This document shows positions 1 to 64,000 of a stretch of 64,000 nucleotides of DNA, in pieces. The stretch is from Kordia aestuariivivens (GTDB lineage: Bacteria; Bacteroidota; Bacteroidia; Flavobacteriales; Flavobacteriaceae): positions 124,001 to 188,000 of the forward strand of contig NZ_JACGWS010000002.1 of assembly GCF_014397005.1 (NCBI RefSeq). Reading direction: 5' to 3'. Position 1 is the stretch's first letter. The number at the start of each line of letters is the position of its first letter. Below the pieces are notes generated by a model, which saw only the letters and a program-made list of their open reading frames with translations, was not told where the DNA came from and made no database searches. A program made the translations under genes and the position numbers.

Positions 1-71
1 TACTTATTAAAACTGGAAATGGATTTGATAAGTTATTAAATGTAGAATCAGCAATTAAAGGAAACAACTAA
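1..71 (+). CDS. 3' end of a truncated upstream gene
   Basis: An open frame enters from the left edge (first full codon at base 3) and stops with TAA at 69-71. The visible tail is 22 residues and ends LLNVESAIKGNN. A closing GxGxxKLLNVESA-like tail recalls the last helix of subtilisin-type (S8) peptidases, but this is too short to call. The next gene starts 12 bases downstream, so the two may be co-transcribed. Confidence 0.5.
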   Translation, partial: LIKTGNGFDKLLNVESAIKGNN

Positions 72-83
72 AATAGAAAACGT

Positions 84-356
84 ATGAACGAAGAAGTAAA
101 TTGGGATAACCTAGCCAACGAAGCTGCATCACTAACCGATGCAGAATTCAATAAAACCATTGCAAGTTTAACGCGTATGAGCATCTCAGAGATTGATACT
201 TTTATTAAGCAAAGTGAAATTACCAATGCGAATGCTATCAAAGTACTAAAAGAAATCAATGACGCAGCAGCATCAAATACTGCCAAAGCGGACGCAATTG
301 CCAATATTGACAATGGTGTGAGTTTCTTAGTAACTTTAGCAAACAGAATTGTTTAA
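84..356 (+). CDS. Small hypothetical protein (90 aa)
   Basis: A 90-residue soluble, alanine- and asparagine-rich, probably all-helical protein with no signal peptide, membrane segment or cysteine. I do not recognise a family. The ATG at 84 lies 12 bases after the stop of the preceding truncated gene, which suggests translation from the same message. It is followed by about 200 bases of AT-rich spacer before trxB. No function can be assigned. Confidence 0.6.
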   Translation: MNEEVNWDNLANEAASLTDAEFNKTIASLTRMSISEIDTFIKQSEITNANAIKVLKEINDAAASNTAKADAIANIDNGVSFLVTLANRIV

Positions 357-513
357 AGCATAAAAAAACTAACTTATAGTAACAAAGCAATAGCATATTT
401 TATATGTTGTTGCTTTTTTTAGTTAAGATGAGTTCAAGATGAATTCAATAAGATATCAAACACTTAGAGAATATTTGTTAATAAATTTTATGTAAGGAAT
501 TCATATAAAAACC

Positions 514-521
514 TACTTTTG
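514..521 (+). promoter_or_regulatory. -7 promoter element of trxB
   Basis: TACTTTTG fits the Bacteroidota -7 consensus TAnnTTTG, about 33 bases before the trxB ATG. No convincing TTG -33 box is visible at the usual spacing, so this is a half-match. Confidence 0.45.
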
Positions 522-553
522 TTAAAAAGTATTTAATAGTTAGAAAAAAGAAT

Positions 554-1525
554 ATGTCAGATACAAACACAGCATTAGAATGCTTAATTATAGGAAGTGG
601 ACCTGCGGGATATACAGCAGCTATTTATGCAGCAAGAGCTGATATGCACCCTGTAATGTACACAGGAATGGAACCAGGAGGACAATTAACAACTACTACG
701 GAAGTTGATAACTTTCCAGGATATCCACAAGGAACCGACGGAACTGCCATGATGGAAGATTTAAAAGCGCAGGCAACTCGTTTTGGAACTGATGTCCGTT
801 TTGGATATGCAACACGTGTAGATTTTTCAAAAGAAGTAGGAGGAATTCATAAAGTATACATTGATGATGGAAATGGGGAACAAGAATTTTTAGCAAAATC
901 TGTTATTATTTCTACAGGAGCTTCCGCAAAATATTTAGGATTAGAAAGTGAAGAACGTTTAAAAGGTGGTGGTGTTTCTGCATGTGCTACGTGTGACGGA
1001 TTCTTTTACAAAGGACAAGATGTAGTTGTAGTTGGTGGTGGAGATACCGCAGCAGAAGAAGCAACTTATTTGGCAAAACTTTGTAAAAAAGTAACCATGT
1101 TCGTTCGTAGAGATGAAATGAGAGCCAGTAAAGCAATGCAACATCGTGTGAATAATACTGAAAACTTACATGTATTGTACAATACGGAATTAGATGAGGT
1201 TTTAGGAAACATGGTAGTAGAAGGTGTTCGTGCAGTAAATAATAAAACAAACGAAAAACATGAAATTCCTGTTACAGGAGTTTTCATTGCTATTGGTCAC
1301 AAACCAAATACAGACATGTTTAAAGGAATTTTAGACATGGATGATACAGGATATTTAATTACAGGAGCAAAATCTACAAAAACAAACATTCCAGGTGTTT
1401 TTGCAGCTGGTGATGTACAAGATAAAGAATACAGACAAGCTATTACAGCCGCAGGAACAGGATGTATGGCTGCGCTTGATGCAGAACGTTATTTAGCTGC
1501 TATTGAAGATGTTGTTGAAGCTTAA
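554..1525 (+). CDS. trxB: Thioredoxin-disulfide reductase
   Basis: A 323-residue FAD enzyme that moves electrons from NADPH to thioredoxin in the cytoplasm. The FAD Rossmann motif GSGPAG is at residues 14-19. The redox-active CATC is at Cys144/Cys147 followed by Asp148, and the NADPH-binding GGGDTA is at 161-166 with VRRDEMRAS just after. The C-terminal FAD motif GVFAAGDV is present. Length and motif order match the low-molecular-weight bacterial enzyme. It has its own promoter-like motif and a strong terminator, so it looks monocistronic. Confidence 0.97.
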   Translation: MSDTNTALECLIIGSGPAGYTAAIYAARADMHPVMYTGMEPGGQLTTTTEVDNFPGYPQGTDGTAMMEDLKAQATRFGTDVRFGYATRVDFSKEVGGIHKVYIDDGNGEQEFLAKSVIISTGASAKYLGLESEERLKGGGVSACATCDGFFYKGQDVVVVGGGDTAAEEATYLAKLCKKVTMFVRRDEMRASKAMQHRVNNTENLHVLYNTELDEVLGNMVVEGVRAVNNKTNEKHEIPVTGVFIAIGHKPNTDMFKGILDMDDTGYLITGAKSTKTNIPGVFAAGDVQDKEYRQAITAAGTGCMAALDAERYLAAIEDVVEA

Positions 1526-1550
1526 AAAGCTTTTAAAAAATAGATCATAA

Positions 1551-1584
1551 AAAAGCCTCAAAGTAATTTACTTTGAGGCTTTTT
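1551..1584 (+). terminator. Bidirectional terminator between trxB and the GIN lipoprotein
   Basis: A 13-bp stem (1551-1563 with 1571-1583) has a 7-base loop, with A-tracts on the left arm and T-tracts on the right. It can end transcription from both convergent genes. Confidence 0.85.
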
Positions 1585-1616
1585 GCTACTGGTTGATTTA
1601 TGATTTAGGTGGTTTT

Positions 1617-2342
1617 TTATTTTTTGTGAACACTGCCACCAGAAACGGATTTGTTTTTAGAAACAGATTCTGGATTTCCGTAATAATGAACATCACCACC
1701 ACTAGAAGTATTTGCAATGAGTTTACCAGAAACACTTACCGTAACATCTGCGCCACTACTTGCCGAAGCATCACAATCTTTTACCGATAATTCTCTAGCC
1801 TGAATGTCACTTCCGCTAGTTGCACTTGCTGTTAAAGAATCTGCAGTTCCCGCAATTTTAATATCTGCTCCGCTTGAAGTTGAACAATTTACATTTTCAG
1901 CTTCAACTTCAATTTTTATGTCTGCGCCGCTATTGCTTTTTACTTCAAGATTATCGACAACTAAAGTTTGCGTAGAATATACGTCTGCGCCACTTGTGCT
2001 TACAATTTTCTCAATGGTAGGCAAGCTCACATGTACTTTTTTTGATTTGCAACGGCCAATACTTTTTTCTGTGTGAATAACCAGTGTTCCGTTTTTAATG
2101 TCTGTGGCAATAAGTGAAATAATATTTTCATCGGCTTCTACTTCAATAGAAGCAGTTTCTGCCTGTGTAATATATACGTCGAGTCCTTCAGAAGCTCTAA
2201 TCATTGTAAAAGTTTCCTCAGCGTCTCTTTCTTCTGTAACAACATTTCCGTTTCCAACGATGCCAGAACTAAAATTCATGTCACAGGAAGTAATAAATAA
2301 GCTAATAATAGCAATGGCGATAAATCGTGCTAAAGTGATCAT
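1617..2342 (-). CDS. GIN domain (DUF2807) lipoprotein
   Basis: A 241-residue exported lipoprotein with N-terminal signal and lipobox FITSC (Cys20). The rest is a serine/glycine/alanine-rich repeated pattern (SSGADIKI, TSGSDIQ, SSGADVTV, SSGGDVHY). This is the stacked beta-helix signature of the putative auto-transporter adhesin head, or GIN domain. Exact function is unknown. It is the last gene of a minus-strand operon with DUF4870, PadR, PspC and a small membrane protein. Such GIN/PspC/PadR groups are common in Flavobacteriia and are thought to sense envelope state. Confidence 0.88.
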   Translation of the reverse strand: MITLARFIAIAIISLFITSCDMNFSSGIVGNGNVVTEERDAEETFTMIRASEGLDVYITQAETASIEVEADENIISLIATDIKNGTLVIHTEKSIGRCKSKKVHVSLPTIEKIVSTSGADVYSTQTLVVDNLEVKSNSGADIKIEVEAENVNCSTSSGADIKIAGTADSLTASATSGSDIQARELSVKDCDASASSGADVTVSVSGKLIANTSSGGDVHYYGNPESVSKNKSVSGGSVHKK

Positions 2343-2356
2343 AATAGTTAGTGTTT

Positions 2357-2581
2357 TTAAAATTGTATTGATTGATGATTATTAATTTTTAAGAGTAAAA
2401 AAATTGTGATACTAATTACGATACCTGTGGGAATTCCAACAAATATCCCCGCGTACATCCATTCGTTAGGTAAACTATCTAATGGATAATAGTATGCAAG
2501 AATTTTACCGACAAACAACCCGACTACTAAAACTGTGATGAGCAGTTTTAGTAATACATATATGGATTGTGAATTGTTCAT
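2357..2581 (-). CDS. Small two-helix membrane protein
   Basis: A 74-residue protein with two clear transmembrane segments (about residues 8-32 and 41-65) joined by a short loop with PNEW. I do not recognise a named family. It lies between the PspC and GIN genes (14 bases before the GIN start) and is probably co-transcribed. Its leader, about 25 bases before the ATG, contains one copy of the dispersed leader repeat described at 2606-2638. Confidence 0.65.
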   Translation of the reverse strand: MNNSQSIYVLLKLLITVLVVGLFVGKILAYYYPLDSLPNEWMYAGIFVGIPTGIVISITIFLLLKINNHQSIQF

Positions 2582-2605
2582 TTTTTGATTGATTTTGGCT
2601 GTTCG

Positions 2606-2638
2606 TTTTACACTGAGCTAAGTCGAAGTGTTGATTGA
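2606..2638 (-). repeat. Leader repeat, copy 1
   Basis: Read on the minus strand: CAATCAACACTTCGACTTAG then CTCAGTGTAAAA. It contains the inverted arms ACACT and AGTGT. Copies in the same orientation relative to the next start codon occur at 5985-6020, 39719-39755 and, split, at 63329-63402. Confidence 0.7.
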
Positions 2639-2649
2639 TAGTATACTAC

Positions 2650-4386
2650 TTATTCGTTGTTTGTGGTTGTAGTTACGGGAATTGTATCACGTTTTACATT
2701 CACATCTTTATTCTTGATATTAATATCAACTTTCTCAGAATTGATAGTAATTGAACTCGTATCTTTTTTCTTCTTTAATTTTTTAAAGCTAGTCGTATTA
2801 CAATCCAAGCATTGAAGATCTTCGTCAATAACCTGATAATAATTTTCCTCTTCTCCATTTCCTAAAATGTTTCCATAACGCTTAGAGTTTCTATGATATG
2901 ATTTTGTATTCTTATCGGCAAAAATGATCGCGCCTTCTGGTAAATACAATTCAATTTCTATCTCTTGTTGGTTGTGTTTATCAATTGGATCAAATAGAAA
3001 ATAGTTGTCAAGTTTCAATGTATTATCTTCAAAAAGATAGTTGTAATTAATGTTTTGTGCGCGTTCTCTTGCTTTTGTATACGATACACCGCCAGCACTT
3101 TTATTAATTCGCAAACGTGCATTTTCGCTTTCGGTTGGTTTTACAATCAATCTTACTGATGAAGAAAACAAAATAACATCTCCATTTTCATCATACTCAA
3201 CTTCATAATCAGTATAACGATTATGATAATATCCTCGTGAGCTATTAAAATCTTCATTAGTTACCATTTTCACTTTAATAGTATCATTTGCAACAATTGG
3301 CAATTCAAATTTTGACGATACCGAAGCTTCAATATTGTGATGAATTGCAGCACTAGACGCAATAAATGCAATTGCGATACATGCTCCTATCCAAAGTACA
3401 AACAAAGCAATCTTTGCAGGCATACCAATAGACTTTGAATTTTTTACCAATATTCTAATTCCTAAGATAAATAATACCAGTGCTGGAATTCCTAAAGCTA
3501 GTAATATTAAAAGTCCTAAAACCCATCTTGGTGTTTCGTTCAAAATACCGAGATCGTGGTAGTATAATGATTCTTCTCCTGAGAAAACATCCATGTTAAA
3601 GAAGCTTACACCAATCGTTGAAACAAGTACGCTAATTAATAAACTTGCGGCAACAATGATAAAAATTACGCCAAAAAACTTAGCAAATATTTTTAAGAGT
3701 ACCATTGCAACTTCACCTAAAGAATCAAAGAAGGAAGATGCTCCGCTTTTGGCTCTTTCACCAACTTGATCGAAGTTTACATCGTTTAACTTTTCTTGAA
3801 CATCATCCAATCCTTCTTTTATTTTTTTCTCAATATTGGTAATGTTCGCGGGCTTTCCCGCCATTGCAAGCTTTTCAGTAGTAGTATTCGCTTTTGGAAT
3901 GATAACCCATAAAATAATATAGACTAAAATTGGCGATCCAACTCCGGCAAGTACTACAATAATAGCAAATAACCTGATCCATAAAGCATCGATACCAAAG
4001 TATTGAGCAAAACCAGCACATACACCAGCGATAAACTTGTTATCGAAATCTCTATATAATTTTCTTTGAGATCCTGTTTGGCGACTATAATTTCTCTTTG
4101 GTTCATCTTCAAAAATTTCGTCATCTACTAAGTAATCTTCTGGTTGTCCCATAATATTGATTACTTCTTCAACTTCTTTCATGCTAATTACTTGTCGCTC
4201 GTTTTTCATACGCTCCGAAAAAAGTTCGGCAACTCTAGCTTCAATGTCTGCGATGATTTCGTCTCGCCCTTGCGAGTCCGTAAAGGAGCGTTTAATAGCG
4301 TTCAAATAACGCTGTAAATTGTTATAGGCTTCTTCATCAATATGAAAAAACATATTTGCTAAATTTATATTGATTGTCTTATTCAT
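2650..4386 (-). CDS. PspC domain-containing membrane protein
   Basis: A 578-residue inner-membrane protein. Residues 1-90 are a soluble helical region (FFHIDEEAYNNL, IADIEARVAELF). A PspC domain follows at about 108-166 (KFIAGVCAGFAQYFGID then a transmembrane helix). Three more hydrophobic segments lie near 225-255, 288-313 and 327-348. A long exported C-terminal beta-rich part has an acidic and lysine-rich tail. The PspC domain is known from phage-shock envelope-stress systems. The start overlaps the upstream PadR gene by 8 bases, so translation is coupled and PadR probably controls the operon. Confidence 0.92.
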   Translation of the reverse strand: MNKTININLANMFFHIDEEAYNNLQRYLNAIKRSFTDSQGRDEIIADIEARVAELFSERMKNERQVISMKEVEEVINIMGQPEDYLVDDEIFEDEPKRNYSRQTGSQRKLYRDFDNKFIAGVCAGFAQYFGIDALWIRLFAIIVVLAGVGSPILVYIILWVIIPKANTTTEKLAMAGKPANITNIEKKIKEGLDDVQEKLNDVNFDQVGERAKSGASSFFDSLGEVAMVLLKIFAKFFGVIFIIVAASLLISVLVSTIGVSFFNMDVFSGEESLYYHDLGILNETPRWVLGLLILLALGIPALVLFILGIRILVKNSKSIGMPAKIALFVLWIGACIAIAFIASSAAIHHNIEASVSSKFELPIVANDTIKVKMVTNEDFNSSRGYYHNRYTDYEVEYDENGDVILFSSSVRLIVKPTESENARLRINKSAGGVSYTKARERAQNINYNYLFEDNTLKLDNYFLFDPIDKHNQQEIEIELYLPEGAIIFADKNTKSYHRNSKRYGNILGNGEEENYYQVIDEDLQCLDCNTTSFKKLKKKKDTSSITINSEKVDINIKNKDVNVKRDTIPVTTTTNNE

Positions 4387-4723
4387 TAGTAGTGTTTTTT
4401 TGGCGTGTTACGAGTGATACTGCATTTTGTAAATTGTCCCAAGTGGTATTCAGTTCTTTCAAAAATAATCTTCCTGTTTCTGTGAGTCCATAATACTTTC
4501 TTGGTGGTCCAGAAGTTGATTCTTCCCAGCGATAATTGAGTAAGCCGGCATTCTTCAATCTTGTCAATAGTGGATAAATTGTTCCTTCTACGACAAGCAT
4601 TTTTGCGTCTTTTAACGTGTTTAGTATTTCAGCTACATACGCATCCTGATCTCTCAAGACGGATAAAATGCAATACTCTAACACACCTTTGCGCATTTGT
4701 GCTTTTGTGTTTTCTATCTTCAT
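4379..4723 (-). CDS. PadR family transcriptional regulator
   Basis: A 114-residue winged-helix repressor. The motifs AQMRKGVLEYCILSVLR, VVEGTIYPLLTRL and GPPRKYYGLTETGR are diagnostic of PadR. It probably binds its own promoter and that of the neighbouring DUF4870 gene and is released by a membrane or drug signal. That role is inferred from the family and from the 8-base overlap with the PspC gene. The spacer upstream (4759-4802) is a low-complexity run of TGATTGAT-like units. Confidence 0.93.
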   Translation of the reverse strand: MKIENTKAQMRKGVLEYCILSVLRDQDAYVAEILNTLKDAKMLVVEGTIYPLLTRLKNAGLLNYRWEESTSGPPRKYYGLTETGRLFLKELNTTWDNLQNAVSLVTRQKNTTNE

Positions 4724-4808
4724 GTTTTCATGTGTCTTTTAATTATACTGTTCGTTTTTTGATTGATGATGATTGATTGATGATACTAATAATGATTGAT
4801 GAAAATCT

Positions 4809-5273
4809 TTATTTGATAAATCTAATTGTGAATGGATATCGATACTTTTCGCCTTCATTTGCTTTCATTGCTGCCAAAATGGTATACGTAATGTTTACGG
4901 CAAAAAGTAATAAATATCCAACACCTATAATAATTCCGATTACTGACAAATTGTGTATATTAAATCCGTTACTAAAATTAATTCTAATCGTATTGAAATG
5001 GAAAATGTCCCATGTATTCAAATGTTGAACTCCTGACATAAAAAAAAATGGAACTGTCAATAAAGTTCCAGCAACTTTATAACAAAACAAGCTCAACTGA
5101 AAATTCAAAGCTTCTTTCCCATGATGATCTATATATTCAGCTTCTTTTTTATACATCGTCCATAAAATAAGTGGAAGTATAAAATTTCCGAACGGAAAAA
5201 AGTATTTACTAAAGGTTGCTACATGTAAAATTGTAGCGACGTTTTTTTGATGTTTTGTGATTGCAGAGTCCAT
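4809..5273 (-). CDS. DUF4870 membrane protein
   Basis: A 154-residue protein matching DUF4870 in layout. It has an early helix around FFPFGNFILPLILW, the motif DHHGKEALNFQLS, and two further hydrophobic helices ending in YRYPFTIRFIK. The family is usually small inner-membrane proteins of unknown role. It is the first gene of the minus-strand PadR/PspC/GIN group, separated from PadR by 85 bases that hold a TGATTGAT-rich low-complexity stretch. Confidence 0.85.
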   Translation of the reverse strand: MDSAITKHQKNVATILHVATFSKYFFPFGNFILPLILWTMYKKEAEYIDHHGKEALNFQLSLFCYKVAGTLLTVPFFFMSGVQHLNTWDIFHFNTIRINFSNGFNIHNLSVIGIIIGVGYLLLFAVNITYTILAAMKANEGEKYRYPFTIRFIK

Positions 5274-5479
5274 TACCTATTATTTTCTTATGCAAATATA
5301 TGGCTTTAAAAAGGTATTATGCAAAACATAGTACTAAAATTTAACAAACTTTAACATTTAAAAAGTTTCATATTTGATTAAAATTGATATGATTTTAGTA
5401 TAGTTTTTTCAGTATTAATAGGTGATTGAAGCGTATTTTTCGTATTTTGGCAGTATCATTCTAATGAAATAGATACTTA

Positions 5480-5947
5480 ATGGCTAAAAAAATTACTCCA
5501 TCAAAAATCAATACCTTTTTAATATTCAAACTTCCATCTGCTTATTTTTCGGGTGTACGATTGAAAGAAATTAATGACGAATCTGCAATTGTAACGGTGA
5601 AACATCGTTGGATTAATCAAAATCCGTTTAAGTCATTATATTGGGCAACACAAGGAATGGCTTCTGAGTTGGCAACGGGCGTATTGGTGATTCAAGAAAT
5701 TGAAACTTCTGGTGAAAAAATCTCCATGTTGGTGCGTTCGCAAAAAGGAACATTTACCAAAAAAGCAACAGGACGCATTCAATTTGTATGTAAAGATGGT
5801 TTAAAAGTGAGAAAAGCGATTGAAAACGCAATTGCTACTGGTGAAGGACAAAGCCTTACCTTGTATGCAGAAGGATTTGATGAAGCAGGTGAAAGTGTTT
5901 CTAATTTTGAATATGAATGGGGAATTAAACTGAAAAAGAAAAAGTAA
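5480..5947 (+). CDS. DUF4442 hotdog-fold protein
   Basis: A 155-residue cytoplasmic protein resembling DUF4442, a hotdog-fold family related to acyl-CoA thioesterases. Visible features are an N-terminal helix region, the strand VTVKHRWINQNPFKSLYWAT with helix AQGMASELATG-like, and a basic tail KLKKKK. A substrate cannot be read. It is alone, between the divergent DUF4870 gene and a TIGR00266 gene 80 bases downstream. Confidence 0.75.
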   Translation: MAKKITPSKINTFLIFKLPSAYFSGVRLKEINDESAIVTVKHRWINQNPFKSLYWATQGMASELATGVLVIQEIETSGEKISMLVRSQKGTFTKKATGRIQFVCKDGLKVRKAIENAIATGEGQSLTLYAEGFDEAGESVSNFEYEWGIKLKKKK

Positions 5948-5984
5948 TTGTAACAAAACATGGTTTTTAACTTCCAATAGAACG

Positions 5985-6020
5985 CAATCAACACTTCGAC
6001 TTAACTCAGTGTAAAAAAAT
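5985..6020 (+). repeat. Leader repeat, copy 2
   Basis: GCAATCAACACTTCGACTTA followed by ACTCAGTGTAAAA, ending 8 bases before the ATG at 6028. Same orientation relative to the gene as the other copies. Confidence 0.7.
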
Positions 6021-6027
6021 AAAAATT

Positions 6028-6828
6028 ATGACAGCACACGAAATTGATTACCATATTTATGGTGCAGAAATGCAATATGTAGAAATAGAACTCGATCCGG
6101 AAGAAGCCGTTGTAGCTGAAGCCGGAAGTTTTATGATGATGGACGACGGCATTAGTATGAATACTATATTTGGTGACGGATCCAATCAAGAAAAAGGAAT
6201 TCTAGGAAAACTGTTCTCAGCAGGAAAACGAATTCTAACAGGTGAAAGTCTATTTATGACTTCTTTTTTAAATACCAGCGCTTTTGGTGTACGGAAAGTA
6301 AGTTTTGCTTCGCCATATCCAGGGAAAATCATCCCAATTGATCTAACAGAATATCGCGGAAAATTCATCTGTCAAAAAGATGCTTTTCTTTGCGCTGCCA
6401 AAGGTGTAACTGTCGGAATTGAATTTTCTAAAAAGCTTGGACGTGGACTTTTTGGAGGTGAAGGCTTCATCATGCAAAAGCTAGAAGGTGACGGAATGGC
6501 GTTTGTAAATGCTGGTGGAACGATGGCGCGAAAAGAGTTGCGACCAGGCGAAACATTGCGTGTAGATACAGGCTGTATTGTAGGTTTTACACAAGATATA
6601 GATTATGATATTGAATTTGTTGGCGGTATAAAAAACACACTTTTTGGTGGCGAAGGAATGTTCTTTGCAACTTTAAAAGGTCCTGGAATTGTATATATTC
6701 AATCGTTGCCATTCAGTCGTTTGGCTGGCAGAATCATTGCATCATTGCCAAGAGGCGGAAACAGTAAAGGCGAAGGAAGTATTTTAGGAAGTATCGGCGA
6801 TTTATTTGATGGTGATAATAATTTCTAG
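6028..6828 (+). CDS. TIGR00266 / AIM24 family protein
   Basis: A 266-residue soluble protein of the AIM24/TIGR00266 family. It has a repeated beta-sandwich with glycine-rich turns (AEAGSFMMMDDGI, GLFGGEGFIMQKLEGDGM, LFGGEGMFFATLKGPG). The mitochondrial relative AIM24 helps cristae organisation; the bacterial role is unknown. The leader contains a dispersed repeat ending 8 bases before the start codon. No operon partner is obvious. Confidence 0.9.
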   Translation: MTAHEIDYHIYGAEMQYVEIELDPEEAVVAEAGSFMMMDDGISMNTIFGDGSNQEKGILGKLFSAGKRILTGESLFMTSFLNTSAFGVRKVSFASPYPGKIIPIDLTEYRGKFICQKDAFLCAAKGVTVGIEFSKKLGRGLFGGEGFIMQKLEGDGMAFVNAGGTMARKELRPGETLRVDTGCIVGFTQDIDYDIEFVGGIKNTLFGGEGMFFATLKGPGIVYIQSLPFSRLAGRIIASLPRGGNSKGEGSILGSIGDLFDGDNNF

Positions 6829-6992
6829 AAGAATTTTTTATTCTGAATACTAAAATAGTATCTTCCTACATCTGTTAAAGTTTTGTTTAGGAAGTCTTAA
6901 TATCGTTTTTTTTTACTAAATTTAAAAAACTAAAAATAAGCCTATACAAGAAAACTACTCTTTAAAATTTTAACCTAAACCCTCCGTTAAAT

Positions 6993-7190
6993 ATGGCAAG
7001 AGCGATGTTTGATTACACAAAGACTGTACTTAGAAAAGTAAGCTTTGATCCATCATTATTCTGTAAAGAATTACAAAAAGCTTTGCAAAGACTGTTACCA
7101 CATGAAATTGATGAATTAAAAATATGGATCAATTCGTTAGTAACAGCAAATCCACAACTAGACCAATGTTTAATTTATTTAAATCCATAA
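6993..7190 (+). CDS. Small conserved-looking hypothetical protein (65 aa)
   Basis: A 65-residue basic, helical protein with no signal peptide (KTVLRKVSFDPSLFCKELQK, LLPHEIDELKIWI). I do not recognise a family. The gene is flanked by its own spacer and ends at a strong terminator that starts at its stop codon, which supports it being real. Confidence 0.65.
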   Translation: MARAMFDYTKTVLRKVSFDPSLFCKELQKALQRLLPHEIDELKIWINSLVTANPQLDQCLIYLNP

Positions 7191-7222
7191 AAAAAGCCGC
7201 GATTCGTTCGCGGCTTTTTTAG
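7190..7222 (+). terminator. Bidirectional terminator
   Basis: A 12-bp stem AAAAAGCCGCGA with TCGCGGCTTTTT, small loop, T-tract on the right and A-tract on the left. It serves the 65-aa gene and the convergent oxyR gene. Confidence 0.88.
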
Positions 7223-7235
7223 TATTTGTATCTTC

Positions 7236-8174
7236 TTATTTTTGTACAGGACTAATAATTTCCACATTGTGAAACGCAATGGCACCTCTTACAATACCCA
7301 TAATAACTGTACGCAACGCTTCAATAATCTGCATTTTCAATTCACTTTTATGAAACAGTAAACTGACTTCGCGCGCAGGTCGTGGCTCAACAAAATGGCG
7401 TAGGTATTTGCGTTCATTCTCTTTCAAATCAAGTGTATGCAAGTAGGGCAGTAGTGTCATTCCTAAACTTTCGTTAGATAATTTAATCAAGGTTTCAAAA
7501 CTTCCACTTTCCAACTGAAAATGATCGTCTGCGAGTGCTTTTGGCATTTTACATAAATTAATAACACCATCGCGGAAGCAATGTCCATCTTGGAGCAATA
7601 AAATATCGTCAATATCTAAATCTTGTATATCTAGTTCTTTTTTATCGAATAATCTGTGATTCTCGGTTGTATATCCAACAAAAGGTTCATAATACAATAC
7701 ACGTTCTTTAATTTGATCATGTCCTAATGGTGTCGCAGCAATGGCAGCATCTAAGTGACCTTCATTGAGTTTCTTAATAATAGTTTCCGTTGTTGATTCT
7801 TCAATCTTCAAATTTACTTTTGGATACTTCTTAATGAAAGTTTTCAAAAACATCGGTAACAATGTCGGCATAATCGTCGGAATAATACCAAGTTTAAATT
7901 CGCCACCGATAAAACCTTTTTGTTGATCTACAATATCTTGCATTCTTCCCGATTCATTCACAATATTTCGAGCTTGTGCAACAATCTTCTTTCCAATTTC
8001 GGTCAACTGAATTGGTTTTTTACTTCTATCAAAAATCTGAATCTCTAATTCGTCTTCTAACTTTTGTATTTGCATACTCAAGGTAGGCTGCGTCACAAAA
8101 GATTTTTGTGCGGCAAGTGTGAAATTTTGGTTTTCGGCCACTGCCAAAACATATTGTAATTGTGTAATTGTCAT
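7236..8174 (-). CDS. oxyR: Hydrogen-peroxide sensor OxyR (LysR family)
   Basis: A 312-residue LysR regulator with an N-terminal winged HTH (TLAAQKSFVTQPTLSMQIQK) and a substrate-binding-like domain. The OxyR motif DGHCFRDGVINLC puts the redox cysteines at exactly Cys199 and Cys208, the Escherichia coli OxyR positions. That strongly supports peroxide sensing. It is divergent from dps, the classic OxyR target, with a 106-base shared promoter region. Confidence 0.94.
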   Translation of the reverse strand: MTITQLQYVLAVAENQNFTLAAQKSFVTQPTLSMQIQKLEDELEIQIFDRSKKPIQLTEIGKKIVAQARNIVNESGRMQDIVDQQKGFIGGEFKLGIIPTIMPTLLPMFLKTFIKKYPKVNLKIEESTTETIIKKLNEGHLDAAIAATPLGHDQIKERVLYYEPFVGYTTENHRLFDKKELDIQDLDIDDILLLQDGHCFRDGVINLCKMPKALADDHFQLESGSFETLIKLSNESLGMTLLPYLHTLDLKENERKYLRHFVEPRPAREVSLLFHKSELKMQIIEALRTVIMGIVRGAIAFHNVEIISPVQK

Positions 8175-8208
8175 TCGTAATCAATTTAAGTGATAAAAAT
8201 ATAAAAAC

Positions 8209-8235
8209 TATCGATAAAACTTATAATGTATCGGA
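8209..8235. promoter_or_regulatory. Candidate OxyR-binding site between oxyR and dps
   Basis: Two related blocks, TATCGATA (8209-8216) and TATCGGAT (8229-8236), lie 20 bases apart. ATAA-aac-TTAT forms an inverted repeat in between, just upstream of the dps -7 element. Spacing by about two helical turns suits a LysR tetramer. Function is inferred from position only. Confidence 0.35.
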
Positions 8236-8247
8236 TTAAATCTTCAA

Positions 8248-8255
8248 TAAATTTG
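8248..8255 (+). promoter_or_regulatory. -7 promoter element of dps
   Basis: TAAATTTG matches TAnnTTTG, 25 bases before the dps ATG. The predicted start of transcription is near 8262. No clear -33 TTG is seen, as expected for a promoter that needs an activator. Confidence 0.55.
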
Positions 8256-8280
8256 TATCAACAACAAAATAATAAGAAAG

Positions 8281-8754
8281 ATGGAATTAAATATATTAGG
8301 ATTAGACATCCAAAAAACTGAATATTTAGTAAAAGATTTGAATGTATTATTAGCTAATTTTCAAGTGTATTATCAAAACTTACGAGGAATTCATTGGAAT
8401 ATAAAAGGAAGAGGATTTTTTGAATTACACACAAAATTTGAAGAATTATACAATGACACACAAATAAAGGTTGACGAAATTGCAGAACGTGTATTAACCC
8501 TTGGTGGCGAGCCTTTACATACGTTTGAAGATTACATAGCAAACGCAAGAGTTCCTGTTGGAAAACACATTTCTAAGGATGAAAAAGCAGTAGCATTGAT
8601 TGTTTCTTCTATTTCAGAATTATTACAATTGGAAAGAGCATTACTAGATAAATCAGGAGAAGCGAACGATGAAGGTACAAATGCAATGATGAGTGATTTC
8701 ATTGCGGAGCAAGAAAAAACAGTTTGGATGATGAATGCTTGGTTGAATAAGTAA
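8281..8754 (+). CDS. dps: Dps family ferritin-like DNA-protection protein
   Basis: A 157-residue four-helix protein of the Dps/ferritin-like type. The inter-subunit ferroxidase motif is clear: HWNIKGRGFFELHTKFEELY then DEIAERVLTLGG. Dps dodecamers oxidise ferrous iron with peroxide, store iron and protect DNA. The gene is divergent from oxyR and probably under its control. A hairpin terminator follows at 8807. Confidence 0.94.
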   Translation: MELNILGLDIQKTEYLVKDLNVLLANFQVYYQNLRGIHWNIKGRGFFELHTKFEELYNDTQIKVDEIAERVLTLGGEPLHTFEDYIANARVPVGKHISKDEKAVALIVSSISELLQLERALLDKSGEANDEGTNAMMSDFIAEQEKTVWMMNAWLNK

Positions 8755-8806
8755 TATTTTCAGTTATGAGTTTATGAGTTTGAAAAGTTTAATGGTTTAT
8801 AAGTTG

Positions 8807-8836
8807 AAAAGCGACACTTTTGGTGTCGCTTTTTTA
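8807..8836 (+). terminator. Terminator of dps
   Basis: Stem AAAAGCGACAC / GTGTCGCTTTT with a 5-base loop and a T-tract. It is followed by repeat-like text (GGAGTCTGAGGCGCTC at 8845-8860) resembling an inverted relative near 42020-42040. Confidence 0.85.
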
Positions 8837-8906
8837 TAACTAATAGGAGTCTGAGGCGCTCGAAGATTCCTATCTCAATTCTCAATACTAATTTCTCAAT
8901 ACTAGA

Positions 8907-9335
8907 TTAAAGTACAATCTTCAATGCAATATCTGCATCTTTTACCGTAAACTTAGAAGGCCCGAATTCTGGTGGTCCATAGCTTAATTGGTTGTTTGAC
9001 GTTCCGTAATCTTCTTTTGGCATTCCTGAAGGTTCAAAATCCATTTGACCGTTGTCATTTTCGTCGTGTACACATGTAATTGCATATTCTCCTTTTGGAA
9101 CATTTGTAAAAGTTACTGTCACTTTATTTTCTTCAATTTTGCTTCCTACGGCTTGTAAAGGTTGTCTTTTCATAAAAGTATCTTCTGTATACAAAGCAAA
9201 TAATACCTTTCCTTTGTTGTTCTTTACCTTATCTACAGTAACTGTGATGGTAACTCCTTCTGTAGTTGTGTTTTTAGTTTGCGCTGTTGCGAATACACTT
9301 GAGATTAAAATGGCGATTAAAAGTAAATTTTTCAT
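8907..9335 (-). CDS. DUF2141 secreted protein
   Basis: A 142-residue protein with a signal peptide ending ISSVFATAQ. The body matches DUF2141: ITVTVDKVKNNKGKVLFALY, PKGEYAITCVHDENDNGQMDFEPSGMP. The HDENDNGxxD acidic loop is the family hallmark and may bind calcium. It is a periplasmic or outer-membrane-associated beta-sandwich of unknown role, transcribed alone. Confidence 0.88.
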   Translation of the reverse strand: MKNLLLIAILISSVFATAQTKNTTTEGVTITVTVDKVKNNKGKVLFALYTEDTFMKRQPLQAVGSKIEENKVTVTFTNVPKGEYAITCVHDENDNGQMDFEPSGMPKEDYGTSNNQLSYGPPEFGPSKFTVKDADIALKIVL

Positions 9336-9626
9336 AATGTGATTGTTTATTGATGAATGTTAGATTTTTGTTTTGTAACTGTTTGATGATTCAAAAGTCT
9401 ACATAAAATCAAAAAGCACACAAAAAAAGATACCTAACTGTAATTTTTGGAGGATGAATTGTAGTTTTCGGGAACCTTTTCAAAAAACAACACGTCTATA
9501 TAGACAGCAAAGAGTTTGAAACTTTAACGAATTGGATTACCGATACTTTTTCGTTCACATTGTTATTTTCAATTTTGTGAAGTTGTTGCCATCAAACTTT
9601 AGTTAGTTTAATTGTTTAGGTTAAGC
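9336..9626. other. Gene-poor spacer with a coding-like remnant
   Basis: No complete gene. On the plus strand, 9458-9580 is an open frame of about 40 codons without a start. Its composition looks protein-like (VYIDSKEFETLTNWI), and an in-frame stop lies directly upstream. It may be a decayed gene fragment. Nothing else is recognised here. Confidence 0.35.
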
Positions 9627-9798
9627 ACAACTCAATTTTGAAAAGTCTGATAAGACGCATTCAAAATGGTAAGTTGTACAAACTCCACTGAAAAGAGGAG
9701 TCAATTTTCATACACTACAAAATTTCATTACCATGGATCTTTCTATAGTAGTTGTATGAAGATGAGAAGCGAACTTCGGTTCGCTTTTCTTCTTTTTT
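9627..9798 (+). ncRNA. Candidate structured small RNA with UUCG terminator
   Basis: Four consecutive folds, all on the plus strand. Fold 1 is a long hairpin: 9627-9632 with 9672-9677, then 9635-9642 with 9660-9667 (8 perfect pairs), then GTCT-gata-AGAC at 9645-9656. Fold 2 is ACTCC/GGAGT (9682-9686 with 9697-9701). Fold 3 is an 11-bp stem with one bulge (9708-9718 with 9748-9759) and a 29-base loop. Fold 4 is a GC-rich terminator with a UUCG loop (9767-9786) and a T-rich tail. No open frame occupies it. Size and setting suit a flavobacterial RNA such as 6S-Flavo or Flavo-1, but I cannot confirm the family. Confidence 0.55.
9767..9798 (+). terminator. UUCG-loop terminator of the candidate RNA
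   Basis: AAGCGAAC-TTCG-GTTCGCTT followed by TTCTTCTTTTTT. The exceptionally stable cUUCGg tetraloop is closed by C-G. Confidence 0.85.
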
Positions 9799-9890
9799 CA
9801 CTTTTAAAACGACTACATAAATGCTAATTAGTCGTTATTTATAAATCGCGATAATCATCAATTTTTTGTCTTCTTTGTTCTAAATACCTT

Positions 9891-9898
9891 TACTTTTG
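9891..9898 (+). promoter_or_regulatory. Candidate -7 promoter element before the GH113-like gene
   Basis: TACTTTTG fits TAnnTTTG. A TTG at 9866-9868 lies 22 bases upstream, close to the usual spacing. The predicted start is near 9905, just before the hairpin at 9925-9952. Confidence 0.4.
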
Positions 9899-9924
9899 AT
9901 TAATTATTTAAAATAAGGAATTAT

Positions 9925-9952
9925 AAAAGCGAATTTCGGTTCGTTTTTTTTT
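9925..9952 (+). terminator. Terminator-like hairpin in the GH113-like leader
   Basis: AAAGCGAA-TTTCGG-TTCGTTTTTTT with nine T residues. It is a near copy of the terminator at 9767-9798. It lies between the candidate promoter and the next gene on the same strand, so it could act as an attenuator or end a second very short RNA. Confidence 0.6.
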
Positions 9953-10137
9953 ACAACGTTTTGCTAAACGTAAAAGCATCCTCATACTTGTTAAGTTGCT
10001 TCATAATAGTCTCTTTTTTTAGTGAAATTGAAGATGTTCATTTGTTTATATATGGAAAGACAGCAGAAGTAGCTGAATTCAATTCCTTTTTTTATATTTT
10101 TAAAGCTATTACCGTCATTGTAAACTTTCAAAACTGT

Positions 10138-11517
10138 ATGATCAATAGAATAAAGATAAAAACATCAATATTAAAACGCTTTTTTTGGTTCTATAGCATT
10201 ACGGTTCTTGCTGTATTGGTCTTCTTGTTTTTGTTAATTCTACATAAAAGAGATTATGTAATAGTTGAAGCAGTTGCGTTTTTTACAGACATTCTAGACA
10301 ATTTATTGACGAGTCCAATATTGTATATCATCTCGTTGATTCCTTATCTACTGTTCTTATTAGTGAAGAGTATAATACGCAATTACAAACAGCATAAAAT
10401 GAAAGGCTTATTAATAGGTGTTTTTTTAAAAATAATGGTTCCTGTTGCAGTTATTTTCATAGGAAATAAAGCGTTGCAAAACTATCGACTCTCAGAAGAA
10501 GTAAACTATACTTGGAATACGAGCATAGAAAATAATCTTGCCAAAATAAACAATTACTACACACTCGATAAGAAGCAGCGAGGTATTCATGTATTTAACA
10601 TAGGAGGAAACTTAGAAGACATTGAACTCCTTAAGACAAATAACTTTGAATGGATTACCATAACACCATTCATAGATCAGGATGAATACAACAAACCAAT
10701 ATTGCGATTAATTTCTGATGAAAACTATACGAGAAGACTAAAATATTACAAAAAAATAAAAACTGCATGCGACACGTTTGGGATAAAAATAATGCTCAAA
10801 CCTCATATTTGGCTCTCCGAAATGGAAGACGGAAAATGGCGATCTGATATTGAAATGGAAACTGAAAACGACTGGAATATGTGGTTTAAAAATTACAGTC
10901 AAATCATCTTAAAATACGCCGAACTCGCACAAGAATTAAAGTTAGAACAATTCTGTATCGGGACAGAATTAGAAACGACTGTCTATAAAAAACCTGAACA
11001 GTGGAACGTTTTAATACAACAGATTAAGAAAGTATATACAGGAAAACTAACCTATGCAGCCAATTGGTACAATGAGTATGAAGCAGTTCCTTTTTGGGAT
11101 CAACTAGATTATATAGGTATTCAGGCGTACTTTCCGTTAAGCGCATCGGGCAATCCAACGCTTGAGGAACTAGAAAAAAACTGGAAAAAACACATAGAAG
11201 ACATCGCATTTGTGAGTAAAAAGTTTAACAAACCTATACTCTTTACAGAATTGGGATATAAATCTATTGAAGGCACTTCTGAAAAGCCCTGGGAATGGAA
11301 TAGTGCTAAAAGTATCTATTCAAAAATTTCCAAAAAGGAACAATTACTCTGCTATCAAGCTTTTTTTAATACTATTTGGAAAGAATCTTGGTTTCATGGT
11401 ATTCATATTTGGGAATGGCAAGGGCGTGGTAAATCTGACGGCGCTAATACGAACTTTACGATTGAAGGCAAGCCCTCGCTTAATCTCATTGCAAAATATT
11501 TTAAAATAGAAGAGTAA
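10138..11517 (+). CDS. Membrane-anchored GH113-like glycoside hydrolase
   Basis: A 459-residue protein. Two or three N-terminal transmembrane helices (about residues 17-38, 58-80, 92-108) precede a TIM-barrel domain starting at RGIHVFNIGG. The barrel matches glycoside hydrolase family 113 (beta-mannanase-like). The probable acid/base is Glu277 in CIGTELE, the probable nucleophile is Glu371 in LFTELGYKS, and IHIWEW is the closing strand. It probably acts on glycans at the outer face of the inner membrane. An in-frame TTG lies at 9961, but the ATG at 10138 is preferred because the hydrophobic anchor follows it. The 11539 gene follows by 21 bases. Confidence 0.8.
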   Translation: MINRIKIKTSILKRFFWFYSITVLAVLVFLFLLILHKRDYVIVEAVAFFTDILDNLLTSPILYIISLIPYLLFLLVKSIIRNYKQHKMKGLLIGVFLKIMVPVAVIFIGNKALQNYRLSEEVNYTWNTSIENNLAKINNYYTLDKKQRGIHVFNIGGNLEDIELLKTNNFEWITITPFIDQDEYNKPILRLISDENYTRRLKYYKKIKTACDTFGIKIMLKPHIWLSEMEDGKWRSDIEMETENDWNMWFKNYSQIILKYAELAQELKLEQFCIGTELETTVYKKPEQWNVLIQQIKKVYTGKLTYAANWYNEYEAVPFWDQLDYIGIQAYFPLSASGNPTLEELEKNWKKHIEDIAFVSKKFNKPILFTELGYKSIEGTSEKPWEWNSAKSIYSKISKKEQLLCYQAFFNTIWKESWFHGIHIWEWQGRGKSDGANTNFTIEGKPSLNLIAKYFKIEE

Positions 11518-11538
11518 GAGAAGTACTAAAAAATACAT

Positions 11539-12168
11539 ATGAAGAAAATAGAACCATTTAGAAACTTTAACGATGCACTATTAAATCTAGATAATGGAGG
11601 CCGATTTTATAACATTCTAACAAAAGCAGATGACGGCGTAATCTCGAAAGCTGAATTGGGAAAAGTGGGAGGAATCTTTTATGATAAACAACAAATGATT
11701 TTATTTTTTGAGTTATCAATATCAAAACTAGGGGAAGAAAAAAGAAACGCGGTGATTTCAAAACTAGAAGACAATCTAAAAGCACTTTATACAAAGTATA
11801 AACCCATCGAATTATTACCTTCTGAAGCGTATTCTAAAGGAATCATTGCGTCAAACACCATCATTACTGGAATTCCAACATTAACTGAATCTAAAAGTGA
11901 ATTCGTAGGATTTATTATGATTCCTATGGTTGTTGGAAAAGTTACCACATTTACAATGATTCCTTTAATTGATATGTATGATGTATATGAAATACGAGAT
12001 GAGGCATCTGATGAAAACTTTCTGATTGCGCATGCCAAAGGAGCAACTAAACTGCCTAAGAAAAAAATTAAGGTAGCTGGCGTATTGAAAGAATTAAGAT
12101 CGGATCGAAAAGAAAGCGTAGCTTCTAAAAGATTTTTGGAGGCTATTTATCATATAGAGATTCATTAA
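11539..12168 (+). CDS. Hypothetical protein (209 aa)
   Basis: A 209-residue soluble protein without signal peptide. The N-terminal half is alpha/beta (FFELSISKLGEEKRNAVISK), the middle is hydrophobic beta (IIASNTIITGIPTL, FVGFIMIPMVVGKVTTFTMIPLIDMYDVYEI), and the tail is basic. I do not recognise a family. It starts 21 bases after the GH113-like gene, so it is probably in the same operon. Confidence 0.65.
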   Translation: MKKIEPFRNFNDALLNLDNGGRFYNILTKADDGVISKAELGKVGGIFYDKQQMILFFELSISKLGEEKRNAVISKLEDNLKALYTKYKPIELLPSEAYSKGIIASNTIITGIPTLTESKSEFVGFIMIPMVVGKVTTFTMIPLIDMYDVYEIRDEASDENFLIAHAKGATKLPKKKIKVAGVLKELRSDRKESVASKRFLEAIYHIEIH

Positions 12169-12188
12169 AATATTCAATAAAACTTAAT

Positions 12189-12270
12189 ACAGGAAATAGT
12201 TATAAAATAAGTTCCTGCTATTCCTTAAAATTAGTGGGATATACAGAATTTCGTATATTCATAACTTGGC
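12189..12270 (+). repeat. Dispersed AACAGGAA hairpin element, copy A
   Basis: ACAGGAA...TTCCTGC arms followed by the conserved block ATTCCTTAAAATTAGT and an AT-rich tail. It is nearly the same as 19101-19180 and related to 13462-13510. It lies directly upstream of the small secreted-protein gene at 12291. Confidence 0.7.
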
Positions 12271-12290
12271 ACACATTTAAAAACTTAATT

Positions 12291-12746
12291 ATGAAAAAAC
12301 TTCTTTTAATTTTTAGCCTTTTATGTATGAGCATCAGCTTTTCTCAATCTAACAGAGAAATTAAAACGTTAGATTATGCAAATATTGAGATTGAGATTCC
12401 AGATAAATGTACAGCCAAATCAAAACATGAACTTCTAAAATGTAATGGAATTTCAGTTCAATGGATGCATCTAAATAAAGAAACGCTAAAGACTGTCCCA
12501 GAACAATTAATCAAAAAATTTAGCAAGAAAACGAATTCTAAAGAACAAATTGAAGTAATCTCATTTGGCGCTACATTGAAGGGTTATAAATTTACGTACA
12601 AAAATTCAGAAAGTTGGAACCGTATCATAGTATATGGCATCGTTAACAAACAACCATTAATCTTAAATGTCGCTTCCGAAGATGAACTCATTGCTATCAC
12701 TAATTCAAATGAGTTTCTAAAAAAAATAATGAAAATAAAAAGATGA
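12291..12746 (+). CDS. Small secreted hypothetical protein
   Basis: A 151-residue protein with a signal peptide (MKKLLLIFSLLCMSISFSQ). The mature part is basic, with strands such as IEIEIPDKCTAKSKHELLKC and two cysteines that may pair. I do not recognise a family. The start at 12291 is chosen because the signal peptide begins there. A dispersed hairpin repeat fills the upstream region, and the GNAT gene follows 51 bases later. Confidence 0.65.
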   Translation: MKKLLLIFSLLCMSISFSQSNREIKTLDYANIEIEIPDKCTAKSKHELLKCNGISVQWMHLNKETLKTVPEQLIKKFSKKTNSKEQIEVISFGATLKGYKFTYKNSESWNRIIVYGIVNKQPLILNVASEDELIAITNSNEFLKKIMKIKR

Positions 12747-12797
12747 GTCAACACAACACCTGAGCAAATCATACACAAAATCGTTACAAGCAATAAA

Positions 12798-13334
12798 ATG
12801 AAAAATTTGATAGAAACAGAAAGATTATTGTTAAGGGAAATTACCTTGGATGACAAAGAGAAAATGTTTCAATTGCATTCTAATGCTAACGTACAAAAGT
12901 ATACGGGAGAACCGCTGGTTGCCTCTATAGAAGAAATGGAACAGGCAATACAGACAAGAATTAGCGACTATAAGAAGTATGGATACGGAAGATGGGCTAC
13001 CTTTCTAAAAGAAGAAAATCAATTTGTAGGCTGGGCAGGTTTGGCGTATTTACCTGAATTTGATGAAATTGATATTGGGTATAGATTCTTGCCTGAATAT
13101 TGGGGTTTAGGTATCGCAACCGAAGTATCTCGTGCAATTTTGAGGTATGGATTTGATACGCTCAAATTGAAGAAGATAATTGCAATTGCAATGAAAGAAA
13201 ATAAAGCATCTATCAAAGTGATGGAAAAAGTTGGAATGGAATTTGATAAATTTGCACCGTATGAACTCGGAGGTGAAGATGTTGTTTGGTATTGGTGTGA
13301 CAAAAAGTTGATAACAAAAGATAAAGCGTATTAA
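12798..13334 (+). CDS. GNAT family N-acetyltransferase (RimJ/RimL-like)
   Basis: A 178-residue acetyltransferase. The opening IETERLLLREITLDDKEKMF and the coenzyme-A region YWGLGIATEVSRAILRYGF followed by AIAMKENKASIKVMEKVGM are typical of the RimJ/RimL/SpeG branch. These enzymes use acetyl-CoA to modify protein N-termini or small amines; the substrate cannot be told. It sits in a repeat-rich island of orphan genes. Confidence 0.88.
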   Translation: MKNLIETERLLLREITLDDKEKMFQLHSNANVQKYTGEPLVASIEEMEQAIQTRISDYKKYGYGRWATFLKEENQFVGWAGLAYLPEFDEIDIGYRFLPEYWGLGIATEVSRAILRYGFDTLKLKKIIAIAMKENKASIKVMEKVGMEFDKFAPYELGGEDVVWYWCDKKLITKDKAY

Positions 13335-13406
13335 AACGCACTTTATTCAAACCACTAACTTCCATATCGGTAGCTATATATCAACATTTGCTTGCCAAAG
13401 AAAATC

Positions 13407-13510
13407 ATTGCAGGAAACAGCATTGCGGATGTGTAATCTTTATTTTGCTTTTACGAGAAATAATAGAAAGTTGCTATAAAACTAGTTTCTGTTATTTACC
13501 AAATTAGGCG
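13407..13510 (+). repeat. Dispersed hairpin element, copy B
   Basis: Shares GATGTGTAATCTTTA, the CTTTTA block and AATAGAAA...TTTCTGTT arms with copy C (19046-19180). It is more diverged than copies A and C. It lies upstream of the repeat-protein gene at 13568. Confidence 0.55.
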
Positions 13511-13567
13511 CTTAAACCAAGCAACTAATCTTATACAAACACGTTATAGCCAATAAAAAAATAAACT

Positions 13568-14203
13568 ATGAAATTAAAGTTTATTATAATTCTTACTCTT
13601 TTAACAACGTCCTTGGCATTTGGACAATTTGACGGATATAAAAGGAACGCTGACGGCAGTTATTCTGTAGGTGGTTGTTACGATGGATACAAAAGGAATG
13701 CTAATGGAAGTTATTCTGTAGGTGGCGCTTTTGATGGCTATAAAAGAAATGCTGATGGAAGTTATTCTGTAGGTGGTGCTTATGACGGATATAAAAGAAA
13801 TGCTGATGGAAGTTATTCTGTAGGTGGCGCTTTTGATGGGTATAAAAAGAATGCTGATGGAAGTTATTCTGTAGGTGGTGCTTTTGATGGGTATAAAAGG
13901 AATGCTGATGGAAGTTATTCTGTAGGTGGTGCTTTTGATGGATACAAGAGAAATCCTGATGGAAGTTATTCTGTAGGTGGTGCTTATGACGGATACAAGA
14001 GAAATGCTGATGGAAGTTATTCTGTCGGTGGCGCTTATGACGGATACAAGAGAAATCCTGATGGAAGTTATTCTGTAGGTGGTGCTTATGACGGATACAA
14101 GAGAAATGCTGATGGAAGCTATTCTGTAGGTGGGGCTTATGACGGATACAAGAGAAATCCTGATGGAAGCTATTCAGTAGGTTGGGGAAAATGCAGAAAA
14201 TAA
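13568..14203 (+). CDS. Secreted 17-residue-repeat protein (beta-flower-like)
   Basis: A 211-residue protein: signal peptide (to about residue 20, LAFGQ), then 11 tandem copies of a 17-residue unit with consensus DGYKRNADGSYSVGGAF, the last ending GWGKCRK. At DNA level the unit is 51 bp and the copies are close to identical. Variation is mainly A/P at position 7 and F/Y at the end. Cysteines occur only in the first repeat (GGCY) and the tail. The DGxxRNxxGS pattern recalls the Bacteroidota 5-fold beta-flower proteins. Repeat number may vary between strains. Confidence 0.8.
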   Translation: MKLKFIIILTLLTTSLAFGQFDGYKRNADGSYSVGGCYDGYKRNANGSYSVGGAFDGYKRNADGSYSVGGAYDGYKRNADGSYSVGGAFDGYKKNADGSYSVGGAFDGYKRNADGSYSVGGAFDGYKRNPDGSYSVGGAYDGYKRNADGSYSVGGAYDGYKRNPDGSYSVGGAYDGYKRNADGSYSVGGAYDGYKRNPDGSYSVGWGKCRK

Positions 14204-14411
14204 AAAAAACTATAACACTCTATATAAGACCATATACAAATCCATTAGCAAAAATAGCTCAAAACATACACTACTGAGATACTAAAGCGCAAATCATAAC
14301 CTTCACCCTAAAATATACAGTAATTTTAGAAATGTAAATCCTCGATTTTTTTTAGATTTTTGCAAACGCTAACTAAATTGGATAACAAATCTGCGCAGCC
14401 ATACTTTAGTA

Positions 14412-14443
14412 TTGACTTGTAAAAGGAATTAACCGTATCTTTG
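14412..14443 (+). promoter_or_regulatory. Promoter of the YgiQ-type gene
   Basis: TTG (14412-14414), 21 bases, then TATCTTTG (14436-14443), matching the Bacteroidota TTG/TAnnTTTG pair. Only six bases separate the -7 element from the ATG at 14450, which predicts a leaderless or almost leaderless mRNA. Confidence 0.65.
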
Positions 14444-14449
14444 CAGACT

Positions 14450-16402
14450 ATGCAAACAAACAAACTTTCAGATTGGTTACCAACAACGAACAAAGAAGTA
14501 AAAATTCGAGGTTGGTCGGAATTAGATGTGATTCTATTTAGTGGAGACGCGTATGTAGATCATCCTTCATTTGGACCCGCTGTTATTGGTCGTATCTTGG
14601 AAAGTTATGGATTAAAAGTAGCCATTGTTCCGCAACCAAGTGTGACCGATGATTTGCAGGATTTTACAAAACTAGGAACGCCAAAATTATTTTTTGGAGT
14701 TACGGGTGGTTGTATGGATCCGATGGTGAGTAATTATACAGCGAGTAAAAAACGTAGAGATAAAGATGCTTATACACCAAATGGAGACAAAGGGTTTCGA
14801 CCAGATTACGCCACATCAGTATATTCAAGTATCTTAAAAGATAAATTTCCAGATGTTCCTGTTTTAATAGGAGGAATTGAAGCTTCACTGCGTCGTGTAA
14901 CGCACTACGATTATTGGAGTGACAAACTAATGCCAACTATTTTAGAAACATCTAAAGCAGATATGTTGGTGTATGGAATGGGCGAACAACCTTTGCGAGA
15001 AGTTGTAAAGCTACTACAAAAAGGAGTGCCATTTTCAAGTTTACGAACCATACAGCAAACTGCTTTCTTAGTACATAAAGATGAAACCATTCCTAAAAAT
15101 AAAAATTGGGATGATGTCGAAATTCAATCACATGAAGTTTGTTTAAAGGATAAGAAGAAATTTGCTTCTAACTTTAAAATCATAGAGCAAGAATCTAACA
15201 AGCTGAAAGCAAGAAGAATTTTTCAGAAGGTAAAAGACAGAACATTGGTGATAAATCCACCATATCCTACGATGACAGAAAAGGAAATTGACGCTTCTTT
15301 CGATCTGCCGTACACACGTTTACCACATCCAAAATATAACAAACGTGGACCTATACCTGCGTTTGAGATGATTAAGACTTCTATTAACATTCACCGTGGT
15401 TGTTTTGGAGGTTGTAGTTTCTGTACGATTTCTGCACATCAAGGAAAATTTATTGCAAGTCGTAGTGAAGAATCCATATTAAGAGAAGTAGATAAAGTTG
15501 CCAACATGCCTGATTTTAAAGGCTATTTATCAGATATTGGCGGACCTTCTGCTAATATGTATAAAATGAAAGGAAAGGTACAATCCATTTGCGATAAATG
15601 TGTAGCGCCTTCCTGCATTTCACCAGTAATCTGCAGTAATTTAGATACGTCTCATAAACCGCTCACCAAATTATATCAAGCAGTAGATAGTCATCCTAAA
15701 ATAAAAAAATCATTTATTGGAAGTGGTATTCGTCACGATATGTTGGTGCCTGAATTCAATAAAAATGCGGACGCACAAGAATTAGATGATTACACCGAAG
15801 AAGTGATGACAAAACATACTTCTGGACGTTTAAAAGTGGCTCCAGAGCATACATCTGACCCTGTTTTAAAGTTGATGCGTAAACCATCATTTGAATACTT
15901 TCATAAATTTAAAGAGCGTTTTGATAAAATCAATATAAAGAAGAAACTAAAGCTTCAATTGATTCCTTATTTTATATCAAATCATCCTGCTTGCGAAGTA
16001 GAAGATATGGCAAATTTGGCTGCTGAAACGAAGGATATGGGCTTTCAGTTAGAGCAAGTGCAAGGTTTTACACCAACACCAATGACGGTTGCAACAGTTA
16101 TCTATTACAGTGGTTATCATCCATATACTTTAAAACCAACGAAAACTCCAAAAACTAGAAAAGAAAAGGAAGAGCAACATCGTTTCTTCTTTTGGTATAA
16201 AAAGGAAAATAAAGCTTGGATTAGAAATACGTTGAATAAATTGCGTAGAAAAGATTTAGTAGAAGTATTAGTGCCCGAAGAAGAAACGAATTCTTGGAAA
16301 AGCATTAAGCCTAAAGCTGTAAAAAACACCTTTGATGATGCGATTCCTTCAAGTCATTCAAGTCAAAAACGCAAGCACAAATCTAGAAAAAAGCGACGTT
16401 AA
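14450..16402 (+). CDS. YgiQ family radical SAM protein
   Basis: A 650-residue protein of the YgiQ family (UPF0313). An N-terminal cobalamin-binding-like region (about 10-200; LFSGDAYVDHPSFGPAVIGR) precedes a radical SAM core. The cluster motif is Cys318-x3-Cys322-x2-Cys325 in RGCFGGCSFC. A GFTPTPMT stretch and a lysine/arginine-rich tail follow. Reaction unknown; the family carries a 4Fe-4S cluster and cleaves S-adenosylmethionine. An in-frame TTG lies at 14441 but overlaps the -7 promoter box, so ATG 14450 is used. Confidence 0.92.
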   Translation: MQTNKLSDWLPTTNKEVKIRGWSELDVILFSGDAYVDHPSFGPAVIGRILESYGLKVAIVPQPSVTDDLQDFTKLGTPKLFFGVTGGCMDPMVSNYTASKKRRDKDAYTPNGDKGFRPDYATSVYSSILKDKFPDVPVLIGGIEASLRRVTHYDYWSDKLMPTILETSKADMLVYGMGEQPLREVVKLLQKGVPFSSLRTIQQTAFLVHKDETIPKNKNWDDVEIQSHEVCLKDKKKFASNFKIIEQESNKLKARRIFQKVKDRTLVINPPYPTMTEKEIDASFDLPYTRLPHPKYNKRGPIPAFEMIKTSINIHRGCFGGCSFCTISAHQGKFIASRSEESILREVDKVANMPDFKGYLSDIGGPSANMYKMKGKVQSICDKCVAPSCISPVICSNLDTSHKPLTKLYQAVDSHPKIKKSFIGSGIRHDMLVPEFNKNADAQELDDYTEEVMTKHTSGRLKVAPEHTSDPVLKLMRKPSFEYFHKFKERFDKINIKKKLKLQLIPYFISNHPACEVEDMANLAAETKDMGFQLEQVQGFTPTPMTVATVIYYSGYHPYTLKPTKTPKTRKEKEEQHRFFFWYKKENKAWIRNTLNKLRRKDLVEVLVPEEETNSWKSIKPKAVKNTFDDAIPSSHSSQKRKHKSRKKRR

Positions 16403-16448
16403 CTTATTGACTAGTTTTTATTTTGAAATTTGATAAAGAAAACGTTGA

Positions 16449-17108
16449 ATGCCAAATCTTGAAATACTACATGAAAACAACGATTATATAGTCGTAAACA
16501 AAGCTGCGGGATTGATCAGTGAGAAAAGTCATTACGAAGCTATCACTGTGGAGACACAAGTGCTTACGCATCTTCTAAAAAGTAAGCCAAAGCCTTATAT
16601 CGGAATCATACACAGACTAGATCGCGTTACAAGTGGCGTCTTAATCATGGCAAAGAAAAAAAGCGTTCTAGTAGCATTTAATCAGCTATTTAGCAGTCGT
16701 AAAATTCAAAAAACGTATTTGGCAATTGTTAAAAATAAGCCCGCAAAGAACAAAGGAAACTTAGTCAACTTTCTCATAAAAAACACCAAAGAAAAAAGAG
16801 CGGACATTGTTCAATTAAAATCAAAAGACACACTGAACTGTATGCTTTCTTATGAAGTAATTGGCAAAAATGAGTTTGGGTATCTTATAGAAGTGAAGCC
16901 AAAAACAGGTAGATTCCATCAAATAAGAGCTCAATTAGCAAACATTGGTCTTCCTATCATTGGCGATGAAAAGTATGGTTCAGATCAAAAATATGTACCG
17001 CTATCCATTTGTCTTCATGCATGGAAATTAACCTTTGAAGTACCTGGTTCTAAAGAATTGAAAACCTTCGAAGCATCGTTGCCGAATCATGATTTTTGGA
17101 GATTTTAA
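16449..17108 (+). CDS. RluA family pseudouridine synthase
   Basis: A 219-residue enzyme converting uridine to pseudouridine in rRNA or tRNA. Motif II is HRLDRVTSGVLIMAK with catalytic Asp58. The later KTGRFHQIRAQLANIGLPIIGDEKYG motif is also clear. It lacks an N-terminal S4 domain and is short, like RluA/TruC. The target base cannot be told. It follows the YgiQ gene by 46 bases. Confidence 0.93.
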   Translation: MPNLEILHENNDYIVVNKAAGLISEKSHYEAITVETQVLTHLLKSKPKPYIGIIHRLDRVTSGVLIMAKKKSVLVAFNQLFSSRKIQKTYLAIVKNKPAKNKGNLVNFLIKNTKEKRADIVQLKSKDTLNCMLSYEVIGKNEFGYLIEVKPKTGRFHQIRAQLANIGLPIIGDEKYGSDQKYVPLSICLHAWKLTFEVPGSKELKTFEASLPNHDFWRF

Positions 17109-17130
17109 TCCATTTAGACTCATCAGCTAT

Positions 17131-17188
17131 TCTACATTCATATCTGCTTGCCAACGAAAGTTATTACTTTGCTCCAATGAAGGCTAAA
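17131..17188 (+). repeat. Duplicated fragment of the DUF481 gene
   Basis: This 58-base piece matches 17991-18048, inside the neighbouring DUF481 gene, at most positions and in the same orientation (shared blocks TTCTACATTCA, ATCTGCTTGCCAACGAAAG, TTTGCTCCA, GAAGGCT). It is non-coding here. It looks like a remnant of a local duplication. Confidence 0.65.
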
Positions 17189-17235
17189 AATGAGATATAA
17201 ACTAAAAAAAATAAACAGTAGAAATAATATTTAGA

Positions 17236-17243
17236 TAAATTTG
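17236..17243 (+). promoter_or_regulatory. -7 promoter element of the toxin-antitoxin pair
   Basis: TAAATTTG fits TAnnTTTG, about 24 bases before the antitoxin start. Confidence 0.45.
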
Positions 17244-17266
17244 TATCTTCGATAAAAATAGTGAAG

Positions 17267-17500
17267 ATGAATATTGAAGCCCGAAAAATAGAATTTATAC
17301 AAGAGTTTTTGAAACTTCAAAGCGAGGAAGCTATTTCAAAACTTGAAAAGTTACTACAAAAATCTTCGGATAACGAAAAAAATGAATCCATGTCAGTTCT
17401 GGAATTGAATAGAAGAATTGATGCATCAGTGGAAGATTCTAAAAGTGGAAAGTTAACTGAAGCAACTGATTTATTATCTGAAATTGAAGAATGGAGTTAA
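17267..17500 (+). CDS. Putative type II antitoxin
   Basis: A 77-residue acidic, helical protein (SVLELNRRIDASVEDSKSGKLTEATDLLSEIEEW) resembling the non-DNA-binding helical antitoxins paired with RelE/ParE toxins. A GTG two codons upstream (17261) is an alternative start. The last 10 bases overlap the ATG of the next gene, the typical translational coupling of toxin-antitoxin operons. The partner toxin is frameshifted, so this antitoxin may be an orphan now. Confidence 0.7.
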   Translation: MNIEARKIEFIQEFLKLQSEEAISKLEKLLQKSSDNEKNESMSVLELNRRIDASVEDSKSGKLTEATDLLSEIEEWS

Positions 17501-17809
17501 AAATATTTTGGACTGATTTTGCAAGAGCTGAGCTCAGAAAGAACTTCAACTATTTAAAAGAAAATGCAAGTCTCAAAGTTGCAAAAAACGAAACCCGTAA
17601 AATAAGTTCTTGAAACATTAAGGTTAAAAAAACTTCCTAAAATTGGTCAAATAGAATTAAGATTGAACAATAGAGAAAGAGAATTTCGCTATTTAGTCCA
17701 TCAAACATACAAAATAATTTATTGGATAAATAATGATAGAAATCAAATTGAAATAATGGACATTTTTGATACTCAACAACATCCAAATAAGATAAAACGT
17801 ACAAAATAA
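17491..17809 (+). pseudogene. Frameshifted RelE/ParE-family toxin
   Basis: From ATG 17491 the frame reads MELKIFWTDFARAELRKN and stops at TGA 17611 after 40 codons. The +1 frame from 17606 continues (VLETLRLKKLPKIGQIELRL ... REFRYLVHQTYKIIYWI ... IEIMDIFDTQQHP) to TAA at 17807-17809. Joined, this is about 104 residues, with the ParE/RelE features of an N-terminal helix pair, a REFRYLV strand, YKIIYWI and a C-terminal FDTxQxP. One extra A near 17605 explains the break. It is a broken toxin unless the sequence is in error. Confidence 0.8.
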
Positions 17810-17863
17810 AGTCAGCTGTACAAATTTCTAATTGTTGCACAAACCAACAACCTTAACCCAAAA

Positions 17864-18622
17864 TCAATAACTCTTCAAAGTAACCCCAAAAGTCAAAAAC
17901 TGATCTTGTTCTTCTTGCCCAGCAATGACGATACTTTCAAAAGTACGGCGGTAGTTTATTTTAAAGTTCAAAAACTTCCAAATTGGGAGTTCTACATTCA
18001 CATCTGCTTGCCAACGAAAGTTGTTGCTTTGCTCCAGCGAAGGCTGAAAATAACTTTCATGACTCAGAATGAGTTTATTTTTAAACAAACTATACTTTCC
18101 ATTTAGCCAAACAGTAGCGCGCAGCGTATTGATCGTTTCACTTCCATTAAACTCGGAACGGTTAAAGTTCGTTTCGGAAAAGTTGGTATATTCATATTCA
18201 CTCGTCACGGAAAGCTTGAGCCAATTATCGTTCTTGTTCAGCACTTGATACGTAACACCTGCGCCTACTAAATAGCGCACATCAATCTTTCTTCGGAAAT
18301 TAGTACTTGCAAAACCTAACACTAACGGATAAAATTTTCGATCCGGATTTAGGTATAAAAAGTTCAGACTTAAAAAATCTTCATCTGCTTTATCCTTATC
18401 AAACGCTTGATAAATATACGAGTTGGTGGTTTTAAAAACCCAATTCTTCCAAGGTTTAAAACTTACATTTGACTTCGTTCTTAAAATCAAAGTTTCTACA
18501 TTTCCTGATTGCCAAAATCCTGTGATTGAAAGATCAGCTTTTAAGGAAAGTGTGTCACTTTCGTTGATTTGTGCAGAAAGAAAAAAGGGAGAAATTAAAA
18601 AACAATACAAAAACTTTTTCAT
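17864..18622 (-). CDS. DUF481 outer-membrane protein
   Basis: A 252-residue protein with a signal peptide (to FLSAQ) and many alternating hydrophobic/aromatic strands ending in a DQFLTFGVTLKSY closing strand, typical of DUF481 (YdiY-like) barrels. It opens with SLKADLSITGFWQSGNVETL, the usual DUF481 start. It is probably in the outer membrane, with unknown cargo. A 58-base piece of the gene is duplicated at 17131-17188. The gene is alone on its strand. Confidence 0.87.
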   Translation of the reverse strand: MKKFLYCFLISPFFLSAQINESDTLSLKADLSITGFWQSGNVETLILRTKSNVSFKPWKNWVFKTTNSYIYQAFDKDKADEDFLSLNFLYLNPDRKFYPLVLGFASTNFRRKIDVRYLVGAGVTYQVLNKNDNWLKLSVTSEYEYTNFSETNFNRSEFNGSETINTLRATVWLNGKYSLFKNKLILSHESYFQPSLEQSNNFRWQADVNVELPIWKFLNFKINYRRTFESIVIAGQEEQDQFLTFGVTLKSY

Positions 18623-18855
18623 GCTATTTCACGCTAAAATTATACGTTCTTAGAAGCCGAATATAATTATTTATGGTTCAGGAACAATAGTTCAATTAAA
18701 AATTTTCTATTTCAAACGTTTTCGGTACGAGTATTGGCATGCATTCTTCGGAAAATCATGCTTCTTTTGCTCCAAATTTGACTAAAATTTGTACTGAGTA
18801 AAACAAATACAGTGATCATTTTATAGGTGATTACACATTATGAATATTTAGTAGA

Positions 18856-18984
18856 TCTCGATACAAAATTCTTTCAGAATCTCACTCGATCTGACGTTTG
18901 GAGTTTGTATCATACAGCACGTCACTTCGAGTGAAATTGTTTACATTCAGCGATGCTGAAAATGAAAAGAATTTAGTATCGAGA
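18856..18984. repeat. Inverted-repeat element with TCTCGATAC ends
   Basis: The outer 19-base arms TCTCGATACaAAATTCTTT (18856-18874) and its near-complement (18966-18984) bound a 129-base unit. Inside are ACTCGA/TCGAGT blocks. A related unit starts at 63489 (TTCTCGATACAAAATTCTAT), so it is dispersed in the genome. Confidence 0.65.
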
Positions 18985-19045
18985 AATATTTTCTAACTAA
19001 AAATTTATGAATACTCTTTAATAATCATTACTGTTTTACAAGCAA

Positions 19046-19180
19046 TTACGGGAAACCACATTGTGTATGTGTAATCTTTAGTCTACTTTTATGACAAATA
19101 ACAGGAATTGTTCTAAAATGAGTTCCTGTTATTCCTTAAAATTAGTATGATATAGAATTCCCTATATCCATACTTTAGCT
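19046..19180 (+). repeat. Dispersed hairpin element, copy C
   Basis: Longest copy. GTGTAATCTTTAG and CTTTTATGACAAATA lead into ACAGGAA...TTCCTGTT arms and ATTCCTTAAAATTAGT. It lies directly upstream of the membrane-protein gene at 19197. Confidence 0.7.
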
Positions 19181-19196
19181 GTCATTAGAATAAAAT

Positions 19197-19886
19197 ATGG
19201 ACAAAAAAATTAAAATTAGCTCTGATCCAATTAATTTATCAATAAACGAATTGCAAGTTTTAGCAAGAAGTTTAAAGATTGAAGATTGGCAGGAAAAAGA
19301 CAGAAAAGAATTAGTAAAAGTAATTGAAGACATCGCTGTTTACGACCAAAAAAAAGCACAAATTGAAAATATTATAGGTGCCGCTCCAGAAGGATTTAAA
19401 AGTCTTGGACAATTATGGTTTGAGTTTTTTCAAAAAAGTAAAGTTTGGACTTCTGTGATAACAGTTATAGTTGGAATTATAGTCGCATTATCCATAACCT
19501 ATTTAGATAATGAAAGAGATTCCATTAAAAAGAATAATGAATTGAAAAATTTAGACGTTGTAACACAAATCAATAATCTAAATACCGTTGAAGGCAATCT
19601 TGAAGATTTATTAGATTTCATTAAACACCAAAGAACATCTCTAAATGCAACTGAATCTAAAATACAAGCCTTAACAAAAGAAAAAGATCAATTGGAACCA
19701 ATTGTAAATGCTAATAGAGAAGTAATACAAGCTATATTTCAACAACAAGAAGAGAATAAGAAAAAAGGTGTTTTTATAGAACGTCTGATTGGATTTGGCT
19801 TAGGTGTACTCGGATCTATTGTTGCTTCTATTATTTTTAACCTTTTTAGAAGAAAAAAAATAGTCCGAGAAAATAACGTCAGCTAA
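19197..19886 (+). CDS. Two-helix membrane protein with periplasmic coiled coil
   Basis: A 229-residue protein. The soluble N-terminus (1-75) contains SINELQVLARSLKIEDWQEKD, a SAP/LEM-like helical pattern. One transmembrane helix lies at about 83-102 (WTSVITVIVGIIVALSITYL). A coiled-coil stretch of about 85 residues follows, with a second helix near 195-216 and a basic tail RRKK. I do not recognise a family. It sits in the repeat-bounded orphan-gene island. Confidence 0.6.
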   Translation: MDKKIKISSDPINLSINELQVLARSLKIEDWQEKDRKELVKVIEDIAVYDQKKAQIENIIGAAPEGFKSLGQLWFEFFQKSKVWTSVITVIVGIIVALSITYLDNERDSIKKNNELKNLDVVTQINNLNTVEGNLEDLLDFIKHQRTSLNATESKIQALTKEKDQLEPIVNANREVIQAIFQQQEENKKKGVFIERLIGFGLGVLGSIVASIIFNLFRRKKIVRENNVS

Positions 19887-20093
19887 CTATATCTATAAAA
19901 TATAGCTATTATAGGTTTTTGAAAGGTTAATGTTTATTTATGAATACCGCCAAATTTTTAAATTTGGCTGTTAAGATTCATAAGTTAAAAACAAAATATA
20001 AAAATTCGGCTCTTGCTTAATCGAAAAGTATCGCTTACAATCATCTTACTTTTCTTATATTGAGATATTGTACTTAATTAGAAAAAATAGTTA

Positions 20094-20891
20094 ATGAAAA
20101 AAGGAATAATTTATAAATATAGAAATTGGCATGAAAAATTCCATAAAAATGTTCTAATAGAGAATGAAATTTATTTAGCTCCTCCAAATTCCTTCAATGA
20201 TCCTTTTGACTGTAAAATTCCTGAAAACTTTCACCTAATAGATAATGAATCTAAAAGAGAAGAATTTGCAAATTTTTATGTGAATAAACATAAAGAAAAA
20301 TTAATCTCTTTAAGTAAGAAACCTGAAATTATAAAATCAAATTTAAAAGAGAGACTAAAAGTAAATCTAGATGACGAACATTTGTTTAATGAAAAAAGAG
20401 AAAATGAGGAATTAGATAGTTGCTATGGAGTATTTTCCGGAAGTAAAACATGGAAATCTATTTTAATGTGGTCTCATTATGGAGATAATCATAAAGGGTA
20501 TTGTATTGGTTTCAAAGAGGAGCTAATAATAAAATCAAACAAGTTTGGTAGAGGTGGTCATGTAAACTATTCAAAAGAATTTCCGATTAGAAATCCTTTA
20601 GATTTTAGCAATGATATTGTAAAAGATTCATTTATTCAAATGTATACAAAAGCCGAAGAATGGAAATATGAAGAAGAATATAGATTATCAATATTAAATC
20701 CAGATGGATTAACTAATATTGAGAGAATAGTAAAACTAGATGACAATTTTATTTCTGAAGTCATTTTAGGGGTTTCCATTAATGAAAAAGATAAAAATGA
20801 GATAATAGAAATATGTAAAAGGAAGCAATTGAAAGTCTATCAAGCCAAAAAGATTCCATTTAGATTTGATATTACTCGAGAAGAAGTTTAA
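20094..20891 (+). CDS. DUF2971 domain-containing protein
   Basis: A 265-residue soluble protein matching DUF2971. Features are IYKYRNWHEKF, LAPPNSFNDPFDCKIPENF, CYGVFSGSKTWKSILMWSHYGDNHKGYCIGF and EWKYEEEYRLS. The conserved FNDPFD and MWSHYG motifs are diagnostic. Function is unknown; relatives are often found in variable islands. A palindromic spacer hairpin (GCCAAATT/AATTTGGC, 19949-19968) lies upstream. Confidence 0.85.
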   Translation: MKKGIIYKYRNWHEKFHKNVLIENEIYLAPPNSFNDPFDCKIPENFHLIDNESKREEFANFYVNKHKEKLISLSKKPEIIKSNLKERLKVNLDDEHLFNEKRENEELDSCYGVFSGSKTWKSILMWSHYGDNHKGYCIGFKEELIIKSNKFGRGGHVNYSKEFPIRNPLDFSNDIVKDSFIQMYTKAEEWKYEEEYRLSILNPDGLTNIERIVKLDDNFISEVILGVSINEKDKNEIIEICKRKQLKVYQAKKIPFRFDITREEV

Positions 20892-20902
20892 GAAAATTAA
20901 AC

Positions 20903-20965
20903 CCCAAGCTAGCGCGAGTTTCCAACTCATGCCCACAAACAAACTAAAAGCCATTCGTGAATTTG
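20903..20965 (+). repeat. Cassette-flanking direct repeat, left copy
   Basis: About 63 bases beginning CCCAAGCTAGCGCGAGTTTC and ending ATTCGTGAATTTG. Almost identical to 21488-21551. Confidence 0.8.
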
Positions 20966-21058
20966 CGCCAACCTACAGCTTAAAATAAGCAGCTAGCCAT
21001 ACACAACAACGTTGTAAAATATTTGAAATTAACGCTACAGAAAGAAAATTAAATACAA

Positions 21059-21469
21059 ATGGATAACAGTATAATCGGAATTTTTTTTGCACTTGGAATT
21101 AGTTTTTTTATTCTATATTCAAGAAAAGCAAAATGGATAAAACCGAAGATAGTTTGGCTATTCTGCTCTGGGTTTTTAGCTATCGGATTATTTGGTTTTT
21201 TATTTTCTAAACTTGAATTAAGAAATGACAGATTAATGTATTTTGGATTTTGTGTTCCAATAATATATTGGACTTTTGATCGATTATTTAAACGACTTAG
21301 TGAAAAAATTCATGATAGAGACTTTATTCTCTTTTTAAGAAATTCTAACGAGATTGATTATGGGTTTTCAGCCGAAAATCCACACGTTAAAACTTCTGAT
21401 AAATTATTTTCACTTGTACTATTAATAATAATTATTGGAACTCTATTCATTGGAATGAATACTATATGA
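21059..21469 (+). CDS. Hypothetical membrane protein in a repeat-bounded cassette
   Basis: A 136-residue protein with three to four transmembrane segments (about 5-21, 29-50, 58-75 and near the C-terminus). The charged middle is KRLSEKIHDRDFILFLRNSNEIDYG. I do not recognise a family. The gene is the only ORF between inverted 9-base ends GTTGTAAAA (21011-21019) and TTTTACAAC (21480-21488), and between the long direct repeats at 20903 and 21488. It looks like a mobile or formerly mobile single-gene cassette. Confidence 0.6.
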   Translation: MDNSIIGIFFALGISFFILYSRKAKWIKPKIVWLFCSGFLAIGLFGFLFSKLELRNDRLMYFGFCVPIIYWTFDRLFKRLSEKIHDRDFILFLRNSNEIDYGFSAENPHVKTSDKLFSLVLLIIIIGTLFIGMNTI

Positions 21470-21487
21470 AATAAAAACGTTTTACAA

Positions 21488-21551
21488 CCCAAGCTAGCGC
21501 GAGTTTCCAACTCATGCCCACAAACAAACCAAAAAGCCATTTGTGAATTTG
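21488..21551 (+). repeat. Cassette-flanking direct repeat, right copy
   Basis: Second copy of the 63-base repeat, ending 7 bases before the stop of the DUF58 gene on the other strand. Confidence 0.8.
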
Positions 21552-21558
21552 TAATTAA

Positions 21559-22902
21559 CTAAACCAACCCACGCGCTTTCATCTCTAAATACTTATTAAT
21601 CGCGTCAATAGTTAAATTCTCAGGCGTCGTCAAAATAGAGTAGATGCCGTATTTCTTCAATTCGTTGACAATCAAACGTTTTTCAAAGGAGAACTTTTCT
21701 GCAATCACTTTGTCATAAGCTTCTTGAATGGTTGTAGCGTCTTCGTGAATCAATTCATCTAATTCTGTATTCTTAAAAAAGATAACGACTAACAAGTGAC
21801 TTTTTGCAATTCCTTTTAAATACGGCAATTGTCTGTTTAACGCATCTAAAGTTTCAAAATTTGTATACAATAAAATCAAACTACGATGTTTGATATTTCG
21901 CTTAATATCTGCGTACAAGCGTCCATAATCTGATTCAAAGAAATCTGTATTTACATTGTATAAAGATTCTAAAATCATGCTCATTTGCGCACTTCGCTTT
22001 TCTGCAACGACCATGTTTTCTACTTTCTTCGAAAACGTAAACATTCCGGCTTTGTCTTGCTTTTTCAGCACTACGTTACTCATGACTAAGGTTGCATTAA
22101 TGGCATAATCGAGCAAACTCAATTCGTTGAACGGCATTTTCATCACACGACCTTTATCAATCACAGAATACACAGGTTGCGATTTTTCATCTTGGTATTG
22201 ATTCACCATCAATTGATTCTGTTTTGCCGAAGCTTTCCAGTTAATCGTTCGCAAATCATCACCTTGTACATATTCTTTAATTTGCTCAAATTCCATCGTA
22301 TGTCCGATGCGACGAATCTTTTTAATTCCGTACATCGTCAAGTTATTACTAATGGCAAGCAAGTCGTATTTTTTAAGTTGTAAATACGCTGGATAGGTAG
22401 GCACCATGACTTCATTGTCAAAAAAGAAACGTCTGGAAACCAATCCTAAAATAGACATGACATATACATTCAGTTTTCCAAAAGTATATTCGCCACGTTC
22501 GGTAGGACGTAAGGTGTATTTTAATTCAGAAACGCTAGAAGCATCTAATTTTTTCTCAATAGAAAAATCACGTACTTGAAACTGTTCAGGAATTTCGTCA
22601 ATGATTTTTGTGTAAATCGGAAATGTATAATAGTTTTCCAAACGTAAAAACACATCATTTTCATCACCATTCGAGAACTTTTCGGGCGTTTGTCTTTTTG
22701 CTGAAATTCCGGTTCTCGTTAGATATAGAATGACGATATCTAACAACATAAAGGTGATAAAAATCAGCAATAATAGTTTAGAAATATAAAATAAATTTGG
22801 AAATATAAAGCTCACAACAAAACACAGTATGATCGCCAAACATCCGTAAAAGAAACGGTCTTGGAGATAGAGCGATTTAAAAAAACTTTTGATCCGATCC
22901 AC
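21559..22902 (-). CDS. DUF58 domain-containing protein
   Basis: A 447-residue protein with two N-terminal transmembrane helices (about 13-55). A beta-sandwich region precedes the DUF58 core with the signature EFEQIKEYVQGDDLRTINWKAS, then a vWA-like fold (YSVIDKGRVMKM...LLDYAI...HRSLILLYTNFE). DUF58 proteins work with MoxR AAA+ ATPases as a chaperone-like pair, and the moxR gene is 25 bases upstream. Last gene of the six-gene operon. Confidence 0.93.
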   Translation of the reverse strand: MDRIKSFFKSLYLQDRFFYGCLAIILCFVVSFIFPNLFYISKLLLLIFITFMLLDIVILYLTRTGISAKRQTPEKFSNGDENDVFLRLENYYTFPIYTKIIDEIPEQFQVRDFSIEKKLDASSVSELKYTLRPTERGEYTFGKLNVYVMSILGLVSRRFFFDNEVMVPTYPAYLQLKKYDLLAISNNLTMYGIKKIRRIGHTMEFEQIKEYVQGDDLRTINWKASAKQNQLMVNQYQDEKSQPVYSVIDKGRVMKMPFNELSLLDYAINATLVMSNVVLKKQDKAGMFTFSKKVENMVVAEKRSAQMSMILESLYNVNTDFFESDYGRLYADIKRNIKHRSLILLYTNFETLDALNRQLPYLKGIAKSHLLVVIFFKNTELDELIHEDATTIQEAYDKVIAEKFSFEKRLIVNELKKYGIYSILTTPENLTIDAINKYLEMKARGLV

Positions 22903-22927
22903 TGTAGTGTTGTTTTATTAAAATTAC

Positions 22928-23953
22928 TTATCGAGGCACCTCAATAGTTTGTATAATTTGATTGATAATTTGTTTTGAAGAAACACCTTCCATTTCGCGC
23001 TCCGGCGTAACAATGATACGGTGTTGCAATACTGGGACTGCGACTTGCTTGATATCTTCTGGCGTTACAAAATCGCGACCATTCATAGCTGCATACGCTT
23101 TGGAAGCCTTTAAGATGGCAATAGAAGCTCTTGGCGAAGCACCAATGTATAAGAATTGATTGCTACGCGTATTGATGATGATTTCCGCAATGTATTTTAG
23201 TAAATGTGGCTCAATAATGATTTCATTGACTACATTCTGAAACTTGATGATTTGATCTCTTGTTAAGAACGAAGTGATTTTATCAATTTTCTTTCCTTCT
23301 TTTAGTGAATGCTCACGCGCAATGATTTCTACTTCTTCATCAAGATTTGGATAATCCACATCAATTTTAAACAGAAAACGGTCTAGTTGTGCTTCAGGCA
23401 AACGATACGTTCCTTCTTGCTCAATAGGGTTTTGCGTTGCCAAAACCATAAATGGTGGCGCTAGTGGATATTTTGTTCCATCCATGGTAATTTGACGTTC
23501 TTCCATTACTTCAAACAAAGCCGCTTGCGTTTTGGCAGGCGCACGGTTGATTTCGTCAATTAATAACATGTTGGTAAATACAGGTCCTTTTTTAAATTCA
23601 AACTCTGTTTTTTTCATATCAAAAACGGAAGTTCCTAAAATATCACTTGGCATTAAATCGGGCGTAAACTGAATACGACTAAAAGCTACCGTTAATGACT
23701 TTGCCAATAACTTTGCGGTAATGGTCTTCGCAACTCCAGGAACACCTTCAATCAGTACATGTCCTTTGGCTAGTAATGCAGTGATTAGCATATCAATCAT
23801 GCCTTTTTGACCCACAATTACTTTAGAGAGTTCGTGTCTTATTTTATGAATTCCTTCTTGTAATTCCGTCAGGTCAACTCTGTTTGTGAATGATAATGGA
23901 GTTTCTTGCTCATTGTGAGCATCCTGCTCGTTATTTTCTCCTATAAAGTCCAT
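22928..23953 (-). CDS. MoxR family AAA+ ATPase
   Basis: A 341-residue cytoplasmic ATPase. Walker A is GVPGVAKT, Walker B is MLLIDEINRAPAKTQAALFEVMEE, sensor 1 is VLATQNPIEQEGTY and an arginine-finger region LPEAQLDRF follows. MoxR ATPases assemble or activate vWA-containing partners, here the DUF58 protein. It is flanked by DUF4350 (upstream) and DUF58 (downstream) genes on the same strand. Confidence 0.95.
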   Translation of the reverse strand: MDFIGENNEQDAHNEQETPLSFTNRVDLTELQEGIHKIRHELSKVIVGQKGMIDMLITALLAKGHVLIEGVPGVAKTITAKLLAKSLTVAFSRIQFTPDLMPSDILGTSVFDMKKTEFEFKKGPVFTNMLLIDEINRAPAKTQAALFEVMEERQITMDGTKYPLAPPFMVLATQNPIEQEGTYRLPEAQLDRFLFKIDVDYPNLDEEVEIIAREHSLKEGKKIDKITSFLTRDQIIKFQNVVNEIIIEPHLLKYIAEIIINTRSNQFLYIGASPRASIAILKASKAYAAMNGRDFVTPEDIKQVAVPVLQHRIIVTPEREMEGVSSKQIINQIIQTIEVPR

Positions 23954-23989
23954 ATATTGAATTTAATGTATTGTAAATTAATTAGTTTG

Positions 23990-25198
23990 TTATTTCTTTT
24001 TACGGAAATTTTCGACCGCTTTGGTAATGTTTAAAACATCATTTTGATCGAAGTATATTTTTTTCTTTAAAATGTTAATCAGTTTAACGAGTCTATCTAT
24101 TTCTTCTTTCGATTTCCCCGATTTTTGTCGCAGTCGCGTACTAAATTTCTCGTCGAGTACTTGCGTGTTCATCAAATATTCTGTTCGTAAATGTTCTAGG
24201 AAATACGTTATTTTTTTATGCACTACATTTTGATGATCTTTTGTTTCATAGAATAGATTTCCAATCGTTTTGGTAAAATCTACCGTTGTATTTTGAAGTG
24301 GATCTACAATTTTGACAATCCGCTGTTTCCGTTTTACATTAAATAGTATAAATATCAATAGAGAGAGCAAGGCTAAATACCAAGCCCAACGCAATGCGGG
24401 TTGTTCTAGAATAAATCGTAAGGAAGAATCACTTGTGCCTTCGCCAGTTCTAATTTTATTCGGAGAATCAAAAAAGACATCTTTATTTGGGATGTAACTT
24501 AAAATTCCTTCCGAATATTTATAATGATCGTCTTTTAATAAATGAAAGTTGGTAAATGCTACAGGTTGCGTGTGCAATAAGAAGGAGCCATCACCGACAG
24601 GCACTTTGATAAAATTGGTATATATCGAATCAGTATCAAATTTTTGATGCCCTAAAGGTGTGGTTGTGAGCGTATCAATTTTTGAGAAATAAATGTTTTT
24701 AATGCCTTTTTCATACGAGATTTCATTGTTGTCTAAATTTCTATTCGCAAATGAAAGTGTGGCTTCTGTGGAAACTTTATAATCGTACTTTGTTGAAAAA
24801 CCGAGTGAATCTTTTAAATAACGCGGCATTTCGTGCGTAGAAATAAAGATGGTATTTCCTTCGGATGCAAAATCAAGCAATTCATTAAGCGAACTTTCAT
24901 CCGTATAAAACTCTGGACTGATGTTTACATAACTTCCTTGAATTTTGTAGGTATACGTTTCCCAATCGTACTTTCCATTAAAGTATTCGTACGGAGTTCG
25001 ATAAATATTTTTAATAGCGCCTTTGTCTAAAATAGTGGCTAACTCTTTATGAAATACTCGTAAATCATACGGACGTGTTTGTCGTTCATTATAGGTTTCT
25101 CGCCAATCAATAATTGCTGGTTTAGACATTTCGGCAGACATTGCCACAATGATAATGACCACTAAGATTCCGATATATATTTTCAGTCTTTTACTCAT
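23990..25198 (-). CDS. DUF4350 domain-containing protein
   Basis: A 402-residue protein with an N-terminal transmembrane helix (about 6-25) and a periplasmic DUF4350-type domain (RPYDLRVFHKELATIL, GNTIFISTHEMPRYL). A second transmembrane helix near 275-290 and a cytoplasmic helical tail follow. In MoxR operons it is a standard partner of unknown activity. Its start overlaps the end of the upstream DUF4129 gene by 4 bases. Confidence 0.85.
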   Translation of the reverse strand: MSKRLKIYIGILVVIIIVAMSAEMSKPAIIDWRETYNERQTRPYDLRVFHKELATILDKGAIKNIYRTPYEYFNGKYDWETYTYKIQGSYVNISPEFYTDESSLNELLDFASEGNTIFISTHEMPRYLKDSLGFSTKYDYKVSTEATLSFANRNLDNNEISYEKGIKNIYFSKIDTLTTTPLGHQKFDTDSIYTNFIKVPVGDGSFLLHTQPVAFTNFHLLKDDHYKYSEGILSYIPNKDVFFDSPNKIRTGEGTSDSSLRFILEQPALRWAWYLALLSLLIFILFNVKRKQRIVKIVDPLQNTTVDFTKTIGNLFYETKDHQNVVHKKITYFLEHLRTEYLMNTQVLDEKFSTRLRQKSGKSKEEIDRLVKLINILKKKIYFDQNDVLNITKAVENFRKKK

Positions 25199-25959
25199 GC
25201 TGCCATATTTTTGAGGATGAGACTAAAAGATGTTTTGGCTTGTTCATATTGTGCTTTATCAATAGAAAATTCGCCGTACCAAACGTAATTGTATACATAC
25301 GAAGTGTACTGAAATTGTTCTCGAATGTCGTCGTTTTTAATTTCGTAAGTATAATCGAGATTAGTTTTTTCTGGATCATACGAAATGATTTCGGAAGCAC
25401 TCATCTTTTTTAGCATTTGTAAGTATTGATACCGAACTGCCAAGCGATAATCATTGTTTGCGGTTGCTTGCGAAATTAACTTCTTAAAATCGACACTATG
25501 AATATTGGTTTCAACATCTTCGTATTGCACCATTTTTTTGTCAGATCTTTTCCCGAAAACCCATCGTCCTTCACCATTCATAATGGCGCGTACAATGATA
25601 AACACTACAATAATGATGATAATCACATAGACGATATTGGTAAGGTCGCCTAAGAAATCGGCTGCTTTTTCGCGTGAATCAAAATCAAATAAATCTTGAA
25701 CCCAAGCTTCTAGCCATTCTATAAAACGAGAAAACCAACCTTTTGTTTTTTCCTGTTCGTAGACATATTCGCTGCCATCATAACGTTCCTTAAAATCTTC
25801 TTCATACGTTTTTGGTGTTACATTGGAAGTATCTCGTTGTACAGAAGTTTGCTGCGGAAACGAGTTGTTTGCATGCGCAGTAGTTCCCGTAAGAGATGCC
25901 GTTGTAAGAATTCCGATGAGTAGGAACGTGTAGCGTATGTGTTTTAAAAAATGTAGCAT
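25195..25959 (-). CDS. DUF4129 domain-containing protein
   Basis: A 254-residue protein: signal-like N-terminus, linker, a transmembrane helix near 107-127 (VYVIIIIIVVFIIVRAIM), then the C-terminal DUF4129 helical domain (NDYRLAVRYQYLQMLKKMSA, FQYTSYVYNYVWYGEFSID). The last 4 bases overlap DUF4350 and the first base overlaps the previous stop, so translation is tightly coupled. Confidence 0.85.
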   Translation of the reverse strand: MLHFLKHIRYTFLLIGILTTASLTGTTAHANNSFPQQTSVQRDTSNVTPKTYEEDFKERYDGSEYVYEQEKTKGWFSRFIEWLEAWVQDLFDFDSREKAADFLGDLTNIVYVIIIIIVVFIIVRAIMNGEGRWVFGKRSDKKMVQYEDVETNIHSVDFKKLISQATANNDYRLAVRYQYLQMLKKMSASEIISYDPEKTNLDYTYEIKNDDIREQFQYTSYVYNYVWYGEFSIDKAQYEQAKTSFSLILKNMAA

Positions 25960-26912
25960 TAATCTGGAGCTGAACCTATTTGCTCAATAGTATTTTGTGT
26001 ATTGATATTTTCTATTTCTTCCTTTAAACTATAATATACAATAGCTTGATTCATTTGTATAACTGCTGCGGTTAGAAGGTTGAAAAGATACGATAAGATT
26101 TGTAAAATAAATAGTATGACGAATAGTGTAGACCATTGATCAATTTCACTAAGACTATTAGGGTTTTCTAATGACATCACTCCAGCAGACATCATGATGA
26201 TGAGTTGAGCAATACTAAATACCGACTGAGCAATACCTACAATAAGCATAAAAATACCCATTGCACCAAGTGAAGGGAAAAACTTCTTAAAGCATAAATT
26301 TAAACTATAACCAAAGCATTCAAAAATTCCTTTCTTGTCTGACTTTATATATTCCATTAACGTAGAATGATAAAAAAACGATACCAACGCTCCTAAGAAT
26401 ATGAGAAACGGAATTCCAATAAGGGTAATTGCCATGAGAAGCCCAATAATACCTACCACAATAAACAACGGAATTGCGATGAGAATGGAAACCAAAATAA
26501 AAATAGTTAACTTCGAAATATTTCCAATTAACTCGTCTACAATTTCTTTAGATGCAAAATTAGCTCCTTTGTGTTTTTCATATAATTTAAAATAGATAGG
26601 CACAAAAGCATAGTTTAGGACACCTACAATAATACCCACTATTATATATATAGAACCATACAAGAGAACACTGCCTGCATTTTCGTTTAGATAATTTTCA
26701 AGCGCATTAAAATTATTATTTCCTACGTATCCGCCCATGACAATATCTTCATAGCCTTTATAAAACATATAGGTCATTGTGACAAGAATCAAGATAAAGA
26801 TTCCATTGACAGTAATGTAGTTTTTGAAAAAATGTTTTCCGTGTGTTTTCAAAAACCCGAACGTATCTTTAAAGATTAGCCCGAAATCTCTAGACTTATA
26901 CAGTTGCAACAT
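25959..26912 (-). CDS. Multi-pass membrane protein of the MoxR operon
   Basis: A 317-residue protein with about six hydrophobic segments (for example ITVNGIFILILVTMTYMFY, LTIFILVSILIAIPLFIVV, ITLIGIPFLIFLGALVSFF). It resembles the membrane part of DUF975/GDPD-type proteins often placed between SpoIIM and DUF4129 genes. Activity unknown. It overlaps the SpoIIM gene by 17 bases. Confidence 0.75.
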   Translation of the reverse strand: MLQLYKSRDFGLIFKDTFGFLKTHGKHFFKNYITVNGIFILILVTMTYMFYKGYEDIVMGGYVGNNNFNALENYLNENAGSVLLYGSIYIIVGIIVGVLNYAFVPIYFKLYEKHKGANFASKEIVDELIGNISKLTIFILVSILIAIPLFIVVGIIGLLMAITLIGIPFLIFLGALVSFFYHSTLMEYIKSDKKGIFECFGYSLNLCFKKFFPSLGAMGIFMLIVGIAQSVFSIAQLIIMMSAGVMSLENPNSLSEIDQWSTLFVILFILQILSYLFNLLTAAVIQMNQAIVYYSLKEEIENINTQNTIEQIGSAPD

Positions 26913-27873
26913 GAGCTCTTAATTTTTTATTAACAATGAATGGATAGATTAAATAATAATAGGATATGGCACTCAATGTAATGAGAATGATACCTACCGA
27001 AAGCCAGTTGGGCATACTATCCGAATAGCGTGTAACAAAACCTTCTAAGAAGCCAGCGGCAAAAGTAAAAGGAAATGTACTGATTAATATTTTGATTCCG
27101 TTTTTGAGTCCCATTTTAAAGGAAGCCATACGAGAATAGGTTTTGGGAAACAGAATGCTTGCGCCTAATAACAATCCGGCAGCACCTTCTATGACAATGG
27201 CAAAAATTTCCATTGCACCATGAATCCAGATACCGCGAACACTTTCCCATAAAACTCCTTGTTCGTGGAAAAAATACTGAAATGAACCTAACATAATTCC
27301 GTTGATCATCAAAACATAACCAGTTCCGATGCCTCCAAAAACACCAAATAGAAAGGATTTAATGCCGACATATAAGTTGTTGAGTGTGATTCCAATGAAC
27401 ATTCCGAAGTTTCCGCCACTTTTATAAATGGCGACAGGATCACCTTTTTCTATATTTTCTAGTGTTGTATTTACATAACCATCACCAAGAATGAGTCGAA
27501 CAAACGAATCGTCATACGCTGCAGAAACGGCACCAATGGTTACAAAAGTTCCAAAAATTAAAAAAGCATACAGTACATAGCGTCGAAATTGGTACACAAT
27601 GAGCGGAACTTCCGTTTTCCAAAAAGAAATAAAACGATTTGTTTTTTCTCTTTTTGTCCTATAAATACGTTGAAAAGCCGCCGATGCGAGTTGATTTAGG
27701 TAGCTAATGGTTTTACTCTTAGGGTAATACGTTTGTGCGTACGCTAAGTCATTCATCAATTGAATATACAAGGATGAAAGTGTATCGGGATTTTTAAATT
27801 GATTATTATAAATGGTTTTTTCAAAGTTCAACCATTTTTCTTTATTTTGCTTGATAAATGCAACTTCTCTCAT
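26896..27873 (-). CDS. Stage II sporulation protein M (SpoIIM) family protein
   Basis: A 325-residue membrane protein of the SpoIIM family. Its N-terminal cytoplasmic helical part (MREVAFIKQNKEKWLNFE) is followed by four to five transmembrane segments and the motif IWIHGAMEIFAIVIEGAAG. Not sporulation-related here; in Bacteroidota it belongs to MoxR/RDD clusters. ATG 27873 is preferred to 27894 because MREVAFIKQN is the usual opening. First gene of the operon, divergent from the RDD gene 24 bases away. Confidence 0.9.
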   Translation of the reverse strand: MREVAFIKQNKEKWLNFEKTIYNNQFKNPDTLSSLYIQLMNDLAYAQTYYPKSKTISYLNQLASAAFQRIYRTKREKTNRFISFWKTEVPLIVYQFRRYVLYAFLIFGTFVTIGAVSAAYDDSFVRLILGDGYVNTTLENIEKGDPVAIYKSGGNFGMFIGITLNNLYVGIKSFLFGVFGGIGTGYVLMINGIMLGSFQYFFHEQGVLWESVRGIWIHGAMEIFAIVIEGAAGLLLGASILFPKTYSRMASFKMGLKNGIKILISTFPFTFAAGFLEGFVTRYSDSMPNWLSVGIILITLSAISYYYLIYPFIVNKKLRAHVATV

Positions 27874-27897
27874 AGATACGCTAAAATAAAACATAAA

Positions 27898-28638
27898 ATG
27901 TCAGAGATACAAATTAATACTACTCAAAATGTAAATATCAACTTTACACTTGCCTCTGTTGGTGAACGTGTCGTTGCTCATATAATTGATTTAGTTATCA
28001 AAGGAGCGTATGCAAGTACAGTGATATGGATCATCGTTAGCATGCAAAGTAGCTCAGGCTTTATGCGTGATTGGGACGATTGGTCCATAATTTCGGTGTT
28101 TGTATTGGCGCTTTTTCCTTTTATATTTTACACCTTAGTGTTAGAATCTATATTTGAAGGACAAACCATTGGTAAAAAAGCAATGAAAATCAGAGTTGTG
28201 AAAATTGATGGCTATCAAGCTTCGTTTGTAGATTACCTAATTCGTTGGTTTTTTAGAATCATCGATCTAAATATGTTGAGTGGATTTATTGCCTTAATTT
28301 CTGTAATTGTGAGTGAAAAAGCACAACGTTTGGGTGATATGACAGCTGGAACTGCGGTCATTTCATTAAAAAATAAAGTACTTATTTCACATACCATTTT
28401 AGAAGAAATTGGCGATAATTACAAACCGTTATATCCTTCAGTAATTAGACTATCTGATAATGATATGCGAATTATAAAAGAAACATATCTCATCGCTAAA
28501 AGAGCAAAAGATTTTGACACACTTACGAAACTCAGAACAAAAGTAGAACAAGTGATTGAAGCAAAATCGCAACAAGAAACCATTCCTTTTCTTGGGGTAA
28601 TCATTAAAGATTATAACTTCTATACACAAAACATGTAA
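27898..28638 (+). CDS. RDD family membrane protein
   Basis: A 246-residue protein with an RDD domain. Its first helix follows TLASVGERVVAHIIDLVIKG (the family's arginine and aspartate), the second helix is near 60-80, and EGQTIGKKAMKIRVVKIDG and QRLGDMTAGTAVI are diagnostic. The soluble C-terminal tail is about 90 residues. The ATG at 27898 gives the normal RDD opening; an in-frame upstream start would run into the divergent SpoIIM gene. The next gene overlaps by 1 base. Confidence 0.92.
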   Translation: MSEIQINTTQNVNINFTLASVGERVVAHIIDLVIKGAYASTVIWIIVSMQSSSGFMRDWDDWSIISVFVLALFPFIFYTLVLESIFEGQTIGKKAMKIRVVKIDGYQASFVDYLIRWFFRIIDLNMLSGFIALISVIVSEKAQRLGDMTAGTAVISLKNKVLISHTILEEIGDNYKPLYPSVIRLSDNDMRIIKETYLIAKRAKDFDTLTKLRTKVEQVIEAKSQQETIPFLGVIIKDYNFYTQNM

Positions 28639-29243
28639 TGCTAATTTACGTCCTTGATATTATTGGAACCTTTGCCTTCGCCATTTCTGGAGTTTTGATC
28701 GCAATGCAAAAGCGTATGGATGTTTTTGGAATTTTTATTATTGCGTTTGTGACTGCTGTTGGAGGCGGAACCTTACGGGATGTATTAATCGGAAAAACTC
28801 CTGTTGGATGGATGAACGATCTTAATTACGGATACACGATTACTTTGGCAGTTATTATTTCAATCATTTTTAAAAATAAGTTGAACCGACTTCGTACATC
28901 ATTATTTCTATTTGATACTATTGGTTTGGGCGTTTTTACCATTATTGGAGTTGAAATAGGAATTTCAGCAAATTTACATCCTATTATTTGCATCGCTTTA
29001 GGAACCATCAGTGCTAGTTTTGGAGGTGTCATCCGTGATATTCTCTGTAATGAAATCCCAGTAATCTTTCGAAAAGAAGTGTATGCAACCGCTTGTATTT
29101 TAGGAGGAATCACCTTTTTTGTACTGCGCTATTTTAATTTAAAAGAAGATTTAATATACATTTTTACCGCAGCAATGGTCATTTCCATCCGATTGCTTGT
29201 GGTGAAATTCCGAATACAATTACCAAGTGTGTATCAAAAATAA
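28638..29243 (+). CDS. Trimeric intracellular cation (TRIC) channel family protein
   Basis: A 201-residue protein with two internal repeats of three helices (UPF0126/YicG type). The glycine-rich kinks VGGGTLRDVLIGKTP and FGGVIRDILCNEIP are the family signature. Bacterial TRIC proteins form potassium-permeable homotrimers. Its ATG overlaps the RDD stop by 1 base (TAATG), which couples the two genes. Confidence 0.92.
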   Translation: MLIYVLDIIGTFAFAISGVLIAMQKRMDVFGIFIIAFVTAVGGGTLRDVLIGKTPVGWMNDLNYGYTITLAVIISIIFKNKLNRLRTSLFLFDTIGLGVFTIIGVEIGISANLHPIICIALGTISASFGGVIRDILCNEIPVIFRKEVYATACILGGITFFVLRYFNLKEDLIYIFTAAMVISIRLLVVKFRIQLPSVYQK

Positions 29244-29273
29244 AAGGAACCAACGCTAGTCAGTTCCTTTTTA
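29242..29273. terminator. Bidirectional terminator
   Basis: AAAAGGAAC / GTTCCTTTT stem (29242-29250 with 29263-29271), 12-base loop, between convergent genes. Confidence 0.8.
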
Positions 29274-29305
29274 AAATGCTTGAAAATAGTTTTAAAACTG
29301 TTTTC

Positions 29306-30511
29306 TTAGAAAATTGTATATCCTACTGTAATCGAAAATTGATTTAATTTTACGCTTGCTTGTGTAGATCTTTCTAAAAGTTCTCTATTTGGAAGATATC
29401 TTGCTTCAATAGAATATTTATCATAACTATATCCTATTCCAATTGCAGTACCAGCAGAAGTTCTAAAATCTCCTTCAGGAAGTGTAACATTTCCTCCTGT
29501 ACCAGTTGTTAGTGGAATATCAATTAAAACTGCACCGCTTAGAAATATTTTAGAATTATCATTTATAAACATTGAATGACGGAATCCAATTGGAATTTGA
29601 ATAGCGCTATATTCTACAGAAAATCTTCTTTCGACCATTAAATCAAAAAAACTACCTTCTCCTTCGTATGAACTGTAATTAGGCGCAATAAATACGGACC
29701 ATTTATTTTTATTAAATGGTAATACATATTCTAATTCAACCCCAAATGTTGGAGCCCATGCTGCTTCCATATCAATTCCACTTCTTGTCAAAACAGGTAA
29801 TTCTAATTCGGTATCTGAACTACTATTGTAGAATCCGCCAAACACGCGTCCATGAAATGTTCCTTTTTTCGTCTTCTTGTATTGAATAGCGGTTTCGCCT
29901 TCACATTCGTTGTATTTTAAAAAGAAAGATGATAAGTCTCCTGCACTATAATCAGTTTTTAAAATTGTATTTTCAGTAATTGCATCACACGGAAATTCTG
30001 TTAACAATTGCTGACGATATCTTGTATTGTATAAAATTTTACGATCTTCAGTAGTAAAAACTTTATAAATAAGTGGCGCTACTTTTCCAGTACCTTTTTT
30101 GTAATAATACGCTCTTATTTCATTATCAATATATGATAAAAGTGTAACTTTTCCTTCAATCAAAACATTAAGTAACACCGTTTTTTCTTTAAAATTGGGA
30201 TTTCTATCGAAAGAAAGTTCATTTAAAGCTCTTGAAGAGTCATCAAATTGAACCGTATGCTTTTCAAACTTAAAAGCATTATCAATGACTAATGTTTTAA
30301 AGTTTCCAAGCCGTAATACTTTAACGTCACCATCCAATGTTTCTTTATACTCAAATTTAGAAGGCGTGTTGTTCCAATCTTCATTTTTAATATAGCATTC
30401 TATTTTTTGATCACTTTCTGTGATGAAATGCCCTTTTTCAAAATTTACTTGAGCAAAGATTCCTGAAGTTGTCATCAAGAAAAGTAGGACGACGCAATAA
30501 TAATTTTTCAT
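29306..30511 (-). CDS. Outer-membrane beta-barrel protein with long N-terminal domain
   Basis: A 401-residue secreted protein (signal peptide to TSGIFAQ). Residues 20-200 form a beta-rich soluble domain (FEKGHFITESDQKIECYIKN, VLRLGNFKTLVIDN). Residues 220-401 are a barrel with alternating strands and the closing strand QFSITVGYTIF. I do not recognise the N-terminal domain. This two-part layout is common in Bacteroidota outer-membrane proteins. It is monocistronic. Confidence 0.7.
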   Translation of the reverse strand: MKNYYCVVLLFLMTTSGIFAQVNFEKGHFITESDQKIECYIKNEDWNNTPSKFEYKETLDGDVKVLRLGNFKTLVIDNAFKFEKHTVQFDDSSRALNELSFDRNPNFKEKTVLLNVLIEGKVTLLSYIDNEIRAYYYKKGTGKVAPLIYKVFTTEDRKILYNTRYRQQLLTEFPCDAITENTILKTDYSAGDLSSFFLKYNECEGETAIQYKKTKKGTFHGRVFGGFYNSSSDTELELPVLTRSGIDMEAAWAPTFGVELEYVLPFNKNKWSVFIAPNYSSYEGEGSFFDLMVERRFSVEYSAIQIPIGFRHSMFINDNSKIFLSGAVLIDIPLTTGTGGNVTLPEGDFRTSAGTAIGIGYSYDKYSIEARYLPNRELLERSTQASVKLNQFSITVGYTIF

Positions 30512-30622
30512 AATTTTTTAGTTGAAATTTATTGAGCGCGAATCTAGTGAAACGAAAATCAATAATAACTATAAAATGTATAAGCGTTGCGTTTTATGTA
30601 CAAGCGTTGTTAAAAACAGTCT

Positions 30623-31333
30623 TTAATCCAGCACTTCTACGCGTCGAATCATAATTTCTTTCTTTGGCCATTCGCCTTTATCGGTTTCCTGATTGGCAAT
30701 TTTGTCTACAACATCCATGCCTGCGATTACTTTTCCAAAGGCAGTATATTCTTTGTTTAAATGGTGTGTGCCACCTTTTTTCTGTACAATGAAAAATTCA
30801 TACGGGGAAGCATATTTATATGCGCGATCAATGTCGCCACTTGGCATTGAAATTACACCACGATCATGTTTAAAGCCTTTTTTTGTATCTGGTGGAAGCA
30901 AATACTTTCCAATGCGTTCGCGTTTTTTTGCAACGCTCCAACCATCTGAATTTCCACCTTGAATTATAAAATCTTTTACAACACGATGAAACTGTGTACC
31001 TTGAAAGTAATTACGCTTGGCGAGCATGATAAAATTTGCGCGATGATACGGTGTTTCGTTGTAAAGTTTGATATCGATATTTCCAAAATCAGTTACAATA
31101 CGTACTTTTTGTTCTTTATTTTTTTCACCATACGCAATCATATAATCTAACACATTTTTATTGGTGATTACTTCATGTTTTTCCTTTTTCTTTTCTTCTT
31201 TCTTTTCTGCTTTTTGAGTTGCTTTGGGCGTTTCATTTTTTTGAGATGCGTCTAAAGTAGGTGTAGAAGTTTTAGTATCTTCACAACCTAAAAACATACA
31301 AGCAGCAATTAGTATATAGCAAATATTTTTCAT
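30623..31333 (-). CDS. Cyclophilin-type peptidyl-prolyl isomerase lipoprotein
   Basis: A 236-residue lipoprotein (lipobox FLGC, Cys16) with a lysine/glutamate-rich linker and a cyclophilin domain from about residue 75. Motifs are VTDFGNIDIKLYNETPYHRANF, FQGTQFHRVVKDFIIQGG, AFGKVIAGMDVVDKIA. It speeds proline isomerisation in the periplasm. Its start codon lies 2 bases from the start of the divergent NUDIX gene. Confidence 0.92.
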   Translation of the reverse strand: MKNICYILIAACMFLGCEDTKTSTPTLDASQKNETPKATQKAEKKEEKKKEKHEVITNKNVLDYMIAYGEKNKEQKVRIVTDFGNIDIKLYNETPYHRANFIMLAKRNYFQGTQFHRVVKDFIIQGGNSDGWSVAKKRERIGKYLLPPDTKKGFKHDRGVISMPSGDIDRAYKYASPYEFFIVQKKGGTHHLNKEYTAFGKVIAGMDVVDKIANQETDKGEWPKKEIMIRRVEVLD

Positions 31334-31335
31334 AA

Positions 31336-31983
31336 ATGAATTTTGACAATTTTAAAAAAATCCTTCCAAAAATAGCAAAAATCCCGCTTCCAGGCATTGC
31401 TTCTCAGTTGAAAATGGCACCAGCTATGCGTCAAAAAGAACTTGAGAAAATGGAAAATCGTATGAAAAGCGCTCGAAAATCAGCGGTAATGGCGTTGTTT
31501 TATCCAAATTCAAACCATGAAACGACACTTGTATTAATCTTACGGAAAACGTATAAAGGTGTACATTCCAATCAAGTTGGGTTTCCCGGCGGACAAGTTG
31601 ATCCTGAAGATCTTAATTTTACAGCAACTGCATTGCGTGAAACAGAAGAAGAAGTTGGCGTAGATCGTGCTAGTATTGAAGTCATTCGTGAAATTACATC
31701 AACCTATATTCCGCCAAGTAACTTTACAGTAAAACCGTTTATTGGAATTGTACAACAAACACCAATGTTTGTTCCTCAACCATCGGAAGTGGAATCTATC
31801 ATAGAAGTTTCACTAAAAGATTTATTAGCAGAAGCGGCATTCATTGAAAAAGAATTGACGACTTCGTATGCTACAACTGTAAATGTACCAGCGTTTTACC
31901 TCAATGAATATGTAGTTTGGGGCGCAACAGCAATGATGTTAAGTGAAGTTAAAGACATTATTTCCGCAGCCATTTCAAATTAG
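31336..31983 (+). CDS. NUDIX hydrolase, CoA pyrophosphatase type
   Basis: A 215-residue NUDIX protein. The upstream motif VHSNQVGFPGGQVDPEDL and the box TALRETEEEVGVD fit the CoA pyrophosphatase (NudL/CoAse) subgroup, which cleaves coenzyme A to 4'-phosphopantetheine and 3',5'-ADP. About 50 residues precede the core. The gene is divergent from the cyclophilin gene with a 2-base gap, so promoters must lie inside the opposite coding sequence. Confidence 0.9.
   Translation: MNFDNFKKILPKIAKIPLPGIASQLKMAPAMRQKELEKMENRMKSARKSAVMALFYPNSNHETTLVLILRKTYKGVHSNQVGFPGGQVDPEDLNFTATALRETEEEVGVDRASIEVIREITSTYIPPSNFTVKPFIGIVQQTPMFVPQPSEVESIIEVSLKDLLAEAAFIEKELTTSYATTVNVPAFYLNEYVVWGATAMMLSEVKDIISAAISN
31367..31374 (-). 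promoter_or_regulatory. -7 element for the cyclophilin gene inside the NUDIX gene
   Basis: On the minus strand TATTTTTG fits TAnnTTTG, 33 bases upstream of the cyclophilin start. No -33 TTG was found. Confidence 0.4.
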
Positions 31984-31989
31984 TTTTTG

Positions 31990-31997
31990 TAAATTTG
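31990..31997 (+). promoter_or_regulatory. -7 element of the acyltransferase gene
   Basis: TAAATTTG fits TAnnTTTG, about 25 bases before the ATG. Confidence 0.45.
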
Positions 31998-32021
31998 TAA
32001 TTCGCTCAAAACTAAACATAC

Positions 32022-32825
32022 ATGGGATTATTCAAAAGAAATCCTTTCGGACATATACTTTTTTTAAAAAAATGGCTCATCAGAATCGCGGGAACACTTA
32101 CGCATAGACGTTATCGTGGCTTTAATGACCTGCAAATTGAAGGTTCTGAAATATTAAAAGCATTGCCAGAAACAAACGTATTGTTTGTTTCCAATCATCA
32201 AACGTATTTTGCAGATGTTGTAGCTATGTTTCATGTATTTAACGCAAGTTTAAGCGGACGTGGAGATTCTATCAAAAACGTAGGATATTTGTGGAATCCA
32301 AAGCTAAATATCTACTATGTAGCTGCAAAGGAAACGATGAAATCTGGGTTTTTACCAAAAATATTAGCGTATGCAGGTTCAATCAGTATTGAACGTACAT
32401 GGAGAGCCAATGGCGAAGATGTAAACCGACAAGTAAAAATGAGCGATATTTCTAATATCGGAATCGCACTAAATGATGGTTGGGTTATTACCTTTCCGCA
32501 AGGAACTACACGACCTTGGAAACCTATCCGAAAAGGAACAGCACACATTATAAAGCGTTACAAACCAATTGTAGTACCAATCGTAATTGACGGTTTTAGA
32601 CGTTCTTTCGATCGAAAAGGACTTCGGATCAAAAAGAAAGGAATTTTGCAGTCAATGGAAATCAAAGAGCCTTTGGATATTGATTATGAGAATGAAAGTA
32701 TAGATGCAATTATCGAAAAATTAGAATATGCAATTGAGCAGCATCCATCTTTCTTAAAAGTAATTCCACAAGAAGAAATTGAAGCGATGGAAAAACTTAA
32801 CGAAAAACGTAAATGGGAATATTAA
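32022..32825 (+). CDS. Lysophospholipid acyltransferase family protein
   Basis: A 267-residue 1-acyl-glycerol-3-phosphate acyltransferase-like protein. The catalytic motif reads NHQTYFAD (His59, Asp65), an H-x5-D instead of the usual H-x4-D. The glycerophosphate motif reads FPQGTTRP rather than FPEGTRS. Residues 10-30 are amphipathic and membrane-facing. It probably moves acyl groups onto lysophospholipids at the inner membrane, but the motif changes leave the substrate open. Confidence 0.8.
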   Translation: MGLFKRNPFGHILFLKKWLIRIAGTLTHRRYRGFNDLQIEGSEILKALPETNVLFVSNHQTYFADVVAMFHVFNASLSGRGDSIKNVGYLWNPKLNIYYVAAKETMKSGFLPKILAYAGSISIERTWRANGEDVNRQVKMSDISNIGIALNDGWVITFPQGTTRPWKPIRKGTAHIIKRYKPIVVPIVIDGFRRSFDRKGLRIKKKGILQSMEIKEPLDIDYENESIDAIIEKLEYAIEQHPSFLKVIPQEEIEAMEKLNEKRKWEY

Positions 32826-32842
32826 TGCTCATTAAAAGACAT

Positions 32843-32881
32843 AAAAAAAGGACATATATATAAGTATATGTCCTTTTTTTA
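32843..32881. terminator. Bidirectional terminator
   Basis: GGACATATA / TATATGTCC stem flanked by an A7 tract on the left and T7 on the right, between convergent genes. Confidence 0.88.
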
Positions 32882-32898
32882 TACGTGCTACTTTTGAA

Positions 32899-33168
32899 TT
32901 AATTTTCAGTAGTTGTTTCTTCGTCTGTTGGAACTTCTTCGTCAGTTAATGTGGTAGAGATCATATTTCCTACTTTATAAAAAGCATTGTAAATCAATTG
33001 TAGAATTCCTCCATTTCCACTCATATACATTGAAGTATGCATTTGAGAACTTTCCATTAAAAATGCTTTTGAAGTAATTTCATTTTGGAATGTTGTCGTT
33101 GGCTGGTGTGCACTTACAGACATACTAAACGTAAGACACACTATTAAAAAAGCTATATTATTTTTCAT
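32899..33168 (-). CDS. Small secreted protein of the sigma-factor operon
   Basis: An 89-residue protein with a signal peptide (to SVSAHQ) and an acidic threonine-rich tail (DEEVPTDEETTTEN). The middle segment MYMSGNGGILQLIYNAFYKV may be amphipathic. No family recognised. It starts 28 bases after the membrane partner of the ECF sigma factor and probably shares its message. Confidence 0.6.
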   Translation of the reverse strand: MKNNIAFLIVCLTFSMSVSAHQPTTTFQNEITSKAFLMESSQMHTSMYMSGNGGILQLIYNAFYKVGNMISTTLTDEEVPTDEETTTEN

Positions 33169-33196
33169 AACGATTTCGATTTTAGATGGTATGGTT

Positions 33197-33823
33197 TTAT
33201 GATTTTAATTGTTTCAATTCTTTATAGTTATGCTTCAACCTCTTAGTTAAGAGTCCGTAAAGCAGGTAATAAATTCCGTAAAATACTAATACAACTAAAC
33301 AAGCTACAAAAATTGTAACTACAGCGAGTAGTAAATATTGAGTAAGGTTTGCTTCTGCAGAAAACTTTTCCATGCCGCCAGATCCTTCTATAAAACCAGT
33401 AGGAACAGCTATGCAAACGGTAAAAGCGATCACACTCAAACTGTAAATTACATAATGTTTTACGGTTTTTCGTGTGGTAATAATACTTTTCATTAAATCT
33501 TTAATGGAACTTGTCGTAGAAATCTTTTTATAATTCATAAAGAATTTATAAATAAAATAAAATACAACTGCTGAAGACAAGTAACAAAACCAATTCAACC
33601 AAGCAGGCATTGTAGTATCGCTCAGTAAATCGGGTTGAACTAATAAGACAAGTGCTACAATAGCGACTCCAATTCCAAGTTCAAACAAACTGACATAAAA
33701 GATCCATTTTACGAGAGAAGATGACTTCTTCCAGATCATTTTATCAATATCGTTGTAGGATAGCTTAGGCTGATTAGCCTCTTGCTTTTTCCAATCTTTC
33801 TTTAATAAATCTAATTCTTCCAT
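33197..33823 (-). CDS. Membrane protein, probable partner of the ECF sigma factor
   Basis: A 208-residue protein. Its cytoplasmic N-terminus (1-38; MEELDLLKKDWKKQEANQPK) is followed by four transmembrane helices near 40-62, 75-93, 118-138 and 160-185, and a basic tail. The N-terminus starts 3 bases after the sigma gene stop. Layout and linkage suggest an anti-sigma-type regulator, though no zinc-binding or RskA motif is present; this is inference. Confidence 0.65.
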   Translation of the reverse strand: MEELDLLKKDWKKQEANQPKLSYNDIDKMIWKKSSSLVKWIFYVSLFELGIGVAIVALVLLVQPDLLSDTTMPAWLNWFCYLSSAVVFYFIYKFFMNYKKISTTSSIKDLMKSIITTRKTVKHYVIYSLSVIAFTVCIAVPTGFIEGSGGMEKFSAEANLTQYLLLAVVTIFVACLVVLVFYGIYYLLYGLLTKRLKHNYKELKQLKS

Positions 33824-33826
33824 GGG

Positions 33827-34321
33827 TTATGGATTTAAAATCTTTTTCAATTTGGTCTTAATTCTGTTCATTTTCACTCGTGCATTTACTTCAGTAATAC
33901 CAATTGTTTGGGCTATTTCTTTATAATTTTTATCTTCTAAATATAAGAAAATCAAGGCTTTGTCAATATCTGATAATTGCTTGATCGCTTTATACATAAT
34001 CTTTAACTGTTCTTCCTCCGTATCATCATAATCTTGTGATGTTATTTTGAAAACAACAGTTTCATAATCTTGTGTTTTTACTCTTCTTTTGGATTTTCTA
34101 TATAACGTAATAGCAGTATTCAACGCTACTCGGTACATCCAAGTGCTAAACTTAGAATCACCTCTGAATTTCGGATATGCTTTCCATAACTGTATGGTTA
34201 TCTCCTGAAAAAGATCGTTGTGCTGATCTTTGCCCGAAGTATAAATTCTGCATACTTTATGAACGATATTCTGGTGACGTTCTAGTTCGCTTACAAAACT
34301 ATGTTCAAGGTTATTGCTCAA
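33827..34321 (-). CDS. ECF-type RNA polymerase sigma factor
   Basis: A 164-residue sigma-70 family protein. Region 2 is FQEITIQLWKAYPKFRGDSKFSTWMYRVALN and region 4 is IFLYLEDKNYKEIAQTIGITEVNARVKMNRI. No domain beyond 2 and 4. It probably directs polymerase to a small envelope-related regulon and is held by the membrane protein encoded 3 bases downstream. Confidence 0.93.
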   Translation of the reverse strand: MSNNLEHSFVSELERHQNIVHKVCRIYTSGKDQHNDLFQEITIQLWKAYPKFRGDSKFSTWMYRVALNTAITLYRKSKRRVKTQDYETVVFKITSQDYDDTEEEQLKIMYKAIKQLSDIDKALIFLYLEDKNYKEIAQTIGITEVNARVKMNRIKTKLKKILNP

Positions 34322-34399
34322 TTTTTGATGGTTATTTGCTTATTGGTGTTCGTTAGCACAAATATGTTACATATTTTTCAATAAACTTTTAGAAAGCCG

Positions 34400-34407
34400 T
34401 ATTTTTG
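34400..34407 (+). promoter_or_regulatory. -7 promoter element of ndh-like gene
   Basis: TATTTTTG fits TAnnTTTG, 21 bases before the ATG at 34429. Confidence 0.5.
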
Positions 34408-34428
34408 TAGTGTAAAGGAACAATTTTT

Positions 34429-35712
34429 ATGAATATACCTAGAACGAGTCTTCCAAGAGTTGTCATAATAGGCGGCGGATTTGCAGGAATTTCATTAGCG
34501 AAGCAATTAGGAAAACAAGAAATACAAGCTGTATTGATTGATAAACATAATTATCATACGTTTCAACCTTTGTTATATCAAGTTTCTACGGGAGGATTAG
34601 AACCCGATTCTATTGCGTATCCTATTCGTAAAATTGTAAAAGACTATCCAAATTTTTCTTTCCGATTGACAAATGTAGATGCTATTGACACTGAAAATAA
34701 ATGTGTGCATACAGACATTGGCGATTTAAATTACGATCAATTAATCATCGCAACAGGTTCTAATACGAACTTTTTTGGAAATAGTGAAATTGAAAAACAC
34801 AGCATGGCGATGAAAACGATTCCACAATCGTTGAATCTCCGAAGTTTGATTCTTGAAAACTTTGAACAAGCCATTCTTAAATCTGATTTAGAAGAACGCA
34901 ATGCATTAATGAATTTTATCATTGTGGGTGCCGGACCAACTGGCGTAGAATTGGCTGGTGCTTTAGCAGAAATAAAAAAAGGAATTCTTCCTAAAGATTA
35001 TCCTGATTTAGACATTCGTCAGATGAAAATTAACTTAATTCAAAGTTCCTCTCGAATATTACCAGCAATGAGCGAGATAGCCTCTGAGAAAGCAGAAGAT
35101 TATTTACAAGGACTTGGAGTTGATGTTTGGAAAAACTTGCGTGTAACCAATTACGATGGCGATTTGGCAAGTACCAATGGAGATGTAAGCTTTAGAGCTG
35201 CAACACTAATTTGGTCGGCAGGCGTAAAAGGAGCAACAATTGCAGGTTTAGATGGTGAAGAGTTCATCACAAAAGGCAACAGAATCATTGTCAACGAATT
35301 CAACCAAGTAAAAGGATTTGATGACATATATGCACTTGGCGATATTGCTGCGATGCAAAGTGAAGCGTATCCTTTTGGACATCCAATGATGGCGCAACCA
35401 GCTATTCAGCAAGGAAAACACTTAGGGAAAAACTTAGCCCGCAAGTTGAATGGTAAGGAAATGAAACCTTTCAATTACCGAGATAAAGGTTCTATGGCAA
35501 CAGTTGGGCGAAACAAAGCGGTTGTCGATTTACCAAGATTCAAATTTCAAGGTGTATTTGCATGGTTTGTATGGATGTTTGTCCATTTATTCTTCCTCAT
35601 CGGATTTAGAAATCGAATGGTGGTATTTATCAATTGGGTGTACAATTACATCCGATTTGACAGAGAAGCACGCTTAATTATTAGACCTTATAAAAATACT
35701 AGAAAATCTTAA
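34429..35712 (+). CDS. Type II NADH dehydrogenase-like FAD oxidoreductase
   Basis: A 427-residue flavoprotein. The FAD motif VVIIGGGFAGISLAKQL is at the start, the NAD(H) motif FIIVGAGPTGVELAGAL near 165, and the FAD/quinone part is DIYALGDIAAMQ and HPMMAQPAIQQGKHL. A C-terminal amphipathic/hydrophobic anchor (FAWFVWMFVHLFFLIGF) binds the membrane. It oxidises NADH and reduces menaquinone without pumping protons. The stop overlaps the convergent YhhN gene by 4 bases. Confidence 0.93.
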   Translation: MNIPRTSLPRVVIIGGGFAGISLAKQLGKQEIQAVLIDKHNYHTFQPLLYQVSTGGLEPDSIAYPIRKIVKDYPNFSFRLTNVDAIDTENKCVHTDIGDLNYDQLIIATGSNTNFFGNSEIEKHSMAMKTIPQSLNLRSLILENFEQAILKSDLEERNALMNFIIVGAGPTGVELAGALAEIKKGILPKDYPDLDIRQMKINLIQSSSRILPAMSEIASEKAEDYLQGLGVDVWKNLRVTNYDGDLASTNGDVSFRAATLIWSAGVKGATIAGLDGEEFITKGNRIIVNEFNQVKGFDDIYALGDIAAMQSEAYPFGHPMMAQPAIQQGKHLGKNLARKLNGKEMKPFNYRDKGSMATVGRNKAVVDLPRFKFQGVFAWFVWMFVHLFFLIGFRNRMVVFINWVYNYIRFDREARLIIRPYKNTRKS

Positions 35713-36404
35713 GCAACAACATTTTTATGTTTTTTCTCGGAATGTTGTAATGACAATACACCAGTAATAATGCAGAGTTGGGAAAAACCATAAAAAAGCA
35801 TAATAAAAATATCTTTATAGGGTATTGCTTTGTGAAATGCATGCAATCCAATAAGAACTTGTGTAATTGTAAAAAAGATTGTTCCCACTAATACCAAACG
35901 GTAACTTTTATTATTTACATTCTTGTAGCGTAAAAAAGCAATCTTCATAAAATTCAATACGGTGGCAATATAAATCATCACGGGAATCAACAAATTATTC
36001 AATCCATCGTACATTAAATAAATTAGCGAAAGCGCAATTAACAATGAGACGGCTAAAAAAGGAATCAATCGGTCAATATCATATATGGTTTGTTTATAAA
36101 AATAAAAGGAGTAGAGTAGCAGTGCAATCAAAAATAAGAGCAATCCAATAATAAAGGAATAAAACGGTGTGTCTTCTAATAAAATAACATCACCAGCACA
36201 TAAAAACGCCAACGCTAAAAGTATCGTTACTCTATGAAGTAGCAACATATTTCTACTATTTACATAGAAAAAAACACCTAAAATTATGGTGATTAGAGGT
36301 TTCGTATAAATTCTCAATTCATAAAACTCTTTAGCATTATTAAAATAAATATCTAAAGAGAGATTCAATAAAAATAAGAAGATGAATACTTTAAAAAATT
36401 TCAT
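35709..36404 (-). CDS. YhhN family membrane protein (lysoplasmalogenase-like)
   Basis: A 231-residue protein with eight hydrophobic helices. The acidic motif FLCAGDVILLEDTPFYSFIIGL and the later YRLVLVGTIFFTITQVLIG with HAFHK fit the YhhN/TMEM86 family, some of which hydrolyse lysoplasmalogens. Enzyme activity here is not proven by sequence. It ends 4 bases inside the NDH-2 gene, tail to tail. Confidence 0.8.
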   Translation of the reverse strand: MKFFKVFIFLFLLNLSLDIYFNNAKEFYELRIYTKPLITIILGVFFYVNSRNMLLLHRVTILLALAFLCAGDVILLEDTPFYSFIIGLLLFLIALLLYSFYFYKQTIYDIDRLIPFLAVSLLIALSLIYLMYDGLNNLLIPVMIYIATVLNFMKIAFLRYKNVNNKSYRLVLVGTIFFTITQVLIGLHAFHKAIPYKDIFIMLFYGFSQLCIITGVLSLQHSEKKHKNVVA

Positions 36405-36485
36405 ATATCGTAATGCTCACTATGATAACATTGCAATTTAGTAAAAAAAGTAGTACAAAAATAATCGTGGTACATTTGGTTCATT

Positions 36486-38030
36486 TTATTTCTTAAGATA
36501 CTGATCAATTAAATCTTTAATTTCATCACTATCAGGACCAGGCGCGTTTTGATGTACTAGCTTCCCAGTTTTATCAAACAATAAATATCTTGGAATTGTT
36601 TTGATTTCCAATTCCTTAAAAAATGCAGCTTTTGTATAATTTGTTGCTAAAAAGTTAGTTTTTGATGTTTTCAAATCTTCTGCAGCAACCGCATTTTTCC
36701 AGTGTGATTTATTCTGATCAATTGAAATATATGTAAAAACAACGTCTTTTCTAGCGTATGTTTCTGATAGCTTTTTAGAATCTGGCATCACAGCTCTGCA
36801 TGGTGCACACCAACTTGCCCAAAAATCAATATAAATAACTTTTCCTTTATTTTCTTCAAGAAATGTATCAAGCCTATTGACTTTTCCGTTAGTGTCAACA
36901 ATATGAACCGTATTTGCGTCTTCTGTTGTTCTACTTTTTGTCAACCCATAATCTTCTTTAATTTTTTGAAGATAATTATCGTATTTTTCTTCTGGAAATT
37001 CATTTCTGAATACCTCTATCATTGTAATTAATTCTTCTTTAGAAGCTCGTTGCATGGCATTACCATTAATAGCAACAAACTTTGCTAACGGAAGTAATTT
37101 GCGATCTTCAATATAAGTTGAAAGCGAATCAAAAGCTTTTTTATAATCTATTTTTAATTTAAATTTTTCTTTGATTCTTTTATTTTTCAGCACAATTTTC
37201 TCATTGAACGTACTCAGTTTTTTATACAATGTTGCTTCATCAATTGTTTTCTCATTAAAAAACAGCTCAGAAGTGATTAATCTTTTAATATCTTCATTTT
37301 TAGAATACGAATAGAATCGATTCAACTCAAAAAATAACGCGTAATTGAGTTCATCTTTTAATAATGTATAATATGGAACGTTTTTGGGTTCATTCGCGCT
37401 AAGCGATTCATACTTTTTAGTAAGCATTTTATATCGATCTATTAGAGCGTTTGCTAATTGCACTAATTCTGTAGGTTTTGTTTTAAATTTTTCTCGATCA
37501 ATTCGTAATGGAAATATTGGATTTACTTTTTGGTATTTATCTGATTGTAAGTTAAAAGGTGCTTTATAATCCACATAGTAAAACGTTTTGGTAAGTGAAT
37601 CAATTTTGTCATTCTTTAATTTAAAAATCTGTAAATTTTCTGCTTTTGAATGTGTAGTTTTCAATTGTTTATTTGCTAGATTCAAATAAATAGTATCACC
37701 GTTTTTTATATGTAATGTGTCTCTTGCCGAAAATTTAGAAGTAACATATATAGTTTCAGAAAGATTTACAGTAAGCTGTATAGTATCAATTGCTTTGTCT
37801 GTATAAACATGTTTATCCTGAGTAAATGTATCAAAAGCGAGATTTCTATAAATAGAAACATACTCATTGTTCATTTTGTTCGAAATGATAAAAGTTACTG
37901 GATTTGTATTGACAACTGGTTTTTCAATAGTTTCAACAACAATAGGTATATCTTTTTTTTCAGTTTTCGTGTCAGAAGCACATGAAATGCAAAGCAAAAA
38001 TAAAAGCGTGGCAATAATGACTTTATTCAT
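36486..38030 (-). CDS. TlpA-type thioredoxin lipoprotein
   Basis: A 514-residue lipoprotein (lipobox CISC, Cys17). Residues 30-340 are a beta and then helical region of unknown fold. Residues 370-514 are a TlpA/ResA thioredoxin domain with WCAPC (Cys408, Cys411) in IDFWASWCAPCRAVMPD and the cis-proline region IKTIPRYLL. It acts on disulfides in the periplasm. It lies downstream of a GG-leader peptide gene, with a hairpin between, so some expression may come from read-through. Confidence 0.9.
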   Translation of the reverse strand: MNKVIIATLLFLLCISCASDTKTEKKDIPIVVETIEKPVVNTNPVTFIISNKMNNEYVSIYRNLAFDTFTQDKHVYTDKAIDTIQLTVNLSETIYVTSKFSARDTLHIKNGDTIYLNLANKQLKTTHSKAENLQIFKLKNDKIDSLTKTFYYVDYKAPFNLQSDKYQKVNPIFPLRIDREKFKTKPTELVQLANALIDRYKMLTKKYESLSANEPKNVPYYTLLKDELNYALFFELNRFYSYSKNEDIKRLITSELFFNEKTIDEATLYKKLSTFNEKIVLKNKRIKEKFKLKIDYKKAFDSLSTYIEDRKLLPLAKFVAINGNAMQRASKEELITMIEVFRNEFPEEKYDNYLQKIKEDYGLTKSRTTEDANTVHIVDTNGKVNRLDTFLEENKGKVIYIDFWASWCAPCRAVMPDSKKLSETYARKDVVFTYISIDQNKSHWKNAVAAEDLKTSKTNFLATNYTKAAFFKELEIKTIPRYLLFDKTGKLVHQNAPGPDSDEIKDLIDQYLKK

Positions 38031-38081
38031 AGAATATAAAAATAATGAAGATTTTTTTAAGGTGTATAAAGTAAAAAATAT

Positions 38082-38115
38082 AATAGGCGACTCTTGTAAA
38101 CAAAAGTCGCCTATT
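38082..38115 (-). terminator. Terminator or attenuator between precursor gene and TlpA gene
   Basis: An 11-bp stem AATAGGCGACT / AGTCGCCTATT with a 12-base loop, then T-rich on the minus strand (TTTTTTAC). It starts just after the precursor stop codon and ends 52 bases before the TlpA start. Confidence 0.8.
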
Positions 38116-38121
38116 CTTTAT

Positions 38122-38364
38122 CTAACTAGCGCAACTAGCACAGCAATAACCAGAAGCTGTATATCCGCCTTCGTATTCCATTCCGTCCCATTCAGAGGAC
38201 GCTTGTTCATAGCTAACGTAATCTGACCAGTAGCCACCACCGCCTGGTGAATTTATATATAATCTACATCGGTCATATTGTGCTTGGTTACCACCAAAAA
38301 TCTGTTTCTGCTCCTTTTTGTCTAACAAACGAGCATTTTTTACGTTTAAAATGTTTTTTAACAT
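38122..38364 (-). CDS. GG-leader peptide precursor (RiPP/bacteriocin-like)
   Basis: An 80-residue peptide. Leader MLKNILNVKNARLLDKKEQK then QIFGG (Gly24-Gly25), the double-glycine cleavage type widespread in Flavobacteriia. The core is 55 residues, rich in glycine, tyrosine and serine (SPGGGGYW), with cysteines at 33, 74, 75 and 78, and ends GYCCASCAS. A modified or disulfide-linked exported peptide is likely. ATG 38364 is preferred to an upstream in-frame start at 38400 because the leader then has its normal length. No modifying enzyme or C39 transporter is adjacent; a TlpA thioredoxin is downstream. Confidence 0.75.
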   Translation of the reverse strand: MLKNILNVKNARLLDKKEQKQIFGGNQAQYDRCRLYINSPGGGGYWSDYVSYEQASSEWDGMEYEGGYTASGYCCASCAS

Positions 38365-38650
38365 GATTAATAAGTTAAAATTATTTTTATATCTGATCAT
38401 TTAGTGACTGTCAGATTTTCAGTCCACCTTTCGCGAAAAGATTTCTTTAATTTATCTTATAATTAAAAATGAATTTTCTTAATAAGTGGGAGATTTTATA
38501 ACTTTTGGCAATTATAAATATAAACAAAATTTCTATAAATTGTAGGAAAAAGACCTTTTTATTGGAGGTTAAATTTTATTTTGTGTAGGAATAAAGGGAA
38601 GGAACGCCTGTTTTTTAAATAAGCATGTCTGTATAACTCTCTGAGTTTTT

Positions 38651-39190
38651 CTATTTAATTATTCTTCGAAAAATATAATTCATCACCAAAACACTCACCG
38701 CAGGAATTCCAATATAAAAGGCTTCATTCTGTATGACGTGCCAGCCCCATTTACTGAAAAAATTACCAGCGCCTAAAGGAGAAACCAAAATTGGTCGCCA
38801 TGAAAAGAAGTACCGACTATTCTCAAACGGAATAAAAAATCCAACGCCTCTACCGCCATTGGTGATTGCGTCCAGAAAACTATGTGATAAGGTCGCTAGG
38901 AAAAAAGTGAAAAATAAAATGATGCCTACTTTTGAAAAGTACGTCACTTTCGTGTAAAAAATCGCGCGGACGCTAAATGCTAAAATAAACGCGAACAAAA
39001 TACTGTGTGTAAACCCACGATGTCCTAGCGGATGCATGTACGAATAACCAAAATTGAACATAATGACATCTGCATCAGGAATGACGGCGCAAAATATTAA
39101 TAAAAGTGAAAGCTTTACAGGATTCAGTTGTATGTTGGAAACCTTCCCGATTGTATAGGCTGCCAGTGCATGCCCAAAAATTGATGCCAT
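38651..39190 (-). CDS. YdjM-type membrane-bound metal-dependent hydrolase
   Basis: A 179-residue membrane protein with four to five helices. Histidine/aspartate motifs are FGHALAAYTIG, IPDADVIMFNFGY, HRGFTHSILFA and LSHSFLDAITNGG. These match PF04307, putative metal-dependent hydrolases tied to DNA damage or stress in other bacteria. It overlaps the upstream 82-aa gene by 1 base. Confidence 0.9.
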   Translation of the reverse strand: MASIFGHALAAYTIGKVSNIQLNPVKLSLLLIFCAVIPDADVIMFNFGYSYMHPLGHRGFTHSILFAFILAFSVRAIFYTKVTYFSKVGIILFFTFFLATLSHSFLDAITNGGRGVGFFIPFENSRYFFSWRPILVSPLGAGNFFSKWGWHVIQNEAFYIGIPAVSVLVMNYIFRRIIK

Positions 39191-39438
39191 TAATTAGAAT
39201 TAGAATATTCGTCTAACAATGCTTTTTCTTCTGCTGTCAGACTTTTGACACCTTTGTCATTTATTTTTTCCAAGATACGATCAATTCTATCCTGTTTGGC
39301 TTTTCGCTTCGCATTATATTCGTCATCAATGGTTTGATACGTTTCTTTTGAACTCGGTAAAAATGAAGATGTTCCTTTATTTGAACGTGTAATAGCGTAA
39401 ATAACTAAAACAATAACAGCAATGACAGCGTATAACAT
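39190..39438 (-). CDS. Small single-span membrane protein with acidic tail
   Basis: An 82-residue protein. The first 16 residues are a transmembrane helix (MLYAVIAVIVLVIYAI). The rest is a charged helical tail with DRILEKINDKGVKSLTAEEK, matching the C-terminal motif often seen after rhomboid proteases in Bacteroidota (DUF6576-like). Coupled to the YdjM-type gene by a 1-base overlap. Confidence 0.65.
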   Translation of the reverse strand: MLYAVIAVIVLVIYAITRSNKGTSSFLPSSKETYQTIDDEYNAKRKAKQDRIDRILEKINDKGVKSLTAEEKALLDEYSNSN

Positions 39439-39770
39439 AAATGCGTTTACTTATGAGTTGATAATAAAATCTCAATAGAATTCAAAACTACGATATTTCT
39501 ATTTTTTATGCAATCGGAATTTAGGTAATAAAGTTTAGTACAAACTCAAAAATTTTAATCATTGTAGTAATATGAAAATTAGTTCAACTAATAATTTTGA
39601 GTTCACCTTACTGGTTTCTAAAAATTGAGTTTCACTAATACAATTCAGCCTACAATTTTGACAATTGAGCATTTTCTTTTTTCTAAATCTTTCAATTCGC
39701 AAGAGATTTGTCCCATCATCAATCAACACTTCGACTTAGTTCAGTGTAAAAAAACAAAAAATAACATCCC
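39439..39770. other. Intergenic leader region of the TonB receptor
   Basis: 332 bases without a gene. It is AT-rich, with a TTAGTTCAACTAA-type inverted block near 39580-39595 and leader repeat copy 3 at its end. No convincing promoter box is seen. Confidence 0.5.
39719..39755 (+). repeat. Leader repeat, copy 3
   Basis: CAATCAACACTTCGACTTAG followed by TTCAGTGTAAAAAAAC, ending about 15 bases before the TonB receptor ATG. Same orientation as copies 1, 2 and 4 relative to the gene. Confidence 0.7.
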
Positions 39771-41924
39771 ATGAAAAAATTAATTCTATTCCTCTTTTTG
39801 TGTATTCAGAGCATCACATTTGCGCAAACAACCGTTTCCGGAATTGTCACCGATCAATCTAATGAACCTATTTTTGGCGCAAATGTATACTTAAAGGGAA
39901 CTTTTGACGGCGCTTCAACAGATGAAAAAGGCACGTTTAGTTTTACCACTGACGAAAAAGGATCGCAACTATTAGTCGTTTCTTTTTTATCCTTTGAATC
40001 AAAAGAACTTACGTTAGAAGTGACTCAGATGCAAAACCTAACGATAAAACTTCGCGAAAATGTGGATGCATTAAACACCGTAATTTTGAGTGCCGGATCA
40101 TTTGAAGCTGGCGAAAATGCAAAAGTAACTGCCTTAAAACCATTAGACATTGTTACTACAGCAAGTGCGTTGGGCGATTTTGTAGGAGCTTTGCAAACCT
40201 TACCAGGCACAAGTACGGTAGCAGAAGATGGACGTTTATTTGTGCGTGGTGGGCGTGCAGAAGAAACGCAAATCTTCATTGACGGAATTCGCGTGTTTAC
40301 GCCATATAGCAACACCACCAATAACATTCCGGCGCGTGGACGGTATTCGCCGTTTCTATTCAAAGGAATCACGTTTTCTACAGGTGGTTATTCTGCGGAA
40401 TATGGTCAGGCGTTGTCGGGAGTTTTAGAATTGAATACTATAAACGAACCCGATCAAGAGAAAACCGATATTTCTATCATGACGGTTGGTGGTGCTTTGG
40501 GACATACCGAAAAGTGGGAGAAAGGTTCTGTAAGTGTGAGTGCTTCGTATATCAATTTGGCGCCGTATTTAGAGTTGTTTCCAGATCGGAATGAATGGAA
40601 AAAGCCGTTTCAAGGTGGACAAGGTGAAAGTGTATTTCGTCATCATTTTACGAATGGAACGTTGAAATTTTATACTGCATTTGATATTACAAATTTTGAA
40701 CTCGATCAGGAAAGTATCAATTTTGACGAATTAGTTCGATTCAAATTAGACAATAAAAATATATACATGAATGGTTCGTACAAAGGAACTTTTGGCGAAA
40801 AATGGTCTATTGCTTCTGGATTGAGCTACACACGTGATGATTCAAAAATTAGAATTATTGACGACAGAATCAGCAGTTTGGAGAATTCATTTCACTTTAA
40901 AACAAAGTTGAAGAAAAATTTCAACAATAGAATCAAATTGAGTTTTGGTGCAGAATATTTTACGACAGATTTCGATGAAAGTTTTAAAACGCCCGATGTT
41001 TCTATGATCGAGTATGGTTTTAATAATAATTTAGTGGGCGCTTTCGCGGAAACAGATATCTTTTTCTCCAAAAACTTTGCGATGAAAGCTGGTGTACGAT
41101 TGGATCATGCAACAATAATGAAAGAAACTACGATTTCACCGCGACTTTCGGTAGCGTATAAAACCTCTGAGAAAGATCAAGTGTCGTTTGCTTTTGGACA
41201 GTTTTACCAGAATCCGAATAATAATTATTTAAAATTCAACAGCGATTTCAAACCAGAAAATGCAACACATTATATTTTAAACTATCAATATGTGCATGAA
41301 GGCAAGACCTTTCGCGCGGAAGCGTATCACAAGAAATACAACGATTTAGTGACATTTTCAGGCGATTTTATTCAACCAGATGCAACATTTGGAAACGACG
41401 GATTCGGACATGCCACAGGATTGGATTTGTTTTGGAGAGACAATAAAACCATCAAAAATGTAGATTACTGGATTTCGTATTCGTACTTAGACACATCGCG
41501 AAAGTTTGAAAATTATCCCGTAGAAGCGATGCCAAATTTTGCAACGAAGCATAACTTTTCATTAGTTACTAAACACTGGATTGATAAATTGAAAAGTCAA
41601 GTTGGATTTAGTTACAATTATTCTTCTGGACGACCGTACACAAACCCAAATACGACTGGTTTTTTATCTGAAAAGACAAAAGATTACCACAGTTTAAGTG
41701 TGAATTGGGCATATTTATTGTCGCCACAAAAGATATTGTATTTCTCTGTATCGAATGCGTTAGGAGTTAGAAATGTATTTGGTTACGAATACGCAAATCA
41801 GGCAGATGTAAACGGAAACTTTCAGCGAATGATACAACGTCCTGCGGCAGATCAGTTTTTCTTTGTCGGTTTCTTTTGGACAATTAGCGATGATAAAAAG
41901 AGCAATCAGTTGGATACGTTGTAA
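39771..41924 (+). CDS. TonB-dependent receptor
   Basis: A 717-residue outer-membrane transporter. Signal peptide to about 19 (ITFAQ); carboxypeptidase-regulatory-like domain at 20-95 (VSGIVTDQSNEPIFGANVYL). The plug is at about 110-220 (LPGTSTVAEDGRLFVRGG, GYSAEYGQALSGVLEL), and the 22-strand barrel runs to the end (QFFFVGFFWTISDD). No SusD gene follows, so it is not a SusC pair; ligand unknown. A dispersed 30-base repeat occupies its leader. Confidence 0.93.
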   Translation: MKKLILFLFLCIQSITFAQTTVSGIVTDQSNEPIFGANVYLKGTFDGASTDEKGTFSFTTDEKGSQLLVVSFLSFESKELTLEVTQMQNLTIKLRENVDALNTVILSAGSFEAGENAKVTALKPLDIVTTASALGDFVGALQTLPGTSTVAEDGRLFVRGGRAEETQIFIDGIRVFTPYSNTTNNIPARGRYSPFLFKGITFSTGGYSAEYGQALSGVLELNTINEPDQEKTDISIMTVGGALGHTEKWEKGSVSVSASYINLAPYLELFPDRNEWKKPFQGGQGESVFRHHFTNGTLKFYTAFDITNFELDQESINFDELVRFKLDNKNIYMNGSYKGTFGEKWSIASGLSYTRDDSKIRIIDDRISSLENSFHFKTKLKKNFNNRIKLSFGAEYFTTDFDESFKTPDVSMIEYGFNNNLVGAFAETDIFFSKNFAMKAGVRLDHATIMKETTISPRLSVAYKTSEKDQVSFAFGQFYQNPNNNYLKFNSDFKPENATHYILNYQYVHEGKTFRAEAYHKKYNDLVTFSGDFIQPDATFGNDGFGHATGLDLFWRDNKTIKNVDYWISYSYLDTSRKFENYPVEAMPNFATKHNFSLVTKHWIDKLKSQVGFSYNYSSGRPYTNPNTTGFLSEKTKDYHSLSVNWAYLLSPQKILYFSVSNALGVRNVFGYEYANQADVNGNFQRMIQRPAADQFFFVGFFWTISDDKKSNQLDTL

Positions 41925-42098
41925 TTAGAATTGAGTTGTGAGATGTTAGTATTTAGATAGTAGCATCTCGCATAGCTTGATGTGTAGATTCGCTTCGCTT
42001 TTGAATTATAAACTTGAACTAGTCTAGCGTCAGACTCCTGTCACATAACTGTCATGTTGATGTCTTATGGGTTTCCAGTGCAATGAAAAGATACGATG

Positions 42099-42106
42099 TA
42101 TATTTG
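42099..42106 (+). promoter_or_regulatory. -7 promoter element of the XRE-2TM gene
   Basis: TATATTTG fits TAnnTTTG, 30 bases before the ATG at 42137. Confidence 0.5.
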
Positions 42107-42136
42107 CACTGTTACTACTAAACATTGAAAGAAATA

Positions 42137-42598
42137 ATGAATCAGAATACAATTAATTTACGAGATATTAAGAAAATGCGGTTAGAGCGTCATTGGTCAC
42201 AAGAACAATTAGCAGAAATGAGCGGATTAAGTATTCGAACGATTCAACGCATTGAAAATGGCGAAAATGCAGGCTTGGAAACTTTGAAAGCGTTGGCAGC
42301 CGTTTTTGAAACGAATATTACGGATTCTGATAAGAAAGAAGAAATAGAGCAGATTCGTAAGGAAGCGGCATATGTTGAAAAAGTAAAAGGTTTTTATAAA
42401 CTTTTTGGAGTTGCTGTATTTAGCTTGATCGTTCCTTTTGTACTTGCGCTGAATGATTCCGAAAATTGGATTCTTTTTCTATGGATCTTAATTACTTGGA
42501 TCATAGTGATCGGAATCTATTCGTTGAATGTTTTTGATTTCTTTGGAGAAGAATGGAAACGAAAACTGATTGAAAAGAAGTTTAAAAAGAAGAAGTAA
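42137..42598 (+). CDS. XRE-type HTH regulator fused to a 2TM domain
   Basis: A 153-residue protein. The N-terminal XRE helix-turn-helix (residues 5-60; WSQEQLAEMSGLSIRTIQRIENGE) is joined to a C-terminal domain VEKVKGFYKLFGVAVFSLIV...FFGEEWKRKLIEKKF with two transmembrane helices. The C-terminal domain matches the 2TM module seen four times in this window (also in the kinase at 51371 and the proteins at 52723 and 53099). A membrane-tethered regulator. The start at 42137 is used because it has the promoter at the right distance. Confidence 0.85.
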   Translation: MNQNTINLRDIKKMRLERHWSQEQLAEMSGLSIRTIQRIENGENAGLETLKALAAVFETNITDSDKKEEIEQIRKEAAYVEKVKGFYKLFGVAVFSLIVPFVLALNDSENWILFLWILITWIIVIGIYSLNVFDFFGEEWKRKLIEKKFKKKK

Positions 42599-42663
42599 GG
42601 AGATTTTAATTCAGAATTATGAATTCAGAATTTACTTTGTCACAATGAAAGTCAAGCTTAGTT

Positions 42664-43269
42664 TCACAATTGATTCTTCTTATGAATAGCAACTATTTTT
42701 GGATCATACGGAATACCGAAAAATCCTGTTTTTAATGTAATTTCAAATTCTTTTTCCCCTTGTATTATTGTGTAGTCATCAGTATTCATAAATATTCCGT
42801 CAACTCCATCTTTATAAACTTTACCTGAAATTCTACCACGAACGTTGTGTTTGTTTTCAAAATGATTAATCGAAGGAATCGTATCTATTCGGTTATTATA
42901 TTTGAATATATTATTAGTAATCACGAAATTTTTAGTTAGTGTTTCGGTTTCAGTGATTCTATTTGTTTTTAACGCAACAGTTGTTACTAAACTTGAGGTT
43001 AAACCAAAAAATAAATAACTCATAACTCCTACATACACAATGCTTCCAATTTTTGCTCTTATAGAATTCCCAAACTCTGATTTGTCGAATGTGGTGAAGA
43101 AGGCAATTATGATAGATAATATGATGGAGATTGGTAGAAGTGATTGTTCCAAATTAATAATATCACTTTTTAAATAATGTTCAGATTCATCTGGCAAGAG
43201 ATAAAAATCACATAAAAAAAATGTTACTAAAAATATAATTGCGACTATAATTCGGTTGCGTCTTTTCAT
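42664..43269 (-). CDS. Hypothetical membrane protein
   Basis: A 201-residue protein with transmembrane helices near 6-22, 45-62 and 78-100, then an exported C-terminal domain of about 100 residues (KFEITLKTGFFGIPYDPKIV-like strands). ATG 43269 (MKRRNRIIVAIIF) is preferred; an upstream start at 43374 would overlap the next gene by 23 bases. No family recognised. It is the last of a minus-strand run of small genes from 45121. Confidence 0.55.
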   Translation of the reverse strand: MKRRNRIIVAIIFLVTFFLCDFYLLPDESEHYLKSDIINLEQSLLPISIILSIIIAFFTTFDKSEFGNSIRAKIGSIVYVGVMSYLFFGLTSSLVTTVALKTNRITETETLTKNFVITNNIFKYNNRIDTIPSINHFENKHNVRGRISGKVYKDGVDGIFMNTDDYTIIQGEKEFEITLKTGFFGIPYDPKIVAIHKKNQL

Positions 43270-43351
43270 ATAATTATTAAAATTGATAAAGAACACTTCC
43301 TTCGTGTGCGAGTTATTTGCTCTAAAATAGTTTGTGTATTCTAAAAAACGA

Positions 43352-43624
43352 TCAATCCAAAACTTGGTGCACATCTTTTAATTCTGCATAGCATTGTTCA
43401 CAAACAAGTTCAGCTTTATTAAATTTTAGAAACTTCTCTGTTTTATCATTTTCTTCGAGAAAGAAAAATTCACAGGCATAACACCAAGCTTGCAAATCTT
43501 TTGGTACGGTACTAATTTCAATAAAACCGACAGCTACTTCTGAAGCTACATGATGGCAACACACAACAGCAGCAATTCCTTTTCCGTGTTTGCAATCAAT
43601 TTCTAAATAATCTTCTTCAGGCAT
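43352..43624 (-). CDS. Cysteine/histidine-rich small protein, probable zinc binder
   Basis: A 90-residue soluble protein with eight cysteines and several histidines (CKHG, CCHHVA, WCYACEFFF, CEQCYAEL). The pairs CYAC and CEQC with CCHH suggest one or two structural zinc sites. I do not recognise a family name. It lies 4 bases downstream of the 121-aa membrane-protein gene, in the same operon. Confidence 0.65.
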   Translation of the reverse strand: MPEEDYLEIDCKHGKGIAAVVCCHHVASEVAVGFIEISTVPKDLQAWCYACEFFFLEENDKTEKFLKFNKAELVCEQCYAELKDVHQVLD

Positions 43625-43628
43625 ATTT

Positions 43629-43994
43629 TTATTTTTTTATAATTCGAATTAAAATCAAAAAGAAAGCTACAACTGCTGAAAACCAAGCGGTATTATAGAC
43701 TCCAGAATAAAAATCGGCGATTGGGATAAGTCCTCCAAATTGTGTTCCTAAAACAATACAAATCAAGAATATTCGGAGGAACGTTTTGAATAGACTCGGT
43801 TTTGTGAGCATTTCATAAAACCCGATTAGTGTTACAAATATAAATAAACTATCTCCGTGAAAAATTCTACAAATTAGTGCATTTAATTCTGGATTCGCTT
43901 TTCCCCATTCAATAAAGTCGTAATAACTTATCAATGATAGAATCAGTTGAATTAGGATGACAATTATTGAGAAAAGAGGTTTGTGTAATTTCAC
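43629..43994 (-). CDS. Four-helix membrane protein
   Basis: A 121-residue protein with four transmembrane helices (about 7-25, 42-62, 70-88, 98-118) and a short basic tail. No motif beyond hydrophobicity; no family recognised. It lies between genes spaced 4 bases apart on both sides. Confidence 0.6.
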   Translation of the reverse strand: MKLHKPLFSIIVILIQLILSLISYYDFIEWGKANPELNALICRIFHGDSLFIFVTLIGFYEMLTKPSLFKTFLRIFLICIVLGTQFGGLIPIADFYSGVYNTAWFSAVVAFFLILIRIIKK

Positions 43995-43998
43995 GTTT

Positions 43999-44505
43999 TT
44001 ATCGAATTAAAAAGAATATATGACTAAATAGAAAAGGTAAGAGTCCAACAACGAAAGCCATGATAAGATTTATTTTTTCGGTTTTAAAATTCCATGAAGC
44101 ATTATTCACTCTAACCAGGTATTCCGTCAGTTTGTATAATCCGAAACTAATTAATAGTGGTACAGCTACTAGAATGATTAAATCTAATTGAAACGTACTT
44201 TTTATGATTTTTAATATTATAAAAAACAGGATATTCAAAGTGACTGCAATCGTTAGTATCTTTAAAATATTTAACCAAATTTTACTCTTTGTAAATATGA
44301 GAATTCCCGAAAGGAAAAGCAAAAATCCAAAGATGAATTCGGCTACGATACTTGAATTTGATCGCATAAAAAGAAACAAAACTCCATCAGAATAATTATA
44401 CATAGAGAAGTCGGAAATGCTATGACAAATCAAAGTGATTCCAAAGATTAAGAATAGAATTCCAAAATCTCGATTGGTTTTATATACATGCTGTGCTGTT
44501 TTCAA
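43999..44505 (-). CDS. Five-helix membrane protein
   Basis: A 168-residue protein with about five transmembrane helices (10-28, 52-70, 76-95, 105-125, 145-165). No known family recognised. It starts 7 bases after the papain-like protease gene stop and precedes the 121-aa membrane gene by 4 bases, so it is in one operon with both. Confidence 0.6.
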   Translation of the reverse strand: MKTAQHVYKTNRDFGILFLIFGITLICHSISDFSMYNYSDGVLFLFMRSNSSIVAEFIFGFLLFLSGILIFTKSKIWLNILKILTIAVTLNILFFIILKIIKSTFQLDLIILVAVPLLISFGLYKLTEYLVRVNNASWNFKTEKINLIMAFVVGLLPFLFSHIFFLIR

Positions 44506-44512
44506 ATTTCTA

Positions 44513-45121
44513 TTACATTCGATTGACCCATACTTTAAAAAATTCAGGTTGTTTGGCTAAAAAGGTATTCCAATTCATCACTTTTCTGCTTGGACTCAAA
44601 GGCCAAGGATCTCGTAAGACTACTTTATCTATAATGGGATTATCATATCGATCATAAGAAAAATATACAGCGGTTAACACATAGCAATGACCTTCTTGTC
44701 TTAATCCTACTATAATGGGCCATTTTCTAGATAATTGATCTACAATGTCTGCACTATTATAAACTCCATACTTAGCATAAATTTGCGAAAATCGACCTCT
44801 TGCATCTGGAGCCCAACCAGTTAATGACCTCATTATATGTTGCGCATTTCCCGTTTTGCAGGGCAGCGATCTACCATACACTTTTCCCACAATCTGTTCT
44901 TGTTGCACATACAATCCGTGATAATTTAAAACCATTTGTACACAGGTTGCCCAGCACCAATTTTGACATCTTTGTGTAGAAACAATACTTTGAAACTCTG
45001 TTGAGGTTGGACCCGCAACGTAGTAATTAGTATTTAGTTTTTTAATGGCAGTTTGTGCATTCAAATGTGTGCCAAAGAACAATAGGACAGCTAAGAATAC
45101 ACCTGCTTTTATATTTTTCAT
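44513..45121 (-). CDS. Secreted papain-like cysteine protease
   Basis: A 202-residue protein with a signal peptide (to about 22, LNAQ). Catalytic residues fit a papain/C39-like fold: Cys56 in QNWCWATCVQMVL, His145 in RQEGHCYVLTAVY and Asp171 in LRDPWPLSP. It resembles the papain-like AvrRpt2-type protease family (PF12385). It is first in a run with two membrane proteins and a zinc-binding-like protein. Substrate unknown. Confidence 0.85.
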   Translation of the reverse strand: MKNIKAGVFLAVLLFFGTHLNAQTAIKKLNTNYYVAGPTSTEFQSIVSTQRCQNWCWATCVQMVLNYHGLYVQQEQIVGKVYGRSLPCKTGNAQHIMRSLTGWAPDARGRFSQIYAKYGVYNSADIVDQLSRKWPIIVGLRQEGHCYVLTAVYFSYDRYDNPIIDKVVLRDPWPLSPSRKVMNWNTFLAKQPEFFKVWVNRM

Positions 45122-45261
45122 GTGTTGAGTTTAGTTTTATACTTTAAGTAAAGAACTGTTTTATGATTCCTAAATGTAAAACAAATAGTATACATACACA
45201 ATGTAGTTTTCAAGAACGCCAGAAATGTTCAATGGTTTAGCTTGCCATGAATGCACATTTT

Positions 45262-45648
45262 TCAGTTCTTATTGTCAGTAGTATTTATTCTGAGGCATTG
45301 TTCTTCTCCTAAAAATTTTTGATCTCCGTGTTTTTCTGACCAAAAACCATTTAAAACATTCGCGTTTATAATTCTGTATACAGCAACTCCTTTGTAAGTA
45401 GTAGTGTCATCGCCCACATAGTTAAAGTTGATGACCAGCATATTATCTTTATAGAATCCGGTGCCTTGCATGGTTTGCGAATCACTGTTAATTGACCAAT
45501 GCGCTATTATTTTATTATTCTCATCAAGTGATACTTTTAAGATCCCAGTATATGCAGTTCGTTCAGCATCTTGATTGATTCCTGAGATTTTATATTCGCC
45601 TGTAATATTTTCTATGTTTACAGGATTCCAAAGCGGAATTGATTTCAT
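45262..45648 (-). CDS. Hypothetical protein (128 aa), beta-rich
   Basis: A 128-residue protein without signal peptide, mainly beta strands (GEYKISGINQDAERTAYTG, IIAHWSINSDSQTMQGTGFY, NVLNGFWSEKHGD). The layout could be a small lipocalin-like barrel, but I do not recognise a family. It lies between the protease gene and a GNAT gene on the same strand, with spacers of 140 and 79 bases. Confidence 0.6.
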   Translation of the reverse strand: MKSIPLWNPVNIENITGEYKISGINQDAERTAYTGILKVSLDENNKIIAHWSINSDSQTMQGTGFYKDNMLVINFNYVGDDTTTYKGVAVYRIINANVLNGFWSEKHGDQKFLGEEQCLRINTTDNKN

Positions 45649-45727
45649 GTCGATGCTATTTTAGTTGTTGTTTTTAAAGTCATTTAGGGAACCACGGAAA
45701 CATTCCCGCGAAAGCGAAAAAATCAAA

Positions 45728-46243
45728 TTAATATTCCAAATATAACACATCATTAGGATTGGAACGTGTTTCAGAAAGTACAAAGTCATAGTAACCAACG
45801 ACCTTGAAGTTATTTTTTGTGTAGAAATTAATCGCGCGTTTGTTTTCAATCCAAACGTACAACCATATTCCGTGTTGTTGGAGTTTTTTTGAAGCTACAA
45901 TCGTATGGTTGAACAATTGCGCACCTACATTTTGACCGTGAAATTCTTTTAATACATAAAACCGATCCAATTTAGTAATCTGTGCAGCATCAATATTTTG
46001 ATTCGGTATGTTGAGTTCAATTTTTGAATACCCCGCAACTTTAGTACTGTGATAAATAATGTAATAGTGAATAGCTGGATTGCGTAATTCTTTCGTTAAG
46101 GTATCCATGGCAAACGCTTTTTCAATAAAAGCTTCCACAGCTGCCTTGGGTGTATTTACCAAATAGGTTTCTAAAAAAGTAGTTTTCCCAATAGTGGCGA
46201 TCAATTCGCAATCTTCAATAGTAGCTTTTCGTATGGTTATCAT
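45728..46243 (-). CDS. GNAT family N-acetyltransferase
   Basis: A 171-residue acetyltransferase (ITIRKATIEDCELIATIGKT; coenzyme-A loop LKEFHGQNVGAQLFNHTI; NKRAINFYTKNNFKVVGYY). ATG 46243 gives the usual MITIRKA opening; another ATG lies four codons upstream. Substrate unknown. The 3' spacer at 45690-45715 holds an ATTCCCGCG-like dispersed repeat. Confidence 0.9.
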   Translation of the reverse strand: MITIRKATIEDCELIATIGKTTFLETYLVNTPKAAVEAFIEKAFAMDTLTKELRNPAIHYYIIYHSTKVAGYSKIELNIPNQNIDAAQITKLDRFYVLKEFHGQNVGAQLFNHTIVASKKLQQHGIWLYVWIENKRAINFYTKNNFKVVGYYDFVLSETRSNPNDVLYLEY

Positions 46244-46313
46244 TTTATGAAGCATAAATTCGATGTTATCATCTAATATATAACATCGAATTTACATTTT
46301 TTTATGAATATTG

Positions 46314-47057
46314 TTATTGAATCTTAATGCATCGAACTCCGGCGCCAAGTAGCCAAGAATTATCATCAAATTCCATTGTGTTTTCAAGAATATTGATAAC
46401 TCTTCTGGTTAGATCAGTAGTATTTGTATCTGAAGTAGCCCAAGTACAAATAACACCCACAGCTGTAGAAGTTCCAAAATTAGTCACATAACCATTTGGC
46501 AAACCATTGAAGCCATATAAATCGGTTCCTACGCCACTAGTAGCAGCCCAACCCGTAGTAGATTTTAATGCGGTTCCTTCGTTTCCTAATTGTCCATCTG
46601 CTGAAATCAGACTTTTTAGTACAATCCAATCTTGTTCCGTTGGAATTCGCCAACCTTCTGGTGCTAATTTTCCAGAATTTAATGCCGCGTCGTTATACAC
46701 AGCTCCATAAAAATCTTCAGGTAATTCTTCATCATGTAAATTGTTTAAATCAGAAGTATCTGCCCATCTATAGAAAGGAAAAGTTCGATTATCTTGATTC
46801 CAATTGTCGCCAAATGTCCATTCGCTGATGGCTGTTCCATCATTAAACTTGGTGGTTTTTAAGTTTTCGAGCATCCAAAGTTGATTTCCAAGTTGAACGG
46901 TGTTGTAGACATTTCCATCAATATCGGTCACAGTTTCAATAACTGGATTAACAGCTTGTTCGCCAGGTTGTTGCGCCGTAGTATCATCGTCGCTAGAGCA
47001 GTTTATAAAAAGTAATGTACAAAAAGTGAAGAGGGAAAGTTGAAGTAATTTTTTCAT
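46314..47057 (-). CDS. FISUMP-domain lipoprotein
   Basis: A 247-residue lipoprotein (lipobox FINC near residue 20) with an acidic linker and the Fibrobacter succinogenes major paralogous domain: TDIDGNVYNTVQLGNQLWML, LAPEGWRIPTEQDWIVL, GFNGLPNGY, SWLLGAGVRCIK. A surface domain of unknown role, common in Bacteroidota. The ATG at 47057 is used because the signal peptide (MKKLLQLSLF) begins there. Confidence 0.9.
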   Translation of the reverse strand: MKKLLQLSLFTFCTLLFINCSSDDDTTAQQPGEQAVNPVIETVTDIDGNVYNTVQLGNQLWMLENLKTTKFNDGTAISEWTFGDNWNQDNRTFPFYRWADTSDLNNLHDEELPEDFYGAVYNDAALNSGKLAPEGWRIPTEQDWIVLKSLISADGQLGNEGTALKSTTGWAATSGVGTDLYGFNGLPNGYVTNFGTSTAVGVICTWATSDTNTTDLTRRVINILENTMEFDDNSWLLGAGVRCIKIQ

Positions 47058-47271
47058 AGGGTAAATAGCTTTTTTATATATAACAACTAAGATATCTATA
47101 ATCCGACGTATGCACAAGTGTAAGTGTATGAATAGGTATTATTAAAATCGTTGTCAATTAATAGTACGCAATTATACGTGCTTTTTAAATCACGATGTAG
47201 TACGCTAGTTCTCTTTATACTAATTGTATACTTTTATAAAGATTAATAGTTTAACCTTAAAAATTAAAATC

Positions 47272-48543
47272 ATGGGAAATACCTCAATACACAAACATCA
47301 TAAAGTAGTAGAAGATTTAAAAACCTTATTGGCTGGAAATCCAGAAATGGAAGTGGCATTGCTTGCTTCTTTAAACCTTGCAAATGCTGCTGCGGTAGCT
47401 GATTTGAATTCTGATTTATATAACGCTATGAATGATGAATTTAACGGAAATGCTTGGCCAACAACCATTGAAAAATATTATGATTACTTAGATATGTATG
47501 TACGTTTGGTGCCAGATGAAACTAGCGATCCAAACTATCCATATGCTTGGACAAGTACAGATACATCCAACGGTTACAACCAAAAAGTATACGATTTATT
47601 ATGTCAATTCTATTGGTTAGTTGATCAAAAAGTACCAGAAACGAATGTTTCCATGCAAAGTTTTCCAAAGTTTGCCGCTTGGTTGGTAGAGTTTGCTATA
47701 GCTTGGGGAAGTTTCTTGGATACAACAGAATCATTAACAAAAGAAAGTTTGTATTCGTTCAAACACAACCCAATGTACAATTATCCGTTATATGCAGGTA
47801 ATGCTTCTAGTTGGACAACGTTTAATGAATTCTTTTACAGAGAATTTAATCATGCGAATGCAGACACAGGAATTTCGCCATTACGACCAATTGCAGCACC
47901 AAATGACAATACAACGATTGCTGCACCAGCAGATTGTACATTTAAAGAAGATTATCCAATTGATGCAGAAGGAAATGTGTTAGGTCCAGATGGAGAAAAA
48001 ACAAAAGCGCGATTAAAGCATACACATGCTATTGGAACCGTATCAGAATTATTGGATGGTAGTGAATATGCTAGTGATTTTTATGGAGGAACGTTTGTGC
48101 ATTATTTCTTAGGACCGTATGATTATCATCGTTTCCATACGCCAGTAAGTGGACAAGTATTAGAAATAAAAGATATTCAAGGAAAAGTATACCTAAATGT
48201 AAATATGGTTGACGGACAATGGGACGCGCCAGATGGAGCAGGAGATGGTTATGAATTTAACCAAGCACGTGGTTTGGTCATTGTGGATGCAGGTCCAGAA
48301 GTTGGAAAAGTAGCAATTCTTCCTATTGGAATGGCACAAGTTTCAGGTGTAATGATGTATATAGATCAGCTTCAAGGAAAAGAAGTTGTAAAGGGACAAG
48401 AATTTGGGAAATTCAGATTTGGTGGTTCGGACATTATCATGTTATTCGAAAAACCACAAAAAGATTTATACATGTTTAAAAGAGATCCAGGACATGTTCC
48501 AATTCACTTCCAATACGGACAAACAGCAATTTATGTACAGTAA
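47272..48543 (+). CDS. PsiD-like / phosphatidylserine-decarboxylase-related enzyme
   Basis: A 423-residue soluble protein. The N-terminal helical domain (about 15-190) fits the PSDC/PsiD-type domain. The C-terminal domain holds the decarboxylase core: GGTFVHYFLGPYDYHRFHTP and FGKFRFGGSDIIMLFEKP. The self-cleavage site would be Gly385-Ser386 in GGSD (usual form GST), giving a pyruvoyl enzyme. It is more like the amino-acid-decarboxylase branch than membrane Psd; substrate unknown. Confidence 0.82.
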   Translation: MGNTSIHKHHKVVEDLKTLLAGNPEMEVALLASLNLANAAAVADLNSDLYNAMNDEFNGNAWPTTIEKYYDYLDMYVRLVPDETSDPNYPYAWTSTDTSNGYNQKVYDLLCQFYWLVDQKVPETNVSMQSFPKFAAWLVEFAIAWGSFLDTTESLTKESLYSFKHNPMYNYPLYAGNASSWTTFNEFFYREFNHANADTGISPLRPIAAPNDNTTIAAPADCTFKEDYPIDAEGNVLGPDGEKTKARLKHTHAIGTVSELLDGSEYASDFYGGTFVHYFLGPYDYHRFHTPVSGQVLEIKDIQGKVYLNVNMVDGQWDAPDGAGDGYEFNQARGLVIVDAGPEVGKVAILPIGMAQVSGVMMYIDQLQGKEVVKGQEFGKFRFGGSDIIMLFEKPQKDLYMFKRDPGHVPIHFQYGQTAIYVQ

Positions 48544-48576
48544 ATTATAGACTTTAGCCTCGTTATAAAGTCATAA

Positions 48577-48619
48577 GCGCTGCAACTATCTTACGTTGAG
48601 TAGTTGCGGCGTTTTTTTT
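48577..48619 (+). terminator. Terminator of the PsiD-like gene
   Basis: CGCTGCAACTA / TAGTTGCGGCG stem (one G-U), 12-base loop and eight T residues. Confidence 0.88.
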
Positions 48620-48638
48620 GTTTTTTAATAAGAACATA

Positions 48639-49295
48639 TTAATAAAATTCAAGCGTTTGCCAAATTTCGCCTAAATCGCCTTTGGTAACAAAATCATCAT
48701 AGGTTTTAATTTCTGTTCTTTCTTGGTCGGCCATCATTGTCAAAACAATTCCTTTAGAAGTTTCTTCATTACCCATAACGATCACAGATTGTATAAGGTA
48801 TTTGCCAGTTAATGTTCCTGCATTTGTACCGTAAAAACGACCTTCTACTTTTCCTCTCATCATCGCATATTCTTTTCCATTTACTTTAAATACGCCCGTT
48901 TCACCAGTAAATGATGCAAAAAAATTACGATATCCTTTAAGTATATAGCGTAACGTTTTTTGTTTATCAATCTTCTTTTTTGAAGAATCTGTAGCATACA
49001 ATGCTTCTATTTGTATCGCTTCTAATATAGTACTTGCATTTCTATATTTCCCCATAATAGCATAATTTTGATTGGGAAATTCTGAAGGTTTAGCAGGAAG
49101 AAATTTCATGTGTTTTGGATATTCTACACTGAATTCAATTTTGGGTAGATTCTTATCTATGCAAAAAGTTTCATCAACAATAAATAATTCATTTTCAGGG
49201 TTAGCAGCTTTCTCTTTCTTTTTTGGTTGTAACGTACATGAAAAAATCAAAATACTTATGAGTAAAGTGATAGGGAATGCGGTATTCTTTTTCAA
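48639..49295 (-). CDS. Hypothetical lipoprotein (218 aa)
   Basis: A 218-residue lipoprotein with signal peptide and lipobox IFSC (Cys20), a lysine-rich linker and an alpha/beta domain (EFSVEYPKHMKFL, NQNYAIMGKYRN, FFASFTGETGVFKVNGKEYA). The layout recalls PsbP/DUF1795-like folds but I cannot name the family. It is convergent with the PsiD-like gene. Confidence 0.65.
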   Translation of the reverse strand: MKKNTAFPITLLISILIFSCTLQPKKKEKAANPENELFIVDETFCIDKNLPKIEFSVEYPKHMKFLPAKPSEFPNQNYAIMGKYRNASTILEAIQIEALYATDSSKKKIDKQKTLRYILKGYRNFFASFTGETGVFKVNGKEYAMMRGKVEGRFYGTNAGTLTGKYLIQSVIVMGNEETSKGIVLTMMADQERTEIKTYDDFVTKGDLGEIWQTLEFY

Positions 49296-49391
49296 TTATT
49301 TTTATTTAGAAGTTACTCAAATATACATTTTTTAGCATAATCAAGCAGAACTACATTTGAAAATCTATCTTTGATTATTATAAATTCATTC

Positions 49392-49778
49392 ATGTCAAAA
49401 AAGATTGCTAGAAGATTAGTTCGAAATTTTTATTTCTTCGCATTACTATTAAATGTTGTCATTCCTTGGGCATTCGCTAAAATCGTTATTGGTGATCGTT
49501 CAGGCGAAATTCAATTGCTGTATATTGGTGTTGGAATTTGGTCAATAGCAAGTGGTCTTTTATATACCATTTACTTCGCGATTCCTGATTTTTATAAGAA
49601 TTGGGAAAAAGTTGCCACCTTTTTATTTCCATCATTATTCTGTAGCCCAATGTTATTTTATTCGTCTAGAATTTTATTGATTCCGTTTGGGATCAACTTG
49701 GCATTTAACATATTATGTTTATTCCATTACAAGACAAGAATTATGAATAGGAGTGAAGAATCAATAGAAACTATCTGA
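49392..49778 (+). CDS. Small membrane protein (128 aa)
   Basis: A 128-residue protein with four hydrophobic helices (about 11-30, 42-64, 72-90, 96-115), a basic N-terminus (SKKIARRLVRNF) and an acidic C-terminus. No family recognised. ATG 49392 is preferred to an upstream TTG at 49371. Single gene, convergent with the 152-aa gene. Confidence 0.6.
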   Translation: MSKKIARRLVRNFYFFALLLNVVIPWAFAKIVIGDRSGEIQLLYIGVGIWSIASGLLYTIYFAIPDFYKNWEKVATFLFPSLFCSPMLFYSSRILLIPFGINLAFNILCLFHYKTRIMNRSEESIETI

Positions 49779-49785
49779 TTGCTTT

Positions 49786-50244
49786 TCAAATATCATTCTT
49801 AACCGTTGGCCAAAAAACACCTCCAAGAAGCACGCCTAAAATCAAATATAAAAAATACACACTACTGTTCTTCTCTTGAATGAGATCTTCTTGTTTAAAA
49901 AAGATAACAATTGTGATGGCAAGCAAAACCCCCAATCCTAAAAGTTCATTGAACCAACGTTTTTTGCGAATTATAAAAATGTGACTTGCCAAAAATCCCC
50001 AAATCCAAGGAAGTACATATAGTTCTGTTAGTTCTGACGGAATGTTTTCTGTGTTAAATACATACACAAACATCGCGAGTAATATAATTACTAAAAGCAA
50101 TCGTTGAAAAATACGAACACTTTTATTTTCTGTCAAAAGCTCTTTCTGAAAACAGAATAATACGGTGGTTAGAAAATTATAAAGAAGTAGCAAACTAATA
50201 GTAATTGATAAGAAATATTCTAATGCACTTATGTCGTGAGTCAT
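49786..50244 (-). CDS. Hypothetical membrane protein (152 aa)
   Basis: A 152-residue protein with five predicted transmembrane helices and little polar sequence apart from a KKRWFNE loop. No family recognised. The stop lies 7 bases from the stop of the convergent 128-aa gene. The upstream region is repeat-rich. Confidence 0.6.
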   Translation of the reverse strand: MTHDISALEYFLSITISLLLLYNFLTTVLFCFQKELLTENKSVRIFQRLLLVIILLAMFVYVFNTENIPSELTELYVLPWIWGFLASHIFIIRKKRWFNELLGLGVLLAITIVIFFKQEDLIQEKNSSVYFLYLILGVLLGGVFWPTVKNDI

Positions 50245-50683
50245 GTGAAAGGTCTTTTTCGATTTAGCATTTTAAAAGTAAAAAATTCTAAAACACCGCG
50301 AAATACCTATTCGTAGGGAGATTTTCTGAGAAATTATAAATTTTAAATGTAAAAGTGTTCTTTCCACAACCCACAACCCACAACCCACAACCCACAACCC
50401 ACAACCGACAACCCACAACCCACAACCCACAACCCACAACCCAAAAGCAAAGCGCACCAAAACCTAACAACCAACAACCAAATGACAATTCATCCTGAAA
50501 AAATTACAATTCAGTAGTTTCTTTTTTCACAGGAAGGTTGTTTGTAAGATATTTGAACCATCAATCAAATTAATTAAATCAATCAAAAAATGATCAGTAT
50601 CGCATTCATCATCGTCAAATTTGTAATCTCAATCATCTGAGAAGTCATTTAAACAAAGTCAAACAATCAAAAAGAGAACAACA
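50245..50683. other. Repeat-filled intergenic region
   Basis: 439 bases without a gene: an AT-rich core repeat (50331-50366), a CCCACAA heptamer array (50367-50442), then an AAAGCAAAGCGC-like tail. The stretch before the 50684 gene has runs such as CAATCAAATTAATTAAATCAAT and AATCAATCA. Confidence 0.6.
50331..50442 (+). repeat. Mosaic repeat: AT core plus CCCACAA heptamer array
   Basis: AATTTTAAATGTAAAAGTGTTCTTTC is followed by about ten copies of the 7-base unit CCCACAA, one with a G for C change (ACCGACA). Confidence 0.8.
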
Positions 50684-51310
50684 ATGAAAAAAGTAGTAGT
50701 AGTTTTAAGTCTAGTCTTTATCGGGATCACCGTAAACGCCCAAACGAAGTACGAAAAAGGAATGAAAAAAGCATTTTCTTTATTAGAAGAAAACAAAAGC
50801 AACGAAGCGGTAAATTTATTTGAGCGGATCTCAGAAGCTGCGCCAGAAGAATGGTTGCCATCGTATTATGCAGCGCAAATAAATATTATGAGTGGATTTG
50901 CGATTAAAGACAAAACAAAACTTTCACAACAATTAGAGAAAGCGCAAGCACAATTGGATCATGCAACGAGTATTTCGCCAAACAATTCAGAGATTATGGT
51001 ACTACAAGCCATGTTATACACAGTTTGGGTAGCGCATGATGGCGCAACATACGGAATGATGTATGGACAAAAAGTAGCTGAAATTTACGCGAAAGCAATG
51101 GCAATTGACAAAGATAATCCTAGAGTTGTATTGTGCAAAGGAGAATGGGATATGGGAAGCGCACGTTTTTTTGGAAAAGACACAACTCCATTTTGCAAGG
51201 AATATGACAGAGCACTCACATTATTTGAAAAATATGAACCTGCAACAGCATTTCATCCAAGTTGGGGAAAAGACAGAGCTGTATATTTAATTGAAGAATG
51301 TAAAAAGTAA
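50684..51310 (+). CDS. Secreted TPR-like protein
   Basis: A 208-residue protein with a signal peptide (to ITVNAQ) and repeated helical pairs like TPR units (AFSLLEENKSNEAVNLFERI, KAQAQLDHATSISPNNSEIM, AKAMAIDKDNPRVVL). Probably a periplasmic scaffold. It lies 61 bases before the kinase gene of the two-component system, but the kinase has its own promoter motif. Confidence 0.75.
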   Translation: MKKVVVVLSLVFIGITVNAQTKYEKGMKKAFSLLEENKSNEAVNLFERISEAAPEEWLPSYYAAQINIMSGFAIKDKTKLSQQLEKAQAQLDHATSISPNNSEIMVLQAMLYTVWVAHDGATYGMMYGQKVAEIYAKAMAIDKDNPRVVLCKGEWDMGSARFFGKDTTPFCKEYDRALTLFEKYEPATAFHPSWGKDRAVYLIEECKK

Positions 51311-51335
51311 GTAACAAACGTTCAAAAAACCTTAG

Positions 51336-51343
51336 TATCTTTG
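51336..51343 (+). promoter_or_regulatory. -7 promoter element of the kinase operon
   Basis: TATCTTTG fits TAnnTTTG, 27 bases before the kinase ATG. Confidence 0.5.
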
Positions 51344-51370
51344 AAGTAAAGCACACGTAAAGACTCAAAA

Positions 51371-52732
51371 ATGAAGGAATTTAGTAGAATAGTATTTGTC
51401 GGAAGTATCGTTGCACTTATATTATGGGGCATAGATTTAATACTCAGCTATACCTCTGGAGAAGTCATCCTTTTTGACGGAAAAATGTTGAAAAACTATG
51501 GAGTTTACTGTTTGTACTCTATTCCGATTAGTTTGGTAAATTCCTATTTCTTTGATTATATCAATACACGTGTAAGTTGGACGGAAACCACAAAAAAGTA
51601 TCGATTGCTTATTGGAATTGTTGGTTCGGTATTCATTACCATATTTACGGTGTTTTTAGTGCGAATGGTACATCAAATGCTGATTGAAGGACAATCGTAT
51701 GCAGAATTTATCAACTCACAAGGGCTAACATTTTACTTTATAGCATTACTCATCACCATTGTTTTCTCTGTATTTTTTCATGCGATATACTTTTACAAAG
51801 AATTACAAAGAAATAAAGTTACGGAGCAAAAAATTATTGCAGGAACTGCTTCGGCACAGTTTGATGCTTTAAAAAATCAACTAGATCCGCATTTTTTATT
51901 TAATAGTTTAAATGTGCTCAGTTCTTTAATCGATGAAAATCCGCGTCAAGCGCAAAAGTTTACATCCGGACTTTCTAAAGTATATCGATATGTATTAGAA
52001 CAAAAAAACAAAGAATTAGTTACGGTTGATGAAGAGTTCAAGTTTGCAAAAACTTACATGAGCATTTTAAAAATGCGTTTTGAAGACAGTATCATTTTTG
52101 AAATTCCAGAAGCAGCTAGCAATCCTGAAAGTAAAGTAGTGCCGCTATCATTACAACTATTGCTTGAAAACGCGGTAAAACACAACATGGTAACGCCATC
52201 AAAACCGTTACGCATTAAAATATACGAAGAAGGTGGAAATTTAATTGTCCAAAACAACCTTCAAGAAAAACAAATAGTAAAAAAGAGTAGTGGCGTAGGT
52301 TTAAATAATATCACACAACGATACGATTTGCTTACAGAACGCGAAGTACATATTAACAAAACAGCGTCGGATTTCCAAGTAGCACTTCCGATGCTCACAA
52401 AACAAGTAGAAATTATGAGAAATAAAGCCATAGGTTCAGGAGAAAATCCATTGGACGACGAATATATCAAAGCACGCAAACATGTAGAAAATTTAAAAGA
52501 GTTTTACTATAACGTATTATCCTATTGTTTAGTCATTCCGTTTTTAGTATTCATAAACTTGAGAACAAGTCCAGAATTCCATTGGTTTTGGTTTCCAATG
52601 TTTGGATGGGGAATTGGATTAGCTTTCCATGCAATGAGTGTATATATTGAAGATGGACGTTTTGGGAAAAACTGGGAAGAGCGAAAAATTAGAGAATACA
52701 TGGAACAAGAAGAACGCAAAAGATGGAACTAA
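51371..52732 (+). CDS. LytS/YehU-type histidine kinase with C-terminal 2TM domain
   Basis: A 453-residue membrane kinase. About four transmembrane helices lie in residues 1-145. The His_kinase domain has QLDPHFLFNSLNVLSSL (phosphorylated His174), N-box LQLLLENAVKHN and GVGLNNITQRYDLL. Then comes an unusual C-terminal module: ARKHVENLKEFYYNVLSYC, two helices, and FGKNWEERKIREYMEQEE, the 2TM domain also encoded alone by the next two genes. The last 10 bases overlap the 52723 gene. It probably signals to the LytTR regulator at 53633. Confidence 0.9.
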   Translation: MKEFSRIVFVGSIVALILWGIDLILSYTSGEVILFDGKMLKNYGVYCLYSIPISLVNSYFFDYINTRVSWTETTKKYRLLIGIVGSVFITIFTVFLVRMVHQMLIEGQSYAEFINSQGLTFYFIALLITIVFSVFFHAIYFYKELQRNKVTEQKIIAGTASAQFDALKNQLDPHFLFNSLNVLSSLIDENPRQAQKFTSGLSKVYRYVLEQKNKELVTVDEEFKFAKTYMSILKMRFEDSIIFEIPEAASNPESKVVPLSLQLLLENAVKHNMVTPSKPLRIKIYEEGGNLIVQNNLQEKQIVKKSSGVGLNNITQRYDLLTEREVHINKTASDFQVALPMLTKQVEIMRNKAIGSGENPLDDEYIKARKHVENLKEFYYNVLSYCLVIPFLVFINLRTSPEFHWFWFPMFGWGIGLAFHAMSVYIEDGRFGKNWEERKIREYMEQEERKRWN

Positions 52733-53082
52733 TTGAAAATAACAATCTAAACGATAGAAACGAGTCAAAAATGCGCAGTGAAGCATATATGAGAGTTCAG
52801 AAAAAAGTAGATAATCTAAAAGGGTTTTACATACACCTTTTTGTATACTTAATCATTAATTCCATTTTTTTGTATATTAAAGTAACTGAAAATATGGACA
52901 AAGGAGACACATTTCTAGAAGCTTTATTAGACAGCGACAACTTTGGTTTATGGATTCTTTGGGGAATCGGACTCGTGTTGCATGGAATCAATGTCTTTAT
53001 AACCAATGGTAAATTTGGGCAAGACTGGGAAGAACGAAAAATAAAAGAATTCATGAGCGAGGATACTCGTAATTGGAAATAA
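52723..53082 (+). CDS. 2TM domain protein
   Basis: A 119-residue membrane protein. RVQKKVDNLKGFYIHLFVYL begins helix 1, helix 2 includes LWILWGIGLVLHGINVF, and the tail ends FGQDWEERKIKEFMSED. This is the 2TM domain. Its ATG lies inside the kinase reading frame (10-base overlap). It probably binds the kinase's own 2TM module. Role otherwise unknown. Confidence 0.85.
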   Translation: MELIENNNLNDRNESKMRSEAYMRVQKKVDNLKGFYIHLFVYLIINSIFLYIKVTENMDKGDTFLEALLDSDNFGLWILWGIGLVLHGINVFITNGKFGQDWEERKIKEFMSEDTRNWK

Positions 53083-53098
53083 TATAAAAAATAGAATC

Positions 53099-53434
53099 AT
53101 GAAAAAATTACCATCATCATCAAAATTTAAAGATTACGCTGAAGAAGAGCGTTACATATACGCACGAAAAAAAGTAGAAAAAATAAAAGGATTCTACATT
53201 CACTTTGCAGTATACATCATTATCAATGTCTTTTTACTAACCATCATTGCATTAAACATGGATGAAGGCGATAACTTCTGGGAATTTGGACATTTCTCTA
53301 CGGCATTTTTCTGGGGAATCGGAATTGTATTTCATGCATTTGGTGCATTTGGTTCTGGTGTACTATTTGGAAAAAATTGGGAAGAGCGTAAAATAAAAAA
53401 ATACATGTCTAAAAACGAACGTAATTGGGAATGA
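53099..53434 (+). CDS. 2TM domain protein
   Basis: A 111-residue paralogue of the previous protein, with the same order (YARKKVEKIKGFYIHFAVYI, helix 2 FFWGIGIVFHAFGAFG, LFGKNWEERKIKKYMSKN). It starts 16 bases after that gene. After it the operon is interrupted by a repeat-rich spacer before the regulator gene. Confidence 0.85.
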   Translation: MKKLPSSSKFKDYAEEERYIYARKKVEKIKGFYIHFAVYIIINVFLLTIIALNMDEGDNFWEFGHFSTAFFWGIGIVFHAFGAFGSGVLFGKNWEERKIKKYMSKNERNWE

Positions 53435-53440
53435 CTTTGT

Positions 53441-53632
53441 AATGCTAAATGCTAAATGTAAAATTTTAAATGTAAAAGTGTTTCTTTCGAATAACGAATA
53501 ACGAATAACGAATAACAAATCAACAAAAAACCAAGAGCGAAGCGATCTAAAAGCAAAGCGCTCCAAGATATTCCCGCCTACGCGGGAACGAATCTAAAAG
53601 CAAAGCGACCCAACACCAAACAACCAAGAGAA
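53441..53632 (+). repeat. Mosaic repeat block with CGAATAA heptamers and CCCGC hairpin
   Basis: AT core (53441-53487), four copies of the 7-base unit CGAATAA (53488-53515), GAGCGAAGCG / AAGCAAAGCGCTCC text, and the hairpin TTCCCGC-ctac-GCGGGAA (53571-53588). No coding potential. It separates the second 2TM gene from the regulator. Confidence 0.75.
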
Positions 53633-54388
53633 ATGAAAGTAATCATCATAGAAGACGAAAAGCCATCAGCGCGCCGACTCAACAGAATGTTAGAAGCTGA
53701 AGACATGCAGGTAGAAGTTATGTTGCACTCCGTAGCAGAATCTGTAGAATGGTTTCAAGCGAATCCGCATCCAGATTTGATATTTTTAGACATTCAACTT
53801 TCTGACGGATTATCGTTTGAAATATTTGAAGTCGTGGACATCACGTCAGCAATTATATTCACAACCGCGTATGATGAATATGCATTGCAAGCTTTCAAAC
53901 TAAACAGTATTGATTACTTACTAAAGCCAATTGATGAAGACGAACTCGTAACTGCCGTAGAAAAATACAAAGCGCGCGCACCACAAACACAAAATGTACA
54001 GCTCAACTTTGACGATATCAAAAAACTATTGGTCAACCCGATTGAACGTACCTATAAAAAAAGATACACGGTAAAAGTTGGACAACACATAAAAATGATT
54101 CCAATTGATGAAATCGAATGTTTTTACAGCGAAAACAAAGGAACATACGTATTTACCACAGAAGGCAGAAACTATCTCTTAGAAACGTCCTTAGAGCATT
54201 TAGAAGATGAATTATCTCCGGAAATATTCTATCGCGTAAGCAGAAAGTTTTACATCAATATCAACGCCATTAAAGACATTATAAGTTACACTAACTCGCG
54301 TTTACAATTAAAACTACACAATTTCAAAGAACAAGAAATCATCGTCAGTAGAGAACGCGTCAAAGATTTTAAGAATTGGCTGAGCTAA
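53633..54388 (+). CDS. LytTR-type response regulator
   Basis: A 251-residue regulator. Receiver domain at 1-120 with phosphorylated Asp53 (LIFLDIQLSDG), Lys near 103 (LLKPIDEDE). A LytTR DNA-binding domain follows from about 145 (TVKVGQHIKMIPIDEIECFY, FYRVSRKFYINI). It most likely receives phosphate from the LytS-type kinase encoded 0.9 kb upstream. Confidence 0.93.
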   Translation: MKVIIIEDEKPSARRLNRMLEAEDMQVEVMLHSVAESVEWFQANPHPDLIFLDIQLSDGLSFEIFEVVDITSAIIFTTAYDEYALQAFKLNSIDYLLKPIDEDELVTAVEKYKARAPQTQNVQLNFDDIKKLLVNPIERTYKKRYTVKVGQHIKMIPIDEIECFYSENKGTYVFTTEGRNYLLETSLEHLEDELSPEIFYRVSRKFYININAIKDIISYTNSRLQLKLHNFKEQEIIVSRERVKDFKNWLS

Positions 54389-54545
54389 ATTATAAATGCT
54401 AAATGTTGAATTTTAAATGTAAAAGTGTTTCTTAACAAACGAACAAACAAGAGCGCAGCGATTCTAAAAGCAAAGCGCTCCAAAAGATTCCCGCCTACGC
54501 GGGAACGAGTCTAAAAGCGAAGCGCTCTAACATTCTAAGAACGAA
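54389..54545 (+). repeat. Mosaic repeat block after the regulator gene
   Basis: AT core (54389-54433), AACAAACGAAC tract, GCGCAGCGATTC / AAGCAAAGCGCTCC text and the hairpin TTCCCGC-ctac-GCGGGAA at 54488-54505. Confidence 0.7.
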
Positions 54546-54557
54546 GTGAGTCTAAAA

Positions 54558-55202
54558 CTACAGATTAATCGCAAACAACAATCCAATAGAATTCAATCCA
54601 ACTATTTTTTGTTCGTCAGTAATTCCTTTGCTTGTATCACTATCAATTCGTGTAAAATCTCCTTGATTATGAACCATAATTCCCAAGCTTATTTTTTGAT
54701 TGAAATTATACGCCAATCCAATTCCTGATTGAAAACCAAAATTCCAACCTTCGTATACATCTTCCACAGTTCCACCAACAAAACTATACTCGTCTTTCAA
54801 AATCGTTTGTCCATACAATCCAATATTGGCAACTAAACGTACTTTTTCGGATAAATTATAATCCACGCTCAACAATACGGGAATTTTAAGCAATCCGCGT
54901 TCGTGGTAGAAGTTTCCAGCCGAGCTAAAACCAGTTCCGCTCAATTGATTAATTCCAATTCCTGTTGCAATTCCGTATCGTTTTCCAATGCGATAATTAA
55001 TTAAAAAATCGGCCGAATTTGCGTTTAAATTATAATTTGGTTCATTATCGTTATCAACTACGGCATATCCAATTCCGCCATATGTCACAAAACTAAATTT
55101 AGATGTTGAATAATCGTCATCATGATGATCATTGTCTTGTGCATTCAAAAAATTGAAAGAAAAAATAAAAGCGATTACTAAAGTGATATTCAATATTTTC
55201 AT
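54558..55202 (-). CDS. Outer-membrane beta-barrel protein (porin-like)
   Basis: A 214-residue protein with a signal peptide (to FLNAQ) and an eight-strand small-barrel pattern (FSFVTYGGIGYAVVDN, FLINYRIGKRYGIATGIGI, EKVRLVANIGLYGQ, KISLGIMVHNQGDF). It ends in an aromatic/hydrophobic closing strand GLLFAINL. DHHDDD near the N-terminus could bind metal. Specificity unknown. Confidence 0.78.
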   Translation of the reverse strand: MKILNITLVIAFIFSFNFLNAQDNDHHDDDYSTSKFSFVTYGGIGYAVVDNDNEPNYNLNANSADFLINYRIGKRYGIATGIGINQLSGTGFSSAGNFYHERGLLKIPVLLSVDYNLSEKVRLVANIGLYGQTILKDEYSFVGGTVEDVYEGWNFGFQSGIGLAYNFNQKISLGIMVHNQGDFTRIDSDTSKGITDEQKIVGLNSIGLLFAINL

Positions 55203-55678
55203 GAGATAGAGTTTTTATGTACAACGTGAAGCTACTCAGAATATTTGAATTCTAAAACAAGTGCTGGTCGTAATTTATAAATTTTAACTTATAATTAGTA
55301 GAATTATCAAAAATGCTAAATGTAAAATTTTAAATTAAAAAGTAGTTCTTTCACAACACACAACACACAACACACAACAAACAATACTTCGACTCACCTC
55401 AGAGTAAACAAATCAACAAAGAACAAAGAAATAAACAAAAAGCAAAGCAATCCAAAAGCGAAGTGCTCCAACAATCTAAGAAGTCTAACAATCTAACAAT
55501 AATTCCTTCACTCAAAAATAGTATCCATTCACTTAATGTAATGGTTCACTGACTCATTTCTTTTCCTTTTCGATTGATAATCAGACATCTTTGACCTGTG
55601 ATTAATCCAAAACAATAGTAAAGGCGGACGCTGAAAAGCCTAAAATAGAGTAAGTATTTAATTTTAAATTTTTTAATT
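55203..55678. other. Repeat-filled intergenic region
   Basis: 476 bases without a gene. It includes an AT core (55311-55352), a CACAACA heptamer array (55352-55379), a degenerate ACTTCGACTC..AGAGTAAAC block (55385-55408), AAAGCAAAGCAATCC-like text and AT-rich spacer with no clear promoter. Confidence 0.55.
55311..55379 (+). repeat. AT core with CACAACA heptamer array
   Basis: AATGCTAAATGTAAAATTTT core, then four copies of the 7-base unit CACAACA (55352-55379). Confidence 0.75.
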
Positions 55679-56002
55679 ATGAGTTTAGTAGGAACATACA
55701 TAAACGGAGATTCAGGAGCAGTTTTAGAAATTACTGATGCAAACAACAGCAACGGACAAGGAAAAGGTAATTTTACAATGGGAGATGTTAGCGTAATAGT
55801 TGCAATTCATTATCACTTTGATGAAGGCGGTATAGCTGGTGCATCACTTTTATTCAGTGGATTTGAAGACAGACCAAATAATTATGTTGGTTGTGCTGGA
55901 TATACTAATACAACTACTGGAATTAACGGAATTAGATTGGCTGGTGGACTTGCAGTTGGAAAGAATGTAATTTCTTTCTCAGGTCTTTTTGTAAAGAAAT
56001 AA
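55679..56002 (+). CDS. Small avidin-like beta-barrel protein
   Basis: A 107-residue protein without signal peptide. The opening SLVGTYINGDSGAVLEI resembles the avidin/streptavidin first-strand motif (SLxGxWxNxxGSxxxI), and the end FSGLFVKK resembles the last strand. All tryptophans that line the biotin pocket in avidins are missing, so biotin binding is doubtful. Monocistronic, with a strong terminator. Family call is tentative. Confidence 0.5.
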   Translation: MSLVGTYINGDSGAVLEITDANNSNGQGKGNFTMGDVSVIVAIHYHFDEGGIAGASLLFSGFEDRPNNYVGCAGYTNTTTGINGIRLAGGLAVGKNVISFSGLFVKK

Positions 56003-56023
56003 TAATCAATATTCACGTAGGTT

Positions 56024-56061
56024 AAAAGCATTCTTTTTATGGAAAGGATGCTTTTCCTTTT
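56024..56061 (+). terminator. Terminator of the avidin-like gene
   Basis: AAAAGCATTCTTT / AAAGGATGCTTTT 13-bp stem with one G-T wobble, 6-base loop, then CCTTTT. Confidence 0.8.
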
Positions 56062-56125
56062 GGAAGAAATTTTAATGGTAAACTGGAGATGAAGTTTTTA
56101 CTTGTTAATCCAACAATCCAAGAGA

Positions 56126-56142
56126 TTCCCGCTACGCGGGAA
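56126..56142. repeat. CCCGC hairpin repeat, single copy
   Basis: TTCCCGC-cta-GCGGGAA. A related version of the hairpins at 53571 and 54488. Confidence 0.6.
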
Positions 56143-56156
56143 CAAGTCTAATAGCA

Positions 56157-57350
56157 CTAGCGGTCTAATTGATCATCATCCACACGATTATCATCAAAAG
56201 CAGAAGGTAAAATATTTGGAATATACTTGATGACAAACGGCAACAACAACATGCCGCCTGGCAACATAAAAATTGCCAAACTCGGAATGCTTTTAAAAAT
56301 ATCTAACAATTGATCTTTGATACGTTTTTGTTCTTCATCGGTAAGTGATCGTGTGGTCGATTGCGTTAGCAGAATCATCAACTCTTTACTTTCATACAAT
56401 TCCGTAGCCAAACGTTTTTTATTTCTATTAATCAATTTCGTAACCATATTGCTAGAGTTCTCATAAAAACTCTGTACCATATTGCGCGATTTTAATAAGG
56501 CAATATCATCTTTGTGTTCAGTATAAAACAAATGAATATCATCAGTTGCTTTGAGAAGTGTTTCATTCGGAATTTTTAAATCTTTTCCTAAACGATTCAA
56601 AAAGTCACGTTCTTGATTGTCAATCATTTTATCAGTCCAAAACGTCATGCACACTAAATCGATAATATAATTTTTTGTTAGCGGATTGGTTACAAAATGC
56701 AATACATCTTCATACGCGAGACGCGTTCGATTATGATATCGAAAAGAAGCTTCAAACAATTTAATCAAGCTTTCATCATAGGTAGTCTTTTCTTTCTTTA
56801 AATCAAGTGCCGCAAAAATGATGGTTTCAATGGTCGCTTCTAGATTTCTGAGGTATAAATCGGTTACTTCGCCAGTTTGGATGTATTTCTCATACGCCAA
56901 AACATCTACAAATAATAATGTGTTTGTGATGAAGTAATTGAAGTTCTTTGTAATTACATTATCGTCAATCGCGATACGCTTATTAAGCATGCTTTCGAGC
57001 AAGTCATACGACTTTTTCTTTCCCAAAAATAATTCTTCAAAAAACGAACTTTTATAAACATCAATCAGATTATAAAAACTGGTTACGCTCTCCACAAAAT
57101 CCTTTTCTGAGTTGTATTTTTCATGTATAAATAGAAATGACAAAATCATATTCACTTTACACAACTCTTCGTCTGTCAAATCGGTTGCATCAATCTTATC
57201 AAAAAGTGTGCGGAAGTTGGTTCCATAGATAAATCCACAAGACTTTAAATCGTTGTAAAATTCGCCTAAAGAATAGGAAGTCGGTTGCGCAATATGCGCA
57301 TGATATTGTGCCAATAACTTTTTTATCCAGCCTTTTGCAGATGGGTTCAT
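56157..57350 (-). CDS. LETM1-related protein
   Basis: A 397-residue protein, mostly helical. A LETM1-like segment at the C-terminus has RIKDQLLDIFKSIPSLAIFM then LPGGMLLLPFVIKYIPNILP, matching the conserved LETM1 hydrophobic motif. Flavobacterial members are known from biofilm-associated loci. The N-terminal part is all-helical and of unknown function. The terminator-like hairpin at 57376 lies upstream of this gene. Confidence 0.85.
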   Translation of the reverse strand: MNPSAKGWIKKLLAQYHAHIAQPTSYSLGEFYNDLKSCGFIYGTNFRTLFDKIDATDLTDEELCKVNMILSFLFIHEKYNSEKDFVESVTSFYNLIDVYKSSFFEELFLGKKKSYDLLESMLNKRIAIDDNVITKNFNYFITNTLLFVDVLAYEKYIQTGEVTDLYLRNLEATIETIIFAALDLKKEKTTYDESLIKLFEASFRYHNRTRLAYEDVLHFVTNPLTKNYIIDLVCMTFWTDKMIDNQERDFLNRLGKDLKIPNETLLKATDDIHLFYTEHKDDIALLKSRNMVQSFYENSSNMVTKLINRNKKRLATELYESKELMILLTQSTTRSLTDEEQKRIKDQLLDIFKSIPSLAIFMLPGGMLLLPFVIKYIPNILPSAFDDNRVDDDQLDR

Positions 57351-57375
57351 GCTATCTAGTAATTATGAAAACAAA

Positions 57376-57405
57376 ATAAAGCTACTTTGGAAGAAGTAGC
57401 TTTAT
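57376..57405 (-). terminator. Terminator of the Cu/Zn superoxide dismutase gene
   Basis: ATAAAGCTACT / AGTAGCTTTAT 11-bp stem with an 8-base loop, then T-rich on the minus strand. Confidence 0.75.
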
Positions 57406-57429
57406 CAATATACTATTTTTTTTAATTTC

Positions 57430-58011
57430 TTATTGAATAATTCCGCCACAACTTACACGTGCGCCAGCTGCACCAGAAGGTTGCGATACAAAATCGTCGG
57501 TTCCTTGATGCACAATAATTGCTTTTCCAACAATATCTTTTGTTTCATCACCACAACCAATGCACCATTGGTCAGTACTAAAAGTAACCGTTCCGAGTCC
57601 ATCGGCTTTCACTTCAAAGTTTCCAATGTCACCTTTATGATAACCTTCTGCAACGCCCCATTTTCCATGTGGTTGTGCTGTCGGGTTCCAATGTCCACCA
57701 GTTGATTTTCCATCCGGAGACGAACAATCTGCTTTTTCGTGAATGTGAATTGCATGTGTTCCTTCGGTTAATCCTTCCATGATGGCACTCATTTTTACAA
57801 CACCATCTTTTTCTGTAAACACTACTCTTCCAGAAACTTTACTATCACTTTTTGGTTCTAAAGCGAACTTTATTTTTTTGGTTTCTGTCGTTTTTGGTAC
57901 TACAGTTTCCTTTTTCTCGTCTGCTTTTGGCGTTTCTTCTTTCTTTTCGCCTTTACAACTTACGGACAACATCAGTAGTGCTGAAGCTGCTATTAATATT
58001 CCTTTTCTCAT
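57430..58011 (-). CDS. sodC: Cu/Zn superoxide dismutase lipoprotein
   Basis: A 193-residue lipoprotein (lipobox SVSC, Cys19). After a lysine/glutamate-rich linker comes the SOD domain: copper ligands His89/His91 in AIHIHEK, bridging His107 in TGGHWNP, metal-binding loop QPHGKWG, VHQGTDDF near the end and the disulfide-type cysteines (ADC, VSCGG). It converts periplasmic superoxide to peroxide. All normal ligands are visible. Confidence 0.93.
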   Translation of the reverse strand: MRKGILIAASALLMLSVSCKGEKKEETPKADEKKETVVPKTTETKKIKFALEPKSDSKVSGRVVFTEKDGVVKMSAIMEGLTEGTHAIHIHEKADCSSPDGKSTGGHWNPTAQPHGKWGVAEGYHKGDIGNFEVKADGLGTVTFSTDQWCIGCGDETKDIVGKAIIVHQGTDDFVSQPSGAAGARVSCGGIIQ

Positions 58012-58116
58012 TACTTTTTGGTCTTTATTTAGTGTTAAATCGTGATTACAAGGTAAGTAGATAATTAAACATAAGCAAAAAATTAATTGCGTTTAAAAAA
58101 TTTACTGGCAAGTGAT

Positions 58117-60033
58117 TTAATCTTTAAATGGTGTTTCTTTTTTTAAATACTGATCTAAAAACTTCAAAATTCCGCTGTAAGCTTCTATTTGATTTTCCTT
58201 TTTAACAAAACCATGTCCTTCATCTTCAAATAGCAAATATTCCACAGGAACGCCGTTTTTCTTTACACCCGCAACAATTTCATCAGATTCTATTTGTAAA
58301 ACCCTCGGATCTTTTGCGCCTTGCAATACCATTAATGGTTTGGTTACTTTATCGGTATGAAAAAGTGGTGATATTCTTCGCAATCGAACAGAATCGGCAG
58401 TATGCGGATTTCCTAGCTCTAAATACAATGCATCTTTAAATGATTCCCACCATGGCGGAATGTTTTTTAAGGTACGAATCCAGTTGGTCACACCAAAAAT
58501 ATTTACACCAACATCAAACTCTTCTGGCGTGTATGTAAGTGCTGCCATCGTCATATAACCTCCGTACGATCCGCCAATAATTCCAATTTTATCTCCGTCA
58601 ATTTCTGCTTGCGAAGCCAACCAATTTTTTCCTTCCACACAATCTTGTAAATCACCTTCACCATGATTCTGGTCGTCCATTTTATAAAATGTCTTCCCGT
58701 AACCACTACTTCCTCTATTATTTACGGCAAGTACCGCATATCCATGATTTGTTAAATATTGAATTAATGGACTAAAAGATTGCCTCGATTGCCCACCCGG
58801 ACCACCATGAACCCAAACCAATGCAGGAACTTTCTTGTCTGCGGAAGCTTGATGCGGCAAGTAATAAATTGCCGGAATTTCAGTGCCATCAAACGATTTA
58901 TAACGAATTACTTTTGCGGTGACTAAATCTTTAAGTTCAACCGTTTTGTTCAGCGTATTGGTGAGTTGTTTTAAGTCTTTCGTTTTTAAATCATACACAT
59001 ATAAGTTAGAAGGCGTATTAGAGCCACCAACAAATAAGCGCATTTTAGTTTCATCCCAAGAAAAACCAACATTCGTTATGCTTTGGTTATCAAAATTTGG
59101 CAAGTCAATATTTTTTCCTGTCGCAACTTCTTGAATTTCAATGGTGTTTTTAGCATCTTCATTTATGTACGTAACTCGATACGTATCATTCGTAGTATGA
59201 TAGCTTCCCGAAATATCCCAAGATTTTGAGAGCACCTTTTCACGTGTCCCATCTGCCAAATTGTATTTCATCAAATATGAAAATTCAGCATCTGCATCTG
59301 TTGTATAATATAAAGCTGCGTTGTCACTTGAGAATTCTTCTGCCGAATTTGAACTTAGTTGCGTATTTACTTTCGCAAGTTTCTTAGTCGCTATCGTATA
59401 CACAAACAAATCGCTGTCATTTGTGTTGATACTTTTGCTTACTGCTAAACGCGATTTATCATCCGAAATACCACCAATACTATAGCCTTCGTCATTTTTG
59501 TAGATGAGTTTTGATGTAAATGTTTCCAAGTTCATTTCATACATATCCATATAGCGACTGTCGCGTTCGTTGGATTGATAGAAGAAACTCTTTTTATCTT
59601 TTGCCCACTGAAAAAAGGAAGCTCTTGCGCCTTCTTTGGTCGTTAATTCAGTTGAAGTTCCATCGGTGTTTTTCACAAAAAGATGAAAAATTTCATCTCC
59701 ATTGTTGTCCATTCGATATAAAATGCGTTCATCTTCTGGAAAGAAAGAAACGGCATAAATAGAGATGCTGTCCGATTGTGTAATTGGTGTGTAATCACCA
59801 CCACCAGTCGGAATTGTATACATATTGAAAATTCCTGAACGGTTACTCGTAATCAATAATTTTGATTTGTCAGGAGAAAAACTTCCGCCAAAAACACGTT
59901 CGTTATCCATAATTTGCGCAATGGAATATTCCTTCACATTTTTGGCAACGTCTTTCTTGTCAGCTTGCTTTTTATCATCTTTACAGGAAACTATAAAAAG
60001 CATTAGTGCGAATAATAGGCTTAATTTTTTCAT
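58117..60033 (-). CDS. S9 family (prolyl-oligopeptidase-type) peptidase lipoprotein
   Basis: A 638-residue exported lipoprotein (lipobox IVSC, Cys17). An N-terminal beta-propeller (about 40-360; SPDKSKLLITSNRSGIFNMY repeats) is followed by an alpha/beta-hydrolase. The catalytic triad is Ser489 in GGSYGGY, Asp575 in GAKDPRV and His607 in DEGHGFV. The upstream gene encodes a sortilin-like protein and the two are 5 bases apart (60033 / 60038), so they are co-transcribed. Confidence 0.94.
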   Translation of the reverse strand: MKKLSLLFALMLFIVSCKDDKKQADKKDVAKNVKEYSIAQIMDNERVFGGSFSPDKSKLLITSNRSGIFNMYTIPTGGGDYTPITQSDSISIYAVSFFPEDERILYRMDNNGDEIFHLFVKNTDGTSTELTTKEGARASFFQWAKDKKSFFYQSNERDSRYMDMYEMNLETFTSKLIYKNDEGYSIGGISDDKSRLAVSKSINTNDSDLFVYTIATKKLAKVNTQLSSNSAEEFSSDNAALYYTTDADAEFSYLMKYNLADGTREKVLSKSWDISGSYHTTNDTYRVTYINEDAKNTIEIQEVATGKNIDLPNFDNQSITNVGFSWDETKMRLFVGGSNTPSNLYVYDLKTKDLKQLTNTLNKTVELKDLVTAKVIRYKSFDGTEIPAIYYLPHQASADKKVPALVWVHGGPGGQSRQSFSPLIQYLTNHGYAVLAVNNRGSSGYGKTFYKMDDQNHGEGDLQDCVEGKNWLASQAEIDGDKIGIIGGSYGGYMTMAALTYTPEEFDVGVNIFGVTNWIRTLKNIPPWWESFKDALYLELGNPHTADSVRLRRISPLFHTDKVTKPLMVLQGAKDPRVLQIESDEIVAGVKKNGVPVEYLLFEDEGHGFVKKENQIEAYSGILKFLDQYLKKETPFKD

Positions 60034-60037
60034 GATC

Positions 60038-63000
60038 TTAATTTTTTAGTTGAAATGATTTTGTCTCTTTAAAAGGTTTTAAATCAATCTGTTCCATAGC
60101 AGAACGATAGGTTTTCCATTCGTCATTAAAAAATGTATTTGTTTTGTCTAATGCATCTTTCAATGCGTCTTCCGCATGTGTCATCAATTGGCGTTCTGTA
60201 TCGGTCAATCCAGCTTGGCGCGAACCTGCATACCAACCTGCCGAACCTATACGTTGCATCACAGTTATTTCTGGGTTTCGTGTAATTCCTTGTCGTTTGT
60301 CAACTTTACCTAAGTATAACGCAATCACTTCATCAATTCGTTTGATGATATTTTTAGATTCCTTAATAGCATCTTTGTGTTTTTTCTTGTCTAATTTACC
60401 GAGTGCTGTTTGATATTGTTTTGCAGCATTTTTACTTTCTACCAACTGTTTTACAGCATCTGCTGCAGTTTGTGTCATATTTTGAAGCTTCTTGCCAGCA
60501 GCGTAGGTTTCGTTGATATTTTTCTGAGAAACATTCAAACGTGGATCACTTGCAACTTTAATCGTAGTTTCAGAAATTTGATCGCCGTAGGTCATTTTTA
60601 ATTGATACGTTCCAGGTTTTACGTCCATTCCACCGCGTTCACGTTTGCGTTTCGAGATGGTTCTTGAAGGTCTGTCGACACCTTTTTCGTCCATTCCCCA
60701 ATACATTCTGTGAATTCCATTTTCTTTTGGAGCTTTGTTTTTTAAGGTGCGAATTAGTTTTCCATTGTCATAAATCTCCAATTTCAACGAATCCCATTTT
60801 ACTTTCTTTTCGTCATTTTCTTTTGCTTCGTCTTTCGATTCTTCATCTTCTTTAGCTTCGTCTTCCAAGTCTTTTTTATCAGATTTTGGCATATCTTTCT
60901 TATTGAAATAATATGAAATCATCGCGCCACCTCTTTTGTTTTCTCCATGATAGGTTGCATCTGCACCAAAACGACTTCCGGTAGGTTGTTGATACGCTGC
61001 TTGATACGCTGTTGGTGGTTCAAATAATGCAATATTTTTAGCAAGAATGCTTTTGTCTTTTGCAATCGCACGTAACGGACGAATATCGTCTAAAACCCAA
61101 GCAGCTCTACCAAATGTTCCAATTATTAAATCTTGTTCACGTGGTTGAATCACTAAATCTTTCGTAGAAACCGTTGGAAATCCTGCCGTCCATTTTTGCC
61201 ATTTAGTTCCTGCGTCAAGTGAAACATACAATCCATCATCAGTTCCTAAAAATAACAAGTTTTTATTCTCAGGATCTTCTACAATGGATAAGGTATAACT
61301 TTCTACATCAGAAGCATCTACAATGCGTTCCCATGTTTTTCCATAGTTAGTGGTTCTATACGCATACGGTTCGTAGTTAAATCGTCTATAATCATTCGCG
61401 ATAAGCAATGCTTCACCTTGTTTTTTATTAGAAGCTTTAATTTGCGTAATCCAACTTCCTTCTGGCAAACCTTTTAATCCTTTGGTCACTTCGGTCCATT
61501 CTTGTCCACCATTTCTAGTAATATGAACGCGTCCGTCGTCGGTTGCTGCCCACAACATATTTCGTTCCAACGGAGAAGGTTCAATGACTAAAACGGTACA
61601 ATGATTTTCAGCTCCGGTTGCATCCATGGTCAATCCACCACTTTCAGCTTGCTTTAACTTTTCAGGATTATTGGTTGATAAATCACTAGAAATCACTTCC
61701 CACGTCAAACCTTTGTCGGTACTTTTATGTACAAACTGACTTCCGAAATAGAGTGTGTTATTATCAAAAGGATCAATATTTATGGCTGCATTCCAGTTGA
61801 AACGTAGTTTTACTTTCGCATCTGGATGTGTTGGTTTTACGGTGTAATTGTTTCCCGTCATCCAATCATAACGTGATACAAAACCTTGTTGACTCATAGA
61901 CCAACCGTAACGTGAATCGTCTTTATCAGGAACCACATCAAATCCGTCACCAAACGAAATTTCTTGCCAATACGAATTGCGAATTCCTTGCGCTCTCCAC
62001 ACATACGCAGGTCCACGCCATGAACCGTTATCTTGCATTCCGCCATATACATTGTATGGAAACTCATTATCTACATTGATATGATAAAATTGTGCCACCG
62101 GAAGATTCCCGATAAAACGCCAGGTTTGTCCACGATCTTTCGTGATATTCATTCCTCCATCATTTCCGTCAATCATGAATTTTCCATTCGTTGGATGAAT
62201 CCACCATGCGTGATGATCAGGATGCACACCATTGTCTACGCCATACGCTGGCATTAACTGTTTGAAGTTTTTTCCGCCATCTTCAGAAACATTCACATAC
62301 GTGAAAATTGTATATAATCTGTTTTCGTTTTGCGGATCTACGTAGATTTCAGAATAGTAAAAAGGACGATTTCCAATGCCAGGTTTGTCGCTTACTTTTG
62401 TCCATTTGAACCCACCGTCAACACTTTTGTATAAAGCGTTTTTTTTAGCTTCTATTAAAGCATAAATAATATTTGGACTGCTTGGCGCGATGGCAATTCC
62501 GATACGTCCGAGTTCACCTTTTGGTAACCCTTCTTTATCCGTTAGTTTTTTCCACGTTTTTCCACCATCGTGTGTAATGTGTAAACCTGAACCTTCACCA
62601 CCCGATTTGAAAAACCACGGATCGCGTTTGTGTTCCCACATTGCCGCAATTAATTTGTTTGGATTTGTTGGATCCATCACTAAATCAGCTGCTCCAGTTT
62701 TGTTATTTGCGAATAATATTTGTTTCCAAGTTTCGCCACCATCGGTTGTTTTGTAAACGCCACGTTCAGGATGTACGCCCCAAGGTGAACCAATTGCTGC
62801 TACGTATACAACATCTGGATTTGTAGGATCAATAATCACGCGATGAATGTGACGTGTTTTTTCTAATCCCATGAGTTTCCAGTTTTTTCCGCCATCTAAA
62901 GATTTGTAGATTCCGTAACCGCCATTGAGACTGTTTCTTGGATTTCCTTCTCCAGTTCCAACCCAAATTACACTTGGATTTGATTGTTGAATCGCAACAG

Positions 63001-63265
63001 CACCGACAGAAGCCGTAACTTCTTTATCGAAAAGTGGTTTCCATTTGATGCCGCCAGAAGTAGATTTCCAGAGTCCACCAGAAGCCGTTCCAACGTACAT
63101 GACATCAGGATCATTGGTCACAACATCAATAGCTGTCACACGTCCGCTCATGCCACCAGGACCAATATTACGCGGTTTCATGTTTTTTACCGTTTCCATA
63201 GAGAACTCTTGTGCAGAGACACTTAGCGCAGAAAAGGCGAGTAGTAGTAGGATTAGTTTTTTCAT
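60038..63265 (-). CDS. Secreted sortilin/VPS10-type beta-propeller protein
   Basis: A 1075-residue protein with a signal peptide (to ALSVSAQ). Residues about 30-770 are BNR/VPS10-type repeats with Asp-Gly-Gly-x-x-Trp cores (KSLDGGKNWKLMG, THDGGKTWKKL, NYGKTWERI). The remainder is an acidic/basic linker, a beta domain and a helical C-terminus. Known in Bacteroidota as a glycosyl-hydrolase/BNR-like exported protein of unclear function. The ATG at 63265 is used because the signal peptide starts there. Confidence 0.9.
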   Translation of the reverse strand: MKKLILLLLAFSALSVSAQEFSMETVKNMKPRNIGPGGMSGRVTAIDVVTNDPDVMYVGTASGGLWKSTSGGIKWKPLFDKEVTASVGAVAIQQSNPSVIWVGTGEGNPRNSLNGGYGIYKSLDGGKNWKLMGLEKTRHIHRVIIDPTNPDVVYVAAIGSPWGVHPERGVYKTTDGGETWKQILFANNKTGAADLVMDPTNPNKLIAAMWEHKRDPWFFKSGGEGSGLHITHDGGKTWKKLTDKEGLPKGELGRIGIAIAPSSPNIIYALIEAKKNALYKSVDGGFKWTKVSDKPGIGNRPFYYSEIYVDPQNENRLYTIFTYVNVSEDGGKNFKQLMPAYGVDNGVHPDHHAWWIHPTNGKFMIDGNDGGMNITKDRGQTWRFIGNLPVAQFYHINVDNEFPYNVYGGMQDNGSWRGPAYVWRAQGIRNSYWQEISFGDGFDVVPDKDDSRYGWSMSQQGFVSRYDWMTGNNYTVKPTHPDAKVKLRFNWNAAINIDPFDNNTLYFGSQFVHKSTDKGLTWEVISSDLSTNNPEKLKQAESGGLTMDATGAENHCTVLVIEPSPLERNMLWAATDDGRVHITRNGGQEWTEVTKGLKGLPEGSWITQIKASNKKQGEALLIANDYRRFNYEPYAYRTTNYGKTWERIVDASDVESYTLSIVEDPENKNLLFLGTDDGLYVSLDAGTKWQKWTAGFPTVSTKDLVIQPREQDLIIGTFGRAAWVLDDIRPLRAIAKDKSILAKNIALFEPPTAYQAAYQQPTGSRFGADATYHGENKRGGAMISYYFNKKDMPKSDKKDLEDEAKEDEESKDEAKENDEKKVKWDSLKLEIYDNGKLIRTLKNKAPKENGIHRMYWGMDEKGVDRPSRTISKRKRERGGMDVKPGTYQLKMTYGDQISETTIKVASDPRLNVSQKNINETYAAGKKLQNMTQTAADAVKQLVESKNAAKQYQTALGKLDKKKHKDAIKESKNIIKRIDEVIALYLGKVDKRQGITRNPEITVMQRIGSAGWYAGSRQAGLTDTERQLMTHAEDALKDALDKTNTFFNDEWKTYRSAMEQIDLKPFKETKSFQLKN

Positions 63266-63328
63266 TCTTAGGTTGGTTTTTGGTTCTTTGTTATTCGTTT
63301 TTTTATTGATTTGTCTTTTTGTTATTTC

Positions 63329-63402
63329 GTTTACACTGAGCATTATTGAAATCAAAATACATTTTGAATGAAAATACCTAGCGTAGCTATCGAAGTGTTG
63401 AC
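63329..63402 (-). repeat. Leader repeat, copy 4 (split)
   Basis: On the minus strand, GTCAACACTTCGATA (63388-63401) is separated by about 46 bases from CTCAGTGTAAAC (63329-63340). It points toward the 1075-aa gene, as in the other copies. Confidence 0.5.
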
Positions 63403-63488
63403 CTGTTGTATGTTGTCACATCGAGCGGAGTCGAGATGCTTAGATTATTAAAATCATTTAAAGTTTAATATGTAAAACTTCAAAGTAC

Positions 63489-63580
63489 TTCTCGATACAA
63501 AATTCTATCGAATTTCACTCGAAGTGACGCTTAGTCAAACCTTTACATTTAAAATTTATAATTCAACATTTATCATTTCA
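63489..63580. repeat. TCTCGATAC element plus reverse AT core
   Basis: TTCTCGATACAAAATTCTAT (63489-63508) repeats the left end of the 18856 element. It is followed by the reverse complement of the TTTTAAATGTAAAG core. Confidence 0.6.
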
Positions 63581-63583
63581 AAA

Positions 63584-64000
63584 CTACTGGTGTCCCAAAT
63601 GACAACCACAGCCTGGTCTTGAAAAACTTTTAGATTCGTCATGCCACGGAAATGCTCCGTTGTATTTGCTGTTTTCCCAATAGAATTGTGAGCGATTTTT
63701 TGCTTCGTTTCCAACTTCGTTCATTGTTTCTGTATCGTACAAACGTCCGTTAATCATGGTGTGCGTAATACTTTCAGTATTTCTAATATTGTCTAAAGGA
63801 TTTTTATCTAGGATGATTAAATCGGCTAGTTTTCCAACTTTCAACGAACCAATATCGTTTCCTGCGCCAATGTATTCCGCTGGATTGATTGTTGCCGTTT
63901 TCAATGCTTCCATTGGCGACATTCCACCTTGTGCCATCATCCAAAGTTCCCAATGCGCGCCGAGTCCTTGCAATTGTCCATGCGCTCCAAGATTCACTTT
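63584..64000 (-). CDS. Amidohydrolase, C-terminal part (runs off the window)
   Basis: The last 137 or more residues of a metal-dependent amidohydrolase. GLGAHWELWMMAQGGMSPME, IDIGSLKVGKLADLIILDKN and THTMINGRLYD are the usual C-terminal helix and small beta-domain of amidohydrolases. The 5' end lies beyond the right edge. Family members of this type in Bacteroidota carry an N-terminal TolB-like propeller, which I cannot see. It ends GCGCHLGHQ, a possible metal-binding tail. Confidence 0.85.
   Translation of the reverse strand, partial: KVNLGAHGQLQGLGAHWELWMMAQGGMSPMEALKTATINPAEYIGAGNDIGSLKVGKLADLIILDKNPLDNIRNTESITHTMINGRLYDTETMNEVGNEAKNRSQFYWENSKYNGAFPWHDESKSFSRPGCGCHLGHQ

Follow-up and report, generated by a model that had tools for sequence, protein, structure and literature searches.

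A folded intergenic stretch at positions 9627-9798 of the window, that is, of the whole 64,000-nucleotide stretch of Kordia aestuariivivens DNA analysed here, is, judged from the sequence, best explained as part of a gene for a small RNA, namely its last two thirds on the 3′ side. We consider it probable that positions 9503-9798 encode a small RNA controlled by an ECF sigma factor and carrying an inserted copy of a dispersed repeat. With its start placed from an upstream promoter box and its end from an intrinsic terminator, the inferred noncoding RNA gene (9503..9798, +) would be about 295 nt long here and about 215 nt without the repeat.

The minimum free energy of 9627-9798 was -55.2, while its shuffles averaged -29.8 (sd 3.5); this gives a z score of -7.21, and 0 of 200 shuffles were as stable. 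The surrounding 9600-9820 folded with z -6.84 on the forward and -4.16 on the reverse strand, and 9505-9798 with z -5.37. All four helices that the first-pass annotation had written out were predicted where it had placed them, and we regard the fold as real. The first two belong to a repeat copy (9625..9702, +), which the repeat model R1 matched at 9619-9704 with 72.8 bits (E 9.3e-13). Repeat hairpin 1 (9627..9677, +) is formed by 9627-9632/9672-9677, the nested eight pairs 9635-9642/9660-9667 that had been claimed, and 9645-9648/9653-9656, and repeat hairpin 2 (9682..9701, +) by 9682-9686/9697-9701. Hairpin B of the noncoding RNA (9704..9763, +) is closed to 9763 by 9704-9714, with 11 outer pairs and an interrupted inner stem, and has UUACCAUG in its inner part. 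The intrinsic terminator (9764..9798, +) is predicted to fold as claimed, with a C(UUCG)G loop (stem 9764-9774/9779-9789, including GCGAAC/GUUCGC; UUCG at 9775-9778) and a U-rich tail.

The setting is intergenic, with a DUF2141 gene (8907-9335, -) on the left and a GH113 gene (+) on the right, and the gap from the end of the former to the ATG of the latter at 10138 has the roughly 800 bases given earlier; in the mechanical ORF list the GH113 frame begins at TTG 9961. Two earlier statements had to be revised. One was that no ORF covers the stretch: a mechanical 53-aa ORF (9666-9827, +), the only one listed across the noncoding gene, does overlap it. Since this ORF starts within the inserted repeat, which is missing in the G008, G006 and G005 homologues, it cannot be an ancestral product. 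The other was the start at 9627, as the gene is expected to begin near 9503, about 120 bases earlier. The first-pass annotation had also overlooked that the first two hairpins are a repeat copy, for which model R1 gave at least 72 matches in this genome at E ≤ 0.1, truncated and array members included.

The sequence GGAAC-N17-CGTC is the general form of ECF-sigma promoters. An element of this type lies at 9471..9500 (+), with GGAAC at 9471-9475, a 17-nt spacer, CGTC at 9493-9496 and then TATA, and from its sequence we infer that it acts as a promoter. In the SM6 promoters of Flavobacterium psychrophilum, the CGT box has been ascribed to ECF sigma factors, and the present small RNA is not described in the part of that source consulted here (PMC9723704). 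Eleven Kordia genomes, including that of the window (G000), were scanned with the exact box pattern GGAACNTTN14CGTCTNTA, which occurred at 19 sites, as against 0 for the reversed control pattern. Nine of these sites stand before a lipoprotein/ECF-sigma operon, seven before the noncoding gene, two before another lipoprotein and one before another protein. The nine operon sites begin 56-64 nt upstream of a gene for a lipoprotein of about 353 aa, which is followed by an ECF sigma gene. The genome of the window has two exact sites (control 0), and the second starts 59 nt before the lipoprotein gene; the ECF sigma gene (G000:C5; L359:1747-2343) comes next, and then a gene whose 398-aa product has a membrane stretch read by eye. 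The sigma factor was identified by Pfam Sigma70_r2 and r4_2 and by NCBIfam TIGR02937, all above cut-off, and for the lipoprotein and the 398-aa protein nothing matched in Pfam or NCBIfam. When one mismatch was allowed, 49 sites were found in the 11 genomes versus 17 control sites, and these matches include chance ones; seven of the 30 extra sites were examined. In G003 such a box precedes the lipoprotein gene and the sigma gene, and in G008 it lies 219 nt upstream of the lipoprotein gene, the sigma gene being outside the examined locus. With these two sites counted, 11 of 11 genomes have the box ahead of the lipoprotein gene. The likely driver of the RNA is the sigma factor whose gene follows the one other exact box of this genome, co-occurrence being what ties this sigma factor to this box.

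The noncoding gene stands behind the exact box in 7 of the 11 Kordia genomes (G000, G009, G006, G008, G005, G001 and G003), with pair-preserving changes in its hairpin and terminator, which bears out the small noncoding RNA gene with a UUCG terminator proposed at first pass. No such gene lies at an exact box in G004, G002, G010 and G007. The region beside the DUF2141 gene could be aligned with G008 and G009, the G006 homologue was found by a genus search among other neighbours, and the upstream GGAAC-N17-CGTC block is common to all four. Each of the seven homologues retains the box and a AUUUAGGUUA-like motif and has a hairpin or a terminator on its 3′ side, and reading and folding pointed to a noncoding character, with hairpins and a terminator-like 3′ end. 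In the 5′ region, at the conserved block GTTCACATTG (9553..9562, +), stands GTTCACATT, which is identical in G000, G009, G008 and G006 and missing from the G005, G001 and G003 homologues, so that it is found in 4 of 7 only. The conserved stretch TTAGTTAGTTTAATTGTTTAGGTTAAG (9599..9625, +; core ..TTTAGGTTA) carries a ATTTAGGTTA-like motif in 7 of 7 homologues, some of which differ by one or two substitutions. The seven also have in common a ..UUUAGGUUA..-like stretch that varies slightly among them.

Hairpin B and the terminator close the gene in G000, G008, G006 and G005; hairpin B is partly decayed in G009 and missing in G001 and G003. The outer stem reads UCAUACA/UGUAUGA in G000, UCAUAUA/UAUAUGA in G008 and UUGUACA/UGUACAA in G005, and thus its pairs change on both sides. 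The terminator stem GCGAAC/GUUCGC of G000 corresponds to GCGAGU/ACUCGC in G008 and G006; these pair changes in the noncoding gene were read by eye. The repeat is missing in the G008, G006 and G005 homologues, the best R1 score in the G005 locus being 9.2 bits. The genes of G003 and G001 end at a hairpin resembling repeat hairpin 2 (AACUCCGUUGCAAAGCGGAGUUUUUUU in G003), and a hairpin of this kind occurs in G009 and G003, with a weak remnant in G001. Model R1 scored 25.6 bits in the G001 locus (E 0.0012), 19.1 in G003 (E 0.029) and 13.1 in G009 (E 0.58). These remnants could reflect a shared ancient insertion with later loss.

Transcription probably begins near 9503, directed by the box at 9471-9500, and stops near 9798 at the UUCG terminator. 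The sigma factor would transcribe both its own operon and this RNA, and with this likely driver the two would form a small autoregulated regulon of the envelope-stress type, with the RNA as its noncoding arm. Sigma-E-dependent small RNAs suggest by analogy that base pairing in trans is its most likely mode of action, and the pairing region may be the ..UUUAGGUUA.. stretch or, within hairpin B, the UUACCAUG part. The stretch 9599-9625, part of which is paired in the minimum free energy fold, is a possible target-pairing region. The hairpins at 9625-9702 are probably not ancestral, a Flavobacteriaceae repeat having been inserted between the 5′ region and hairpin B. The insertion would lengthen the RNA by two stable hairpins, which may be neutral, stabilising or regulatory.

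MicA and RybB are sigma-E-dependent small RNAs of enterobacteria. In the part of PMC11005410 consulted, FoxI and FoxJ of Fusobacterium nucleatum are described as sigma-E-dependent small RNAs acting on target mRNAs. The Kordia gene resembles these four in being a small noncoding gene with an ECF-type box shared with the sigma operon, stable hairpins and an intrinsic terminator, and differs in belonging to another phylum, in having a dispersed repeat inside the RNA and in that its sigma dependence is putative. If the proposed reading is right, marine Flavobacteriaceae have an ECF-sigma regulon with a noncoding arm, as do Proteobacteria and Fusobacteria, and a concrete gene, promoter box and sigma factor can be named.

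Three other explanations of the folded stretch were weighed. It is unlikely that only the repeat and the terminator are real, as a mobile element beside a genus-typical terminator with no functional small RNA. When 9530-9960 was compared with its own genome by BLASTN, many of the 54 matches covered just the first hairpins and others just the terminator; near-identical terminator sequences occur elsewhere in this genome and in the genus, the repeat has its 72 matches, and a large share of the folding score comes from these two elements (with z -4.42 and -4.75 of their own). However, hairpin B by itself (9705-9763) beats its shuffles, with z -3.72 and 1 of 300 as stable, its pairs and those of the terminator have been preserved through changes, and the gene and its box are common to 7 of 11 species, partly with other neighbours. 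A leader or attenuator of GH113, in which the box would drive the GH113 mRNA and the terminator would be conditional, is quite improbable: the order DUF2141-noncoding stretch-GH113 is kept in G000 and G008, but other genes follow within 1.5 kb in G009, G006, G005, G001 and G003, the GH113 relative of G004 stands in another setting while the only exact box of that genome is at the sigma operon, and a second promoter-like and terminator-like stretch (9891-9950) intervenes in the window.

The first-pass annotation had suggested a 6S-like or Flavo-1-like RNA from size and place, an idea to which we attach hardly any credence. Flavo-1 (RF01705) and 6S-Flavo (RF01685) are structured RNAs of Bacteroidetes according to the portion of PMC2864571 consulted, a description shared by the present RNA, which differs in having no Rfam model match. 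No Rfam 15 family reached its gathering threshold in the folded stretch, neither of the two was among the scattered low matches of 9360-10140 at E ≤ 10, and the fold is without a single long helix with a central bubble. Flavo-1 was also missing from two further Rfam listings at E ≤ 10. The best Rfam matches below threshold, to EF3314_EF3315 (21.3 bits against a gathering score of 100, E 0.016) and to JA01 (31.1 bits against 111, E 0.00099), were treated as chance. Across the whole window, the single Rfam 15 match at gathering was DUF805b (RF02914) at 55621-55656 (+).

The repeat inside the candidate ECF-sigma-type small RNA is abundant in a major family of marine bacteria; it is a structured element with strong covariation and has no Rfam 15 match at gathering. 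RNAalifold, applied to a MAFFT alignment of 42 copies made with no structural input, returned two hairpins with two-sided changes in 19 of 27 pairs. In the 30-pair structure that was named after this result, 95.5% of the cells were paired in the same alignment and 22 of 30 pairs had two-sided changes; 0 of 500 shuffles came as high on any of five measures, and sliding the partners by one column let the paired cells collapse to 46.3 and 44.6%. In rows fitted to model R1 itself, two-sided changes were found in 26 of 30 pairs for 71 rows from this genome (A2) and in 29 of 30 for 62 rows that, except for L113, all came from other genera (A3). The consensus runs TTTTAGTGAAACTCAATTTTGAAAAGTCT-GAA-AGACGCATTCAAAATTGTAAGTTGAACTAAT, followed by the second hairpin CCCGCT-GAAA-AGCGGG and then ATCT. 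Within hairpin 1 of the consensus, a GA/GA tandem mismatch and an AA/GNA internal loop are conserved, and in the copy at 9625-9702 A-U and C-G pairs replace the GA/GA. A second, diverged copy lies in the window at 39549..39641 (-; R1 59.3 bits, E 7.4e-10).

All R1 copy counts are lower bounds. At E ≤ 0.001 the complete Kordia genomes gave at least 24 (G003), 49 (G004) and 35 (G009) matches, and in a scan in which at most 22 candidates were scored per genome, matches were found in at least 40 of 199 sampled Flavobacteriaceae genomes and at least 39 of 198 genera, two of the 40 being Kordia. Among the matches listed, the exact core pattern was carried by Arenibacter, Flavivirga, Algibacter, Dokdonia, Lutibacter, Polaribacter, Seonamhaeicola and Kordia; the viral contigs scanned for this pattern gave 0. 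The Arenibacter copies, again among the matches listed, were seen by eye to have from about 20 to more than 100 nt more, with further hairpins ending in AGGTTTAATACCTTTTATT. Tandem arrays are common. One array of G009 (L308, G009:C1:3407313-3408098) has nine matches at a 91-nt period, the outermost partial. In G000, contigs end inside similar arrays (G000:C16:1-329 and G000:C10:108811-109054), so the assembly may break there. A repeat copy or array also stands directly behind the RNase P RNA gene in L072 (G000:C34), L113 (G002) and L309 (G003), this gene having been called by Rfam, by alignment and by reading, respectively.

As to the nature of the repeat, one possible if doubtful reading is that of an undescribed two-hairpin family, present in roughly one fifth of the sampled Flavobacteriaceae genera with anything from one copy to tens of copies per genome. 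It would have spread, by means other than a Y1 transposase, into T-rich sites that in several lineages lie right behind terminators, and its structure would have been kept in place across genera. Here it would serve as an internal module of the ECF-sigma-controlled small RNA, and in two sister species possibly as its terminator. Such spread, together with possible reuse in an RNA gene, would clearly exemplify how a regulator can recruit a structured element that is mobile.

It is also possible, if doubtful, that the repeat acts in cis at the 3′ ends of mRNAs, as an RNA element selected in place and not mobile; it could then be a backup terminator, protect the 3′ end or bind a protein. In this genome, the 40 nt upstream held a hairpin of ≤-8 kcal/mol in 27 of 49 first, full copies, one of the 27 (C10) being the second hairpin of a neighbouring copy, as compared with 6 of 49 at the control position further upstream and 0 of 49 downstream. 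By eye the upstream hairpins are mostly terminators whose T tract continues into the repeat, and the nearest left gene, by simple ORF calling, was directed at the repeat in 49 of the 69 matches that had such a gene, a count in which array members are included. The R1 scan of other genera gave an upstream hairpin in 8 of 23 copies versus 2 of 23 at the control. Same-place copies occur in different genera with stems that have diverged yet are mostly paired (L106/L127/L169, L122/L125/L116 and L118/L108). Moreover, G-U cells outnumber A-C cells in both A2 (70 to 52) and A3 (43 to 20; 113 to 72 together), which points mildly to folding of the + strand. In contrast, a mainly Arenibacter set of named genomes, chosen by the exact core pattern, had upstream hairpins in 11 of 96 copies versus 21 of 96 at the control position and a left gene in the same orientation in 45 and in the opposite one in 49, and a terminator-bound 3′ UTR element as a description for all genera failed on this set. 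Against a cis element also stand the many near-identical Arenibacter copies at unrelated places and the homologous genes that exist without a copy. The empty sites relied on are those of the window gene's homologues in G008, G006 and G005; an all-against-all locus comparison yielded few usable cases, and the rows it listed as empty were left out as not clear, several being tandem or degenerate.

Elements derived from IS200/IS605 and associated with palindromes have two or more hairpins, no terminal inverted repeats and T-rich insertion sites. That a Y1 (HUH) transposase moves the repeat as a non-autonomous element, in the manner of RAYT/REP or of such derivatives, is rather unlikely. The repeat shares with them the hairpin make-up and the T-rich sites, with T at -1 and -2 to the match start in 89 and 87 of 96 Arenibacter-type copies, and terminal inverted repeats were not seen by eye; there are tandem copies, 8 of 11 carrier genomes tested have Y1 genes, and a copy is present in 1 of 20 Y1 loci (L286). 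The other 19 loci are without one, however. The only Y1 gene found in this genome has a different palindrome and no copy in its 3237-base locus, and three copy-carrying genomes (G004, G009 and G233) have no Y1 match at E ≤ 1e-5, so that no partner transposase was found in them. The orientation bias relative to the replication arms, with the origin fitted and arrays collapsed by hand, is weak: 30 of 39 in G004 (permutation p 0.022), 17 of 22 in G009 (0.161) and 11 of 15 in G003 (0.562). With no Y1 partner for this genome, G004, G009 or G233, a RAYT/IS200 origin is not supported. REP elements (PMC3733652, in part) are likewise short, dispersed, intergenic, palindromic and often tandem. The Kordia repeat differs in its two covarying hairpins, its conserved internal-loop letters and its length of about 85 nt (more in Arenibacter), and it is not linked to the RAYT-like gene of the genome, which has another palindrome.

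Two further candidates were dropped. The sequence GTTGAAC resembles an attC box, and by eye the arms of the repeat do not match an attC site. A group IIC intron was considered for insertion behind terminators, and no intron domains were seen by eye. In the literature searched, no description of the repeat was found. The GUCCY-hairpin is listed in the portion of PMC2864571 consulted as a motif of Bacteroidetes and Proteobacteria without an Rfam number.

Some observations were made beside these elements. Around the only Y1 gene found in this genome, the palindrome CCCGATAGCGCGGACTTGTAGTCCGTGC was seen by eye in several copies (L069 at about 1240-2000 and at 2866-2895; G000:C5 near 27753). In the window, 9833-9950 (+) holds in succession a promoter-like TACTTTTG (9891-9898), a short leader and a terminator, with no gene between them. 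It resembles the region ahead of a short peptide gene in L051 and may be a remnant of such a gene. Further on, at 13568-14203 (+), a predicted protein consists almost entirely of a repeat of about 17 residues, DGYKRNADGSYSVGGAY.
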